A program made the position numbers and the translations under genes. Below are positions 1-54,392 of a stretch of 54,392 bases of DNA, piece by piece; position 1 is the first letter of the stretch, and each line of letters begins with the position of its first letter. The notes under the pieces were generated by a model. That model made no database searches. It had not been told where the DNA came from and saw only the letters and a program-made list of their open reading frames with translations. The stretch is taken from NCBI GenBank assembly GCA_017996625.1, contig JAGOGO010000005.1:1-54392 (forward strand), read 5' to 3'. This DNA comes from Deltaproteobacteria bacterium (GTDB lineage: Bacteria > Desulfobacterota > WTBG01 > JAGOGO01).

Positions 1-186
1 GATGCAGCAGAGGTCATCCATTCCGATATCAAGAAAGGCTTTATCCGCGCCGAAGTGATTGCCTATGATGATCTCCTGGCCGAGGGGTCATATGCCGCCG
101 CGAGAAGGAAAGGACTCGTCCGCCTGGAAGGAAAGACCTACAAGGTAGCGGACGGCGATATCATTAATTTCCGATTCAATGTGTAA
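1..186 (+). CDS. ychF: YchF redox-regulated P-loop ATPase, C-terminal fragment
   Basis: This is the last 61 residues of YchF, an Obg-family ATPase that associates with ribosomes; the rest lies before the window. The reading frame is open from base 1 and ends with TAA at 184-186. The fragment carries the TGS-domain end typical of YchF: AAEVIHSDIKKGFIRAEVI, then LVRLEGKTYKVADGDIINF and the terminal FRFNV. In the family the C-terminal TGS domain contributes to ribosome or RNA contact, while the G domain and coiled-coil hairpin are upstream. The gene runs towards the minus-strand tRNA-Val and its terminator. The identification is confident because this tail is highly conserved. Confidence 0.93.
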   Translation, partial: DAAEVIHSDIKKGFIRAEVIAYDDLLAEGSYAAARRKGLVRLEGKTYKVADGDIINFRFNV

Positions 187-321
187 TACGCGTCTGGTCA
201 AAGAGCCTGACTATAGAGTTCTTCCGGGTTCTCAGGTGCGATAGCGGAGGGGGTTTTGATGTTACCGATCCTTAACGCTCCCGGAATCCGCTTCCCTCCT
301 TCATTGTTGGTACAGGGGCGC

Positions 322-363
322 AAAAAAAAGAAAAAGGAGCCGCGGCCGTTTCCGCAACTCCTT
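322..363 (-). terminator. Intrinsic terminator of tRNA-Val
   Basis: Read on the minus strand, AAGGAGTTGCGG pairs with CCGCGGCTCCTT around a short loop, and the stem is followed by TTTCTTTTTTTT. It lies about 10 bases beyond the 3' end of the tRNA, as expected for a monocistronic tRNA transcript. Confidence 0.8.
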
Positions 364-374
364 GATTACAGTTA

Positions 375-446
375 TGGGCGGTATTGGGTTTGAACCAATG
401 ACTTCCACCGTGTGAGGATGGCACTCTCCCGCTGAGTTAACCGCCC
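375..446 (-). tRNA. tRNA-Val (anticodon CAC)
   Basis: The minus strand folds into a complete cloverleaf. The acceptor stem GGGCGGT pairs with ACCGCCC, there is an ACTC/GAGT D arm with AGCGGGA, and the anticodon stem CCATC/GGTGG carries the 7-base loop CTCACAC. The T arm is ATTGG/CCAAT with loop TTCAAAC. The anticodon CAC lies at 412-414 and reads GUG, valine. The discriminator base is A, and CCA is not encoded, so it must be added after transcription. A terminator follows directly and a promoter precedes it, so it appears to be a single-gene unit. Confidence 0.95.
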
Positions 447-462
447 GGGATTCGATGTTCTT

Positions 463-491
463 TTTGTATCAACATTTTCTGAGCAATGCAA
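463..491 (-). promoter_or_regulatory. Sigma-70-type promoter of tRNA-Val
   Basis: On the minus strand, TTGCAT (491-486), a 17-base spacer and TACAAA (468-463) lie upstream of the mature tRNA 5' end at 446. Spacing is ideal and distance to the gene is right; the -10 box is imperfect. Confidence 0.5.
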
Positions 492-525
492 GTGTTTTTC
501 TGGGCACTCTCCACGCACTATTCCC

Positions 526-555
526 TTGACACTTTTTCTTCTAACCTTCTATAGT
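526..555 (+). promoter_or_regulatory. Sigma-70 promoter of the MTAP gene
   Basis: A consensus TTGACA at 526-531 is followed after 18 bases by TATAGT at 550-555. The predicted transcript would start near 562, giving a leader of about 55 bases before the ATG at 618. The leader contains AAAGAGT...ACTCTTT (about 566-597), a possible weak hairpin. Confidence 0.7.
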
Positions 556-617
556 GAGAAAACTTAAAAGAGTTTTTCAAATCCGGCGACTCTTTCTAAA
601 CCTCATGGGGACCATCT

Positions 618-1403
618 ATGATCAAAATCGGTATTATCGGCGGCTCAGGGTTCGATGATCCGCGCTTTCTCGACAACATCAGCGAAATCAAAAAGCACAC
701 GCCCTACGGCGACACATCTGATTTTATTATCACCGGTACCTGTCACGGTCGCGATGTCGTGATCATTCCCCGGCATGGGAAAGGGCACCGCATTCAACCA
801 TCACTGGTAAATTTCCGGGCTAACGTATGGGCTATGAAAGACCTGGGAGTGACCCACATCTTAGCCACCACTGCAGTCGGATCGCTGCGGGAAGAGATAA
901 GACCCGGGCATCTGGTTTTTCCGGATCAGTTCATCGACCGCACGACCAATCGAAAATCGACTTTTTTTGAAGGCCACGAAGTCTGTCACATCTCCGTTGC
1001 TGATCCATTTTGCGAACGACTTCGCATTACGCTTGCGAAGGCTGCTCGAAATCTTGACCTTGATTATCACACGAAAGGAACCGTGATCACGATCGAAGGC
1101 CCGCGTTTTTCAACCCGAGCTGAAAGCCGCATGTACCAAGCCTGGGGCGCAGATGTGATCAATATGAGCACGGTGCCTGAAGTCGTTCTCGCCCGGGAGG
1201 CCGGAATCTGTTATGCCACCATCGCCATGAGCACCGATTACGACTGTTGGCACGAAAACGAGTGCGAAGTAACCTGGGATATGATCGCGCGCGTGATGAG
1301 CCGCAATGTCGAAAACGTCAAGAAGCTTCTGTTTGCTGCCATCCCTGTGGTCGATTTTGAAAAGTGTGCCTGCAAGGAAGCAATCAAGACAGCAATGGTC
1401 TAA
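618..1403 (+). CDS. mtnP: S-methyl-5'-thioadenosine phosphorylase
   Basis: This enzyme cleaves methylthioadenosine with phosphate to adenine and methylthioribose-1-phosphate, recycling the by-product of polyamine and related SAM-using reactions. The 261-residue protein has all PNP/MTAP family II signatures in order: phosphate loop GGSGF near residue 9, PRHGKGH near 52, TTAVGSLRE near 84, FPDQFIDRT near 102, and TIEGPRFSTRAES near 157. The region NMSTVPEVVLAREAGICYA ends in MSTDYDCW, where the Asp pair is the adenine-specific signature separating MTAP from 6-oxopurine PNP. ATG at 618 follows GGGG as a modest ribosome-binding site. It converges with a PNP gene at 1486. Length is normal for the family. 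Confidence 0.93.
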   Translation: MIKIGIIGGSGFDDPRFLDNISEIKKHTPYGDTSDFIITGTCHGRDVVIIPRHGKGHRIQPSLVNFRANVWAMKDLGVTHILATTAVGSLREEIRPGHLVFPDQFIDRTTNRKSTFFEGHEVCHISVADPFCERLRITLAKAARNLDLDYHTKGTVITIEGPRFSTRAESRMYQAWGADVINMSTVPEVVLAREAGICYATIAMSTDYDCWHENECEVTWDMIARVMSRNVENVKKLLFAAIPVVDFEKCACKEAIKTAMV

Positions 1404-1416
1404 GGTACTAGATCTC

Positions 1417-1432
1417 GCGGCGAGGACGCCGC
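1417..1432. terminator. GC hairpin between convergent MTAP and PNP genes
   Basis: GCGGCG-AGGA-CGCCGC forms a perfect 6-bp GC stem 14 bases after the MTAP stop. It has no T-run on either strand, so intrinsic termination is only possible, not shown. Confidence 0.3.
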
Positions 1433-1485
1433 TTCCACAAGGGTGAAGTGCAAGGTGCAAAGCTCAAGTATACGTCTTATGAGTC

Positions 1486-2322
1486 CTATATGTCGTATAT
1501 TTCAGTCAACCTTTCTAGCACTCCTTCAATAATGCGAACGATCCGAGATCCTGCATTCCGCACGGTCATGATGATATCTTCAAGCGGCGCCGGGGCGAGC
1601 GTTTCAGGAATGTTCACATTGGAGATAACCGAGAGGCCGAGAACCTCCATTTGACCATGCACGGCAGCAATGACTTCGGGCACGGTAGACATTCCGACTG
1701 CATCGCCTCCGATCATCCGGAGAAAGCGTGTTTCAGCAGGGGTTTCCAATGAAGGTCCGGAAACTGCTACATACACCCCGATATGGAAAGGGATCTGTTG
1801 CCTGCCGGCGCTCTCTGCTGCACGGGTAATCAGGGAACGGCTGTAGGGCTGATGCATCGAAGGAAACCTCACTCCCAGGCTCTCAACATTGGGGCCGCGC
1901 AAGGGATTCTGCCCGATCAGATTGATGTGGTCAGAGATAATCATGATGTCGCCGGCCGAGTAGCTCGGATCAAGTCCGCCGGCAGCGTTGGTAACAATAA
2001 GGCTCTTTGCACCGATCATCTTCATCAGGCGAACGGGAAAAACAACGTCTGCGAGCGAATAACCCTCGTAATAATGCACCCGGCCCTGCAAAATGACGAC
2101 TCGCTGGTGCCTCCAGGCGCCGAAGAGCAGATTGCCAAGGTGCGTCTCTACCGTAGCAAGAGGAAAATGCGGAATATCCCTATAGGGAATGATCACATCG
2201 GCGACAAAACCCTCGGCACAGGACGATAGCCCGGTACCGAGAACGATTGCCACTGTGGGTTCGAATGGTATTCGGCATCGAAGGTAATCGGCTGCTTCGA
2301 GCAGGGCTTCATCGATCGTCAT
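1486..2322 (-). CDS. punA: Purine-nucleoside phosphorylase, trimeric class
   Basis: This protein phosphorolyses purine nucleosides, mainly guanosine and inosine in this class, to base and ribose-1-phosphate. The 278-residue sequence shows GTGLSSCAEG near residue 29, LQGRVHYYEG near 79, TNAAGGLDPSYSAGDIMII near 111, and SGPSLETPAETRFLR near 188 with the base-binding Glu. VGMSTVPEVIAA follows, then ISNVN near 235 with the Asn typical of 6-oxopurine enzymes. ATG at 2322 follows AAGGGA five bases upstream. It is divergent from pheA and convergent with MTAP, so adenine-type and hypoxanthine/guanine-type salvage enzymes face each other. The gene symbol is the usual one for this class; exact substrate preference is not proven by sequence. 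Confidence 0.88.
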   Translation of the reverse strand: MTIDEALLEAADYLRCRIPFEPTVAIVLGTGLSSCAEGFVADVIIPYRDIPHFPLATVETHLGNLLFGAWRHQRVVILQGRVHYYEGYSLADVVFPVRLMKMIGAKSLIVTNAAGGLDPSYSAGDIMIISDHINLIGQNPLRGPNVESLGVRFPSMHQPYSRSLITRAAESAGRQQIPFHIGVYVAVSGPSLETPAETRFLRMIGGDAVGMSTVPEVIAAVHGQMEVLGLSVISNVNIPETLAPAPLEDIIMTVRNAGSRIVRIIEGVLERLTEIYDI

Positions 2323-2414
2323 CTGCGTCCCTTTTTATGATCAGTATTCGTCAGTTCAACACCTGCGATGACAGTCCCGGACACCCTCTCTGTACACTGG
2401 CGATGAAGAATTCA

Positions 2415-2443
2415 TTGCTAAGAGGCCATCCATTTGGCATAAT
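2415..2443 (+). promoter_or_regulatory. Sigma-70-type promoter upstream of pheA
   Basis: TTGCTA at 2415-2420, exactly 17 bases, then CATAAT at 2438-2443. The predicted start near 2450 gives a leader of about 40 bases before the ATG at 2489. No Phe-rich leader peptide or attenuator was seen. Confidence 0.55.
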
Positions 2444-2488
2444 ACACCAGCGGGACAAAAAAACATACACCTGCTTGCTGAGGGAGCC

Positions 2489-3565
2489 ATGTCATTCGAT
2501 GATGAGCTAAGGAAATACCGGGATGCCATCAACCGGATCGATGATCAAATGCTTGACCTCTTGTCTCAACGCGGTGAGCTGGTAAAACTGGTCTGGGCCT
2601 TCAAGGAAAAACACCAGGTCGAGCCGTACGTTGCCAGCCGAGAGAAAATGATTCACCAGCGACTTGAGAAGCTCAACCGCGGTCCTCTGAGCAATGAGAG
2701 CATCAAGACGATCTTTCAGGAAATCATGTCCGCTTGCCTGGCCTTGGAAAAACCTCTGAAAATTGCCTTCCTCGGCCCGGAGGCAACGTTTACTCACCAG
2801 GCGGCACTGAGCCATTTTGGTCAATCAGCGCAGTTTGTCGAGGTTTCCACTATTGGAGGAATCTTCGCTGAAGTTGAAAAAAAACAGTGTAGTTACGGTG
2901 TGGTTCCGGTCGAAAACTCCAATGAAGGCTCTGTTTACCAGACGCTCGATATGTTCATAGAGACCCCGCTCCGCATTTGTGGAGAAATCTCCCTGGTAAT
3001 TTCTCTCTACCTCATGAGCAGCGCGGAGCGCATCAGCGATGTCAAGGTGATTTACTCTCATCCTCAGGCACTGGCGCAGTGCAGCCGTTGGCTTGCCAAC
3101 AACCTTCCGGAAATACCGGTTCATTCAGCGCTGAGCACTGCGGTCGCTGCCCGGAAAGCAGCCGAGGAGGAAGGTGCAGCGGCAATTGCCAGCAAGCTGA
3201 CCGCAACGCTATACAACCTTCATGTATTGAAGGAGAAAATTGAAGATTTCGCACAGAACTACACCCGATTTTGGGTTATCGGAGCACAGAGTCCTGAACG
3301 CAGCGGCCACGACAAGACCTCGATCATGTTCGCTATTAAAGATGAGTCCGGTGCTCTTTGCAGCGCCATCGGCCCGTTGTCGCAGCATGGCATCAACATG
3401 ACCAAGATCGAATCCCGTCCCCTGAAAAATCATCCATGGGAATACATATTTTTTGCTGATGTCGAAGGTCATGTTGAAGATGCGAACATTAGCAATGCGC
3501 TGAAGGAAATCGAGGCACGAGCGAGCTTCCTGAAAATCCTCGGATCGTACCCGAGTGGCCTGTGA
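2489..3565 (+). CDS. pheA: Bifunctional chorismate mutase / prephenate dehydratase (P-protein)
   Basis: This enzyme converts chorismate to prephenate and then to phenylpyruvate, the route to phenylalanine. The 358-residue protein has an AroQ-type chorismate mutase domain at about residues 1-88, starting LRKYRDAINRIDDQMLDLL. The prephenate dehydratase domain spans about 92-270, with FLGPEATFTHQAA, the substrate motif VENSNEGSVYQTLDM, and NYTRFWVI containing the catalytic Thr-Arg-Phe. A C-terminal ACT domain at about 275-355 carries GALCSAIGPLSQHGINMTKIESRP, which binds Phe for feedback inhibition in the family. GGGAG precedes the ATG. It is the first gene of the aromatic run, 14 bases before hisC. 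Confidence 0.95.
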   Translation: MSFDDELRKYRDAINRIDDQMLDLLSQRGELVKLVWAFKEKHQVEPYVASREKMIHQRLEKLNRGPLSNESIKTIFQEIMSACLALEKPLKIAFLGPEATFTHQAALSHFGQSAQFVEVSTIGGIFAEVEKKQCSYGVVPVENSNEGSVYQTLDMFIETPLRICGEISLVISLYLMSSAERISDVKVIYSHPQALAQCSRWLANNLPEIPVHSALSTAVAARKAAEEEGAAAIASKLTATLYNLHVLKEKIEDFAQNYTRFWVIGAQSPERSGHDKTSIMFAIKDESGALCSAIGPLSQHGINMTKIESRPLKNHPWEYIFFADVEGHVEDANISNALKEIEARASFLKILGSYPSGL

Positions 3566-3579
3566 TAGGCTGCTGAACG

Positions 3580-4713
3580 ATGGAGATGACGATGTCACTA
3601 CCCGATGCCGGTCACCTGGTCCATGATGGAATTAAGCAGCTTAAACCGTATGTACCGGGTAAACCCCTGGAAGAGCTCGAGCGCGAATGCGGAATAACTA
3701 ATGCTATCAAGATGGCCTCCAATGAAAATCCATTGGGCCCGTCGCCACGCGCACTGGAGGCGCTTGGCGCAGCAATCCGATCGATTCATCGCTATCCTGA
3801 TGCTGCCTCCTACGCACTGAGGCATGCGCTTTCAGAGAAAATGGGCGTTCTCCCCGAGTGCATTCTGCCTGCAAATGGGTCGAATGAGATCCTCGAGCTC
3901 AGCGCCAAAGCCTTTTTGAGACCGGGGGATGAAGCGCTCATTCCGGCTCCCACCTTCTCGCTCTATGCCACGTTCACTCAGGTTATGAACGCTGTCCCGA
4001 TCACGGTGCCTTTAAAAGATTTTGCCATAGATCTGGATATGGTCCTCAGCCGCGTGAATGAGAAAACCAGGATGATATTTATCAACAACCCGAATAATCC
4101 AACTGGTACTGTTATCACTCGAAGTGCCTTCGAACGTTTCCTCTCTGCTCTTCCCGAAAACGTGATCGTAATCCTCGATGAAGCGTATCGTGAGTTCGTC
4201 ACGACTGAGGATACTCCTCATGGTGAGGACTACCTCGGAGGGCCGGCTTGGGTTATCACCATGAGGACCTTTTCTAAAATCTATGGTCTTGCCGGACTGC
4301 GAATCGGCTATGGACTCGCGGCCCAGGGGATTATCGGGCTGTTCAACAAAATCCGGCAGCCATTTAATGTCAATTTGCTCGCCCAGATCGCCGCAACCGC
4401 GGCGTTGGCGGACGAAGAGCACGTTGCCCGCACTCAAAGGGTCGTTTCTGAAGGTCTTCAATTCTTTTATCGTGAGCTGGATGCTCTCGGCATTTCCTAC
4501 ATTCCCACTCAGTCAAATTACCTCATGATTCAGGTCAACCGGCTAGCTGACGAGATTTATCAGGCCATGCTCCGGAGGGGTGTCATTATTCGTCCGCTCA
4601 CCTCCTTCGGGTATCCCTATTCAATTCGAATCAATGCCGGTACCCCGGACGAAAACAGGCGCTGCCTGAGCAGCCTGAAGGACGTTCTTGCGAGAGGTGC
4701 TACCCGAGAATGA
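3580..4713 (+). CDS. hisC: Histidinol-phosphate / aromatic aminotransferase, HisC family (PLP)
   Basis: This is a PLP-dependent fold-type I aminotransferase of 377 residues. Visible motifs are SNENPLGPSPRALEAL near residue 47, a Tyr in HRYPDAASYALR, ANGSNEILELSAKAF near 99, NNPNNPTGTVI near 163, VILDEAYREF near 190, and the PLP-lysine segment TFSKIYGLAGLRIGYG near 227. Its place between pheA and tyrA suggests that it also, or mainly, transaminates phenylpyruvate and hydroxyphenylpyruvate; HisC-family enzymes often accept aromatic 2-oxoacids. Three in-frame ATGs lie at 3580, 3586 and 3592, and the true start cannot be told. The stop overlaps the tyrA start as ATGA, indicating translational coupling. 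Confidence 0.88.
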   Translation: MEMTMSLPDAGHLVHDGIKQLKPYVPGKPLEELERECGITNAIKMASNENPLGPSPRALEALGAAIRSIHRYPDAASYALRHALSEKMGVLPECILPANGSNEILELSAKAFLRPGDEALIPAPTFSLYATFTQVMNAVPITVPLKDFAIDLDMVLSRVNEKTRMIFINNPNNPTGTVITRSAFERFLSALPENVIVILDEAYREFVTTEDTPHGEDYLGGPAWVITMRTFSKIYGLAGLRIGYGLAAQGIIGLFNKIRQPFNVNLLAQIAATAALADEEHVARTQRVVSEGLQFFYRELDALGISYIPTQSNYLMIQVNRLADEIYQAMLRRGVIIRPLTSFGYPYSIRINAGTPDENRRCLSSLKDVLARGATRE

Positions 4714-5570
4714 CATTCCTCTTTGATACCATTGCTGTCGTTGGCGTCGGTCTGATCGGAGGCTCCCTGGCACGTGCAGTGCGCACAAACCGACTCGCCC
4801 GTTCTATTACGGGAATCGATACCGACACCCGGAATTTGCGGCTGGCTGAAGAACTCGGCGTTGTAGACACCGGCACCGCCGATCTCAGCCACGGCGTCCG
4901 AGACGCGAACCTGGTGGTTATCGCTACCCCCGTACGCTCTATTGTTCCCCTAACCGAACAGATCTCTCGTTTCGCAGCACGGGATGCGATCATTACTGAC
5001 ACCGGCAGCGTAAAGGGAGAAATCGTTCGCGGTGTTGAAGCACTGAATCTCTCTGGGGTATCGTTTGTAGCTGGACACCCTATTGCAGGAACTGAACGAT
5101 CAGGAGTTGCGGCGGCTGATGCGTCTTTATTTCAAAAACGGAAAACCATTCTTACTCCAACCGGCCTGACCGATGTGGTCTCGCTCCAGACGGTCAGACG
5201 CCTTTGGGAGTCAGTCGGATCCGATGTCATCTTCCTCGACTGCGACCTCCATGACCAGATTTTCGGCGCGGTCAGCCACTTGCCTCACTACATCGCTTTT
5301 TCTCTGGTATCGTACCTTGGCTCTCTTCAGGGAATCACTGATGACCTTTTGCAGTTCTCTGCCGGAGGCCTTAAGGATTTTACTCGCATTGCTGCCAGTG
5401 ATCCTACAATGTGGACGGACATTGCGCTCATGAACTCGTCTGTCATCATGGAATTTATTGATGGATACCAAGAAGCTCTGAGTTCCTTGAAGGATCTGAT
5501 AGGAAGCGGGAATGCTGATGCACTGCTGGCAGCATTAACCAATGCTCAGGCGCTCAGAAAGGGCATCTAA
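4710..5570 (+). CDS. tyrA: Prephenate dehydrogenase
   Basis: This enzyme oxidatively decarboxylates prephenate with NAD(P) to 4-hydroxyphenylpyruvate in tyrosine synthesis. The 286-residue protein begins with a Rossmann fold, VVGVGLIGGSLARAV, with the GxGxxG glycines at residues 12, 14 and 17. It contains DTGSVKGEIV near 98 and the catalytic-region motif AGHPIAGTERSG near 124, followed by the helical dimer domain with AVSHLPHYIAFSLV near 193 and FSAGGLKDFTRIAASDP near 217. There is no ACT domain at the C terminus. ATG overlaps the hisC stop in ATGA. Length is typical for the monofunctional type. Confidence 0.93.
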   Translation: MTFLFDTIAVVGVGLIGGSLARAVRTNRLARSITGIDTDTRNLRLAEELGVVDTGTADLSHGVRDANLVVIATPVRSIVPLTEQISRFAARDAIITDTGSVKGEIVRGVEALNLSGVSFVAGHPIAGTERSGVAAADASLFQKRKTILTPTGLTDVVSLQTVRRLWESVGSDVIFLDCDLHDQIFGAVSHLPHYIAFSLVSYLGSLQGITDDLLQFSAGGLKDFTRIAASDPTMWTDIALMNSSVIMEFIDGYQEALSSLKDLIGSGNADALLAALTNAQALRKGI

Positions 5571-5583
5571 CAAAAGCCGTTTT

Positions 5584-5612
5584 CTCATCCACAGCAGCAT
5601 GCTATGGATGAG
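5584..5612 (+). other. Hairpin after tyrA
   Basis: CTCATCCA pairs with TGGATGAG, and the loop contains the self-complementary AGCATGCT. It lies 13 bases after the tyrA stop. No T-run follows, so it may end the upstream transcript weakly or stabilise its 3' end. Confidence 0.35.
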
Positions 5613-5761
5613 GAGAAGGAAACCACGGATCGGAATTCGTTCCTACAGCTTTCATTTTTAGATAACAGGGAACAATGAACAAGTTGACTGTCATCCTCAT
5701 GGTGAAGCGTTATTCAAGTGTCATCCTGAATCCATTTCGAGATCTAAGATAAAATAAACGT

Positions 5762-5790
5762 TTGACTTTCCTTCTCAGGACGAATATTAT
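5762..5790 (+). promoter_or_regulatory. Sigma-70 promoter for aroA-cmk-rpsA
   Basis: TTGACT at 5762-5767, 17 bases, TATTAT at 5785-5790. It would start transcription near 5797, 26 bases before the GTG of aroA. It lies in the 252-base gap after tyrA, implying that the ribosomal protein gene is not dependent on the pheA promoter. Confidence 0.7.
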
Positions 5791-5822
5791 AGCTGATTAC
5801 ACATATTAGGCTGAAAATAGTC

Positions 5823-7109
5823 GTGGCACAGAACACTATTGAGACAATTCGCACACTTAGGGGAACAGTCCGCGTCCCGGGCGACAAGTCCATTTCCCAC
5901 CGAGCAGTAATCCTCGGCGCGCTTTCGTCGGGGAAAACCCGTATTTCCAATTTCTGCAGCGGTGATGATACCTCTCGAACAGTCCAGGCTTTTCGCTCGC
6001 TCGGTGTCTCTGCAGAGACCGATGGTAGCGATGTCCTCATTTGGGGCAAGGGAATTACGGCACTCCAAGAGCCACCTGACGTGCTCGACTTGGGAAATTC
6101 GGGTACTACCACCCGGTTGATGGCCGGCGTACTGAGCGGGCAGCCGTTTTTGTCGGTACTTACCGGCGACGCTTCTCTGCGAAGCCGGCCGATGCGAAGA
6201 GTTGTTGCGCCTCTGCGGCTCATGGGTGCAACCATTGACGGAAGAAAGAGCGGTGACTATGCGCCCCTGACTATTCGCGGCCGCCGCTTGGCGCCACTTC
6301 ATTATGATCTTCCGGTAGCCAGCGCTCAGGTCAAATCAGCGCTTCTGCTCGCTGCTCTGTATGCAGAAGGCGTTACCTGCCTCACCGAGCCGTCGGAAAC
6401 ACGCGACCATACGGAGCGGATGCTGAAGGCAGCAGGTGCTCTGATCGAGTGCGAGGGCACGCTCATCCGCATTGAGGGAGGCGCTGAGCTGCAGCCTCTG
6501 GATGTGCATGTTCCCGGTGATATTTCGTCAGCTTCTTTTCTTCTTGTCGCTGCGTCTATCGTGCCGGAATCAGAGATTGTCATCAGCGATGTCGGAATTA
6601 ACCCGACCCGGACCGGCGTGCTGGATGTACTGAGGCAAATGGGTGCGGATATAGAAATCTCCCATGTAAAGGAACGCGACGGCGAGCCCCGGGCAGATCT
6701 CACCGTGCGCCGGGCGGAGCTCAGAGGTACAACTATCGAAGGTCCGCTTATTCCGAGGACTATCGACGAACTTCCGGTCCTGGCCATAGCTGCTGCCTTT
6801 GCGCAAGGAACGACCATCTTACGGGATGCTCAGGAACTGCGCATAAAGGAGAGCGACAGGATCAGTGCTCTGGTGGACGGCTTGAGGGCCATGGGGTCAC
6901 AGGTTGAGGAATCTCCCGACGGAATGGTTATTGCCGGTAGGGAAAAACTCCAGGGGGCAAAGGTTCGCAGCTACGGCGATCATCGAATAGCTATGGCTTT
7001 TGCAGTTGCAGGACTTGCTGCGTCCGGCCAGACCATCATTGATGACACCGACGCTGTGCTTACTTCATATCCGGAGTTCTTTGAGACACTCCGATTTCTT
7101 TCGGTTTGA
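5823..7109 (+). CDS. aroA: 3-phosphoshikimate 1-carboxyvinyltransferase (EPSP synthase), class II motifs
   Basis: This enzyme joins PEP and shikimate-3-phosphate to give EPSP in the shikimate pathway. The 428-residue protein starts at GTG (5823). Motifs in order are PGDKSISHRAVILGAL near residue 19, LGNSGTTTRLMAGVLSG near 91, RSRPMRR near 120, SAQVKSALLLAALYAEG near 166, ETRDHTERML near 192, GINPTRTGVLDVL near 258, ELRIKESDRI near 338 and YGDHRIAMA near 385. The four short signatures GDKS, SAQVK, RDHTE and NPTR match the published class II pattern (as in Bacillus and Agrobacterium CP4 enzymes) rather than the E. coli class I pattern. The start has only a weak upstream GG motif. cmk follows 10 bases later. 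Confidence 0.94.
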   Translation: MAQNTIETIRTLRGTVRVPGDKSISHRAVILGALSSGKTRISNFCSGDDTSRTVQAFRSLGVSAETDGSDVLIWGKGITALQEPPDVLDLGNSGTTTRLMAGVLSGQPFLSVLTGDASLRSRPMRRVVAPLRLMGATIDGRKSGDYAPLTIRGRRLAPLHYDLPVASAQVKSALLLAALYAEGVTCLTEPSETRDHTERMLKAAGALIECEGTLIRIEGGAELQPLDVHVPGDISSASFLLVAASIVPESEIVISDVGINPTRTGVLDVLRQMGADIEISHVKERDGEPRADLTVRRAELRGTTIEGPLIPRTIDELPVLAIAAAFAQGTTILRDAQELRIKESDRISALVDGLRAMGSQVEESPDGMVIAGREKLQGAKVRSYGDHRIAMAFAVAGLAASGQTIIDDTDAVLTSYPEFFETLRFLSV

Positions 7110-7119
7110 TCACAACGCC

Positions 7120-7803
7120 ATGAAGCCTATAGTGATCACCATCGATGGGCCTTCAGGCGCTGGCAAAAGCAGCGTCAGCCACCGTCTTGCTGAGCGACTT
7201 GGCTACTATCACCTGGATTCAGGTGCGTTATATCGTGTCGCAGCGTTCGAGGCTCGAGCCCGCGGCATTGACGATAGCGACGACTCGGCGCTTCAGAACC
7301 TCTGCGATACGCTCGATATTTCCTTCCGCATGGAAGGCGGCGTGCCGAGGATTCTGAGCAGTGGAAGAGATATGACTGACCTCATTCGAACCCCGGAGAT
7401 CAGCATGCTCGCGTCTCGAATTTCCACGCGCAAAGTCGTCCGTGATTGCGTGACAGCTCTACAAAGGAAACTGGGCGAAAAAACAAACCTCGTCCTCGAA
7501 GGACGAGACGCGGGGACAGTCGTCTTTCCTCAAGCCCAGGTGAAGTTCTTCCTGAATGCATCGCCGCAGGAACGCGGAAGGAGGCGTTATCATGAGCTGC
7601 TTGAAAAAGGATTAGCGGTACGCATTGAGGAGGTAACTGCAGAGATCATCCAACGCGATCACAATGACACTTCGAGACAACATGCACCTCTGGCACCTGC
7701 AGAGGATGCAGTAGTGATTGACTCCACCGCCATGACCATCGAGGAAGTCATCGACACTATGGTGGAAGTCATCGAATTTAAATCACCTAGGGGGTATAAC
7801 TGA
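7120..7803 (+). CDS. cmk: Cytidylate kinase
   Basis: This enzyme phosphorylates CMP and dCMP with ATP. ATG at 7120 is chosen because the protein then begins MKPIVITIDGPSGAGKSS, placing the Walker A loop at residues 10-18 as in the family; an upstream in-frame extension would run inside aroA. The 227-residue protein has YYHLDSGALYRVAAFEA near 28, RTPEISMLASRIS near 90, VLEGRDAGTVVFP near 126, and NASPQERGRRRYHEL near 144. It is 10 bases after aroA without a clear ribosome-binding site, so coupling is likely, and its stop codon directly abuts the rpsA start. In many relatives ispH sits between cmk and rpsA; it is absent here. Confidence 0.94.
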   Translation: MKPIVITIDGPSGAGKSSVSHRLAERLGYYHLDSGALYRVAAFEARARGIDDSDDSALQNLCDTLDISFRMEGGVPRILSSGRDMTDLIRTPEISMLASRISTRKVVRDCVTALQRKLGEKTNLVLEGRDAGTVVFPQAQVKFFLNASPQERGRRRYHELLEKGLAVRIEEVTAEIIQRDHNDTSRQHAPLAPAEDAVVIDSTAMTIEEVIDTMVEVIEFKSPRGYN

Positions 7804-9666
7804 ATGGACAAAGGCGAAGTTATGGTTCAAGAACAAACTAACCAACAGACAACAGACATTTCACAGGATGCGCGTGAAGACTGGGAAGCGTCATACGACG
7901 ATATGACCCGTCTTTACGAAGAAACACTCAGAGATATTCAGGAAGGCGAGGTCGTCAAGGGCACTGTCGTCAAGATTACACCTGACTATGTGCTCGTCGA
8001 CGTTGGGTATAAGTCGGAGGGCCAAATTCCCATCGAAGAATTCCAGAACGATGAAGGCGACATCTCGGTCCAGGAGAACGATCAAATCGAAGTGCTCCTG
8101 GAGCGACGAGAAGATGAAGACGGGCTGGTGGTTCTTTCCAAGTCTAAGGCTGATCAGGCCCGAGTTTGGGATATCATTGGCAAGGCATACGATAATAATC
8201 AGCTCATCGAGGGCAAAGTTATATCGCGCATCAAAGGAGGCCTCTCCGTCGATATTGGTGTTCGAGCGTTCCTCCCCGGTTCTCAGATCGATCTACATCC
8301 GGTTCGGGACATGGACAGGATGATCGGGCAGGTGTTCAAGTTTAAGATTCTCAAGTATAACAAAAAGCGGGGCAACATCGTGATCTCCCGTCGCGCCATC
8401 CTTGAGGAAGAGCGCGAGCATCTGCGTTCCGATACCCTGAAAAAGCTCGAGGAAGGAAGCATCGTCGACGGTACAATCAAGAATATTACCGACTACGGCG
8501 TATTCATTGACCTTGGCGGTGTAGACGGACTGCTCCATATTACCGATATGTCCTGGGGACGAGTCAATCATCCCTCGGAACTATTCACGCTCGGAGAAAC
8601 TATCAAGGTTAAAGTCATCGGAATGGACAAGGAAAAGGGCCGGGTTTCACTCGGTTTCAAACAGCTCAGCCCCGACCCCTGGACCAATGCCGAGGAAAAG
8701 TATCCAGTGGGCAAACGGGTGAAAGGCAAGGTAGTAAGCCTGACCAATTACGGCATTTTTGTCGAGCTGGAAAAAGGGATCGAAGGCCTCATTCACATCT
8801 CCGAAATTTCCTGGATTAAGAAGATCCGCCATCCTTCCCAGGTGGTATCCATGGGCGAAGAGGTAGAAGGTGTTGTGCTCAGCGTGGACAGCGCCAAACG
8901 CCGCATCTCCCTTGGCATCAAGCAGCTCGAGCCAAATCCCTGGACAATTGTTCGGGAAAAGTACCCGGTCGGGACCGTCATTGAAGGTACGATCAAGAAC
9001 ATCACCGACTTTGGTCTTTTCGTCGGCCTCGACGAAGGCATCGACGGCTTGGTTCACATCTCCGATCTTTCCTGGTTCAAGAAAATAAAGCACCCTGGTG
9101 AACTGTATAAAAAAGGCCAGAAGATCCAGGCCATCGTGCTGAATATCGACGAAAAGAATGAGCGTTTCTCCCTCGGTGTCAAGCAACTCGAAAAAGATCC
9201 TTGGGAAGGCATTTCGTACAAGTACCACTCCGGTCAGATCGTCGAGGGCAAAGTCACCAACATTACCGACTTTGGCATCTTCCTGGAGTTGGACGAGGGA
9301 ATAGAAGGCCTCATCCACATCTCCGAAATTGATCGACAGAAGTCTGGCAAGCTGTCCGATTTCGCCAAGCCGGGAGACCGGCTCCGCGCTCTTATCATCA
9401 ACCTTGATGAGCGCGATCGTAAAATCGGTCTCAGCTTGAAGGAGCTCGACGAAGAGAACGAAAAATCCGAGGTGGCCAGCTACATGGCGCAGCAGGGTCG
9501 ACAGGGCACATCCCTGGGCGAGATTCTCGAACAGAAAGACAGCGCGCGTTCCGAAGCAGCTGAGAGCAATGCATCATCAAGCCCGGAGCCGGCTGAAGAG
9601 CCTGCATCACCCTCACCCGAGGATGCTCCTGAAACCACGAGCGACAAGCCTGAAAACCAGGCCTGA
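7804..9666 (+). CDS. rpsA: 30S ribosomal protein S1
   Basis: S1 binds mRNA on the 30S subunit and helps initiation. The 620-residue protein has six S1 OB-fold repeats, opening with GEVVKGTVVKITPDYVLVDV (about residue 47), IEGKVISRIKGGLSVDIG (about 138), VDGTIKNITDYGVFIDLGG (about 222), VKGKVVSLTNYGIFVELEK (about 308), IEGTIKNITDFGLFVGLDE (about 395) and VEGKVTNITDFGIFLELDE (about 482). A tail of about 55 residues rich in Glu, Pro, Ser and Ala follows. ATG at 7804 has AGGGGG upstream; a second ATG at 7825 is also possible. A strong terminator follows. This gene closes the aromatic/cmk run. Confidence 0.96.
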   Translation: MDKGEVMVQEQTNQQTTDISQDAREDWEASYDDMTRLYEETLRDIQEGEVVKGTVVKITPDYVLVDVGYKSEGQIPIEEFQNDEGDISVQENDQIEVLLERREDEDGLVVLSKSKADQARVWDIIGKAYDNNQLIEGKVISRIKGGLSVDIGVRAFLPGSQIDLHPVRDMDRMIGQVFKFKILKYNKKRGNIVISRRAILEEEREHLRSDTLKKLEEGSIVDGTIKNITDYGVFIDLGGVDGLLHITDMSWGRVNHPSELFTLGETIKVKVIGMDKEKGRVSLGFKQLSPDPWTNAEEKYPVGKRVKGKVVSLTNYGIFVELEKGIEGLIHISEISWIKKIRHPSQVVSMGEEVEGVVLSVDSAKRRISLGIKQLEPNPWTIVREKYPVGTVIEGTIKNITDFGLFVGLDEGIDGLVHISDLSWFKKIKHPGELYKKGQKIQAIVLNIDEKNERFSLGVKQLEKDPWEGISYKYHSGQIVEGKVTNITDFGIFLELDEGIEGLIHISEIDRQKSGKLSDFAKPGDRLRALIINLDERDRKIGLSLKELDEENEKSEVASYMAQQGRQGTSLGEILEQKDSARSEAAESNASSSPEPAEEPASPSPEDAPETTSDKPENQA

Positions 9667-9678
9667 CGCAGGTTATTG

Positions 9679-9727
9679 CTGGGGAGTCCGCAGAGAACAG
9701 GCACGGAATCCGCGGCTCCCCAGTTTT
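9679..9727 (+). terminator. Intrinsic terminator after rpsA
   Basis: CTGGGGAG-TCCGC and GCGG-CTCCCCAG form a long GC-rich stem around a loop of about 20 bases, followed by TTTT. It lies 12 bases after the rpsA stop. Confidence 0.75.
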
Positions 9728-9799
9728 ATATCCCTATCCAGATACCTGAGCGGCTCCCACCTGCTCCATCGCAAGGGCCGTTTGGAGGCAGACTGATTT

Positions 9800-10681
9800 A
9801 TGGCACGTACAAGGCACCCTGTTCTTTCGGTTTTGATCGGTCTGGCGATCATTTTTTTTGTTTTTCTCCTCGGCGTTGTGTTGCTCTCGATGCTGGCGGG
9901 AGGAAGAGGCTCTATCGCCTTTTCCGACCAGGTTGCGGTTATACCGATACATGGTGTCATTGATGACGCTCAGGCTGTCGTCGACCAGCTCTATGAATAC
10001 CGCGATCACCGCATGGTGCGCGCAATTGTTCTGCATATCGATTCTCCCGGCGGCGGCGTCGGGCCTTCTCAGGAAATCTACCGGGAAGTACGCAAGGTCG
10101 GCCAGGCAAAAACCGTCGTTGCCTCGGTCGGCTCCATGGCTGCTTCCGGCGGTTACTATGTTGCATGCGCTGCGGAAAAAATCGTCGCCAACCCTGGAGC
10201 GATAACGGGCAGTATCGGCGTCATTATGGAATATGCCAACGCACAGGAACTCCTCGCCAAGATCGGACTCAAGGGCGAAGTAGTGAAGAGTGGAAAGTAC
10301 AAGGACATACTCTCTCCGCTGCGTGAAATGACGGAAGAGGAAAAGGCTGTCATTCAGCGTGTCACTGATGATATCCATGGTCAGTTTATATCAGCCGTAG
10401 CTGAAGGACGCGCGATGGAACGGAGCAGCGTCGAGACCGTCGCTGATGGCAGGATTTTTACCGCTGCTCAGGCCAAAGAACTCGGGCTCGTCGATACGCT
10501 CGGAACGCTGCGCGACGCAGTGGCTCTGGCTGCTGACATGGCAGGCATCGAAGGAGAGCCGGGTATACTCTATCCTGAGGAAGAACGGTCCCTTCTTGAC
10601 TTACTGGTGGGCAAAGCTTCCCTCCATATTGATAATCTTCTCTGGATTCCATACCGGTTCAGCTATCTCTTTGCCTCCTGA
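9800..10681 (+). CDS. sppA: Signal peptide peptidase SppA, short (36K-type) form
   Basis: SppA is a membrane-anchored serine protease that digests released signal peptides. The 293-residue protein has one N-terminal membrane segment (about residues 10-36) after a basic start MARTRH. The ClpP-like fold shows HIDSPGGGVGPSQEIY near 76, the nucleophile Ser in SVGSMAASGGYYVACAA near 112, ITGSIGVIME near 137, and the general-base Lys in GEVVKSGKYKDILSP near 161. One protease domain only is present, as in short bacterial SppA, which assembles as an octamer in known examples. It lies between the rpsA terminator and queF, and functional linkage with either is not evident. Confidence 0.92.
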   Translation: MARTRHPVLSVLIGLAIIFFVFLLGVVLLSMLAGGRGSIAFSDQVAVIPIHGVIDDAQAVVDQLYEYRDHRMVRAIVLHIDSPGGGVGPSQEIYREVRKVGQAKTVVASVGSMAASGGYYVACAAEKIVANPGAITGSIGVIMEYANAQELLAKIGLKGEVVKSGKYKDILSPLREMTEEEKAVIQRVTDDIHGQFISAVAEGRAMERSSVETVADGRIFTAAQAKELGLVDTLGTLRDAVALAADMAGIEGEPGILYPEEERSLLDLLVGKASLHIDNLLWIPYRFSYLFAS

Positions 10682-10795
10682 TCATGGATCAGCGGGCTTT
10701 CGTTTCAGCCACGCTGGCAGTCCCTTTCACGAATCGTGCTCCATGATCCTAACCGGCCTCTGAAACGGACAGCTGCCACACTATCGGGTATATCC

Positions 10796-10818
10796 CCGTC
10801 TCCTTTATCCGGAGACGG
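10796..10818 (+). promoter_or_regulatory. Perfect hairpin just before the queF ribosome-binding site
   Basis: CCGTCTCC pairs perfectly with GGAGACGG across TTTATCC and ends nine bases before the GGAGG of queF. No T-run follows, so it is not a plain terminator. It does not show the conserved preQ1-I riboswitch tail, so it is recorded only as a leader hairpin. Confidence 0.45.
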
Positions 10819-10838
10819 TGCCTAATGGAGGAAAACAG

Positions 10839-11213
10839 ATGCCACTCAAGTACGGTGAACAAGCGATTGCCGAAGCACAGCTCGAAACGTGGCCCAATCC
10901 CTGTGAAGAGCGTACCTATACGCTGGAGATCAGCTTCCCCGAATTCACCTGCTTATGTCCGCGCTCCGGATATCCTGATTTTGCGACCGTACATATCAGG
11001 TATACACCAGACCGCCTCATCATTGAATTACAGTCACTCAAGCTGTATCTTAATGGTTATCGCAACACGTATATCTCACATGAGGAAGTGACCAACAGGA
11101 TCTATTCCGATTTTATCAAAAAGGTAAAGCCTCGGCACCTGGAAGTCGTCGGCGACTTCAATCCACGCGGCAATGTAAAAACCGTGATCAGGGTTTCATC
11201 CGATGATCGCTGA
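10839..11213 (+). CDS. queF: NADPH-dependent 7-cyano-7-deazaguanine reductase, QueF type I
   Basis: QueF reduces preQ0 to preQ1 in queuosine biosynthesis. The start is ATG 10839, eight bases after GGAGG (10827-10831); an upstream in-frame GTG at 10818 lies before that site and is less likely. The 124-residue protein carries the catalytic Cys in [18 protein letters not shown] and the QueF family motif [13 protein letters not shown], followed by HEEVTNRI. The length equals the short, unimodular type I enzymes of the tunnel-fold superfamily. No other queuosine gene is nearby. Confidence 0.93.
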
Positions 11214-11245
11214 ATTGCGCTTCACTGAATGGTAACAAACGAAAA

Positions 11246-11956
11246 ATGATCGAGCTCTTTCTGACTCCACAAGCACTGTTCGGCGATTACTATTCCCGGG
11301 TGATCGAAATGATGTCCCTTCATTCCCCATTCCCTGCCGCACAGGGCCCCGGCTTCGGAAGCCACGCAAGGATGCGCGCTGCTGTGATTCACGCGGAAGA
11401 GACAGTGTTTTTCGCCGAGATAGCCTACCGCGACCTGCAGCCTGTCGATACGGTGGAACTCTGCGCTGGCTTCGGTATCCCCAGCATTACTCTCCGCAAG
11501 CAGTATGGCGTACACACTCTGTGCGTTGACTCTGATTCGGACAAGATGCAGATAGGTTCAGACATTGCGGCATTGATCGGTGTTACGCTTGAGCAGGAAA
11601 GAGCTGATCTCTTCTCATATTTGCGGAAGCATGCACCTGCCCTTACCGGAAAGACCCTGCTGGCAACAGCAGCCTATTGCCGCGATAAAAAGAAGGGCAG
11701 ACCAATCGGCACCGGCGAGAAAGACATCGTCAAATTTGCCCGCGATCACCGGATCAACCTGGCGCTCTTGCCCTTTCGGAGCGGCGAGGTCCTTAGGAGC
11801 GGCGTCTCGAGCGAGCAAAAACGCATCGATGAGTATCAGAATCTCCTGAGTGCAGCAGGTTATGTCACTCAGCGTCATTCGACGCGCCAGCTCCCCAGCA
11901 CCCGCGGCGCACCCGAGTGGTTTTTCCTGGATATACTGACAGCACACTGTACGTGA
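11246..11956 (+). CDS. SAM-dependent methyltransferase-like protein
   Basis: This 236-residue protein is not a family I can name. It contains a Rossmann-type SAM-binding signature, VELCAGFGIPSITLRKQYG near residue 69, followed by the acidic strand end LCVDSDSDKM near 90, as in class I methyltransferases. The N-terminal 65 residues (FPAAQGPGFGSHARMRAAVI) resemble no catalytic motif I recognise. LLATAAYCRDKKKGRPIGTGEKD is a basic loop that could bind a nucleic acid or phosphate, which is inference. It starts 32 bases after queF, and its stop touches the stop of the convergent membrane gene. No good ribosome-binding site precedes the ATG. Confidence 0.6.
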   Translation: MIELFLTPQALFGDYYSRVIEMMSLHSPFPAAQGPGFGSHARMRAAVIHAEETVFFAEIAYRDLQPVDTVELCAGFGIPSITLRKQYGVHTLCVDSDSDKMQIGSDIAALIGVTLEQERADLFSYLRKHAPALTGKTLLATAAYCRDKKKGRPIGTGEKDIVKFARDHRINLALLPFRSGEVLRSGVSSEQKRIDEYQNLLSAAGYVTQRHSTRQLPSTRGAPEWFFLDILTAHCT

Positions 11957-12883
11957 TCAGGAAGGCCGTTTCGCTCGTGATTCCCGGAATCTGGTGAATG
12001 CCGCGGTACCGAACAAGCTCACTTCGCCGACAAGAAACCATAAGCGGCTAACCATGCTGCAGGTTGTTGCTGCTTCCAATGGCATGCCGATACTTGACAG
12101 GTACACGATCAGAAGTCCTTCCCGGACTCCCAGGCCGCCCGGAAATACAATCGCAACGATCCCGATAGCTGTTGCCAAGGGAAAAGCCAGCGCGACGTCA
12201 AGAGGACGGCCGACGTCAGGGAAGAATGCTCGTACCAGAAAAGAGAACCCAATCGTCCAGGCAATCCAAAAAGAAAGAAAAAGAATTGTAGTTTGAATGA
12301 TAGTTGGCCAGGGTAGCAGCCGATGAAGGACAGAGAGTTCTTTCAGGCCCTTGCCAATAAGGCTTCTTCGTTCCGTGAAGTTGAGCAGAGGCAATAGAAT
12401 GCCGACCGTGCACGCCAGCCACGCTGCGCTTGTACCCCACAGGAGATGCGCCATAGATCCACTTATCATCAGACCTGCCACGCCGAGCCCCATGCCAGCC
12501 CATACTGACTGCACCTGCGCATACATCGACAAGTGTGTCAGTTTTTTCATTCCCGCACCATCCTGAGATGCATAGGCAGCTCGTCCGAGTACACCCCAGA
12601 ATTTTCCCGGAATATACTTTCCCATGATAGACAGGCCATGAGAAAGCAGAGCAGCTTTGAACGACATACCGGGTGAGCCGCGCCGGCAGACCGCGTACCA
12701 GCTCAACGTATTCAGAAGAAAGCCGGTCTCCAGAAGAATTACGGAAATGATCAGGTATAGTACATCGATCTGGTGAATGTGGATAGTCAGGAAGTCATAC
12801 TTGAACAGGAATACTACCAGGAATCCCAGAGAAATATACAGAAACAACCAGAAGTATTTTTGAGTCTTGGTTCGTGAATTCAT
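11957..12883 (-). CDS. Flippase-like / lysylphosphatidylglycerol synthase TM-domain protein (UPF0104)
   Basis: This is a 308-residue integral membrane protein with about eight hydrophobic segments. It matches the membrane half of LPG synthetase and AglD/UPF0104 proteins by GKYIPGKFWGVLGRAAY near residue 88, the conserved FPGGLGVREGLLIVYL near 248, and the C-terminal SRLWFLVGEVSLFG. In MprF the equivalent domain flips lipid; stand-alone versions are commonly found in polysaccharide or glycosylation clusters and their substrate is mostly unknown. Here it is the last gene of a minus-strand envelope set (deacetylase, sulfotransferase, acyltransferase), which supports a role in moving a lipid-linked precursor. 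That role is inference. Confidence 0.8.
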   Translation of the reverse strand: MNSRTKTQKYFWLFLYISLGFLVVFLFKYDFLTIHIHQIDVLYLIISVILLETGFLLNTLSWYAVCRRGSPGMSFKAALLSHGLSIMGKYIPGKFWGVLGRAAYASQDGAGMKKLTHLSMYAQVQSVWAGMGLGVAGLMISGSMAHLLWGTSAAWLACTVGILLPLLNFTERRSLIGKGLKELSVLHRLLPWPTIIQTTILFLSFWIAWTIGFSFLVRAFFPDVGRPLDVALAFPLATAIGIVAIVFPGGLGVREGLLIVYLSSIGMPLEAATTCSMVSRLWFLVGEVSLFGTAAFTRFRESRAKRPS

Positions 12884-12941
12884 GTGTCGACTCTTAGTGA
12901 GCCAGATGAATGCAGCATAGTTGAAAACGTGGGAGTCTATG

Positions 12942-13487
12942 TTATCGAAATGTCGAATAGTCGAATCCTTTGTAGGGTGGCTTTACATTGACAATCCGGC
13001 AGGGATTGCCGATGGCAATCGAATTCGGTGGAATATCGCAATTAACGACAGAATTCGCTCCGATGACCACGTTTGATCCGATCTTTACGCCCGGCAGCAG
13101 TACCGAGTTCATCCCGATCCAGACATTGTCTCCGATTTCAATCGGCCCGGCAGCGTCCCAGGTGTCATAATCATCTCGGTTATGGTTTGCGCTCACCAGA
13201 CCCACCCCTGGTCCAATCCTCACATTATGGCCGATCCGGATGCCGTTTCGCGCCTGAATGTAGCAGTGCGCATTGAATCCGGGCGCAGTGCGATTACCGA
13301 TCTGGATGTTCCGATGGTAGAGGATCCGCGACGTGAAGTGAACCGGCCATGGCACCGATCCGTTGATCCTCAGAAGCTTTTGAGAAATAAAGGCTATGTA
13401 CAAAATGTGCAGCGGATTGATGCCGCGGCATTTTGGATACAGCCAGTCCGTCAATGTTCTCAATAACTTCACCAGTAAAGTCTTCAT
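12942..13487 (-). CDS. Hexapeptide-repeat acyltransferase (WbbJ/Maa type)
   Basis: The 181-residue protein has left-handed beta-helix repeats from about residue 58: IQIGNRTAPGF, NGIRIGHNVRIGPGVGLVS, IEIGDNVWIGMNSVLLPG and VKIGSNVVIGANSVVN. It also has the catalytic His loop SANHNRDDYDTWDAAG typical of sugar O-acetyltransferases, and ends IPPNSIAIGNPCRIV. Enzymes of this family transfer acetyl from acetyl-CoA to sugar hydroxyl groups. It sits in a minus-strand cluster with sulfotransferase and deacetylase genes, so modification of an exopolysaccharide or O-antigen-like glycan is likely. The exact acceptor is unknown. Confidence 0.85.
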   Translation of the reverse strand: MKTLLVKLLRTLTDWLYPKCRGINPLHILYIAFISQKLLRINGSVPWPVHFTSRILYHRNIQIGNRTAPGFNAHCYIQARNGIRIGHNVRIGPGVGLVSANHNRDDYDTWDAAGPIEIGDNVWIGMNSVLLPGVKIGSNVVIGANSVVNCDIPPNSIAIGNPCRIVNVKPPYKGFDYSTFR

Positions 13488-13590
13488 GGGTAGCTCCGCT
13501 GGCCTGTCCTTGGTACAATCGCTTCATTATCAGTATACCATCAAAAAGATCTCTTCTTGATCAGGGCGTTTATCAGGCTCTCTCTCCTCA

Positions 13591-14268
13591 TCAGGCAATA
13601 AACCGCGCGGAAGATGCGTTTACCTTCTGGTAGAATTCATCCGGAATAAAATCCACTGCGATTCCCATAAAATCTACGACCTGTAGAAAAACCGGTTCTT
13701 CCGTTCCATACAGGTCCTTGAATTCGACTTTGAGATACCGGGCGTGCTCCTTGAACGTACTTTCAAAGAGGTCATTCTTAACCCGCCAGATCGATTTATA
13801 GGTCTGCAGCAGGTACTGCTTGTCGAAACCGTGCATCAGGTGCTGCAGAGGCCACAGCCCCGGCTGCCAGAACGCCACGAGATTGTGAGCAACAAAGCTC
13901 TTCGGACGGGAAAACTGCCAGTTGATCATGGACCGGGCAAAATCCTCATCAGTACGGACGATGTGAAGAAAGCGGACATCAAAACCGGAAAAGTCAACCC
14001 ACGGCAGGCAGAATGAAAGAAGCGGGTCGCAGTTGATGTAGCAGTCACCGGTACTGCGGCTTTTTATCAGGCGGCGTACGGCGTGGCTGATCAGCGGCTG
14101 AACCGGAAGAAAGCCAGCATAGCGCATGTTGGCAAGCATGTTCATCACCTGGGAAATGCCAACCTGATGATCTACCGCTATCTGTGCATCACAATGCTTC
14201 ACAATATAATCAGCGAGCTTCTTGGTTCCGGTTCGTCCCGTACTCAATACAAATACTATCGTAGCCAT
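13591..14268 (-). CDS. Sulfotransferase-family protein
   Basis: The 225-residue protein opens with FVLSTGRTGTKKLADYIV, the 5'-phosphosulfate-binding P-loop of PAPS-dependent sulfotransferases. It later carries FLHIVRTDEDFARSMINW near residue 98, matching the 3'-phosphate-binding segment (Arg...Ser). The rest (FEHARYLKVEFKDLYG, DFMGI) fits the C-terminal helix region of sulfotransferase_3-like proteins. It would transfer sulfate to a sugar or lipid hydroxyl; the acceptor is not predictable. Its start overlaps the end of the deacetylase gene by 13 bases, so the two are probably co-translated. It differs from the smaller sulfotransferase-like gene at 34901. Confidence 0.8.
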   Translation of the reverse strand: MATIVFVLSTGRTGTKKLADYIVKHCDAQIAVDHQVGISQVMNMLANMRYAGFLPVQPLISHAVRRLIKSRSTGDCYINCDPLLSFCLPWVDFSGFDVRFLHIVRTDEDFARSMINWQFSRPKSFVAHNLVAFWQPGLWPLQHLMHGFDKQYLLQTYKSIWRVKNDLFESTFKEHARYLKVEFKDLYGTEEPVFLQVVDFMGIAVDFIPDEFYQKVNASSARFIA

Positions 14269-15047
14269 GATCTGACAATCATCCTCTTTACGATATTGCA
14301 GGCCCTGTCAAACATAAACGACCACATCCATTCCGATACCGTATGCGCCCAGCGTTCAGGATGGCACTGGATCAAAAGACGCGGGTATCGTTTAGACCTT
14401 ACAAGGTCAGCAAGGTCATGGGTGCTCCGGGGAGAGATAATCATAGTGGCCGGAACCCGATCGCGGATATTCGTAGCACTCTGAGAGTTCCACTGCCGGC
14501 CGGTATCCGTGACATACAGCAACGAGGAATAATCGAGAGAAAAGTACGGTTCCCCGATGATATCAAAATCAGCCCAGGCGTATTGCTTCCAGAGATTTCG
14601 GTTGTCCCACGCGGACAAAGGACTTCCATGCATACAGATTGTGCTGATTCGAGCCAGCTGTCTGAACTTGAGCAGGTTGTGCCGAAAGTTCTCAATTGCC
14701 GCATCCATATTTCCACGAGCATCAGAAAGGTTTTCGTAATGATATCCGATTTCATGTCCCATTGCCGCTATCGCCCGAATGATGTCGTGCCGGAAGGTAT
14801 GCGAACGCGCCCGGAAATAGTAGGTGCTCGATATTCCTCGTTCCTGTTCGAGATTCGCCATTCGCTCAGCACAGAACGGTCGGCGGTCTACATCGTGTCG
14901 GAGAACCGCCAAAGGCTGCGCATTTTCGTTCTGACCACGTTCGATCAAAGCGGCTACGGTAAGGACAGTATAGCCGGACTCAAGGAGTGCATCACACAGG
15001 TGCGCATAGGTGCTCAGGGTAAAATCCCACCGCGAAAAAGAACGCAT
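14256..15047 (-). CDS. Polysaccharide deacetylase-family protein (NodB-like)
   Basis: The 263-residue protein shows the NodB-fold metal motifs: LRHDVDRR near residue 49 (Asp-Asp type motif 1) and GHEIGYHYENLSDARG near 97 (the HxxxH metal ligands). The region MHGSPLSAWDNR near 139 would form the later active-site motif. Family members remove N- or O-acetyl groups from glycans with a divalent metal. There is no signal peptide, so a cytoplasmic lipid-linked or nucleotide-linked substrate is possible. It is the first gene of the minus-strand run and is divergent from pilS. Motif 1 is followed by Arg-Arg rather than Gly, a small departure from classic NodB. Confidence 0.8.
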   Translation of the reverse strand: MRSFSRWDFTLSTYAHLCDALLESGYTVLTVAALIERGQNENAQPLAVLRHDVDRRPFCAERMANLEQERGISSTYYFRARSHTFRHDIIRAIAAMGHEIGYHYENLSDARGNMDAAIENFRHNLLKFRQLARISTICMHGSPLSAWDNRNLWKQYAWADFDIIGEPYFSLDYSSLLYVTDTGRQWNSQSATNIRDRVPATMIISPRSTHDLADLVRSKRYPRLLIQCHPERWAHTVSEWMWSFMFDRACNIVKRMIVRSWLR

Positions 15048-15115
15048 CAGCCAGAAATCCTTTCACGCTTTTCCGCTGCCTGTTCAGGGATCGTCCCGTG
15101 CAGTCAGCGCCAGCT

Positions 15116-15144
15116 TTGACTTTTTTTAGAGCATCATTAATACT
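15116..15144 (+). promoter_or_regulatory. Possible sigma-70 promoter of pilS
   Basis: TTGACT at 15116-15121, 17 bases, AATACT at 15139-15144. It lies in the 293-base divergent gap between the deacetylase gene and pilS. The -10 box matches only 4 of 6. Confidence 0.4.
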
Positions 15145-15340
15145 TTATAGTAAATGTGAATGCTGAGCAAACACTTTTCGTTCGGTGCATCTCGCCATGC
15201 ACTCAGCCAAAAATATACTCACCGCTTCTTCTGCTCCGCACACATTCAGCACCAGCTTTGTAAACGCCGTATACGTACGAGAGGACAGATTCCTTTCCTT
15301 CTCTATTTCGCAAAGGGAACCTCGACGAACTATAGTGCCT

Positions 15341-17215
15341 ATGGTATCAAAGCACCTCGATTCTTCTGATTGCCCGGCCAATCCCTTGTCTCGGTCCACC
15401 GAGCCCCGTGACGAGTTTCTCAAGAAACTCAACTGGCTCATGTTCTCACGGGTGATGATCGTGACATTTCTTCTGGGCTCGACGCTTCTCATCGACTTCA
15501 AAGACACATCCCGCATTCTTGGCCCTTATCTTATCAGCCTCTACGTCGTAATCGGCGCAACCTATGCACTCACTCTCATTTATGCCTTCCTGTGCAGGCG
15601 CATTAAGAACCTCGTTCCCTTTGCCTACGTTCAGATCATTCTTGATCTCGTCTATGTCACCCTCATTGTCTACATAACGGGCGGAATCGACAGTATTTTT
15701 TCGTTTCTCTATATACTCTCTATTATTAATGCAAGCATTCTGCTCTATCGTCAAGGCGGCCTGTTGATTGCCTCCCTGAGCAGTGTTTGCTATGGCGCCT
15801 GCATTACCCTGGAATACTGGGGTATTCTCCCGTCGCTTGCCGGCCTCAGCGGCCGCGTCGCCTCATACCAGGTCCGCGATATCATCTACATGGTATTTAT
15901 CAACGTACTTGCCTTCTACGCGACTGCGCTTTTATCCAGCTTTCTTGCCGAGCAGCTCAGGCGTTCACGTGAGGAGCTCAAAGAGCGGGAGGTTGATATT
16001 AAAGAGCTGGAAGCGCTGCACCACAATATCGTACAAAGCATCGGGAGCGGAATTCTCACTCAGAACCAAAAAGGGGAAATCACTTCTTTCAATATTGCCG
16101 CTCAGGAAATCACCGGCTACGAGGCTCGGGATGTGCTCGGATTTCGCTTCGATGAGGTTTTTCCCGCCGCAGCGGCTTTGGGAGATCGTCTCCAGGACCG
16201 ATCCTACTGCGGTCCCCTCTCTCGCTTCGAGATCAATTTTTCCAAACCTGACGGCACCCGCTTGTTTCTGGGGTTCTCAACGTCCGTGCTCAGAGGCAAG
16301 ACCGGAAACGAGATGGGCAAAATCCTCACCTTTCGCGATTTGACAGCCTTTCGCGAAATGGAAGATCGAATGAAGCGCATGGATCGCCTCGCGGCAGTAG
16401 GCCAGCTTGCTGCCGGCATTGCCCACGAGATCCGCAACCCCCTGACCTCCTTAAGCGGAAGCATCCAGGTGCTTCGCGACGAACTCCATTTGAACGACGA
16501 AAATCGGCGACTGATGGAAATCGCACTTAGCGAAACCGAGCGACTGAACGGCCTGATAACTGATTTTCTTCTTTTTGCTCATCCTGAACAAGGAGAAAGA
16601 AAGAGTGTCGATGTATCTTCACTAGTGAAGGAAACGCTCGCGCTTTTCGCCAACAGTCCGGAATGCCGCAACGGACTCAGAATCACCACTTCCATTACTC
16701 CCAGTCTCTTTGTTCTCGGAGACAAAAGCCAGCTGAAGCAGGCCTTCTGGAATATTCTCCGCAATGCTGCTCAAGCCCAGCCCGGCAGCGGCTTCATTCA
16801 TGTTGACCTTCACCAGGAACTGGAGAGAGATGACTGTCCCCCGGGCGCGACCGGACCCTGGGTGGCCGTGGCCTTTCAGGACGGAGGGGACGGGATTCCC
16901 GACGATATTCAGAAAAAGATTTTCGATCCATTCTTTACGACCAAGGAAAACGGTTCAGGCCTCGGGCTGGCTATTACGTTCCGTATCATCGAACAGCATC
17001 AGGGTGAAATAGGAATACGCAGCGAGCTTCATCACGGTACGGAAGTCTTTCTATTCCTTCCGTGCTTCCCTGGTCACGCGAGCGATACATCCTTCGATCC
17101 TGCCGGAACGAATTCTTTTGCGCCAGCACACTCTTCGAGAAGACATAAGGCAGCAAGAGTGGCTAAAGAAAATCTGTCAAATGCCGAAAAAAGAAAGGAG
17201 GCAGGAACGCGGTGA
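15341..17215 (+). CDS. pilS: PilS-type membrane sensor histidine kinase with PAS domain
   Basis: PilS phosphorylates PilR, which activates sigma-54 transcription of the pilin gene. ATG 15341 gives 624 residues beginning with a short polar segment before LKKLNWLMFSRVMIVTFLL; the frame stays open to an earlier ATG at 15185, but that stretch is unlike coding sequence. About six membrane segments occupy residues 30-200. A coiled region follows, then a PAS domain (HHNIVQSIGSGILTQNQKG). The H-box AAGIAHEIRNPLTSLSG has the phosphorylated His near residue 362. N-box NILRNAAQAQPG, GDGIPDD, FFTTKENGSGLGLAI and the ATP lid complete the kinase. A stray tail of about 40 residues ends the protein. No pilR gene is next to it. 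Confidence 0.88.
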   Translation: MVSKHLDSSDCPANPLSRSTEPRDEFLKKLNWLMFSRVMIVTFLLGSTLLIDFKDTSRILGPYLISLYVVIGATYALTLIYAFLCRRIKNLVPFAYVQIILDLVYVTLIVYITGGIDSIFSFLYILSIINASILLYRQGGLLIASLSSVCYGACITLEYWGILPSLAGLSGRVASYQVRDIIYMVFINVLAFYATALLSSFLAEQLRRSREELKEREVDIKELEALHHNIVQSIGSGILTQNQKGEITSFNIAAQEITGYEARDVLGFRFDEVFPAAAALGDRLQDRSYCGPLSRFEINFSKPDGTRLFLGFSTSVLRGKTGNEMGKILTFRDLTAFREMEDRMKRMDRLAAVGQLAAGIAHEIRNPLTSLSGSIQVLRDELHLNDENRRLMEIALSETERLNGLITDFLLFAHPEQGERKSVDVSSLVKETLALFANSPECRNGLRITTSITPSLFVLGDKSQLKQAFWNILRNAAQAQPGSGFIHVDLHQELERDDCPPGATGPWVAVAFQDGGDGIPDDIQKKIFDPFFTTKENGSGLGLAITFRIIEQHQGEIGIRSELHHGTEVFLFLPCFPGHASDTSFDPAGTNSFAPAHSSRRHKAARVAKENLSNAEKRKEAGTR

Positions 17216-17230
17216 CAAAAATTTGTCACC
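17211..17230. promoter_or_regulatory. Palindrome overlapping the pilS stop codon
   Basis: GGTGACAAA-AA-TTTGTCACC is a perfect 9-bp inverted repeat with a 2-base centre, containing the pilS TGA. The tight centre fits a dimeric protein-binding site better than an RNA hairpin. It is about 90 bases upstream of the pilin promoter -24 element, the usual zone for a sigma-54 activator or a repressor. Confidence 0.45.
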
Positions 17231-17320
17231 ATATCCCAAAAACGGCGGTGGATCTGATTGAGAAGAAGCATCGCGGCGGCTTTATCGCCAATTTCTCACA
17301 AAATATCAGTCACCACGAAG

Positions 17321-17337
17321 TTGGTATAAGCATTGCA
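17321..17337 (+). promoter_or_regulatory. Sigma-54 (RpoN) promoter of the pilin gene
   Basis: TTGGTATAAGCATTGCA matches the RpoN pattern TGGCAC-N5-TTGCA, with GG and GC exactly at the -24/-12 spacing. Transcription would start near 17348, giving a leader of about 65 bases before the pilin. This agrees with PilS/PilR control in the family. Confidence 0.75.
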
Positions 17338-17412
17338 TATGAGGAGGGTAACGATCGACACTGACTTTCCGCGATTATTAACAAACTTTACAATATAAGG
17401 AGGTGAATGGCT

Positions 17413-17874
17413 ATGGTAAGCACATTCTTCAAAAAGGCAAAAGGCTTTACTCTGATCGAACTCATGATAGTTGTGGCCATCATCGGTATTCTGGCCGCGA
17501 TCGCGATCCCGAACTTCATCAGGTATCAGGCCAAAAGCAAGCAGTCAGAGGCAAGAGCGAATCTTAGCGCCATCTATACCAGTGAGATCGCCTTCTTCGG
17601 AGAGAAGGATAGTTTTACTGGTAATATGGAGCAGTTGGGATGGGAAGCAGCGGGTACCCCGAAATACTCCTACAGTCTGATTGCCGGTGGCAGCACTGAT
17701 CCTGTCGGTGGCACGGCTGGCGGCACGGCTGGCGGCACGGCTGCTGCTGACGGCTTCACAACGTTTACTGCCGACGCCGCAGGACAGATCGATAGAGATG
17801 CTGTTCTGGATCATTGGCGCATCAACCAAGACAAGGAGCTGACAAATACTACTAACGACGTAACTGAGAGCTAA
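17413..17874 (+). CDS. pilA: Type IV major pilin (prepilin), PilA-like
   Basis: The start is ATG 17413 because AAGGAGGTGA (17397-17406) is then at good spacing; ATG 17407 is only three bases from its core. The 153-residue prepilin has an 11-residue basic leader ending KKAKG, then FTLIELMIVVAIIGILAAIA, with Phe at +1 and Glu at +5 as prepilin peptidase and assembly require. Mature residues F24, Y27, Y44, F50 and F51 give an aromatic-rich N-terminal helix. The globular part has no Cys, so no D-loop disulfide. It contains three GGTA units from 12-bp DNA repeats and ends TNTTNDVTES, rich in Ser/Thr. A strong terminator follows. Confidence 0.92.
   Translation: MVSTFFKKAKGFTLIELMIVVAIIGILAAIAIPNFIRYQAKSKQSEARANLSAIYTSEIAFFGEKDSFTGNMEQLGWEAAGTPKYSYSLIAGGSTDPVGGTAGGTAGGTAAADGFTTFTADAAGQIDRDAVLDHWRINQDKELTNTTNDVTES
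17707..17742 (+). repeat. Three 12-bp tandem repeats inside the pilin gene
   Basis: GGTGGCACGGCT and then GGCGGCACGGCT twice encode GGTA three times. The second and third units are identical; the first differs at one base. The unit length keeps the frame, so copy-number change would lengthen or shorten an exposed Gly/Thr loop. Confidence 0.85.
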
Positions 17875-17895
17875 AAATAGCTTCATCCTATGTGG

Positions 17896-17930
17896 AGAAG
17901 GCGGGGGCTTGCCTCCGCCTTCTTTTTTTT
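17896..17930 (+). terminator. Strong intrinsic terminator after the pilin
   Basis: AGAAGGCGG pairs with CCGCCTTCT around a partly paired loop, followed by eight T bases. It ends the pilin transcript before the DUF2723 genes. The remaining gap to 18112 holds only an inverted repeat, GAGAAGAT...ATCTTCTC (18033-18076). Confidence 0.92.
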
Positions 17931-18112
17931 CTACCATTACCATCTTTCACATTGTCCGTGTCCACACCATACATAGACGCGCCTCAGTATCTCTCATTTG
18001 AATGAAGTCCGAACTATGCGAGTAATGCCCAAGAGAAGATCATCTGCGGATGAGTATCTGAACGTATTATCTTCTCAAGCAAAGAAATATCTTGCGCAAT
18101 ACTGAATGCTCC

Positions 18113-19236
18113 TTTGCATCGATGTTTTCTTTTCAGGTATATTCAAGATAGTGTTTCGTGTCCTCAGCAATCAACTCATCCCCTGGAAGTACGGCTTTGC
18201 CCGCTATGACTCTATCAGAAAGCACCCAAAGAAGATGCTTATCGCACGGTCTGATCGCAGGTCTTATTTTTTTCGCCGGCCTGGCACTGTTCCTCTCTTC
18301 GATCTGTCCTACGCTCTACTGGCGTGACGCGGCTGAATTCCAGGTGGTGGCTTTTGAGCTGGGGGTGGCCCATCCGGCCGGCTCGCCTTTTTATACTTCC
18401 CTCGCAAAGCTCTTCACCTTTCTTCCCCTGGGCAATATTGCCTTCAAAGTAAACCTCGCCTCTGCTTTCTTCGGAGCTTTGCTTCTGGCACTGACCTTTC
18501 TGCTCATCATCGAGTGTGCCCAGCGTCTCTTTCCTTCACTCAACAGAACGTTTCTGCTTTTGAGCAGCACAGCTGCCGTAGTGCTCTACGGGGTATCAGA
18601 ATCACTCTGGCACAATTCCATTGTTGCTGAAGTCTACACACTGCAAAACTGTCTGATCGTCTGGATCGGCTTGCTCCTGGTACGCAGCCTGCGCACCGAT
18701 ACGAAGCGCTGCCTGTATCTCGCTGCTTTTCTCTTCGGCCTGAGCAGCGGAGCCCACATCATCATGATTCTCTACATTCCGGCGCTTATTCTTTTCCTGT
18801 GGCTTTTCCACCGCACGTTCCTCTCCCCCGTACACCTTGCGCCCCTGATCATGCTGGTCATGCTCGGAGCATCCATTTACCTCTATCTGCCGGTACGTTC
18901 CTCCGTCGATCCTCACTACGACTGGGGCAATCCGGAAACACTGACAAACTTTGTCACGCACGTCACTGATCGCAAAGACCAGGGCCGCCATTTCGCCTTT
19001 TATCCGGAGAGGCTCCCCGGTCGCCTGAAGGCCTATGCAGGCTACTACTACGAGGACTTCGCAGTGCTGGGCATCCTGCTTGGTCTGAGCGGTCTGTTTG
19101 TTTTCATGAAAAAAAATCCCCGGCTCTTTTTCAGTCTGGCACTTTTCTTCTTCAGTCAATGGTGGTTCTTTATCCGCTACTGGCCCTGGTCATCCGCCTT
19201 CCTCGCTACCTTCATCTTCTTTACTCTTCTGATCGC
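18113..19236 (+). repeat. 1124-bp perfect direct repeat, copy 1
   Basis: The sequence from TTTGCATCGATG at 18113 to CTTCTGATCGC at 19236 is repeated base for base at 20330-21453 (offset 2217). I compared the copies line by line and saw no difference. It covers the promoter, the leader and the membrane half (about 359 codons from the GTG) of the first DUF2723 gene. Confidence 0.97.
18114..18143 (+). promoter_or_regulatory. Promoter inside repeat copy 1
   Basis: TTGCAT (18114-18119), 18 bases, TATATT (18138-18143). The repeat boundary falls one base before the -35 box, so each copy carries a whole promoter. Confidence 0.5.
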
Positions 19237-20329
19237 GATCGGCAGCTGTGCGTTCTTTACCCTGCTGGCGGGAAAACGGTCCGCGGGTTCGCCGGGCCTT
19301 ACAGGTATCATCCCCGGGGTTCTTCTTACCGGCCTTGCGGCTACTACTCTTCTTAGCGGGAACATACACTGGCAAAACATCAGTCGATTGGACTACTGGA
19401 ATCCTTCGACATTCTTTTCTCAAATCTATGATTGTATGCAATGGAACGGTCTGCTGATCACTAAGGTTTCCTTCTTTGGCATCACGTATCTTCAGGTATG
19501 CGAGAACTACCAACCGGGCTGTACGATCCTCAATTACAATGACATCATGAGCCCCTCCTTATTTTGCTCTCTCACCCCGCAGCGATATCCTCTCATCCGC
19601 ATTCCCGAGGATCTCGGGCCGAACCCGCTCGTGCGGGTTGTCGAAGAAAACGTGATGGAACAATACGTGTATCTTGAACCGAACTGGAATATTGTTTCCC
19701 AGTACGGACACGGCATTGAAGCCGATGGCATGGTCCTGCGCGTTAACGGGCCGGGGACACCTGACAGGTGCAGCAGTCACCACGCCAATATCCTAAGAAC
19801 CCTTTTGGACAAAACCAAACCCCGTTTTCTTAAATACAACGATAGCGAAGAACGATCAATCATCGGATACCTCTTCGAAGATCTCGGCATCTTCTTTTAT
19901 AAACGACTGCATAATTACCAGCAGGCAGTAGTTCACCTTTCTCTGGCCCACAAGCTGAGCCCGGAGACCCTGAATCCGATCAATGGACTTGCCTCCTCCT
20001 ATCTTGAGCTAAACCAGCTCACACCGGCGCGACACTACGTGCACAAGGCGCTTGCTCTCAATCCGGATGACACATCCGCTCTTCTCACGCTCGCCGAAAT
20101 CCACTATCGCACCCGTGACTATGCATCGGCGCAGGGGTGCTACGAGCGGGTCGTCCAATTGAATCCGGAGGAACGGGCCGCTTATTTCGGATTAGGCCAG
20201 GCTTTCACTGCCACGGGGAACCAACATTCCGCCCGCACTGCCTTTCAACAAGTACTCTCTCTCGCGTCTTCCGACGATGCACTATCAACAAAAGCCAGGA
20301 AGAATCTTGCTCGATTGTCATCCCCATAA
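18206..20329 (+). CDS. DUF2723 (TMEM260-like GT-C) membrane protein with C-terminal TPRs, copy A
   Basis: From ATG 18206 the protein has 707 residues; an in-frame GTG at 18158 would add 16 but lies close behind the predicted transcription start. Neither has a good ribosome-binding site. The N-terminal half holds about ten membrane segments. Its first loop, CPTLYWRDAAEFQVVAFELG, followed by AHPAGSPFY, is the DUF2723 signature, with acidic residues placed as in GT-C glycosyltransferases. Relatives such as human TMEM260 are protein O-mannosyltransferases. A soluble part follows (YWNPSTFF, CENYQPGC), then three to four TPR motifs (KALALNPDDTSALLTLAEIH). The stop immediately precedes repeat copy 2. 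The acceptor is unknown; pilin or another exported protein is inferred from position. Confidence 0.82.
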   Translation: MTLSESTQRRCLSHGLIAGLIFFAGLALFLSSICPTLYWRDAAEFQVVAFELGVAHPAGSPFYTSLAKLFTFLPLGNIAFKVNLASAFFGALLLALTFLLIIECAQRLFPSLNRTFLLLSSTAAVVLYGVSESLWHNSIVAEVYTLQNCLIVWIGLLLVRSLRTDTKRCLYLAAFLFGLSSGAHIIMILYIPALILFLWLFHRTFLSPVHLAPLIMLVMLGASIYLYLPVRSSVDPHYDWGNPETLTNFVTHVTDRKDQGRHFAFYPERLPGRLKAYAGYYYEDFAVLGILLGLSGLFVFMKKNPRLFFSLALFFFSQWWFFIRYWPWSSAFLATFIFFTLLIAIGSCAFFTLLAGKRSAGSPGLTGIIPGVLLTGLAATTLLSGNIHWQNISRLDYWNPSTFFSQIYDCMQWNGLLITKVSFFGITYLQVCENYQPGCTILNYNDIMSPSLFCSLTPQRYPLIRIPEDLGPNPLVRVVEENVMEQYVYLEPNWNIVSQYGHGIEADGMVLRVNGPGTPDRCSSHHANILRTLLDKTKPRFLKYNDSEERSIIGYLFEDLGIFFYKRLHNYQQAVVHLSLAHKLSPETLNPINGLASSYLELNQLTPARHYVHKALALNPDDTSALLTLAEIHYRTRDYASAQGCYERVVQLNPEERAAYFGLGQAFTATGNQHSARTAFQQVLSLASSDDALSTKARKNLARLSSP

Positions 20330-21453
20330 TTTGCATCGATGTTTTCTTTTCAGGTATATTCAAGATAGTGTTTCGTGTCCTCAGCAATCAACTCATCCCC
20401 TGGAAGTACGGCTTTGCCCGCTATGACTCTATCAGAAAGCACCCAAAGAAGATGCTTATCGCACGGTCTGATCGCAGGTCTTATTTTTTTCGCCGGCCTG
20501 GCACTGTTCCTCTCTTCGATCTGTCCTACGCTCTACTGGCGTGACGCGGCTGAATTCCAGGTGGTGGCTTTTGAGCTGGGGGTGGCCCATCCGGCCGGCT
20601 CGCCTTTTTATACTTCCCTCGCAAAGCTCTTCACCTTTCTTCCCCTGGGCAATATTGCCTTCAAAGTAAACCTCGCCTCTGCTTTCTTCGGAGCTTTGCT
20701 TCTGGCACTGACCTTTCTGCTCATCATCGAGTGTGCCCAGCGTCTCTTTCCTTCACTCAACAGAACGTTTCTGCTTTTGAGCAGCACAGCTGCCGTAGTG
20801 CTCTACGGGGTATCAGAATCACTCTGGCACAATTCCATTGTTGCTGAAGTCTACACACTGCAAAACTGTCTGATCGTCTGGATCGGCTTGCTCCTGGTAC
20901 GCAGCCTGCGCACCGATACGAAGCGCTGCCTGTATCTCGCTGCTTTTCTCTTCGGCCTGAGCAGCGGAGCCCACATCATCATGATTCTCTACATTCCGGC
21001 GCTTATTCTTTTCCTGTGGCTTTTCCACCGCACGTTCCTCTCCCCCGTACACCTTGCGCCCCTGATCATGCTGGTCATGCTCGGAGCATCCATTTACCTC
21101 TATCTGCCGGTACGTTCCTCCGTCGATCCTCACTACGACTGGGGCAATCCGGAAACACTGACAAACTTTGTCACGCACGTCACTGATCGCAAAGACCAGG
21201 GCCGCCATTTCGCCTTTTATCCGGAGAGGCTCCCCGGTCGCCTGAAGGCCTATGCAGGCTACTACTACGAGGACTTCGCAGTGCTGGGCATCCTGCTTGG
21301 TCTGAGCGGTCTGTTTGTTTTCATGAAAAAAAATCCCCGGCTCTTTTTCAGTCTGGCACTTTTCTTCTTCAGTCAATGGTGGTTCTTTATCCGCTACTGG
21401 CCCTGGTCATCCGCCTTCCTCGCTACCTTCATCTTCTTTACTCTTCTGATCGC
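20330..21453 (+). repeat. 1124-bp perfect direct repeat, copy 2
   Basis: This is identical to 18113-19236. It begins on the base after the stop codon of copy A, so the unit length (2217 bp) equals one promoter plus one gene. Identity ends abruptly inside the reading frame: after GATCGC the first copy continues GATCGGC and the second CCTGGGT. Confidence 0.97.
20331..20360 (+). promoter_or_regulatory. Promoter inside repeat copy 2
   Basis: TTGCAT, 18 bases, TATATT, the same element as before copy A, placed two bases after the copy A stop. It would allow separate transcription of copy B. Confidence 0.45.
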
Positions 21454-22588
21454 CCTGGGTACGTGCGGAAGCATAGATTTTTGTTTAAAATCCTTGGGCA
21501 TGGTTTGCCACCAGCGAAGGCTTCGGGTTCTATCATCAGTTCTGATACTGGCGTTTACAGTTCAGATTGTCTTTCTCGCTTTGTCTCACTACCGTAAATG
21601 TTGCCGTGCCGATTACTGGAACCCTCACGAGTTCTACGCTTCTCTGTTTCGCCATATGGAATATGGCAGCGTCCTGTTTAATACCTACCTCTACTTCGGC
21701 ACCAGCTGCCTCCAGCAGGTGGAGAACTATCGCCCCGATGTCACATCGCTGCTTCTCAGTGAAATAATCAGCCCCCAGGTCTTCAATTACGCCACTCAGA
21801 AACGCTACCCGATGATCAAAATTCCCGATGTAAAAGGAACTGACCTGGGCGAAGCGATCATAAACAACAACATTCGAGAACATTCCATTTACTGGGAACC
21901 ATGTATAGAAAGAGATCACTGGGTAAAAAGCAATCTTCAACCCGAAGGGTTTCTCTTTCGAGTTATGACGACCTCAAATCCTCTCACCCCGGAGGCCTCT
22001 ACGCTTCACAAAGAAATCGTTACGGCTTTTTTTGAGAGATACACTCCTGCAATTCTTGCTTATTACGATTCAGAGGAGCGCAATCTATACAGCAATCTCC
22101 TCAAAAGTACTGCGCAAGTTTTCTATGAGCGGAAGGATTTTCTCTCAGCAATTACACATTTTCGCCTGGCCATGAGACTCACACGCGAATCTTCCACGCT
22201 TCTTAATGCAGTTGCTTGTGCCTATGCGGGTGCCCACAAATTTGCAGATGCTGAGCATTACTTGCGCCGCGCTTTGAATCTTAATCCTTCCTATACGACA
22301 ACACTGGAGAATCTCGCGCAGGTGTACTTCGATACTGCGAGGTATACCGATGCACTCTCCTTATACAAGGAAATATTAAAGGCCAAAGACGTTAACACCA
22401 GGGCTCTTTTCGGGTATGGACAGACCTGGGAGAAGCTAGGGAATACCGCGGCAGCGATTGAAGCATACCGCACAATCCTACGTGTCGCTCCAGACTGCGA
22501 TCAAGCAAAAGAAGCGCTTGAGCGAGTTGCTGCGCTGACCGGCCGACCGGAAGGAATCATGGAAGAAGCCGCCGCCCCCCGCCCCTGA
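20423..22588 (+). CDS. DUF2723 (TMEM260-like GT-C) membrane protein with C-terminal TPRs, copy B
   Basis: The 721-residue protein (737 if GTG 20375 is used) is identical to copy A up to LLIA, about residue 343 here, and then diverges. The C-terminal half is still homologous: ADYWNPHEFYASLF against LDYWNPSTFFSQIY, VENYRPDV against CENYQPGC, and KRYPMIKIPD against QRYPLIRIPE. It holds at least three TPR-like motifs (ALNLNPSYTTTLENLAQVYF, ALFGYGQTWEKLGNTAAAIE). So an old duplicate pair has had its 5' half made identical recently. The membrane half would give the same chemistry; the differing TPR half could choose a different partner. That split of roles is inference. Confidence 0.82.
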   Translation: MTLSESTQRRCLSHGLIAGLIFFAGLALFLSSICPTLYWRDAAEFQVVAFELGVAHPAGSPFYTSLAKLFTFLPLGNIAFKVNLASAFFGALLLALTFLLIIECAQRLFPSLNRTFLLLSSTAAVVLYGVSESLWHNSIVAEVYTLQNCLIVWIGLLLVRSLRTDTKRCLYLAAFLFGLSSGAHIIMILYIPALILFLWLFHRTFLSPVHLAPLIMLVMLGASIYLYLPVRSSVDPHYDWGNPETLTNFVTHVTDRKDQGRHFAFYPERLPGRLKAYAGYYYEDFAVLGILLGLSGLFVFMKKNPRLFFSLALFFFSQWWFFIRYWPWSSAFLATFIFFTLLIALGTCGSIDFCLKSLGMVCHQRRLRVLSSVLILAFTVQIVFLALSHYRKCCRADYWNPHEFYASLFRHMEYGSVLFNTYLYFGTSCLQQVENYRPDVTSLLLSEIISPQVFNYATQKRYPMIKIPDVKGTDLGEAIINNNIREHSIYWEPCIERDHWVKSNLQPEGFLFRVMTTSNPLTPEASTLHKEIVTAFFERYTPAILAYYDSEERNLYSNLLKSTAQVFYERKDFLSAITHFRLAMRLTRESSTLLNAVACAYAGAHKFADAEHYLRRALNLNPSYTTTLENLAQVYFDTARYTDALSLYKEILKAKDVNTRALFGYGQTWEKLGNTAAAIEAYRTILRVAPDCDQAKEALERVAALTGRPEGIMEEAAAPRP

Positions 22589-22649
22589 AAGTATTTCTCG
22601 CGAGCTTGGCTCGATGCGGCGCCGTGATCCGTTTTTTCACAATAGTCAT

Positions 22650-22679
22650 TTGCATTGTTCTTTTCGCGTATATTATACT
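22650..22679 (+). promoter_or_regulatory. Promoter upstream of the GT2 gene
   Basis: TTGCAT at 22650-22655, 18 bases, TATACT at 22674-22679, within a context (TTTGCAT...CTTTTC...GTATATT) resembling the promoters in the 1124-bp repeats. The leader to the ATG at 22766 is about 80 bases and includes GAGGT-T-ACCTC. Confidence 0.5.
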
Positions 22680-22765
22680 GTTACTGTTACGGGGGCTTAG
22701 CTCGATCGGATCGTCATTTCGATAATACCTGATGTGGTGATCGACCCTCAGCGAGGTTACCTCTG

Positions 22766-23713
22766 ATGTACAAAAATAAGACAGTTGCAGTAGTAGTACC
22801 CGCCCACAACGAAGAACATCTTATTCTCACGGTTCTGAAAACCATGCCACCCTATGTCGACCGGATTATTGTCGTCAATGACGCCAGCACTGATGAAACC
22901 GGCTCGGTCCTGGAAGCGGAAAAGCAGCACTATCCGGCACTGGAAGTCATCCATCACGACAGCAACCAAGGTGTAGGCGGCTCTATTGCCACCGGGTATT
23001 TGCGGGCAAGAGACTTAAAGATGGATGTCACCGTGGTCATGGCCGGCGATGCGCAGATGGATCCTGCTGATCTTCCCGCAATCATCGATCCCATTGCCAG
23101 CGACCAGGCGGACTATACGAAAGGCAACCGGCTCTTTCGCGGCGAATCGTGGGAGCTGATCCCTCATTATCGCTACCTCGGCAACTCCTTTCTCTCGTTT
23201 CTCACCAAAATTGCTTCCGGCTACTGGCATATTGCCGATTCTCAGTGCGGATACACCGGCATTTCCCTGGAAGCGCTCAACTCCATCGATATCACCGATA
23301 TTTACAAACGATACGGAATGCCCAATGATCTTCTTATCAAACTGAACATCGCCGGTATGCGGGTCAGAGATGTCACTGTTCGTCCCGTCTATAACATCGG
23401 CGAGAGATCGGGGATCCGGCTCTGGAAAGTCATTCCCACTATCAGCATCCTCCTCTGGCGCGGATTTCTCCGTCGTCTCTTCGCAAAGTATGTGATCAAA
23501 GATTTTCATCCGCTAGTCCTCTTTTATTGCCTCTCTTTCCTTACCCTTCCGGTCTCGTTTCTTTTTTTCTGCCGTGTGCTCTTTGTCTACTTTTCCAGCG
23601 GCTTTGTTCCTTTTACTTCCCATCTACTGTTCTGGTTTATGTTCATTTCCGGCCTCCAGACGTTTCTCTTTGCCATGTGGTTCGACATGGAGTACAACAA
23701 GGACCTGAGGTAA
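22766..23713 (+). CDS. Family 2 glycosyltransferase, polyprenyl-phosphate sugar synthase type
   Basis: The 315-residue protein begins with a GT-A fold: VAVVVPAHNEEHLILTVLKT, VVNDASTDETG near residue 38, a motif like the DXD region at MAGDAQMDPADLP near 92, and ADSQCGYTGISLEAL near 157. Two membrane segments end the protein (about 245-310). This is the DPM1/GtrB-like layout that makes dolichyl- or undecaprenyl-phosphate hexose at the membrane. It lies after two DUF2723 GT-C proteins, which use lipid-linked sugar donors in characterised relatives, so it may feed them. A relation to Geobacter pilin-cluster glycosyltransferases is suggested by order of genes. The next gene starts four bases after the stop. 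Confidence 0.87.
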   Translation: MYKNKTVAVVVPAHNEEHLILTVLKTMPPYVDRIIVVNDASTDETGSVLEAEKQHYPALEVIHHDSNQGVGGSIATGYLRARDLKMDVTVVMAGDAQMDPADLPAIIDPIASDQADYTKGNRLFRGESWELIPHYRYLGNSFLSFLTKIASGYWHIADSQCGYTGISLEALNSIDITDIYKRYGMPNDLLIKLNIAGMRVRDVTVRPVYNIGERSGIRLWKVIPTISILLWRGFLRRLFAKYVIKDFHPLVLFYCLSFLTLPVSFLFFCRVLFVYFSSGFVPFTSHLLFWFMFISGLQTFLFAMWFDMEYNKDLR

Positions 23714-23716
23714 ACG

Positions 23717-24499
23717 ATGGCGTTCTCCCTTGCGACGATAGGACCTCGGGCATGTCCCTGTCTGATTGTTGCTATTGTCATAGCCTTGTGTTCCGCCTCC
23801 TTTGGCCTGCATCGGAGAATCGATGCTCTGACCGTCACCGCCAAGGCTGGGGAGGAGTATCGCATCATTCCCTCCCCAGACATCATGAAGCCTTTGACAC
23901 TCGGCTACGATCTGCTGATTGCTGACTACCTGTGGATTCAGACGATCTCATACTTCGCCGATCACCTTCGTACGGATCGACAATACCCTTTGCTCTATAG
24001 GTATATTGACCTCGTAACCACGCTCGACCCGAAGTTCAAATGGGCCTACTATTTCGGCGGCATTATCCTCAGCATCGAGGCAAAACAGCATAACGAAAGT
24101 AATACGATATTAATAAAAGCGATGCGGGAGTATCCGGACTGTTGGCAGTTCCCGTTTTACCTGGGATTCAATTATTGGTATTTCCACAATGATTCACTGA
24201 GGGCGGCTTCTTATCTGGAACAAGCAGCCAAGCTTCCGAATGCACCTGCGTATCTGCAAACCTTTCCGGCAACCTTGTACAGCGAAGCCGATGATATCGA
24301 GGCAGCACTGAAATTTCTTCAGGAGATCAAGCAATCTCTTCCCGACTCGGTGGTTGAGGCAGGGATTGAAAAACGAATCCAAGCCATCACCGACGGAAAA
24401 ATCAGAAGAAGCAGCCGGAAAGAAATAAAACTGCCGGCGGTGTCGGGATCGATAGGTGTGGATACCTCACGAAATAACGCAAACACCACTGTGCCGTAA
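23717..24499 (+). CDS. Membrane-anchored TPR-like protein of the pilus/ABC cluster
   Basis: This 260-residue protein has one N-terminal membrane segment (about residues 13-30), then a conserved-looking region IIPSPDIMKPLTLGYDLLIADYLWIQT. It continues with helical repeats: YIDLVTTLDPKFKWAYYFGG, AMREYPDCWQFPFYLGFNYW and AASYLEQAAKLPNAPAYLQT. These look like degenerate TPRs. The last 45 residues are polar and probably disordered. Proteins of this kind sit beside the pilus ABC transporter in related bacteria, and in Myxococcus a PilG protein works with that transporter; whether this is its equivalent is not certain. It is four bases after the GT2 gene and 29 before the ATPase, so the genes form one operon. 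Confidence 0.65.
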   Translation: MAFSLATIGPRACPCLIVAIVIALCSASFGLHRRIDALTVTAKAGEEYRIIPSPDIMKPLTLGYDLLIADYLWIQTISYFADHLRTDRQYPLLYRYIDLVTTLDPKFKWAYYFGGIILSIEAKQHNESNTILIKAMREYPDCWQFPFYLGFNYWYFHNDSLRAASYLEQAAKLPNAPAYLQTFPATLYSEADDIEAALKFLQEIKQSLPDSVVEAGIEKRIQAITDGKIRRSSRKEIKLPAVSGSIGVDTSRNNANTTVP

Positions 24500-24528
24500 C
24501 CGTCTTCGACATATCGGAGCGAATATCA

Positions 24529-25458
24529 ATGGCCGTGATCCAGACCAGAAACCTCTCTAAACAATTCCGAACGTCGTTCACGCTGCGAAAGGTTGCGGCA
24601 GTAAGCAACCTCAACCTTGAAATTGACCGCGGAGAGATCTTCGGATACCTGGGCCCCAATGGCGCGGGAAAAACAACGACGTTCAAGCTCCTCCTCGGCC
24701 TCATTCGGCCCAGCGCCGGCCACATTCTGCTTTGGGATAAGGAACATCGCAGCGTTCCACAGAAGAGCAAAATCGGTTTTCTTCCTGAAAGCCCCTACTT
24801 CTACAATTACCTCACGGCGAAAGAATACCTTTTCTTCTCCGGGCGTCTCTTTGGCTTAAGCCATCGTGAGTGCACACAGAAGGTTCAGGCTTTGTTCGAT
24901 CTTGTCGGGCTCGCTGATCACCAGAACAAGCTGATCAAACACTATTCCAAAGGTATGCTGCAGCGGATCGGGCTTGCGCAGGCGCTCATCAATGATCCGG
25001 AGCTGCTGATCCTCGACGAGCCGATGTCGGGACTGGACCCACTCGGAAGAAAAGAGGTCCGGGACATTATTCTCCACCTCAAGGATAAGGGCAAGACGAT
25101 TATTTTCAGTACCCACATCCTTTCTGATGTGGAGACGGTCTGTGATCGGGTTGGTCTTCTAATCAACGGCAGACTGAAGGACTGCGGGCTCTTGGAAGAC
25201 CTCCTGGCGCCCAAGATCAAGTCGTACGAAATGTGCCTTAAGGATCTCTCGCAGGAAACATTACTCTATCTGGATAACATGCAGATAGAAGTACTGCAAA
25301 GAGGATCGGAAAGTTTTTTTGCGGTTCAGGAGAAGCATGCCCATTCTGTTCTTGCTGCACTTCTGAAAAAAGGGGGAACCCTGATTTCCTTCACTGCCCG
25401 CAAAGAGGCCCTTGAAGATATTTATCTTGCCGAAATTCGAGCCGGAAAGAACGTATGA
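24529..25458 (+). CDS. ABC transporter ATP-binding protein (pilus-linked, PilH-like)
   Basis: The 309-residue protein is a complete ABC ATPase: Walker A GPNGAGKTTTFKLLLGL near residue 43, Q-loop region IGFLPESPYFYNYLTAKEYL near 80, signature HYSKGMLQRIGLAQAL near 140, Walker B LLILDEPMSGLDP near 161, and the switch His in IIFSTHILSD near 192. A C-terminal domain of about 90 residues follows, as in NatA/CcmA-type exporters. The permease start overlaps its stop (ATGA). In Myxococcus an ABC pair (PilH/PilI) beside pilin genes is needed for piliation; the gene order here matches that arrangement, but the cargo is unknown. Confidence 0.85.
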   Translation: MAVIQTRNLSKQFRTSFTLRKVAAVSNLNLEIDRGEIFGYLGPNGAGKTTTFKLLLGLIRPSAGHILLWDKEHRSVPQKSKIGFLPESPYFYNYLTAKEYLFFSGRLFGLSHRECTQKVQALFDLVGLADHQNKLIKHYSKGMLQRIGLAQALINDPELLILDEPMSGLDPLGRKEVRDIILHLKDKGKTIIFSTHILSDVETVCDRVGLLINGRLKDCGLLEDLLAPKIKSYEMCLKDLSQETLLYLDNMQIEVLQRGSESFFAVQEKHAHSVLAALLKKGGTLISFTARKEALEDIYLAEIRAGKNV

Positions 25459-26219
25459 AGGTACGAGCCATCGCAGTCAATACATTCAGGGAAGCACTTC
25501 GTGACAAGGTGCTCTATAGCCTTGTTTTTTTTGCATTCGTGATGATCTTCACATCAGTAATCCTCGACCACATTACAGTGGGGGAACAAACGAAGATCAT
25601 AAAGGATTTCGGTCTCGCAGCGATTTCGCTCTTCGGGGTCCTAGTCGCCATTTTTGTGGGCATTGGCTTGGTATACAAGGAGATCGAGCGAAAAACGATT
25701 TACAATATTCTTTCCAAGCCGGTCCACCGATATCAGTTCATCGTGGGCAAGTATATTGGATTGGTCATGACCTTAGGTATCGTCACCGGGTTGATGTCGC
25801 TTCTATTCTTTCTGCTGCTGTACTGCTATGAGGGACGCGTCGATATCGTGCTGCTGCCGGCAATCGGCATGATCATGCTGGAGCTTATGCTGGTGACTGC
25901 TATCGCGCTTCTTTTCTCCTCTTTTTCCACGCCGATCCTGAGTGGACTATTCACGCTTTCGTTTTACATCATCGGCCATTTGACGCAGGATCTGCTTGCC
26001 CTGGGAAAACGCTTCTCAGGTACGTCCCTGGAGTATGGAGCCACCGCACTCTACTATCTTATTCCGAATCTTGAGTACTTCAACCTTAAAGGCACTGTTG
26101 TGTATCATATACACCAGACGCCGCAGTATTATCTTTTTACTGTTGGCTATGGCCTCCTGTACTGTCTGATTATCATTCTTCTATCAGTGGCCATTTTTCA
26201 GAATCGCGATTTTCGATAG
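25455..26219 (+). CDS. ABC-2 type transporter permease (pilus-linked, PilI-like)
   Basis: The 254-residue protein has six hydrophobic segments. It starts VRAIAVNTFREALRDKVLYSLVFFAF, the usual opening of ABC-2 permeases. The short cytoplasmic stretch VYKEIERKTIYNILSKPVHRYQFIVGKYIG near residue 75 is the conserved coupling region of this family. It shares four bases with the upstream ATPase gene, so the two are translated together and form one transporter, presumably as a dimer of each. It ends near a further cluster gene 51 bases downstream. Export or insertion of a pilus-related component is inferred from context. Confidence 0.85.
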   Translation: MKVRAIAVNTFREALRDKVLYSLVFFAFVMIFTSVILDHITVGEQTKIIKDFGLAAISLFGVLVAIFVGIGLVYKEIERKTIYNILSKPVHRYQFIVGKYIGLVMTLGIVTGLMSLLFFLLLYCYEGRVDIVLLPAIGMIMLELMLVTAIALLFSSFSTPILSGLFTLSFYIIGHLTQDLLALGKRFSGTSLEYGATALYYLIPNLEYFNLKGTVVYHIHQTPQYYLFTVGYGLLYCLIIILLSVAIFQNRDFR

Positions 26220-26270
26220 AACCCTTTCAACGTCAATAGCCTTACCGTGCTGCATAAGGAGTTCACCGCC

Positions 26271-26921
26271 GTGTCACTACAAAATAAACTGATTTTCATT
26301 GTGATGCTCACCCTCGTTTTCATATCCATGGTATTCGTAAAGGTAGTCATTGAGGCCCGCAGCGAGCATCAGCAGGCGGAAAAAGCCTTTCAGGCTCATG
26401 ACCTCGACGCAGCCATCACCCACTATAATCGCGCGATTCACTGGTATTCTCCCGGAAACCCGCATGTAGCCAAATCGATCGACCGTCTCTGGCAAATCGG
26501 TCAGACCGCCGAACAGCAGGGCGACCACTCTCTGGCGCTGCGTGCTTATCAGGGTTTGCGAAGCAGCCTCTACTCCGCCCGAAGCTTTTATACACCCCAT
26601 CCGGACTGGATCGACAAGTGTGACAATCGCATCGCCGATCTCTTTCCCCAACAGAAGGCCGCATCACCTGAAATGCAAGTTACCGCAAAAACCCCAAGCC
26701 GGGAAGAGGTTCTCACAAATCTCAAGACTCAAACCGGAGCCGATTACCTCTGGTCGATTATCTGTGAAGCCGGTTTTGTCGGTTGGATAGCCTGCGTCTT
26801 CGGATTCATCATCTTCGTATTCACCGGCGAGAAAGGATTTCAAACGAAGGGGGCTTTCGTGTGGGGAGCAATGATAGTCTTCTTTTATGCCGTGTGGATT
26901 ATCGGCATGCTCAAAGCGTAA
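26271..26921 (+). CDS. Membrane protein with TPR-like domain, pilus-cluster end gene
   Basis: The start GTG 26271 is chosen because AAGGAG (26256-26261) is nine bases upstream; an in-frame GTG at 26247 lies before that site. The 216-residue protein has an N-terminal membrane segment (about residues 5-24), then two TPR-like helical pairs (AEKAFQAHDLDAAITHYNRAIHW and TAEQQGDHSLALRAYQGLRS). A linker and two C-terminal membrane segments follow (GWIACVFGFIIFVF and WGAMIVFFYAVWIIGML). I do not recognise a named family. Its position directly after the ABC permease suggests that it serves the same complex. Its 3' end faces the minus-strand peptidase gene with no clear terminator. Confidence 0.65.
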   Translation: MSLQNKLIFIVMLTLVFISMVFVKVVIEARSEHQQAEKAFQAHDLDAAITHYNRAIHWYSPGNPHVAKSIDRLWQIGQTAEQQGDHSLALRAYQGLRSSLYSARSFYTPHPDWIDKCDNRIADLFPQQKAASPEMQVTAKTPSREEVLTNLKTQTGADYLWSIICEAGFVGWIACVFGFIIFVFTGEKGFQTKGAFVWGAMIVFFYAVWIIGMLKA

Positions 26922-26986
26922 GCCGCTCTCTGACGTGCGTGTTCAGAATGGCTGCCCGACTCATTCCGTAACGCCGCTGCCCCTTT

Positions 26987-27922
26987 TCATTCGAAAGCGT
27001 CATACTGCCCTCTTCTCCTCAGGAATCGCACGAACCCTGCAATAGTAAGCAGCGCCCCGACGATGAAGAGTAACTCGTAAAGGTGGCGCGCTAGCCAGGT
27101 AAACCAGAGGTTCTCCTGATGCAGAGAAGACTTCCACCCTCTTTCGAGCTCTGCCAGACTTTCTGAAAATGTTTCGATGAAGGCGAGCTGTACGTTTTTG
27201 CCCTCGGAAAGGTGACCCAGCAACGTTGGGATCGAAGCAGCACCGAAACGCGCAGCCAGGTACTCTACAAAGCTTCGGCTCTCCGCATAGGCCAGAGGCA
27301 GCAGTTCTCTGCTGGCTGGAAATTCGTGAGCAAGACTCGAAAGGGGAAGAGCCCTCTCCGAAAGCAGAGCCTTATTAAGCAGTGCAGCATCATCAGTGAT
27401 CATGAGCTCGCCTACCCCGTCGCTTACCCACTGAGCTATTCCTTCATCGAGCCAACGCGGCAAAGCATTCGCTGGCACAGCAGCATGGAGAAGCAGATGG
27501 CACAGCTCATGTTTCAGCACTGCTCGCAGGGAAAACGGATGTCTGAGAACGGCCGGGTAATCGATTACAATACGGTTCACTTCCGGAAGCGCCACCGCGA
27601 TAATCGCAACAGACCCTCCCTCTTTCCTGTCTGCGCCTCTCGCTGTCTGCAGAACAACCGTAACGGTCCTGGTGGCCATTGCCAGCTGGAGCCGGTCCTC
27701 AAGCTCAGCCTTAATCTCCGGGTACAGCCGAAAAACCGTTTCAGCTCCCAATACCGCCTCGGCCTCGGCATACACGGCCACCGCATCAGATTCTCTGATC
27801 AAAACCGGATATCCAGTCGCTTCGCATGCGAAAAGCACACTGAGAAAAACGGCAAGCATGCTAAAATGCCGGGTAAGCAGCCGTGCGATGGTATTCGGAA
27901 GAACAACAATCGTCAATGTCAT
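26987..27922 (-). CDS. Peptidase-MA-like secreted or membrane metalloprotease
   Basis: The gluzincin motif HELCHLLLH carries the two zinc His and the catalytic Glu, and RWLDEGIAQWVS supplies the third ligand Glu about 25 residues later, as in peptidase_MA-like families. An N-terminal hydrophobic stretch (MLAVFLSVLFACEATG) looks like a signal sequence, and a C-terminal membrane segment (LLFIVGALLTIAGFV) with a basic tail anchors the protein, so the enzyme should face the periplasm. ATG 27922 gives 311 residues. A GTG at 27976 and an ATG at 27859 are alternatives; none has a good ribosome-binding site. It is the last gene of the minus-strand run starting at 30180. Confidence 0.75.
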   Translation of the reverse strand: MTLTIVVLPNTIARLLTRHFSMLAVFLSVLFACEATGYPVLIRESDAVAVYAEAEAVLGAETVFRLYPEIKAELEDRLQLAMATRTVTVVLQTARGADRKEGGSVAIIAVALPEVNRIVIDYPAVLRHPFSLRAVLKHELCHLLLHAAVPANALPRWLDEGIAQWVSDGVGELMITDDAALLNKALLSERALPLSSLAHEFPASRELLPLAYAESRSFVEYLAARFGAASIPTLLGHLSEGKNVQLAFIETFSESLAELERGWKSSLHQENLWFTWLARHLYELLFIVGALLTIAGFVRFLRRRGQYDAFE

Positions 27923-28055
27923 CGTGTGCGCAGCGGCAGCGTGGAACCCCTGAATGGCAGGATCGATTGGATGCACTGCTTCACGCAGAACCCGAAATAA
28001 GAGCTTATGTGGGCCGAAGGAGTCATCCCTGCAACAACGATGAACCGCGCCAATT

Positions 28056-28406
28056 TTACGTCTTATCTGATGGTGATTCGTGCCCAGTGCTGACCTCGTC
28101 GATCCAGGCTAGATACGGAGCATAGCCTCGTGCGATAGGCAACTCGATGATTTCCGGAATTTCGTACGGATGGTTTTTCTGGATGGCTTCTTCAATCCGG
28201 CCGTAGTTATCCGCAGGAGCCTTGATCAGGAGTAGCTGCTCGGCATCCTTAACCACCGTCCCCTTCCAGGAGTAAAAGCTGGTAATGCTGCTTACCTGAA
28301 CACAGGCGGCAAGCCGATCCTCGTTCAGCAGCCTGGCTAGCTTTTCAGCACTCTCTGCATCGGGACAGGTTGTCACGATAACGCTATAGTGCGAGCTCTG
28401 TTCCAT
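28056..28406 (-). CDS. cutA: CutA divalent-cation tolerance protein
   Basis: The 116-residue protein is a full-length CutA, a small trimeric protein with a ferredoxin-like fold, linked to copper tolerance in E. coli, with unclear function elsewhere. Signatures are VIVTTCPDAESAEKLARLL, LAACVQVSSITSFYSWKG with the conserved Cys and Trp, EQLLLIKAPADNYGRIEEAI, and NHPYEIPEIIELPIARGY. It lies between the tandem Sm-like gene and the peptidase gene on the same strand. The 259-base gap upstream (28407-28665) contains a purine-rich stretch of short irregular direct repeats (AAGAAGCAAGGAGCAAGAAG around 28490) and no gene. Confidence 0.92.
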   Translation of the reverse strand: MEQSSHYSVIVTTCPDAESAEKLARLLNEDRLAACVQVSSITSFYSWKGTVVKDAEQLLLIKAPADNYGRIEEAIQKNHPYEIPEIIELPIARGYAPYLAWIDEVSTGHESPSDKT

Positions 28407-28665
28407 GGCACACGGGTAGCAGGAAAATCTTTCAGAAAAAAACTCAGTTCAAGGTTCCAAGAACAGTAAGCAGTAAAAACCTGGAAGTAAGAAGCAAGGA
28501 GCAAGAAGGATATTGCGAGTTGCGTCTTACGAGTTCATGGTTAATCGAGAAACCTGAAATCCTGCGCCGGCTGGCATTACTTCGTCATCTCTTAGACGAC
28601 TTTTTATGGCTCCATCAAGCTCGGATATTGGATCTTGAATTCCGGCGGCGTCTTCCACCACCCGG

Positions 28666-29259
28666 CTAGACGGTGCTTTTCTTTCTGACGATTACTCTCT
28701 TCTCTTCAATTGCGGTTTTGAGATAGCATTTATCGTTCTTGTCGCGGACGTCCCGTACAGCATGCCGCAAGAAGACGATCGGTGCTCCGCCTTTGCCGAG
28801 CAGGGTTATCTCATAGCGGTTAAACTCACCAATAATGCCGCTCACAACGTCACCCTCCAGGGTAGTAAACTGAAGGCCCACTTTATCCTGCATCAGGGGA
28901 AAGAGGGTTTTGTTTTTTACATGATTTCTCTTTCTCGGATTAAGAATCGGGCCCTGTTCGTCTTTTCGCACCTTCTTATCGATCTTTATTCGTTTCTTGG
29001 ATTCATCCTGAGACTTGAGCGGGTGAACAAATTTTATCATGTGTTTCGTAATCGGCAGCCGCTCCTGAGTTTCGGTTTTGAGAACGAGGTCGTATTTGTT
29101 ATTTATTCTAACTGAGCCGGCTACGGTCTGATGCCCGTGCAGATGATACACCCAAACCTCTCCGCTGCCTTGCAGCTCATCAAAAATGCTCTTCTCGTAT
29201 ACCTGGTCCATGTATTCTTTTAATGCATCAGTCTGTTCCATAGCCTCACTGACTCCCAC
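28666..29259 (-). CDS. Tandem Sm/Hfq-like fold protein
   Basis: The 197-residue protein appears to hold two Hfq-like Sm domains in one chain. Domain 1 (about residues 14-78) has a helix, then VWVYHLHGHQTVAGSV, YDLVLKTETQERL and PITKHMIKFVHP, the last resembling the Hfq Sm2 segment YKHAIST-VVP. Domain 2 (about 117-180) has LFPLMQDKVGLQFTT, GDVVSGIIGEFNRYEITLL and IVFLRHAVRDV. A highly basic linker (KKRIKIDKKVRKDEQ, NPRKRNHVKNK) joins them. An RNA-binding role is inferred. GTG 29259 directly follows the DHH gene stop; ATG 29241 is an equally plausible start, with GGGAG upstream. The canonical Hfq length is 70-110 residues, so this is unusual. Confidence 0.65.
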   Translation of the reverse strand: MGVSEAMEQTDALKEYMDQVYEKSIFDELQGSGEVWVYHLHGHQTVAGSVRINNKYDLVLKTETQERLPITKHMIKFVHPLKSQDESKKRIKIDKKVRKDEQGPILNPRKRNHVKNKTLFPLMQDKVGLQFTTLEGDVVSGIIGEFNRYEITLLGKGGAPIVFLRHAVRDVRDKNDKCYLKTAIEEKRVIVRKKSTV

Positions 29260-30180
29260 CTATCCTTTTTTAAGTCGCTGAATAATTTCTTGTAATACCC
29301 GGTCCGCGTCAGCCTCAGGGACCCGGGATGAGCCAGCTCCCTCATGGCCACCACCGCCATACTCAGAGAGCAGTTCTCCAACATTGATTGTTGAAGCTTT
29401 ATTAAATATATTTTTACCTACTGAAATGCCGACCCGGCCCTCGCGTTGGCTGTCTTTGAAAATTCTTACCGACACAGTAGCCTCAGGAAACAGCGTGTAC
29501 ACCAAGAAGCGATTTTCGCTACCCTGAAAGTCCTCATTTCTAAAATCCATAACCACAACGTTACTCTCCTGGCGAGCGTTTTTCAAGACAAGTTCATGAT
29601 ATGTCTTAAAATCCTCAAGTACTTGGCGACAGCGCGTTTTTACCTCTGCGTGTTCCATAACCGCAGCGATGGGCAAATCTCTCAGCAGGCGGATCAGTTC
29701 TCGCCAGTAAGGTTCGTCAGATTTCTCTTTGGGATCAATGGTAAATGAAAGAAGAACATAGTCGTGAGGATCAAGGATATCGGAAACTTCCAGGTTTCCG
29801 GAATCAATGCGGTCTGCATAAAATACGAGCTCGTCATAACAGCGCAGAGAATCTGACGAGTAATAGTCGTAAACAACCCGCGCGGCGCTGGGGGCAATGC
29901 GGAAGTCCCCTCGAAACGGTCCCGCAATTCTATTTGTAATATGATGATCGAACCAGAGCGCGCATTTTGGATGATACGGCAAGTTGGCAATAATATCCTT
30001 GTCGGAAATCTCTACCTCGCTATCCTGCATTGACTTCGGTTCGACGAACAGAAAAGAATCTATGGCTTCCTGAGAAGTCAGTAATACTCCACAGACAATG
30101 CCATCGAAATCGGCTCGGGTAATAAGTCGCATAAACAGCGTGATGATGCGATGGTGCATCTGCTCTGGGTGGATGTCCAT
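29260..30180 (-). CDS. DHH-family phosphoesterase (NrnA/exopolyphosphatase-like)
   Basis: The 306-residue protein has the DHH domain motifs ITRADFDGIVCGVLL near residue 20, WFDHHITNR near 76, AARVVYDYY, and YADRIDSGNL near 121. A C-terminal DHHA1 domain ends GGGGHEGAGSSRV. These residues bind two Mn ions in nanoRNases, cyclic-dinucleotide phosphodiesterases and pyrophosphatases of this superfamily; substrate cannot be decided from sequence. The first motif reads TRADFD rather than the usual HxNPDxD. Its stop abuts the start of the tandem Sm-like gene, so an RNA-related substrate is tempting but unproven. ATG 30180 is used; ATG 30132 would start just before motif 1. Confidence 0.82.
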   Translation of the reverse strand: MDIHPEQMHHRIITLFMRLITRADFDGIVCGVLLTSQEAIDSFLFVEPKSMQDSEVEISDKDIIANLPYHPKCALWFDHHITNRIAGPFRGDFRIAPSAARVVYDYYSSDSLRCYDELVFYADRIDSGNLEVSDILDPHDYVLLSFTIDPKEKSDEPYWRELIRLLRDLPIAAVMEHAEVKTRCRQVLEDFKTYHELVLKNARQESNVVVMDFRNEDFQGSENRFLVYTLFPEATVSVRIFKDSQREGRVGISVGKNIFNKASTINVGELLSEYGGGGHEGAGSSRVPEADADRVLQEIIQRLKKG

Positions 30181-30194
30181 GTCACGGTTTCATA

Positions 30195-30264
30195 CTGCCG
30201 GCGAGAGCCTTATATCATGCGACCGGCAGCCAGCCGCGCCTTCCATTGGTATGAGAACCATACC
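30195..30264. promoter_or_regulatory. Two inverted repeats in the divergent DHH / HcyBio gap
   Basis: CTGCCGG (30195-30201) pairs with CCGGCAG (30223-30229). GGTATG-AGAAC-CATACC occupies 30248-30264. They lie between the DHH start (30180) and the HcyBio promoter (30360). They may be operators or leader hairpins of the minus-strand transcript. No SAM or T-box riboswitch features were seen. Confidence 0.35.
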
Positions 30265-30359
30265 ACAAATTGAAATCCCGAGTAAAGAAAAACTCATTAT
30301 GTGCTCGTCTGTCCGATGACGACGCGTTTCCCCTGCCACAGGAAATCACTGAATGACCT

Positions 30360-30388
30360 TTGCTTTTGGTTTGGTATCATGATATTAT
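30360..30388 (+). promoter_or_regulatory. Sigma-70 promoter of the homocysteine genes
   Basis: TTGCTT at 30360-30365, 17 bases, TATTAT at 30383-30388; start expected near 30395. The leader to GTG 30432 is only about 37 bases, too short for a riboswitch. Confidence 0.6.
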
Positions 30389-30431
30389 CGCTTCTTCATT
30401 TTTAACGGCATCTCACAGGAGATTCTCTCTC

Positions 30432-31652
30432 GTGGCAAAAACCATACAGGAAATAAATGAAAAGATAAAAGCCGGAAAGTCGGTTGTCGTTACTGCCGAA
30501 GAGATCATCGATATTGTGGCACGGAAAGGCGTTAAGGAGGCTGCCCGGGATATTGATGTGGTTACCACCGGAACGTTTGGGCCGATGTGTTCATCAGGAG
30601 CGTACTTCAATGTGGGACATACGAAGCCCCGCATAAAGCTCGGTGGCGGCAAAGTAACGCTCAACTCGATCCCCGTTTATGCTTGCTTTGCAGCAACCGA
30701 CTTTTTTCTCGGAGCAACCGCGATAGCAGACGAAGATCCCCGCAACGCTGTATTCCCCGGCAGGTTTCTTTACGGCGGCGGCCATGTCATCGAAGAACTC
30801 GTTGCCGGCAAAGACGTTCGCCTTGTAGCGACCGCCTACGGGACTGATTGTTATCCGCGGAAAAAGCTTGAAACGCTCATTTCGCTTAATCAAATGAATG
30901 AAGCGGTGCTCTTCAATCCACGCAATGCCTATCAGAATTATAATGTTGCGGTTAACCTTTCCGACAAAGTTCTGTACACCTACATGGGAATGCTCATGCC
31001 CCGGTTAGGCAACGCCAATTACAGCAGTGCCGGTCAACTGTCGCCGCTCCTCAATGATCCCGATTACCGCACCATCGGTATCGGGACGCGAATTTTCCTA
31101 GGTGGAGGAATCGGTTATGTCGTATGGAACGGTACTCAGCATAATCCTGGAGTACGACGCGGAAAAAATAATGTCCCGTGTGTGCCGGCAGGAACGCTCG
31201 CGGTTCTCGGAGATCTGAAAGGCATGAACAGTCGCTGGATCCGCGGCGCTTCATTTCGCGGGTATGGCTGCACGCTTGCGGTCGGAATCGGAGTCCCGAT
31301 TCCTGTTCTCGATGAGGCGGTCGTGCGTGCTGCCGCAGTAAAGGATTCCGACATCGCGGCGCCGGTGGTGGACTACAGCCGGGCGTATCCGGATCGCGAG
31401 CCGGAGATAGTTTCGGAAGTGAATTACGCGCAGCTCCGAAGCGGAAGCATTATGATACGTGATAAACAAGTACCAACCGGCGCTTTGTCGAGCTACGCCA
31501 TGGCCCGAGAGATTGCCGAAACATTGAAGTCATGGATAAAAAACGGTATGTTTGTGTTGACCGAGTCAGTTGCGCCGATTCCCAATTCGCAATCGGAGAA
31601 ATCTTTCTTGCCGCTGAATGAACGGCCGTTCAGCTTTTGTTCTGACGGTTGA
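30432..31652 (+). CDS. HcyBio (DUF39) L-aspartate semialdehyde sulfurtransferase
   Basis: This family (COG1900, HcyBio) makes homocysteine from aspartate semialdehyde and sulfide-level sulfur in methanogens and several strict anaerobes, replacing the O-acylhomoserine route. The start GTG 30432 has AGGAG ten bases upstream; longer in-frame starts lack it. The 406-residue protein begins AKTIQEINEKIKAGKSVVVT and contains VVTTGTFGPMCSSGAYFNVG near residue 47, with a conserved Cys. GTDCYPRKKLET near 142 supplies another Cys, followed by GGGIGYVVWNGTQHNPG and GVPIPVLDE. The version here has no C-terminal CBS domains. The NIL-ferredoxin partner follows 134 bases later, which strongly supports the pathway. 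Confidence 0.88.
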   Translation: MAKTIQEINEKIKAGKSVVVTAEEIIDIVARKGVKEAARDIDVVTTGTFGPMCSSGAYFNVGHTKPRIKLGGGKVTLNSIPVYACFAATDFFLGATAIADEDPRNAVFPGRFLYGGGHVIEELVAGKDVRLVATAYGTDCYPRKKLETLISLNQMNEAVLFNPRNAYQNYNVAVNLSDKVLYTYMGMLMPRLGNANYSSAGQLSPLLNDPDYRTIGIGTRIFLGGGIGYVVWNGTQHNPGVRRGKNNVPCVPAGTLAVLGDLKGMNSRWIRGASFRGYGCTLAVGIGVPIPVLDEAVVRAAAVKDSDIAAPVVDYSRAYPDREPEIVSEVNYAQLRSGSIMIRDKQVPTGALSSYAMAREIAETLKSWIKNGMFVLTESVAPIPNSQSEKSFLPLNERPFSFCSDG

Positions 31653-31786
31653 AGATGGCAAGGCCTGATATTTCTGCCCATCCTGCCAGTATCTGTCCTG
31701 AGCGCCAGCTGAGTGATCGGCACGGCTCTCGATTTCTCTTCTTCCGAGTACAGCTGGCTTTCACCTTTGTTATGGTGTGACGAACA

Positions 31787-32194
31787 ATGCCAAAAAGAAA
31801 ACTCTTGCTCACGTTTCCTGCCAACCTGGTTGGCAAGCCTTTGACCTACCATCTCGTACGGGATTATGATCTCGAGATCAATATCCTTCGCGCCCGCGTA
31901 ACCCCGAATGAGGAAGGCCGGCTTATCGTTGAGTTGAACGGCAGGAAGGACAATATTAAGCTCGGTGAAGCATACCTTGAAGCTATCGGCGTACGAGTCA
32001 AACCACTTGCTCTTGATATTACCTATCACCAGGATCGCTGCATTCACTGTACCGCCTGCTCGGCAGTATGCCGTTCGGGTGCAATTACGGTACATCGCGA
32101 TTCAATGAAGATGGATCTCAACAAAGAAAAATGCATCGCCTGTGAACTCTGCGTCAGCGCTTGTCCCTTCAATGCAATGGAAATCGAGTTTTGA
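31787..32194 (+). CDS. NIL-domain 4Fe-4S ferredoxin, partner of HcyBio
   Basis: The 135-residue protein has an N-terminal NIL domain (about residues 4-75: KLLLTFPANLVGKPLTYHLV, INILRARVTPNEEG). This is followed by two 4Fe-4S clusters, CIHCTACSAVCRSGAI and CIACELCVSACPFNAM. The same fusion is the second component of anaerobic homocysteine synthesis, where it is thought to supply electrons or sulfur to HcyBio. It is downstream of HcyBio on the same strand without a visible promoter between them. The start ATG 31787 has only a weak GGTGTG upstream. It is followed 71 bases later by the System II cytochrome genes. Confidence 0.9.
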   Translation: MPKRKLLLTFPANLVGKPLTYHLVRDYDLEINILRARVTPNEEGRLIVELNGRKDNIKLGEAYLEAIGVRVKPLALDITYHQDRCIHCTACSAVCRSGAITVHRDSMKMDLNKEKCIACELCVSACPFNAMEIEF

Positions 32195-32265
32195 CCGCAG
32201 AGGGAAAACCGGGTAGTCCCTCTATCAAAGGTGCGCCTCCGAAGGCGTATAATGAGATTGTTGAT

Positions 32266-33723
32266 ATGAATAAAATCCGGAAATCCGGTACACACGAAAA
32301 ACAATCCGTCCATAAAGGCAGCATCACGGCTTTCTTCTCCTCGCTCTCGTTGACCATTACCCTCCTGATTCTGCTCGCGATCGTTTCTATTGTCGGTACA
32401 ATTGTCCCGCAGAATGCTTCTCCCGATCATTTGGCTCGTCTGTATGGCCCTGGTCTGCATGCTGTCTTTGAAAAACTGGGGTTTTTCGATATCTATCATT
32501 CGCTTTTGTTCGTCTCGCTGCTGCTGCTGCTTTCGCTGAATTTGCTCGTCTGCTCGGCTCGGAATCTGCCCCGAACAATTCGGATTATCACTCAGTCTAA
32601 AGATATTCTTGATCCTGAACGCCTCAAAACGCTGCCATACACTGGATCCGCCCGGCTTGCCCTTTCTCCCGAAGAGGCCGGCAATCGGCTCCGTTCGGTT
32701 CTCACGAGATACTGTGGCCATCCTTCCGAATCCGTTGAATCAGGAAGTTTTCATTTCTTCTGCCAGAGAGGGAAATTCTCTCGATTGGGTGTGTACCTGA
32801 CTCACCTCAGCGTAATTCTTATCCTGCTCGGGGGTCTAATCGGCTCTCTTCTCGGGTTCAGGGGAGTTATCAATCTTATCGAGGGAGAAAGAACCGGTCA
32901 GGTTTTTTTACTGAACAATGGCATGTCCTCTCGCAACCTTGGTTTCGAAATCCGCTGCGATGATTTCGAGGTGACCTATTATCCTTCGGGCATGCCTCAG
33001 GACTACAAGAGCACTCTCACCGTCATCGAAGATGGAAAGGATCTTTTTTCCCGTACAATCGAAGTGAATCATCCATTGCGCTACAAAGGACTGTCCTTTT
33101 ATCAATCAAGCTATGGGACTACTTCAACAACAGGAGATATCGTCATAACTGCGCAGAAAAAGAACTCTGGTTCTCCCGCCCAAACGTTTACCGTAGCGCC
33201 GGGAGGTTCTTTTTCTCTCCCCGAACCCAACCTGGTTGTCCGCGTGGGCCGGTTCTTCAATGATTTTGTCATCGATGATCAAGGCCAGCCGGTCAACAAG
33301 TCCGATCAGCCTAACAACCCGGCGGCAGAGCTTCTGATCGCGCGAAATGGTGAGACACTCTACCGCACGTGGATATTTCAGAATTTTCCTGATTTTCATG
33401 GACTCCGGGGCGACTATACCTTTACCCTCCAGGGATTTACCGGTAAGGAGTATACCGGCTTGCAAGTAGCCAGTGATCCGGGTGAAAAAATTGTCTGGCT
33501 TGGGTGCATTCTCATGATTGTGGGTATTCTCGGTACATTCTTTTCTTCGCATCAGCAGATCTGGGCTCGAATGAGCGTCAGGAAGGAACGAGTCGATATC
33601 ACCCTCGCCGGAACCGCGAACAAGAACCGTTTGGCCTTTGAGAAAATGTTCCGCAAACTTGAAGAAGAGGTGCAACGCTTGGCGCCTGATCACGACAAAG
33701 ATAAGACGCAGGAGTCAGCATAG
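32266..33723 (+). CDS. resB: ResB-type cytochrome c biogenesis protein (System II)
   Basis: ResB/CcsB works with ResC/CcsA to export haem and attach it to apocytochromes c outside the membrane. The ATG 32266 gives 485 residues; an upstream extension would run into the ferredoxin gene. Early membrane segments are LTITLLILLAIVSIVGTIVP (with the typical VGTIVPQN turn) and LLFVSLLLLLSLNLLVCSA. A third is VYLTHLSVILILLGGLIGSL near residue 170, and the fourth is IVWLGCILMIVGILGTFFSS near 408, after a large periplasmic domain. NHPLRYKGLSFYQSSYG is the conserved ResB segment near 269. The basic tail is cytoplasmic. The ResC gene follows after 142 bases. Confidence 0.92.
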   Translation: MNKIRKSGTHEKQSVHKGSITAFFSSLSLTITLLILLAIVSIVGTIVPQNASPDHLARLYGPGLHAVFEKLGFFDIYHSLLFVSLLLLLSLNLLVCSARNLPRTIRIITQSKDILDPERLKTLPYTGSARLALSPEEAGNRLRSVLTRYCGHPSESVESGSFHFFCQRGKFSRLGVYLTHLSVILILLGGLIGSLLGFRGVINLIEGERTGQVFLLNNGMSSRNLGFEIRCDDFEVTYYPSGMPQDYKSTLTVIEDGKDLFSRTIEVNHPLRYKGLSFYQSSYGTTSTTGDIVITAQKKNSGSPAQTFTVAPGGSFSLPEPNLVVRVGRFFNDFVIDDQGQPVNKSDQPNNPAAELLIARNGETLYRTWIFQNFPDFHGLRGDYTFTLQGFTGKEYTGLQVASDPGEKIVWLGCILMIVGILGTFFSSHQQIWARMSVRKERVDITLAGTANKNRLAFEKMFRKLEEEVQRLAPDHDKDKTQESA

Positions 33724-33865
33724 CACCGGCTGTCCTTTCTTCGTGCGGCATGAAACCCGTATCGATCATGCTCAGCCGTATCGATGCAAAGAAAAGCCTG
33801 GCCAAGGCTTTCTTCGCCATGATGTACCAGTCCTCACCATTCCACCCGATCGAGGAGAATGACTG

Positions 33866-34714
33866 TTGATAGTTAGTTCGACAATCCTTAGTGTTGTTAC
33901 GTTCGTGTATCTCGCAGGAACGTTGCTCTACATCGGTGATCTCGCCCTCCGCAGTAAAGCTGTGGGAAAAGCGGCGTCCACCGTTACTGCTGCCGGTTTG
34001 GCCGGCCACATCGCGGCATTCTTTTTGCGATGGAAGGAAACGTACCAGCTCGGGTATGGCCATATACCCCTTTCGAACCAGTTCGAGTCGATGGTATTTT
34101 TTGCCTTGGTGATTGTATTCATTTATCTCATTATCGAGTATCGGTACGGTCTGCGTTCGATCGGTGCCTTCGTTACCCCTGTTGCCTCGATCATCCTGGC
34201 CATGACGACGCTCTCAGACACGTTTTCTGACGAAATTCAGCCGCTGGTTCCTGCATTGCAGAGCAACTGGCTGACCTATCATGTTATCACCTGCTTTTTC
34301 GGCTATGCTGCGTTTGCTATCTCTTGTGCGGTAAGCGTCATGTTTCTTTTAAGAATATACGGTGACGCGGAGCCGAGGAATTCATCGTGGATTGCTCGGC
34401 TTCTTCCGGAATCCGAAAAGCTTGAGGATATGAACTATAAAGCTATCGCCATCGGCTTTCCGATGCTCACCTTGGGCATTATCACCGGCGCCGCCTGGGC
34501 AAACTACGCATGGGGAAGCTATTGGAGTTGGGATCCAAAAGAGACATGGTCTCTCATCACCTGGTTCGTTTATGCTACTTTTCTCCATGCCCGCGTCGTA
34601 CGGGGCTGGAAGGGAAAGCGAGCAGCTGTTCTTTCAATCATTGGGTTTATTGCGGTTCTCTTCACGTATTTTGGAGTCAACTATCTGCTTTCCGGTCTGC
34701 ACAGCTATGCATAA
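33866..34714 (+). CDS. ccsA: ResC/CcsA-type cytochrome c assembly protein
   Basis: This is the haem-handling partner of ResB. The 282-residue protein has about eight membrane segments. It contains the haem-binding WWD motif within ANYAWGSYWSWDPKETWSL near residue 212, flanked by conserved His residues, and ends FTYFGVNYLLSGLHSYA as in the family. The start is TTG 33866, eight bases after GAGGAG (33852-33857); a nearby ATG at 33859 opens only a five-codon frame. With resB it gives a complete System II pair, implying multihaem or other c-type cytochromes elsewhere in the genome. Confidence 0.93.
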   Translation: MIVSSTILSVVTFVYLAGTLLYIGDLALRSKAVGKAASTVTAAGLAGHIAAFFLRWKETYQLGYGHIPLSNQFESMVFFALVIVFIYLIIEYRYGLRSIGAFVTPVASIILAMTTLSDTFSDEIQPLVPALQSNWLTYHVITCFFGYAAFAISCAVSVMFLLRIYGDAEPRNSSWIARLLPESEKLEDMNYKAIAIGFPMLTLGIITGAAWANYAWGSYWSWDPKETWSLITWFVYATFLHARVVRGWKGKRAAVLSIIGFIAVLFTYFGVNYLLSGLHSYA

Positions 34715-34900
34715 GCGCCTCGGATAGTCCTCTCAGACGAAGTGTCTCATTTCGAGCTTGCTGTGGATCATCTTTGCATCGCCGCCGTGATATGTCAATG
34801 GTGGCACCGCGGTATCGTCAGAATCCTTTACCAATTGCAGTCCGCTTCAACGGAGAATAGGGCTGAGGTACCCGCTCTGTTTACTCAGGAAGGAATATCA

Positions 34901-35485
34901 ATGGTACGTTTTCTCAGCAGCGACATTATAATTGTTTCCGGTCTGCCCCGTTCTGGCACCTCGATGATGATGCGAATGCTCGAGGCAGGCGGCATCGAGC
35001 CTGTTACTGACAACATCCGCCAACCAGATGAGGATAATCTCAGGGGCTATTACGAATTCGAACGGGTCAAAAAAATCAAGGAAGACAAATCGTGGCTCCC
35101 GCAGTGTGAAGGAAAAGCGGTTAAAATGATTTCCATGCTCCTCTATGATTTGCCCTTTGATCGGAGGTATAAAATCATCTTCATGCAGCGCTCGATGCCG
35201 GAGGTCCTCGCTTCGCAACGGGTAATGCTTCAGCGCCGCGGGGAGATGGGTGCACCTGTAGACGATGCCAAGATGGCGCACAACTATGAGAAACACCTGC
35301 AGCACATCGCTCAATTTCTTTCCCGGCAGAATCAATGCGATGTCCTTTACGTGCGCTACAACGACATCCTGGAAGACCCGGCTCGAAATATTGCTGTAGT
35401 CAATGGGTTCCTGAGTGGAATACTGAACACTGAAAGAATGGCTGCGGCCGTCGAGAAAAACCTCTATCGCCAGCGAAAGCAATGA
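34901..35485 (+). CDS. Small sulfotransferase-family protein
   Basis: The start ATG 34901 has AGGAAGGAA just upstream; a longer open frame before it is not supported. The 194-residue protein begins with the P-loop IIIVSGLPRSGTSMMMRMLE, typical of sulfotransferase_3 proteins. It also has IIFMQRSMPEVLASQRVML near residue 90, corresponding to the 3'-phosphate-binding segment, and VLYVRYNDILEDPARNIAVV near 150. The protein is shorter than usual (commonly 230-300) and ends soon after FLSG, so it may be a minimal form. It lies after ResC and before a SAP-type gene. PAPS-dependent sulfation is inferred; the acceptor is unknown. Confidence 0.72.
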   Translation: MVRFLSSDIIIVSGLPRSGTSMMMRMLEAGGIEPVTDNIRQPDEDNLRGYYEFERVKKIKEDKSWLPQCEGKAVKMISMLLYDLPFDRRYKIIFMQRSMPEVLASQRVMLQRRGEMGAPVDDAKMAHNYEKHLQHIAQFLSRQNQCDVLYVRYNDILEDPARNIAVVNGFLSGILNTERMAAAVEKNLYRQRKQ

Positions 35486-35693
35486 GAACAACATAACCCC
35501 GGCGGTGAGTAAGGAGAGGTACTGCCATGCAATTCGCCGCAACTTTCGGTCTTGCAGCTCGGTACGAAACTCAGTATACTTAGGACCGAGTATTGACTCA
35601 GGTACCAACCCGCCCGTCAACCGGGCACAATCGATCGACACCGGCGAATACGAGCAACCTGCCTCCCCTGTCAGTTAGAGATAGGAAGAACCT

Positions 35694-35900
35694 ATGAACA
35701 TCAACGCAGTTAGAAGCAAGGCAAAGTCCTTGGGCATTAACACCCGTAATATGAAAAAGACCGATATTATCCGGGCCATCCAGCGGGCCGAACGCAACAT
35801 TGAATGTTATGGCTCCGAACGGGTGCGGGTCTGCGGTGAAGTTCACTGCTTGTGGCTCCAGGACTGCTCTCAGCAGGACACGGTAAGGAGTAAGAAATAA
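35694..35900 (+). CDS. Small SAP/Rho-N-like protein
   Basis: The 68-residue protein begins MNINAVRSKAKSLGINTRNM, then KKTDIIRAIQRAERN, a helix-extended loop-helix pattern of SAP or Rho N-terminal domains, which bind nucleic acids. The C-terminal part, ECYGSERVRVCGEVHCLWLQDC, carries four Cys and resembles small proteins common in Geobacter-type genomes. ATG 35694 has AGGAAG upstream. The function is unknown; nucleic-acid binding is inferred from the fold. It stands alone between the sulfotransferase gene and the convergent ThDP enzyme. The gap 35901-36087 holds nothing I recognise. Confidence 0.75.
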   Translation: MNINAVRSKAKSLGINTRNMKKTDIIRAIQRAERNIECYGSERVRVCGEVHCLWLQDCSQQDTVRSKK

Positions 35901-36087
35901 GGAGCTTCCTCGTAAGCCTCTCGCCCCACGAGCCTGTGCGAAACCAACCATAGCGAGCAGGGTCAGGTTTATCTTGCGCCTTATACCTCATTCCTTCTAA
36001 AGGACAGGAACGAAACTGCGAGTGGGAAATCCGAAGCGCAGAATAGATATGCCGGCCTGCAGCCGGAATTCCTTCCAGTCGTATCCT

Positions 36088-37737
36088 TTAAACGAGTTCA
36101 GGATCGGTAAGCACTTCAACCAGTGCCGGACCATGGTGACCGGCTACTTCGGCCATTGCGCGATCGAGCTCTTCCGCCCTGTCAACACGAATTCCCAGGC
36201 CGCCGCACGACTCCACAAATCGGGCAAAATCAGGATTAACCAACGAAGTAGCCCACACCGGCTTTCCTTCCTCCCGCTGCTCGCTGCTGATTTTGCTGAG
36301 CTCGAAGTCGTTGAGCAGGACGTGTTTGATCGGCATGCCGTACTTGACTGCGGTGGTCGTTTCCGCACAGTACTGCGCATACCCGCCATCGCCGGTTACT
36401 GTCCAGATCGGCCGATTCGGGCTCGCTGCCCAGGAACCGATAGCCGCGGGATATCCGTATCCGATCGAACCAAGGTAGCCGGAGAAAACGACAGTCTGGG
36501 TCGTTGATTCAAAGTAACGACCGAAGGAGTAGGTATTATTTCCTACGTCGAGCGAGATGATCGCAGCCTCTGGAATATGCCGCCGCATCGCGGCAAAAAC
36601 CAGCGCGGAATTAATTCCTCGTCCTCGATCCACCTGCTCCCGTTTTTTAACCTCGGCCCGCCAACGCTGGCGGCGCTCGGCAATTTCGCGTCGCGGATCT
36701 TCCTTGGGAGGTTCACCGGTCAGTACCTGCATCCATTCGTCCACGGTTACTCCAACATCTCCCCAGACAGGGACAGCCACGCAATGAGACTTTCCTAACG
36801 CCATTCGCTCAGCATCGACCTGGATGATGGGCCGATCGTGAAGGATGCCGGTATGGCGGCTAAAGGAAGAACCCAGGACGATAAGCACGTCGGCCTGGCT
36901 CATAAAGGAGCCCGCTACCGGCGTACCTGCTCGTCCCAGAACGCCGCAGCATAACGGATGGGTTTCTGGAAACAGCCCTTTTATCTTGAAGGTGGTTATG
37001 ATCGGAATTCGGAGTCGCTCAGCGAAACGCAGCACCGAGTCGGCGGCACCCTGCGCACCGTACCCAGCTATAATCACTGGTCTTTGCGCCGCCCGGATGA
37101 GCTCGCAAGCTTTGTTCAGGGAGTCTTGTGGCGGTCTGACCTCCAAGGCGGATACGCGTCCGGTCATGCATCCGGGTTGAGCATGTGCAGGCGCCGGCGC
37201 GTCCTGTACTTCACTCGGAAAAATCAAATGGGAGACGTTACGATGAACAATAGCGTTCTTAAGAGCGAGATTCATCAGCTCAACATGATTGCTCGCTTCC
37301 GTCACTGTCTGGCTCCAGAACGCCACCGCATGAAACGCAGCAGCAAGGTCGATCTCCTGGAATGCGCCCGGGCCGAGAAATTGCAGGTCGACCTGGCCGG
37401 TCAACGCCAGCAGCGGAGCCCGGTCCATCTTGGCATCCCAGAGTCCGGTAAGGAGATTCGTGGCGCCAGGGCCGGCGATTGACAAGCAGGCTGCCGGCTT
37501 TCCACTTACCTTAGCATAGGCGGAGGCAGCAAAAGCAGCGGCTCCTTCATGGCGCATGCCGATAAACATCAGCTGTCCGGATTCACACCGTCTCCGAATA
37601 GCGTCAGCCAGCCCGAGGCTGGAATGTCCCACCATGCCGAATACATGGCGCACACCCCAGTTGATCATTGTCTCTACCATCAGGTCGGAAATGCTGAACC
37701 CAGATGCAGGTGCGGATTTACTGGTAGCAACAGGCAT
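36088..37737 (-). CDS. Thiamine-diphosphate-dependent enzyme, acetolactate synthase / pyruvate oxidase family
   Basis: The 549-residue protein has the three-domain plan of POX/ALS enzymes. The N-terminal PYR domain contains the catalytic Glu in GMRHEGAAAFAASAYA near residue 60 and SIAGPGATNLLTGLWDA near 86. The middle domain has VIIAGYGAQGAADSVLRFA near 218. The C-terminal PP domain has the ThDP/Mg motif TGDGGYAQYCAETTTAVKYG ending in LLND near 477. GAGGAG is eight bases before the ATG. It lacks the C-terminal membrane peptide of E. coli PoxB. Substrate could be pyruvate, glyoxylate or a related 2-oxoacid; ilvB itself is less likely because no ilvN follows. Confidence 0.8.
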   Translation of the reverse strand: MPVATSKSAPASGFSISDLMVETMINWGVRHVFGMVGHSSLGLADAIRRRCESGQLMFIGMRHEGAAAFAASAYAKVSGKPAACLSIAGPGATNLLTGLWDAKMDRAPLLALTGQVDLQFLGPGAFQEIDLAAAFHAVAFWSQTVTEASNHVELMNLALKNAIVHRNVSHLIFPSEVQDAPAPAHAQPGCMTGRVSALEVRPPQDSLNKACELIRAAQRPVIIAGYGAQGAADSVLRFAERLRIPIITTFKIKGLFPETHPLCCGVLGRAGTPVAGSFMSQADVLIVLGSSFSRHTGILHDRPIIQVDAERMALGKSHCVAVPVWGDVGVTVDEWMQVLTGEPPKEDPRREIAERRQRWRAEVKKREQVDRGRGINSALVFAAMRRHIPEAAIISLDVGNNTYSFGRYFESTTQTVVFSGYLGSIGYGYPAAIGSWAASPNRPIWTVTGDGGYAQYCAETTTAVKYGMPIKHVLLNDFELSKISSEQREEGKPVWATSLVNPDFARFVESCGGLGIRVDRAEELDRAMAEVAGHHGPALVEVLTDPELV

Positions 37738-37906
37738 GGGGTCATCTCCTCTTTATCCCTCTAGGTTGTGATCATACCGCAGTATGGTGCTCAGGCGTGA
37801 GGTACCGAAACCCATTTCATCGGCACCAGCAACCGGCATGAGCACCATTTTCGATGCTTCTTGACTGCCGAACCCCTTTAAGCACAGGATGATGCGGCTT
37901 CCATGA

Positions 37907-38578
37907 TCACTCGAAACCCGGTTCGCCGGCAGGGGCAAACCCCATGTGATCAATCACGCCCAGAACAATACAGTCTCCTTCATCAAAACCAACCGCAACC
38001 CCAAGTTCCAGGGCATTTCCGAGAATCAGGCGATGATCGAGCTGCAGGAGCAGCTGTTTTACTGCCAGTCCGCCATAGGCCAGACAAAGCGAATACTCAG
38101 CCGTATCCCGCAATCCTTCCGTCGACTCATACGCAATCCGGTAGATCGCATCAAGAATGTCAGAGTGAGCCAAACGGCCGCTGGGAAGATAGAAGGCATC
38201 GCGTGCCCATTCGCAGTAAGCATCAGCTGCTGAAAATACACGGGATCCGGATACATAAAAATCAGCAGTAACCTGCCTGCCACCATGGGAGGCATTGAAG
38301 ATGCCGAACCACAGCCCCCGGGTTTCTGCTGGCACCGGATCATGTTTCAGGATAAAAGTGATCCAGGTACTCAGACCAGAGATATCATCGTACTCGAGAT
38401 GTCGGAATTTCTCCCAATCGTTGTGAGGAAAGTAAATCTCGCACGCATCGATAATCGAGGCCATTCCGGTCGATACCGGCATCCCCACGTTTACCAGCTC
38501 AACAACCTTCTCAAAAACGTCAGTCCAAATTTCAGTTTCAGTCAATTCATGGTCGGTCATAATCTTTTCCGCATTCAT
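37907..38578 (-). CDS. Uncharacterised protein, 223 residues
   Basis: I do not recognise this protein. It is soluble and acidic (DHELTETEIWTDVFEKVVEL, IDACEIYFPHNDWEKF), with many aromatic residues (GLSTWITFILKHDP, GLWFGIFNASHGG, ADAYCEWARDAFYLPSG), and has no signal peptide or membrane segment. Strong codon-like composition and normal amino-acid content support a real gene. ATG 38578 and ATG 38560 are both possible; neither has a clear site. It lies on the same strand upstream of the ThDP enzyme, separated by 169 bases. Its C-terminal part, LGVAVGFDEGDCIVLGVIDH, looks like a beta-rich closing element. Confidence 0.6.
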   Translation of the reverse strand: MNAEKIMTDHELTETEIWTDVFEKVVELVNVGMPVSTGMASIIDACEIYFPHNDWEKFRHLEYDDISGLSTWITFILKHDPVPAETRGLWFGIFNASHGGRQVTADFYVSGSRVFSAADAYCEWARDAFYLPSGRLAHSDILDAIYRIAYESTEGLRDTAEYSLCLAYGGLAVKQLLLQLDHRLILGNALELGVAVGFDEGDCIVLGVIDHMGFAPAGEPGFE

Positions 38579-38788
38579 TGGTAATCGAGGACGCTGCCAC
38601 CGTTGGTCTTCAATCGAATCCGCCGAAATAGTACCCGCTCCGAGCTGATCCTGTCAAGCCGGGGATGGCGAGCTACCCGAAATCAGTCAACAGTCAGTTG
38701 TCGAATTCGCCGTCACCATACCCTGGTGCCGGTCCATTAACACCGCTCAGCACCGGCAGAAACCATCAACGAAAGAAAACGCAAAATC

Positions 38789-38817
38789 TTGCAATGTTTG
38801 GAATTTGCTACTAAACT
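38789..38817 (+). promoter_or_regulatory. Sigma-70-type promoter of the zinc-ribbon/basic-tail gene
   Basis: TTGCAA at 38789-38794, 17 bases, TAAACT at 38812-38817; start expected near 38824, about 98 bases before the ATG at 38922. The rest of the gap from 38579 to this point holds no gene. Confidence 0.5.
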
Positions 38818-38852
38818 TTTCAAATTGGTAATGACCAGCGAGTACTTTTTAC

Positions 38853-38885
38853 ACCGGCCCGGAAATGCGAGCCGGTAGTTTTCTT
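38853..38885 (+). terminator. Leader hairpin with T-tract, possible attenuator
   Basis: ACCGGC (38853-38858) pairs with GCCGGT (38871-38876), followed by AGTTTTCTT. It lies between the promoter and the ATG at 38922, so it could reduce read-through into the gene. Confidence 0.45.
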
Positions 38886-38921
38886 GCTTCCGACGCGAGA
38901 ATAGAAGGGAACCAAACCGTG

Positions 38922-39467
38922 ATGACCCCTTGCATTGTCTGCTGCCGATATGTACGAACCGAAGCCGATCTGGTGCTGTGCACTATCTGTGTTCAGAGAC
39001 TCTTCACCGCCACAGTAGAGAGCAAGATCCAGCTGCGCGATCTCCTTATCCAGAAGAACCGGCCACGGGCAGCTGAGATGATCGAATCCTTCCTGCCCCA
39101 GGATCTCCGCCGTTTCCCCGGGGAAGCGGAGAACCGAAGGAAAATTCCCCTTCAGCAAGAATCTCCCAAAACACGAAAACAAGCTCCTCGGCCCCGGTCT
39201 TTAAGCGTTGCCACTCCAAAAAACGCGGCATCATCGCCTCTCCCTTCTTCGCAGCGAATAACTCCGAAAGCGCCGAAGCGCAGACGCACCCTTAAAGCGG
39301 GTGCGTCTGCGCCGATTACTCCTTCACGGCGCGCTCCTTCACCGAAGCCGGCTCCGGAGGTTAAACGGAAAACGAGTACAGCCCGGCCTGCTAAGCCGCT
39401 GCCGCCTCCGGTATCCACAGAAAAGCCGAAGCGCAAGCGAAGCCGTACGACTCGTAAAGGCCGCTAG
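38922..39467 (+). CDS. Zinc-ribbon protein with long Lys/Arg/Pro-rich tail
   Basis: The 181-residue protein begins MTPCIVCC and has a second pair in LCTICVQRLF, so two CxxC knuckles about 12 residues apart could bind one zinc. A short helical region follows (LRDLLIQKNRPRAAEMIESF). From about residue 75 to the end the sequence is almost only Lys, Arg, Pro, Ala, Ser and Thr (TPKAPKRRRTLKAGASAP, KPKRKRSRTTRKGR), like eukaryotic histone H1 tails and bacterial H1-like proteins. ATG 38922 is preceded by AGAAGGGA. Binding to DNA or RNA is inferred from charge. I know no named family with this exact combination. Confidence 0.7.
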   Translation: MTPCIVCCRYVRTEADLVLCTICVQRLFTATVESKIQLRDLLIQKNRPRAAEMIESFLPQDLRRFPGEAENRRKIPLQQESPKTRKQAPRPRSLSVATPKNAASSPLPSSQRITPKAPKRRRTLKAGASAPITPSRRAPSPKPAPEVKRKTSTARPAKPLPPPVSTEKPKRKRSRTTRKGR

Positions 39468-39507
39468 CTACCAGTCGGCCCGCGAAGTCGCTCATTCCGC
39501 CGTACGA

Positions 39508-40020
39508 TTATCGTGAGAGCTGGTGTTTTGGCTCGGCAGGGACCGCTACGCGCACGAGCGTAGGGTTGAGAAGCGAAAGAAGATCTCTCGGATCAATGCC
39601 GACGAGGTAGCCTCGATGACCGGCATTAATGTAGATTTTCTCCAGATCCAGAATCGTTTCTTCCATATAGACCGGAACTTGCTTCCTGGTGCCAAACGGT
39701 GAGGTCCCGCCCACCTTGTAACCGGTATGTTTTTCCGCGGTATCCGGAGAACACGGCGCTATGGTCCGGACACCGATCCGGCGGGCCAGCTCCTTGGTCG
39801 AAACCTGTCGGTCGCCGTGCATCAATACAATCAGGGGCTTCTTACGGTCATCCTCCATGACGAGCGTCTTTACCACTGTATGCTCATCGACCCGCAGCTC
39901 TCGAGCAGAAACTGCGGTACCGCCATATTCCTCATACGTATAAAGATGATCGCTATAGGTCACGCCCGTTTTTTTGAGAAAACGGATGCCGGGCGTGACC
40001 GGAAGTTTTTCTCTGCTCAT
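39508..40020 (-). CDS. ybaK: Cys-tRNA(Pro)/aminoacyl-tRNA deacylase, YbaK/EbsC family
   Basis: This enzyme hydrolyses Cys wrongly charged on tRNA-Pro. The 170-residue protein carries the catalytic Lys in HTVVKTLVMEDD near residue 51, LIVLMHGDRQVSTKELARRI near 63, and the signature HTGYKVGGTSPFGTRKQVPV near 98, followed by the glycine-containing INAGHRGYLVGIDP near 132. Length and order match YbaK rather than ProX, and YbaK works with prolyl-tRNA synthetase in trans. It is 43 bases from the convergent basic-tail gene and downstream of the selenoprotein gene on the same strand. Confidence 0.92.
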   Translation of the reverse strand: MSREKLPVTPGIRFLKKTGVTYSDHLYTYEEYGGTAVSARELRVDEHTVVKTLVMEDDRKKPLIVLMHGDRQVSTKELARRIGVRTIAPCSPDTAEKHTGYKVGGTSPFGTRKQVPVYMEETILDLEKIYINAGHRGYLVGIDPRDLLSLLNPTLVRVAVPAEPKHQLSR

Positions 40021-40098
40021 GTCTCTTCATCTCGGAGCCGGCAATCCTCCGGCGTCATCGCGGAATCCGTCGAGATCGTCGCCAGCAAGGACAACAAA

Positions 40099-40755
40099 TT
40101 ATTTCCTTTCTGCAATCGTTCTCAAAATTTCCACGATTTGATCCGGTTCCAGTCGTTTGGTGTAATCAGGATCAACGAAAGCATGAACAATGGTGCCCTC
40201 ACGATCTATAATGTAGGTTGCCGATATCGGCAGTTCGTAGCTTTCATCGCCGTTGGCGGCCGGGATGTCGATGCCGAATTTCCGATAAATCGGCCGCAGC
40301 CGCTCCGGTAGGATAAAGACCAAACCGAACTCACGGGCTACTCGGTTACCGACATCACTTAGCAAAAGGAATTTCACCTTGTTGGCAATCGCCGTCCCTA
40401 GTGATTTCTCAGGAAGCTGCGGTGAGACAGCCACCAGGGTTGCTCCTAATGACTCGATCTGTGGGGCCACGAGCTGCAAAGCCTGCAGCTCCAAACTGCA
40501 GTAGGGTCACCATCCGCCCCGGTAGAAACTCACTACGAGGGGACCCCGCTCCAGCAGGCGGACGGATGACACACTGTTTCCCGCGGCATCCGGAAGAACA
40601 AATTCCGGTGCCTGGTCCCCCACTTTCAGACTCCTCTCGACGATTCCCGACTGAGCCAGCCGCTCGATTTCATCCTGCATGACAACACGGGTCGCCTCTG
40701 GAATCTGCGCATCAAGCTGGTTCATCAGCGTTGCAATCGACTCCTTCAAGCTCAT
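40099..40755 (-). CDS. Peroxiredoxin-like selenoprotein (selenocysteine at in-frame UGA)
   Basis: The frame from ATG 40755 to the stop at 40099-40101 is broken by one TGA (40509-40507) exactly where peroxiredoxin-like proteins have the first Cys of CPYC: the sequence reads FYRGGW-U-PYCSLELQAL. I therefore read one 218-residue selenoprotein with Sec at position 83, not two genes. Residues 1-82 include VGDQAPEFVLPDAAGNSVSS; the C-terminal part has LVAVSPQLPEKS, KVKFLLLSDVGNRVAREFGL and ISATYIIDREGTIVHAFVDPDY, all of the AhpC/TSA PRX-like fold. A SECIS-like hairpin follows the UGA. A UxxC pair would catalyse peroxide or disulfide reduction. Decoding requires selA, selB, selC and selD, which are not in the window. 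Confidence 0.88.
40471..40491 (-). promoter_or_regulatory. Bacterial SECIS-like hairpin
   Basis: In the mRNA, 15 bases after the UGA, GAGCUGCA pairs perfectly with UGCAGCUC around the loop GGCUU. The apical loop begins 23 bases after the UGA and its first two bases are G, which fits the known bacterial SECIS rules (loop 16-37 bases from the UGA, G among its first two bases). Confidence 0.8.
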
Positions 40756-40912
40756 GCCATGATCCCTCCAAGTAAATGTATGTCTGTATCCGCTCTATAC
40801 ACGCATGGTACCAAAGAACCAATCTGCCTTCCACTCCTTTTTTTCTTATATGCGGCGCCGCCCGGGGTTGCCTCTCATTAACACCATTCACTCGTCCGAC
40901 ACAAAACAATAC

Positions 40913-40942
40913 TTGACCAACAACGCCCCTAAATGTGATATA
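40913..40942 (+). promoter_or_regulatory. Possible promoter of the HAMP sensor gene
   Basis: TTGACC (40913-40918), 18 bases, GATATA (40937-40942). The leader to ATG 41039 is about 90 bases. The match is only moderate. Confidence 0.35.
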
Positions 40943-41038
40943 CGTACTAAATGGCTATCGACTTTCTGTTCCGCGAGATGACGCACGGGAACGAACTAAT
41001 GGTAATGCCTCGCGATCATCCACAACAACGCTGAAAGA

Positions 41039-42151
41039 ATGCACATGCGTCTACCCATTCAAAGAAAGCTTTTTCTCAGTCATTTTCTTGCCGTGCTGCT
41101 GGTTTCCGGAAGCATCGGAACCTACTTTTATCTGAGTGCCATGGATAGTCTGATGGCAAGCCTGCAGCGACGCCTTAAAGGCAGCGCCGCTTTTATTGGT
41201 CAAGCGTTGGATGCTCGAGACGTTGATCCGGTCCAGTCGCCAGAGGACATTAACCTCCCTGTCTATGACGACTACCTCGATCGGCTGCGCACTTTTAAAG
41301 ATACTAATCATGATATCTCATATCTCTATATTATGCGCATCCAGGGCGAAAAAGTCGTCTTTGTCATTGATTCTGACGACAGTGAGGCTCAGGCCCTTCC
41401 TGGTCGCGAATATCGCTGGAGGGTGCCCGCCCTTCTCAAGGGTTTTTCCGAGCCGGCAGCAGATGAGCGGCTGTACGATGACGAGTGGGGCTCATTTATG
41501 TCAGGCTATGCTCCGATCCGTAATGGCGGAGGAACCTACCTGGTTGGCATTGATATGCGGGCCGACGAAGTGAGCCGTAAAGTTCACGCCCTGAGAATTT
41601 CAGGCATAATTTCACTTATTGGCTCGGTGCTTCTCGCCATTTTGTTTGCGCGGATTCTCTCGCAGCATTTCAACAGAAAAATTCGGTTTCTCACCGATCA
41701 GTGCGGCGCTATGGCAACTGGCCATCTTGATGGCCATATCTCCTACCGGCAAGGAGATGAGCTGGATACTCTAACTGAGGCATTCAGCCGAATGGCTGAT
41801 CAGCTGACGACCAGCCTCGATGAAAACCAGAAGGCTCGAATCTCTCTGGAAAAGGCCAAAGATGAGCTCGAGTTGAAAGTTGCTGAACGCACCGCTGATC
41901 TCCAGAACCTCAACGATCAGCTTCGCCGCGAAATTGAGGAACGCAAGATTCTAACCGGCCTTTTGCCCATTTGCGCGTCCTGCAAAAAGATCCGAGACGA
42001 CAAAGGATACTGGAGCCAAATCGAGAACTACCTGACGGCCCATTCCATAGCTGATTTCAGCCATGGAATCTGCCCGGATTGTGCTCGAAAGCTCTATGCA
42101 CAGATAGAAGGCCTCGGCCATGGCTCCAATCCTGCTGTAGACAAATCGTAA
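41039..42151 (+). CDS. Membrane sensor with extracytoplasmic domain, HAMP and Cys-rich output domain
   Basis: The 370-residue protein has two membrane segments (about residues 12-33 and 184-205) flanking a periplasmic sensory domain with YLYIMRIQGEKVVFVIDSDD and SGYAPIRNGGGTYLVGIDMR, a Cache-like pattern. A HAMP domain follows (ILSQHFNRKIRFLTDQCGAM, GDELDTLTEAFSRMADQL), then a coiled coil (KDELELKVAERTADLQNLND). It ends not in a kinase or cyclase but in LLPICASCKKIRDDKGYWSQ and HGICPDCARKLY, two CxxC pairs that could bind zinc or a redox centre. This C-terminal unit is seen at the end of many sensor proteins in Desulfobacterota; its biochemical role is not known. It may be a non-kinase receptor that signals through protein contact. 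Confidence 0.8.
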   Translation: MHMRLPIQRKLFLSHFLAVLLVSGSIGTYFYLSAMDSLMASLQRRLKGSAAFIGQALDARDVDPVQSPEDINLPVYDDYLDRLRTFKDTNHDISYLYIMRIQGEKVVFVIDSDDSEAQALPGREYRWRVPALLKGFSEPAADERLYDDEWGSFMSGYAPIRNGGGTYLVGIDMRADEVSRKVHALRISGIISLIGSVLLAILFARILSQHFNRKIRFLTDQCGAMATGHLDGHISYRQGDELDTLTEAFSRMADQLTTSLDENQKARISLEKAKDELELKVAERTADLQNLNDQLRREIEERKILTGLLPICASCKKIRDDKGYWSQIENYLTAHSIADFSHGICPDCARKLYAQIEGLGHGSNPAVDKS

Positions 42152-42206
42152 CTAACCGGCTGATGCGTATCGCCTCATTCACTTCCGGCCGGTCCATCCG
42201 ATTCAT

Positions 42207-43154
42207 TCAAAACGCAACGATCAGCCGCGCCTGATAGATTGCTCCTTCCGGTCTGTTTCTGACGTGGGTGTCGAATAATGCGTCGACCATCAGGCAGGCA
42301 TTCCACTTTTCCAGAAATCGGGTAATTACCGCCCCTGGCCCGAACGACAACGCACGCTCTCTTCCGCGAATGTCGGAGCCGTTGATTTCATCATCGCTTG
42401 TCTGATTCCAGTAGGTCATTACTCCTCCGGCCCGCACGCCAGGTATAATCTCATACGAGGATGCAACATTGACGTTAAAGAGATCTCCCGGCCTGAGATC
42501 GTCTTTTTCGGGGCCGAAGTTATGATTTTCCGTGTGCACGTGGTACATCAGGCGGCTACTTACGCTCCACTTCGGAAGCGGAAAAATCGTTGTCGAAAGG
42601 TATGACTCAAAGGTGTACAGATTATTTCCCACATTGAGGCTCTTCTCGTGGTCGTACTCACCGGTTGGACCCCACATGCCTACCAAAAATCGCCAGTACA
42701 GTGGTAGACTCAGATTCCCGGCGCTTATTTTTTTCTCATCGCTCTGTAGAAATACGGCGAAGAACGTATCTCCCAAGCCCTGATCATCCTCCCGTGCCCC
42801 ATTATTGTCGAGATGCGCAGTAATAAACGGTTGGATGATTTCGCCGCCGCAGTACCCGCCGAGCACCTTTTTCTTGCTGATGTAGACAAACTGATGCATC
42901 GATACGGTCGATGAGATCTCGAAGTTTCCCGGGGCACTTTCGCTTTTTACGCGGAGATCATGAGATTCAAAGTTGAAAAGATAAGTTGCATAATAAAACC
43001 CCGGCCCAGGAACAGCTGCATCGAGGAAGTTGGTTATCCCTCGATTCTGATATTCAGGCTGATAGAAACCAGAACAATCATCCGGGCCGATAATAAGGCT
43101 CAGTATGAGACCCAATACCACCGCTGTATTTTTCACAAACCATTCCAAAGTCAC
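42207..43154 (-). CDS. Outer-membrane beta-barrel protein, phenol MetA-degradation/SphA-like
   Basis: The 315-residue protein starts at GTG 43154 with GGGAGG eight bases upstream. A signal peptide is likely (VKNTAVVLGLILSLIIG). The rest alternates short amphipathic strands: GFYYATYLFNFESHDL, LYWRFLVGMWGPTGEY, SVSSRLMYHVHTEN, NVNVASSYEIIPGVRAGGVM and FGPGAVITRFLEKW. It ends in Phe (YQARLIVAF), as outer-membrane barrels do for BAM recognition. PGPGFYYATYLFNF and the later WGPTGEYD match the family of transporters linked to aromatic degradation. The substrate is unknown. No degradation genes are nearby. Confidence 0.72.
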   Translation of the reverse strand: MTLEWFVKNTAVVLGLILSLIIGPDDCSGFYQPEYQNRGITNFLDAAVPGPGFYYATYLFNFESHDLRVKSESAPGNFEISSTVSMHQFVYISKKKVLGGYCGGEIIQPFITAHLDNNGAREDDQGLGDTFFAVFLQSDEKKISAGNLSLPLYWRFLVGMWGPTGEYDHEKSLNVGNNLYTFESYLSTTIFPLPKWSVSSRLMYHVHTENHNFGPEKDDLRPGDLFNVNVASSYEIIPGVRAGGVMTYWNQTSDDEINGSDIRGRERALSFGPGAVITRFLEKWNACLMVDALFDTHVRNRPEGAIYQARLIVAF

Positions 43155-43659
43155 GTTTCATCCTCCCTTCACTTCATACAACAACCACATTTTGAACTCC
43201 AGGTGCCAAAAACTCAGGACCGTAAGCCGCGCGAGCCGCACTCAGTATCACAATGTCAGAGCACGCGCTGCGCCGTCCTTGCCGACCGCGCCGATACGAA
43301 GCGTTTCGATTTTAAGCAATAAATTCCATTCCATGCCGTCGACCCCGTTGAGACAAAAACCAGCGCATCGTGGAGGCTGACGCCGGCAGGAGCTAAATTG
43401 ATCGCCTAGTATAACGTTTGTTCAGACGGTTTGAAACAGATTTTTTATCGATTTTTCACTGCTTTTGCAGTTGCTTCGAAGGGCCCGTACTTCACCGGAC
43501 ATCCTGACGCTTTTTTTCTTTATCAGATGCCCGCGGTTCTACTAATACTGTATAAACCATTCCCTTTCTGGTATGATAACGGTCGGACTCACCGCCTGCT
43601 CAGCAGACCCGGCGGAAACGGCTTGCTGCAGTCATTTTGTTGTGCAAAAGGACATCACG
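43155..43659. other. Intergenic region upstream of glmM
   Basis: These 505 bases separate the divergent outer-membrane gene and glmM. The left edge holds the outer-membrane gene ribosome-binding site. Near the right end TGTATAAA (43549-43556) could be a -10 box, but no -35 box was found at the right distance. An open frame leads into glmM from 43573 but has no coding features. I see no RNA gene, and no glmS-type ribozyme or riboswitch. Confidence 0.5.
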
Positions 43660-45030
43660 ATGGGTAAATTGTTTGGAACCGACGGAGTCAGAGGAGAAGC
43701 CAACCGCTATCCGATGAATGCTGAAATCGCCTTTGCCATTGGCCAGGCCATTGTCTACCAGTTGAAAAAGGAGCACGCCCGCCCACGGATCGTCATCGGA
43801 AAGGACACCCGTATTTCCGGCTACATGCTCGAGAGTTCCCTCGAATCAGGCATCACCTCGATGGGTGGAAATCCCTACCTCCTTGGAGTGCTGCCAACTC
43901 CGGGAATCGCCTTTATCGTGCAGTCGATGCGGGCCCAGGCAGGCCTGGTTATTTCAGCTTCTCACAATCCCTACCAGGATAATGGCATAAAGATCTTTTC
44001 CGGTACTGGTTTCAAGCTCTCCGACGATCAGGAAGAGGCTATTGAAAACATGATGCTCAGCAACAGCCTTCACAGCCTGGTTCCCCCCGTCAGAGACATG
44101 GGGCAGGCCTTCCGCCTCGAAGATGCCAACGGGCGGTATATCGTTTTTCTCAAGAATACATTTCCCCGGGATCTCTCGATCGAAGGGATGAAAATTGTCC
44201 TCGATACTGCCAATGGAGCAACCTACCGCATCGCTCCCGATACATTTTGGGAACTCGGTGCCGACGTCGAGGTCATTCACAACACACCTAATGGTATTAA
44301 TATCAATGACTCCTGCGGATCCCAGCATACCGATGATCTGAAACAAGAAGTTCTCAGGAGCGGTGCGACTATTGGCCTTGCATTTGATGGAGACGGCGAC
44401 CGTCTTATCGCTGTGGACGAGCAGGGCAATGAGATCAGCGGCGATCAGATCCTCCTTATCTGCGCGATGATGCTCAAAAAGGACGCCAGATTGAAGAACA
44501 ATCTCCTGGTGAGCACAGTGATGAGCAACCTCGGCCTGCGTATCGCGTGTAAGCGCTATGACGTATCGTATCACGCGTCCAGGGTCGGTGACCGCTATGT
44601 TCTCGAAGACATGCTGCGGCTCGGCAGCGTCATTGGCGGAGAAGATTCCGGCCACATGCTCTTTCTCGACCACCACACCACCGGTGATGGCATCATTACC
44701 GCCCTGCAGCTGATCGCGGCCATGCTGCGATCGGGCAAGCCCCTCTCCGAACTCGCCGGTCTCATGGACATCTATCCTCAAAAACTCATCAATGTCGAGG
44801 TCCAAAGCAAACCTGACGTTTCCACCATCCCTGAGATCATGGAGGCTATCAGGAGCGCGGAGCTGGAGCTGGGAGACGACGGCCGCGTTCTCGTTCGATA
44901 CTCGGGCACACAGAATATGTGCCGGATCATGGTGGAAGGACCATCAGTCAGGATCACCGAGGCTTGCTGTCAGGAAATCGCCGACACTGTTCGCAGTATA
45001 CTCGGTGAAGAAACCGAATCAGCGCCGTAG
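43660..45030 (+). CDS. glmM: Phosphoglucosamine mutase
   Basis: GlmM converts glucosamine-6-phosphate to glucosamine-1-phosphate for UDP-GlcNAc and cell-wall synthesis. The start ATG 43660 has AAAGGA seven bases upstream and gives the usual N terminus MGKLFGTDGVRGEAN; an earlier in-frame ATG at 43573 is not supported. The 456-residue protein has the phosphoserine loop in GLVISASHNPYQDNGIKIFS near residue 96, the metal loop FDGDGDRLIAVDE near 245, the sugar loop GGEDSGHMLF near 327, and the phosphate-binding RYSGTQNMCRIMVEG near 413. Length is normal. The next gene is separated by 110 bases. Confidence 0.95.
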   Translation: MGKLFGTDGVRGEANRYPMNAEIAFAIGQAIVYQLKKEHARPRIVIGKDTRISGYMLESSLESGITSMGGNPYLLGVLPTPGIAFIVQSMRAQAGLVISASHNPYQDNGIKIFSGTGFKLSDDQEEAIENMMLSNSLHSLVPPVRDMGQAFRLEDANGRYIVFLKNTFPRDLSIEGMKIVLDTANGATYRIAPDTFWELGADVEVIHNTPNGININDSCGSQHTDDLKQEVLRSGATIGLAFDGDGDRLIAVDEQGNEISGDQILLICAMMLKKDARLKNNLLVSTVMSNLGLRIACKRYDVSYHASRVGDRYVLEDMLRLGSVIGGEDSGHMLFLDHHTTGDGIITALQLIAAMLRSGKPLSELAGLMDIYPQKLINVEVQSKPDVSTIPEIMEAIRSAELELGDDGRVLVRYSGTQNMCRIMVEGPSVRITEACCQEIADTVRSILGEETESAP

Positions 45031-45140
45031 GCTTATGCGCCTACTCGACACGTGTCACCGTTTTTCCGGGTTTCCTCCTCGAGGGCTCTTTTGCAGGAGG
45101 CAATCCACTCTCTTTCTCTATCAAAAGGAGGTTTGATACC

Positions 45141-47975
45141 ATGCGTCGCACACTCGTTCTTCTCCTGCTTGCGGCAAGCTTTCTGTTCTTCAACACTGCG
45201 TTTGCTGATCAAGCCGGCACGGTTGCCCTCAGCGCTTCTTCCCTGCCCATTCAATACCACGCTACCTGTGCTGCCGCGGGTGGTTTTGTTCTTGAATTCA
45301 CCAGCGGCACTTTTATTAATTCATACAGCCAGATAACGGTAACTCTGGACGAAGGTGTCGTGTTGTGTCACGATATCGATCTCGAGATTTCTCCGGGCGG
45401 GGAAACCTCGTCCTGGACCGGGAGCCTGGCCAGCGAAGGCAACATTCCTCCATCGGGTGCACCGGTCACTGATCCCACTCAGACCTCAACAAGCCAGGGC
45501 GGCGGCGTCTACTTCCGGGTTTTAGGAGATGCAGGTTCAAATGAGATACGAATAATGGTAGACAGTAGCTTTGGCACCGCCTCTCTGATAGTTGGAAGTG
45601 GTGCAAACGACAAGATCATTCTCCATATCCTTACCCAGGAGACGAATGCCGCCGATTTCCAGGCGCAGCCCGGAATTTACACTGATCCCGATCACAATGA
45701 AGCGTACACCCAAGCAGCGACCGCAGCAGAAAACACCCTTTTCATCAACACCACGGAGTGGAGCGAACAAACGGTCGATGCTCATTTTATTTCCGTAGAA
45801 AATTTCACATTTGTTCCCTCAACCGTCGAGATTGCGCATACGGAAACACCACCCCCGCCCCAACCACCGACCTATCGGGTAACCGGCCAGAGCAGTTCTC
45901 CACTCATTTCTTGCTCCTCACGATGCGGTGAAGCAGGCGACATTATGCTTTCCTTCGATAGCGGTGCCGTTATCCGGCCCGGAGACTATTTTGCGATTTA
46001 CCTGGAACCGGAAGTTACCCTCTGTAAGAATATCGATCTCGAAATATCAGCCGGCGGATCAGGAGCGCCGTGGAGCGGCGCCGCAGCTCAGGGCGGTAAC
46101 ATTCCTGCTTCCGGTGCACCTTTGACTGACTCCGGTCAACGTTCAAAAGCCACGGGGAACGGGATTTATTTTCATGTCACCGGGTCACAGGGAAGCAATA
46201 AGGTTAAGGTAACGGCACGCGGCAGTGACGACGACAGCCTTACCGTCGGCTATAAGAGTAGCGACCGCCTCGTGCTTGAGGTGCTGACAAAGAAGACAAA
46301 TACCGCAGGATACAGCAGCCGCCCCGGTGTTTATATCCGCTCCGAGAAAGACGGCAACTATTCTGTGCCGGCTACTCGCCAGGATACCACCCTTTGTATC
46401 GACATATCGCAAACGGATGCGGATACGGTATTAGGATACCTTTCCTGTGGTAACAATTTTGAAATTGAACCCTATTACCTCAAGGTAGCTCGTCTGTCTG
46501 AGCCGGTCAGTTATCACCTACACCTGTGTAGTGACACCGGTCCCGGTCAGATTGCGGTTCCGGATGCCGCTGATCAGGATTGTTTTTCTTTCGGGTATGA
46601 AACCGGAATCGGTTACATTCCGGAAACCGGGCCCGACAATGCTTCACGTAAACTTATCATTCAGACTGGCTCGGAAAACACCTTTTTCTCACCGGCCGAC
46701 TATCAAATTGAGCTCAAAATTCTCACTGCGGGAGTATTTTGGTCCAACGATCCAGTTTGTGCCGACGAGTATGCAACTGCAGTCGAAGCCTGCAGCAATG
46801 ATCCTGCCCAAACGGTTGTCGGTAGCCAAACTGATTATCAATACTGGACATCATCTGGCCAAGCAGCAACACCTGCCGCTCTCGGCGGCTCCAGCTCGAC
46901 ACCTTCGTGCTCTGGCTCCGGCGATGCATCGACCCTGCGCACCAACTGTGATGCAGTCATTTCCGGCTCAAACGTAGCCGCACTCAGCATCAAACTGCCG
47001 CGTCTTACCGGTGATCCTTCAGCAGTAACCATCGGTAGTGAGGTTTTGGTCCGCATCGCCATGTTCGGATGTTCCTGCACCGGCCAGATATTCAATGCCG
47101 CTATTTCCCTTGGCGTTCTTGCCTCACAGGAAACCGGCTTTCACGCGGTCATCGTCGGTATCAGCGACTATCCGGCGTCAAATAGCGACCTTACCCATGC
47201 TGACGACGATGCACGGGATCTTGCTTCCAGTCTTCTTGCCTTTCCAAACTGGAAATCCGACAACATCCAGCTTCTGCTCAATGAAAACGCGTCAGTGAAC
47301 GCTATTGTGAGCGCCATCACTGCAATGGGTAGCCAGGCTTCGGCCAACGACACGTGCCTCTTCTTCTTTTCCGGCTTGGGATCCAACCTGCACAATTCGC
47401 TCACTCCTAATGAATCGAACCCCGGCGCTGGTGCTTTGGCTGCCTACGATGGAATGCTCTCTTACGACGAGATCGCTGCAGCACTTGCCGGCCTGCCATC
47501 AAAAAGCGTGGTCAGCATCGTTGATGCTTCTCACGGCGGCTCTCCACTCCTTGATGCGGTGCTTTCCCGGGGCCGGATAAAATGTCTGCCCCGGTTCCAA
47601 ACCTACACAGTTGCCAGCGACGAACTGGTCGCTGATCTATCAGTGAACAATCAAGCAAAAGGCCTCACCGTAAGCTCGGGTGTGACCTTCTCGGCTTCAA
47701 ACGATGACGCTCTCGCTTGGGAATTCGATCGACTCCAACACGGCCTGCTGACGTATGCTCTTATCCGAGCGATTCAGACATTCGCAGACACGAACCAGGC
47801 TGCTGAGCTCTCCGCTGAAGCACTGGGAACCGCGACTATGAAAACGTTCGAGAACCTTTACTCTCAGTATCCGAAGCTCTACGACGTGCTGCAGCAGATG
47901 CCTGCGGTACACGACGCCTACCCTCCGGAAGCGCCGGCATCAGCAGAGATTCCGCTGCTTATCAAGCAACAATAG
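45141..47975 (+). CDS. Large secreted protein with two repeated beta domains and a degenerate caspase-like domain
   Basis: AAAGGAGG precedes ATG 45141. The 944-residue protein has a signal peptide (MRRTLVLLLLAASFLFFNTA, cut near FADQ). Two related domains follow: about 28-233 (CHDIDLEISPGGETSSWTGS, NIPPSGAPVTD) and 247-455 (CKNIDLEISAGGSGAPWSGA, NIPASGAPLTD), joined by the linker TPPPPQPPT. A Cys-containing region spans 456-660. The C-terminal part from about 667 (GFHAVIVGISDYPASNSDLT, DDDARDLASSL) is a C14 caspase-like fold. The catalytic His motif SGHG reads SGLG (Leu746), and DACHSG reads DASHGG (Ser797 for Cys). It is therefore probably a non-proteolytic pseudo-caspase. No anchor is visible. 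Function is unknown. Confidence 0.8.
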   Translation: MRRTLVLLLLAASFLFFNTAFADQAGTVALSASSLPIQYHATCAAAGGFVLEFTSGTFINSYSQITVTLDEGVVLCHDIDLEISPGGETSSWTGSLASEGNIPPSGAPVTDPTQTSTSQGGGVYFRVLGDAGSNEIRIMVDSSFGTASLIVGSGANDKIILHILTQETNAADFQAQPGIYTDPDHNEAYTQAATAAENTLFINTTEWSEQTVDAHFISVENFTFVPSTVEIAHTETPPPPQPPTYRVTGQSSSPLISCSSRCGEAGDIMLSFDSGAVIRPGDYFAIYLEPEVTLCKNIDLEISAGGSGAPWSGAAAQGGNIPASGAPLTDSGQRSKATGNGIYFHVTGSQGSNKVKVTARGSDDDSLTVGYKSSDRLVLEVLTKKTNTAGYSSRPGVYIRSEKDGNYSVPATRQDTTLCIDISQTDADTVLGYLSCGNNFEIEPYYLKVARLSEPVSYHLHLCSDTGPGQIAVPDAADQDCFSFGYETGIGYIPETGPDNASRKLIIQTGSENTFFSPADYQIELKILTAGVFWSNDPVCADEYATAVEACSNDPAQTVVGSQTDYQYWTSSGQAATPAALGGSSSTPSCSGSGDASTLRTNCDAVISGSNVAALSIKLPRLTGDPSAVTIGSEVLVRIAMFGCSCTGQIFNAAISLGVLASQETGFHAVIVGISDYPASNSDLTHADDDARDLASSLLAFPNWKSDNIQLLLNENASVNAIVSAITAMGSQASANDTCLFFFSGLGSNLHNSLTPNESNPGAGALAAYDGMLSYDEIAAALAGLPSKSVVSIVDASHGGSPLLDAVLSRGRIKCLPRFQTYTVASDELVADLSVNNQAKGLTVSSGVTFSASNDDALAWEFDRLQHGLLTYALIRAIQTFADTNQAAELSAEALGTATMKTFENLYSQYPKLYDVLQQMPAVHDAYPPEAPASAEIPLLIKQQ

Positions 47976-48008
47976 ACAGGCAGTGCGACAGCACCAGTAT
48001 TCTTCAGG

Positions 48009-48047
48009 AGAAGGAGCCAAGTCACATCGGCTTGGTTCCTTCTTTCA
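48009..48047 (+). terminator. Intrinsic terminator after the pseudo-caspase gene
   Basis: AGAAGGAGCCAAG pairs with CTTGGTTCCTTCT (one mismatch), and T-rich sequence follows. The remaining gap to 48350 shows no gene and no clear promoter. Confidence 0.72.
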
Positions 48048-48350
48048 TTTCTCGCGAGCCAATCACTTTCCCGGATGGAGCACGTCACTTCATAACACCT
48101 CTCCATAAAACTTTCTTCACGTAATGCTACACGCACTGTCATACTGAAAATTACTGTCCTTCTCTTGTGACAATACAGCATTTTCCCCAAATCGCGCGGC
48201 ACTCTCTGCTGTATTATTGATTTCAGACACCCTGTGCGTAACCGATAATTCCCCCGTGCCCACGACCCCAGGTCTCAGAAGGCAACGCCGCTCTTTTCTC
48301 TCGTGCAAGTCGGATCGGATTAGACACATTTTCACAGCAAAGGAGACACT

Positions 48351-49073
48351 ATGGATACCCGCAGTATCGAGGAACATTCCTGGGAACTCTCCCGCCGTCA
48401 ATTTCTCACTATCACCTCATCCACTGCGTGTCTTTTTCTGTTCGGCGGTCTCGTCACGCTGCTCAAAGCCGAACCTCTTCACCAATTACCTCCACTGCCC
48501 TATGCGGTCAACGCACTTGAGCCGGTTATATCAGCACGGACAATCGACTTTCATTACGGTAAGCACCATAAGGGATACGTAGACAAGCTCAACAGCCTCA
48601 TTGCCGGTACTGATCTTGCAAATATGTCTCTTGTTCAGATTATTCAAACCACATCAGACCAACCGGACCGGAAAACAATCTTCAACAATGCTGCCCAGGT
48701 ATGGAACCATACGTTCTACTGGTCCTGCATGAAGCCCGGCGGCGGAGGTGAACCACCGTCAGACCTGAAGCAGAAGCTCGACGCATCTTTCGGCAGCGCG
48801 GATGAATGCAAGGCGCAATTGGCTAAAGCTGCTACTGATCAGTTCGGAAGCGGGTACGCGTGGCTTGTTCTGGATGGTGACAGGCTGCGGGTTACCAACA
48901 CACCGAACGCCGAAAATCCGATGACCCAGGGCCTACAGCCGCTCTTTACGATTGATGTGTGGGAGCACGCCTATTATCTCGATTACCAGAATAAGCGGGC
49001 AGACTATGTGGACGGTGTTCTCCGGAAGCTGATCAATTGGCAATTCATTGCCGATAACCTGACTCGCCGGTAA
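48351..49073 (+). CDS. sodB: Fe/Mn superoxide dismutase with Tat signal
   Basis: The 240-residue protein is an Fe/Mn superoxide dismutase that converts superoxide to oxygen and peroxide. Metal ligands are His in [16 protein letters not shown], His in [12 protein letters not shown], and Asp and His in [23 protein letters not shown] and [10 protein letters not shown] lean towards the iron type, but metal use cannot be settled by eye. The N terminus [20 protein letters not shown] is a twin-arginine signal followed by a hydrophobic stretch, so export through Tat to the periplasm, possibly with membrane retention, is predicted. Cytoplasmic SODs lack this part. ATG 48351 is preceded by AAAGGAG. Confidence 0.9.
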
Positions 49074-49348
49074 CGTTCGCGAGGACGCGGATCAATCTCA
49101 AAAGCAGTCCGGTAGCTGATTCTGATCATCTCCATTACCACCAGAACGGTACCTGCTGCTTTTGGAAAGCCGTACGCCTGGCACGCGTCTGGTGTTTCGC
49201 GGATCGCCATCGCCATGATTTCAATCTTCAACGCCTCTTCTCTATGAACCATTATCGTCATGGCATGTCATTATCGGTGCGAACAGTCAGGGCTTTTATC
49301 CATAACTGCACTGTCACTCGGAACCTCCAAAGGAAAGCTCATTGCAAC

Positions 49349-49846
49349 ATGATCTATCAGCAACGACTGTTTTTGCTGCCACTCGCCTGTCTCATGCTCT
49401 CGGGTCTTCTTCTCGGCTGTGCCGGACCGCTCGTAAGAACCGATCTGCAAACCTTTCAGCAGCATCCTGAACAGTTCAAAGGAAAGCAGGTTGTTATCAC
49501 CGCATCACTTGAAGAAATTTATACCCATCGGGACGCTTATTCCGGTAAAAAGGTGGAAATCACCGGCACGGTTACCCGAAAAGGCTTTTGGGGCCCTCCA
49601 GACTGGGATTTTTTCCTTACCGATAATCAGGGAAGAACGCTTCGTTGTTACGAACGCACCTATCGGGTTGATGCCTGGATAATTCCGGTCATGGCAATCA
49701 AGCGAGCTGAACGTGAAAATAGTACGGTTACGGTCGTCGGCAAACTTGAGCAGGACCTGGATATCGAGCTGGATTGGTTTGAGTATCAGGGGCAGCACTA
49801 TGACACCGATCACCTCCCGGCGAGCGTGCCCCTCCCCTTCATGTGA
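49349..49846 (+). CDS. OB-fold-like lipoprotein
   Basis: From ATG 49349 the 165-residue protein starts with a lipoprotein signal peptide ending LLLGC, with a lipobox Cys near residue 24. An upstream open extension is not needed. The mature part contains FKGKQVVITASLEEIYTHRD and SGKKVEITGTVTRKGFWGPP, WDFFLTDNQGRTLRCYERTY and STVTVVGKLEQDLDIELDWF, a five-strand pattern like small OB-fold lipoproteins. I do not recognise a named family. It lies between sodB and the convergent DUF11/FN3 gene. The 275-base gap before it shows no reliable feature. Membrane anchoring is inferred from the lipobox. Confidence 0.68.
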   Translation: MIYQQRLFLLPLACLMLSGLLLGCAGPLVRTDLQTFQQHPEQFKGKQVVITASLEEIYTHRDAYSGKKVEITGTVTRKGFWGPPDWDFFLTDNQGRTLRCYERTYRVDAWIIPVMAIKRAERENSTVTVVGKLEQDLDIELDWFEYQGQHYDTDHLPASVPLPFM

Positions 49847-49999
49847 TTACTCGTTTCCGCACTCAATCATTCCAAAAGGCGCCTTTATCCTGTAAGCACG
49901 AACCGGTGGAACACGCATCGAAGTTGCTTGGCAGAAGCGTGCTCTCGTATGATCCAGGATCTCTGACCCGGTATCGGACTCCATCAAACCGCAAAGCTC

Positions 50000-50032
50000 A
50001 GAAGGAGGCGAGCAATTGCTCCGCCTCCTTCT
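50000..50032. terminator. Palindromic hairpin between convergent genes
   Basis: AGAAGGAGGCG pairs with CGCCTCCTTCT, and the inner AGCAATTGCT is self-complementary, so the whole element is almost a perfect palindrome. T-runs are weak on both sides. It probably ends both the lipoprotein and the DUF11/FN3 transcripts. Confidence 0.65.
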
Positions 50033-50129
50033 CCTTTGAACCAGCTTCGCTCATCTCTGTTTTTCTCTAGGCAACCTCATACCAAAAACGACACAATCGT
50101 GATTGATTCACTCAGTTCGGCACGAGAAC

Positions 50130-51878
50130 TTATGGCTGAGCGGTGTTCGAAACCTCATTCGAATACTCGGACCGGTTGAATGCAGTGTCTACTGCCCTGA
50201 CCACGTAGAAATGTGCAGCACCGCTGACTACGGTTGTGTCGGTGTATTCAGTCGTCGTCGCCAGCACGGTCCCACAGAGGCTGTAGGGACCGCCGGCAGT
50301 AGTTGCACGAAGCACCTCATAAGCGTAGATATCCGCGTCCAACCCCGCATCCCAGCTCAGAGTGACCGCATCAGCAGTCACTCCGGATACAATCAGATTT
50401 TCGGGACAGAAAGGCGCGACACCGTCATCGGAAGCGAGTACGATTAACTCCCCTGCCTGTGCCGGATCGTATCCATTTTCCGTGCTGTCGAGATCAGCGT
50501 AGCCCCAGGTGAGCCCGTTGGTACTGCTGTAACGGTATGCGACATCGTAGGTGCCAATCGGCTCCGGCAGAAGCTGTCCCTGAAATTCATCCTTGTCATC
50601 TACATCAGCGCTGAACACTGCGTCAACCCACCTCCAGCTTGCGTTGTTCTCAGGCTGTGAACCATCCGGGCCGTAGCCAACCTGCGCCAAAAGCCCCGGA
50701 GTCACGCCTGGCACGTTCGAGATGCCCTGAATCAGGACTTGACTGATAATCGGCTCCGTAGGGGCTACCGCGCTGATCGTGTGGGTAATACTCATGGGAG
50801 AGAGCAGGCTTGCCCAGTCGATCAGAAAGAATACGCCATAGTAATGACTCGGATCAGAATCGCTGACGTAATCGCCATCCGGCAGCGTCGCAGTGACGGT
50901 TCCAACATTCTCGTACTGTCCCTCTACCGCTATCCCTTCAGCCGTGCAGGTCATTGACTCACCCGGAGCAAGCATGATTGCTGTACAGCTGACCACTGCC
51001 CCTTGGCTGTCTACTACCGTAATATCGGTCAGCTCCTGATCGCCCGTGTTAGTAACCACATAGGTCCACTCAACCGGATCGCCGACGCGGAGTATCGGTC
51101 CGGCTGGTTCATCAGCATCCTCTCCATTGGTGCTGGTTTCAACGTCTATGCTCTCTTCCGGCGGTGTGGTCGAGCACCCATCGGTGTCATCAAATGAAAT
51201 CAGTTCACAGCCGACAAGGTACTTCTCCGGATTCCACGAGAGCATACCAGTCTCACAATCAATGTCATCACCGGCCACGAGCATGATCCGAGCGCCCTCG
51301 GCATAGTTACCATCTGATTCGATGGGGAAATCACAACTGTCCACTCCTTCCCCCATGTTCATGATATGAACATTGCCGCCCTTGTTTGCAGTCCCGCTTC
51401 CCAGACACACAAGGCCCTCTCCCGGCAGCGGGTCGGGGAGATACACCAATGCATAGGAACACCCCGGCTCGACGTGGTGGCCGTTGAAGACAAACCGGAA
51501 TGCTGTTCCAGCGGCCGTGTACGTCATTTCTCCCCACGCAGATCCCGATATCGGGTCGCCGGTAACGGCGTCCACTTGTGAAAAATAAAGATGCCGGGTG
51601 ACTGACGATACTCCCTCATCATCGTCCCCATCTATGTCTCCATCCACTGGAGTCCCAGGCCTTATTGGATTAAAGCGGTTATGCCCAGAATTTCCGTTGT
51701 TCGGGTTAGGAACTGTATCGTCGCATTCATTGCCGCTATTGCCTCCATGGTGTCCGTTGCTCCGGTTGGTGAATTGATTCAGCGGGTTGGAAGAATTGTT
51801 GCCGAAGGCTTGATCGAACCCGATAAACAAGACAACAACTATGGTGATAGCCACTACAATCGAAAATATCCTGGTCAT
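50130..51878 (-). CDS. Secreted DUF11/FN3 surface-type protein
   Basis: The ATG 51878 is preceded by AAAAAGGAGG; a longer open frame upstream is rejected. The 582-residue protein begins with a signal peptide (MTRIFSIVVAITIVVVLFIG). A low-complexity segment rich in Asn, Gly, His and Asp follows (NRSNGHHGGNSGNECDD, GDIDGDDDEG). A Cys-containing domain precedes the DUF11 segment DPVEWTYVVTNTGDQELTDI near residue 284, found in adhesins and surface proteins. A fibronectin type III domain ends it (LIVSGVTADAVTLSWDAG, YEVLRATTAGGPYSL). No LPXTG, PEP-CTERM or membrane anchor is present, so it is likely released or bound to the outer surface. Confidence 0.78.
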   Translation of the reverse strand: MTRIFSIVVAITIVVVLFIGFDQAFGNNSSNPLNQFTNRSNGHHGGNSGNECDDTVPNPNNGNSGHNRFNPIRPGTPVDGDIDGDDDEGVSSVTRHLYFSQVDAVTGDPISGSAWGEMTYTAAGTAFRFVFNGHHVEPGCSYALVYLPDPLPGEGLVCLGSGTANKGGNVHIMNMGEGVDSCDFPIESDGNYAEGARIMLVAGDDIDCETGMLSWNPEKYLVGCELISFDDTDGCSTTPPEESIDVETSTNGEDADEPAGPILRVGDPVEWTYVVTNTGDQELTDITVVDSQGAVVSCTAIMLAPGESMTCTAEGIAVEGQYENVGTVTATLPDGDYVSDSDPSHYYGVFFLIDWASLLSPMSITHTISAVAPTEPIISQVLIQGISNVPGVTPGLLAQVGYGPDGSQPENNASWRWVDAVFSADVDDKDEFQGQLLPEPIGTYDVAYRYSSTNGLTWGYADLDSTENGYDPAQAGELIVLASDDGVAPFCPENLIVSGVTADAVTLSWDAGLDADIYAYEVLRATTAGGPYSLCGTVLATTTEYTDTTVVSGAAHFYVVRAVDTAFNRSEYSNEVSNTAQP

Positions 51879-51925
51879 ACCAACCTCCTTTTTACATTTC
51901 CACCTTGAGCTTCCACTGTAATCAA

Positions 51926-51944
51926 AAGGGGTCACACGCCCCTT
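51926..51944 (-). promoter_or_regulatory. Leader hairpin of the DUF11/FN3 gene
   Basis: On the minus strand AAGGGG-CGTGTGA-CCCCTT is followed by TTG, about 48 bases before the ATG. A second small hairpin (GGAGA...TCTCC) lies further upstream. No known riboswitch consensus was recognised. Confidence 0.35.
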
Positions 51945-52793
51945 CCCTCGTCTGCAGGAGATTTCCTCTCCGCTGGTACTGTCGGTCCGGTTCCGCGCAG
52001 GAGACGTGGTTGACGATGCGATCTCATTGCCGCAGCAGAATTTTTCAGCCGGAACTGCTCCTTCCGAAGATTTCAACAGCACTGGCCGAGCCTCGTTCCG
52101 AACGATGTCATTGACACCAGACAACGCTTTACTCGACAAGTATCATTTTCCATGCCAATGGCTGAAGAGCGAGACATAGTAGAATACGAATGATTGAAAC
52201 CAATGAGTTTTTCTCACTTCAAACAGCCCAGTGGCCGACCCGAGCGGGGGCGATTCCGACTGGTACGCTATCGCTATATCACCATAATGACAACATACAT
52301 TCATTATGCCGGTATAACGACACCCCCCACCTCGATGGACCATTCTTTCGCCTGCCTTTCTGCGCGCCACCGTCCATCACTTTTTTTTGAGAAACACCAT
52401 GAGACCTCATGAATAGCTCGGCAAATGCTTTACTGATGAGAGCGAGACTGTAGGATTTATCCGGATTTCAGTGTAGGAAAATTCCGTCACATTACCCCTC
52501 TTCTGCTTAAGGCCACCAGCCGAAAAGGACCAACCCAACCGAATGTTATTGGCATGAACCTTTCGCTGAGCCGGTGGACAGTGTGGTACCGGACGTAGCT
52601 CAAGAATATTTTGCATTGACATGAACTTGCTTTTTGTAGATAAAATAAGGATACGGCGTGTTGCACTCACCTCTTTTCTCCACTGCGGGCTCTTTCCCAG
52701 CCATGATCAATAAAATCGCTTTCGCATCGCCCATGAATAGAGAAACGGGGTCTGATGCGCAGACTCGTATCAACGTTACCGGAGGACATCAGT
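51945..52793. other. Long region without a convincing gene
   Basis: Several short overlapping open frames here (for example 52143-52370 minus and 52194-52412 plus) encode repetitive His/Arg/Pro-rich peptides without ribosome-binding sites or family features. The right end holds the nitroreductase promoter and leader. I see no RNA gene or mobile element remnant. Confidence 0.5.
52616..52646 (+). promoter_or_regulatory. Promoter of the nitroreductase gene
   Basis: A consensus TTGACA at 52616-52621 is followed after 19 bases by TAAAAT (52641-52646). Spacing is long by two. The leader to ATG 52794 would be about 140 bases. Confidence 0.4.
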
Positions 52794-53465
52794 ATGGATG
52801 CAACCAAAGCAATTAACGGATGGCGTAGTATTCGTAAGTACAAGCAAGATCACATACCTGAGGAGATTCTTCGAAAGGTTCTCGATGCTGGAAGAAGATC
52901 CCCCTCCTGGGAGAACGTTCAACCCTGGCACTTCATTGTCATTCAGGATGACGCAGTCAAAGAGAAGCTGGTACGACTTGCTTCCGGTCAGAAACATATC
53001 GCCCAGGCTCCGGTCGTCATCGCCGTCTGCGGTGATCTCTCCGCCTGGGACAAGCCGAAAAACCGCGAAGCACTCGTAGAACTTGTGAATGCGGGAGTTA
53101 TAAACGTGCCCCAGGAGGTAATTGACAGCGTCCTCTTAAAAGACCCGGTTTTTTGTGTTGCCGAACATGGTCCGGCTATCATCCTTGGTCGTACTCTCGA
53201 GCAGCTCGGAATCGCCTACGGGTTTATGGCTATCGAAGCAGTCAACCAGGGCCTCGGCATGTGTATCGTCGGTGCATTCGGCAATGAGGTGACCGAGTCT
53301 TATAAGGAGCTGTATCAGGAGATTCGCGGCCTGCTTGCCATCCCCGAAACGATGTACCTTCTCGCCTTGCTCACCCTCGGTTTTCCGGACGAAGACCCGT
53401 CAGCTCGGCCGCGCAAGACCTTTGACGCAGTGGTGTCCCGCGGCAAAGTGGGTCGGCCCTGGTAG
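52794..53465 (+). CDS. Nitroreductase-family FMN protein
   Basis: The start ATG 52794 has GGAGG eight bases upstream. The 223-residue protein has the FMN-phosphate motif WRSIRKYKQDHIPEEILRKV at the N terminus, RRSPSWENVQPWHFIVIQD near residue 34, and APVVIAVCGD near 73. The typical C-terminal motif GIAYGFMAIEAVNQGLGMCI is near 142, followed by LALLTLGFPDEDPSARPRK. Family members reduce nitro groups, quinones or flavins with NAD(P)H. An inserted stretch (LVNAGVINVPQEVIDSVLLK) with an Ala/Asn-rich helix is longer than in minimal nitroreductases. The real substrate is unknown. A radical SAM gene starts 47 bases after. Confidence 0.88.
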   Translation: MDATKAINGWRSIRKYKQDHIPEEILRKVLDAGRRSPSWENVQPWHFIVIQDDAVKEKLVRLASGQKHIAQAPVVIAVCGDLSAWDKPKNREALVELVNAGVINVPQEVIDSVLLKDPVFCVAEHGPAIILGRTLEQLGIAYGFMAIEAVNQGLGMCIVGAFGNEVTESYKELYQEIRGLLAIPETMYLLALLTLGFPDEDPSARPRKTFDAVVSRGKVGRPW

Positions 53466-53512
53466 TGTGCTGAACCGACAGAGCTCCACCACCGTGTAAT
53501 AGTGAGAATCGC

Positions 53513-54392
53513 GTGAAAATCCTTCTCGTTAATTCCAACCGGTATCACCATCCACCGGTCATTCCTCTCGGCATCGAGTATCTCCTCGGCAGTCTCAGTC
53601 GAAGCCGACATTCCGCCGCTGTGGCTGACCTGTGCTTTGCGAGCGATCCTTTCATGGAACTCCGCACCGCACTTTCAGATCACGCTCCGGACCTCATCGG
53701 GATTTCCATTCGGCAAATCGATTCCGTTCTCTACCAGAACAATGAATTCTTCCTCGACGACGCCGCGCAGTACACTGCCCTCTGCCACGAAGCCGGTCTG
53801 CCGGTAGTGCTCGGGGGCAGCGGCTTTTCGATTATGCCGCACGACATCATGGCGTACACGAGGGCCGATTATGGTATTTCCGGTCCAGGAGAAGGAGCAC
53901 TCATCGACCTCCTTGATCGCCTGGACGCCAGCTTACCCGCTGACCGCATCATCGACGGCTATCAGGCCCTTCCAGGCTCCCGATACGCTTTTGCCCGGAT
54001 TCAGGCCGGCGAGTACCAGCCTTACGTGGAAGCAGATGGAATAGTCGGATTCCGCACCCAGATCGGTTGCACCGGCCGGTGTTTCTTCTGTGTGGAGGGA
54101 ACGAACCGGATAATCTTTCATGACCCTCTGTCCGTAGGCAGGGAAGTTCGTGGACTGAAGGAATGCGGATATACCCGTTTCCATCTCTGCGACAGCGAAT
54201 TCAATATCTCCATCGACCATTCAGTCACGGTCTGTAAAGCGCTCATTCAACACGCCGGAACTATTTGCTGGACTCTGTATATGAAGCCGGAACCCTTCAA
54301 CCATGCGCTTTTCACCTGGCTCAAGAAATCCGGGGCATCGATGATAACCCTCAGTATCGATACCCTCAGTCAGACTGAGGCCGCCTACCCAC
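53513..54392 (+). CDS. B12-binding radical SAM protein, 5' part
   Basis: The gene starts at GTG 53513 and runs off the window; 293 codons are visible. The N terminus MKILLVNSNRYHHPPVIPLG followed by LLGSLSRSRHSAAVADLC and the strand VVLGGSGFSIMP is the cobalamin-binding Rossmann-like domain, without the usual DxHxxG cobalamin-binding motif. The radical SAM cluster motif is GCTGRCFFC (Cys at about residues 186, 190 and 193), then FHLCDSEFNIS and WTLYMKPEPFN. Class B enzymes of this type catalyse methylations or ring formation on diverse small molecules. The product cannot be predicted. The weak upstream GTGAGA is the only ribosome-binding candidate. Confidence 0.85.
   Translation, partial: MKILLVNSNRYHHPPVIPLGIEYLLGSLSRSRHSAAVADLCFASDPFMELRTALSDHAPDLIGISIRQIDSVLYQNNEFFLDDAAQYTALCHEAGLPVVLGGSGFSIMPHDIMAYTRADYGISGPGEGALIDLLDRLDASLPADRIIDGYQALPGSRYAFARIQAGEYQPYVEADGIVGFRTQIGCTGRCFFCVEGTNRIIFHDPLSVGREVRGLKECGYTRFHLCDSEFNISIDHSVTVCKALIQHAGTICWTLYMKPEPFNHALFTWLKKSGASMITLSIDTLSQTEAAYP

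Follow-up and report, generated by a model that had tools for sequence, protein, structure and literature searches.

The locus and its two GT-C/TPR genes

The stretch of DNA analysed here (the window) is a whole contig of 54,392 nt from the 261-contig genome of a Deltaproteobacteria bacterium. It carries two tandem genes for membrane proteins ending in tetratricopeptide repeats (TPRs), placed behind a type IV pilin gene and followed by genes for a GT2 protein, an ABC transporter and a TPR protein. The features of interest, all on the + strand, are the following:

15185..17215, +: PilS-like histidine kinase (PF25323 6TM_PilS, E 8.4e-24)
17407..17874, +: type IV pilin gene upstream of gene 1, with a Myxo-type PilA N-terminus
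17894..17925, +: strong terminator-like hairpin, downstream of the pilin gene and ahead of gene 1
18113..19236, +: repeat copy 1 (R), which has 45 non-coding bases and then runs into gene 1 as far as the second base of codon 360 (359 complete codons)
18158..20329, +: gene 1, 723 aa, TMEM260-like GT-C with C-terminal TPRs (PF11028, E 3.5e-31, and TPR families)
19237..20329, +: 3' remainder of gene 1, outside the repeat (half of the penultimate TM helix, the last TM helix, a periplasmic domain and the TPRs)
20330..21453, +: repeat copy 2 (R), identical to copy 1 and carrying the start of gene 2
20375..22588, +: gene 2, 737 aa, with the architecture of gene 1 (PF11028, E 3.6e-31, and TPRs)
21454..22588, +: 3' remainder of gene 2, outside the repeat, with 28-29% amino-acid identity to its gene 1 counterpart
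22766..23713, +: GT2 (PF00535), resembling polyprenyl-phosphate sugar synthases (AglJ and PpgS matches below cut-off)
24529..26219, +: ABC ATPase and permease genes (profile matches)

In both proteins PF11028 covers residues 57-215 with 108.8 bits (gathering cut-off, 24.2) and the TPRs lie near the C-terminus. By sequence, genes 1 and 2 are members of the TMEM260-like GT-C family (PF11028 / GT117), and no additional PF11028 gene was found in the source genome. An AlphaFold model of gene 1, built from an alignment of 29 proteins (window and relatives), reached a pLDDT of 90 and a pTM of 0.89; compared with PDB folds, its membrane part resembles PglB, the yeast and human STT3/OST and ALG12, and its tail resembles TPR proteins. 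Seven residues are invariant in the 29-sequence alignment (P51, D57, E60, H72, G75, Y160 and G194), all of them in the half that is identical between the two genes, and D57 and E60 provide the acidic residues in the first external loop that are expected of a GT-C enzyme. The tail has evolved about twice as fast as the front half. A conserved N-terminal GT-C module with an acidic first external loop, followed by C-terminal TPRs, is also found in TMEM260 (CAZy GT117) and TMTC1-4 (GT105), which are O-mannosyltransferases, although genes 1 and 2 differ in being bacterial and in adjoining type IV pilin genes. In the human TMEM260 and TMTC proteins catalysis is assigned to the N-terminal module, and the TPRs have been proposed as acceptor recruiters (PMC11292533).

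Extent of the repeat and the assembly

Positions 18113-19236 and 20330-21453 agree at 1124 of 1124 bases, and the flanking base differs on both sides, so that the match has zero extension. The TAA stop codon of gene 1 occupies 20327-20329 and repeat copy 2 starts at the next base, while the right end falls within codon 360. A previous examination of the bare DNA (the sequence-only reading) had described a perfect direct repeat that begins immediately after the first stop codon and ends in mid-frame, and these points are confirmed. Its statement that the membrane halves of both genes are identical holds for the larger part: in the model of gene 1 the right end of the repeat lies inside helix 345-376, which leaves the last membrane helix (379-408) to the diverged sequence; the repeat thus takes in the greater part of the membrane half, not the whole of it, and its border is near the domain border, not on it. 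The claim that the unit starts one base before a promoter is unproven, as a consensus scan at the start of the unit did not find a sigma-70-type promoter. A sequence at 22649-22676, before the GT2 gene (TTTGCAT...TATATT), resembles the first bases of the unit, which may reflect a shared promoter type or chance. The window contains no other notable repeats besides the 1124-bp pair, a genome-wide search with R returned these two copies only, and R had no match in the plasmid collection queried.

The possibility of an assembly artefact had also been raised. The right end of the window overlaps the end of another contig (C19) by exactly 127 bp, which indicates a de Bruijn assembly at k=127. SPAdes loop resolution bears on the copy number of repeats in short-pair assemblies. 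metaSPAdes collapses most strain-level differences and read-pair fragments below 1000 bp are too short for 1124 bp, so that such assemblers may merge slightly differing copies and the copy number of a repeat of this length is beyond short pairs (PMC8021871). It is conceivable, therefore, but in our judgement unlikely, that 5' halves that were similar and not identical have been merged, or that the number of units consisting of R and a tail is wrong. Well-diverged copies would have assembled separately, the four joins, among them that between tail 1 and R, must derive from reads, and both joins between R and a tail keep the reading frame and can be aligned through the junction to the gene of a relative (C115, described below). 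Two near-identical copies of R are thus taken as real, and a simple misassembly is improbable; what survives of the objection is that the exact identity and the copy number depend in part on the assembler, in this case a short-read-type assembly at k=127.

Age of the pair and origin of the identical front halves

The tails of genes 1 and 2 share 44% of their DNA positions, with a pS of 0.78 (saturated) and a dN of 0.79, whereas the front halves have 0 differences over ~269 synonymous sites and their 45 non-coding bases are identical too; DNA identity drops at codon 360 from 100% to 44%. Over 373 pairs of family members, N-terminal identity increases with C-terminal identity, and a regression on these pairs predicts, for a C identity of 28.6%, an N identity of ~37%, and the 100% observed in the window pair is 14.5 residual SDs away. 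This regression is loose for close orthologs, whose fronts are 57-60% identical at a tail identity of 30-36%, although all remain well short of 100%.

The only close relative is a Deltaproteobacteria MAG of the same family and another genus (G002), which has two copies of the gene. One of them (on contig C211) is in the same place, after pilS and a pilin gene, and is represented by its front only, because it is cut by the contig end and its C-terminal half is missing. The second (on contig C115) is almost full-length, and the genes after it encode a PMT_2 membrane protein and one more pilin (L033, 2131-4645). The tail of the C115 copy has an identity of 34% with tail 2 and of 30% with tail 1, and tails 1 and 2 are 28% identical to each other. 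As the window tails are as diverged from one another as from the copy of another genus, the pair is old and its identity is new, in agreement with the sequence-only reading, which had described the C-terminal halves as homologous and strongly diverged; judged by these tails, the duplication is about as old as the genus split within the family, or older. In a 28-row tree of the C-terminal part, gene 2 joins the C115 gene (support 95/88) among the family's own clade; in the 10-row trees this grouping has a support of 63/58, and AU tests reject no alternative, including either direction of conversion. The tree positions suggest that gene 2 and the C115 gene are likely orthologous.

Zero changes at ~269 synonymous sites, together with identical non-coding DNA, require copying of DNA. 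We consider it highly probable, on this comparison of fronts and tails, that a recent partial gene conversion (or an equivalent recombination) homogenised the front half in an old tandem pair, as one of the proposals of the sequence-only reading had it. Three features expected of interlocus gene conversion are found here: a tract of near-identity bounded by diverged homology, identity at silent and non-coding positions, and a duplication that predates the identical tract (with moderate tree support). Two tandem paralogous GT-C/TPR genes would have diverged around or before the split of the family's genera, and homologous recombination would later have copied the 5' 1124 bp of one gene onto the other; RecA-type recombination of the ordinary kind, acting on tandem copies through conversion or paired unequal crossovers, would explain the tract. 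The tract would reach both ends of the block in which the two copies could still be aligned well. Its left end is probably the boundary of the ancestral duplication, just past the stop codon of gene 1, and its right end may be the place where the conserved membrane domain yields to the fast-evolving tail and homology becomes too low. Homogenisation confined to the front half would be tolerated, or favoured, by selection for a donor and a catalytic core common to both enzymes. The GC3 of the front (0.64) is nearer to that of tail 1 (0.59) than to that of tail 2 (0.51), which slightly favours gene 1 as the putative donor; the comparison with G002 favours neither gene.

The low GC3 of tail 2, below both the front and tail 1, could also be read as the mark of a newcomer, if the whole gene was recently duplicated in tandem and the second copy then received a diverged tail from elsewhere; the left end of the repeat is compatible with a duplication junction. 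Nevertheless, tail 2 falls in the family's own clade, beside the gene of G002, and a second pilin-linked copy already present in that relative makes an old pair the simpler history, so that such a replacement seems quite improbable. Much less credible still is a programmed exchange, in which a constant catalytic module would be combined with recognition tails that can replace one another through recombination between the direct repeats. Repeats of this length could recombine (a single crossover would delete 2217 bp and join the front to tail 2), but genes 1 and 2 are both intact and complete, and neither of the elements expected of recombinational cassette switching was found: R has only two copies in the genome, which has no further PF11028 gene to serve as a spare cassette, and no dedicated recombinase is present among the window genes scanned. 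In the relatives, the tails group as the fronts do and no recombined C-terminal halves were seen. Of the constant-catalytic, variable-recognition design put forward in the sequence-only reading, the weak sense stands, given the seven invariant residues of the identical half and the faster tail; the exchange by recombination that was attached to it finds no such backing.

Partial gene conversion is a process already known, and the locus is a new instance of it, in a pilin-linked enzyme family. In prokaryotic gene conversion and concerted evolution, as described for tuf, mtrA and other genes (PMC6053082), paralogs exceed orthologs in likeness, also at synonymous sites, as is the case here, and mtrA is a tandem pair like genes 1 and 2; the cases in that survey are full-length, whereas genes 1 and 2 are homogenised in the 5' half and the upstream bases only. 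A literature search on gene conversion in tandem glycosyltransferase genes returned nothing direct. The window pair is a clean partial conversion, and its limits almost coincide with the change from a conserved catalytic module to a binding module that evolves fast.

Traces of a similar process may exist in the relative. The G002 fronts are 67% identical in amino acids to each other and 60-63% to the window fronts, and of the 150 sites at which their amino acids agree, 83 also have the same codon, compared to 60 expected when codons are shuffled within amino acids (z 4.2, reached in 0/2000 shuffles), with a clustered codon run (p 0.006) and an identical stretch of 50 bp. The same test gave z values of 0.0 and 2.5 for the window against G002 and of 1.2 for the window tails. 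This excess of shared codons suggests an older, patchy homogenisation in the G002 lineage, in one pair only. A proposed break of the G002 contigs at an identical repeat found no support, since the C211 end matches C115 at only 80%. A recurrent homogenisation of the catalytic half, kept by selection while the two tails track different pilins, appears doubtful on these sequences; if true, one shared catalytic module would be kept identical by recombination and the TPR tails would be free to diverge. That all tandem TMEM260-TPR pairs homogenise their fronts was rejected, as the pairs of an unrelated genus (G054/G090/G150) diverge in step, with N and C identities of 40-41% and 36-38% in the G054/G090 control pairs.

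Linkage to pilin genes and predicted function

TMEM260-like loci were fetched from relatives in a survey of pilin linkage. Close upstream of the gene and on the same strand, a pilin motif was present in G067, G029, G102, G076, G364, G038, G042 (C164), G345, G380, G054, G090, G176, G098 and G002 (C211), and ~2 kb upstream in G063; no pilin motif was found near the TMEM260-like gene in G016 (C66), G041, G042 (C131), G390, G007, G005, G011 and G332. Gene 1 itself and most relatives of its clade are adjacent to a pilin gene. TMEM260-like TPR genes directly behind a type IV pilin gene occur in many genomes of the phylum (loci L069, L036, L070, L072, L071, L037, L038, L075, L076, L080, L065, L068, L078 and L034). 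The source genome has a second pilin/GT-C cluster (L097, G000:C224, 458-4230), in which the genes after another pilin gene encode a TPR-bearing membrane protein that looks TMTC-like by eye and then a PMT_2 protein.

The pilin motif upstream of the gene in many relatives makes a pilin or a pilus-associated protein the likeliest acceptor, and genes 1 and 2 probably glycosylate pilins. Both enzymes would use one polyprenyl-phosphate sugar, handled by the catalytic membrane half that they have in common, and would pass it on to pilins or other exported proteins, with the periplasmic TPR tail choosing the acceptor; the GT2 gene at 22766..23713 is a candidate maker of the lipid-linked donor. Like genes 1 and 2, the pilin O-glycosyltransferases TfpW, PilO and PglL are membrane enzymes often encoded beside the pilin or another target. 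We take the TPR tail and the TMEM260-type module to be what sets genes 1 and 2 apart from them. PglL homologs adjacent to possible targets are described in PMC3643930. Literature searches on DUF2723 and on TPR-bearing pilin GT-C enzymes returned nothing direct. The locus points to bacterial TMEM260-like enzymes with TPR tails, encoded directly behind type IV pilin genes, as candidate pilin glycosylation enzymes, which would be simple relatives of the human O-mannosyltransferase TMEM260.

Several minor features were observed around these genes. A 12-bp tandem repeat inside the pilin gene (17710-17743, 2.8 copies, 100% match) encodes a GGTAGGTAGGTA stretch that contains several threonines and may be an O-glycosylation site of variable length. 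Upstream of the same gene, TTGGTATAAGCATTGCAT at 17321-17338 fits by eye a sigma-54 promoter (GG-N10-GC), as expected for pilins controlled by PilS/PilR. The position of the ABC ATPase and permease genes is presumably like that of the myxobacterial pilH/pilI. Further downstream, positions 45141-47975 encode a 944-aa protein with a C-terminal caspase-like domain (Peptidase_C14, E 2.1e-15).
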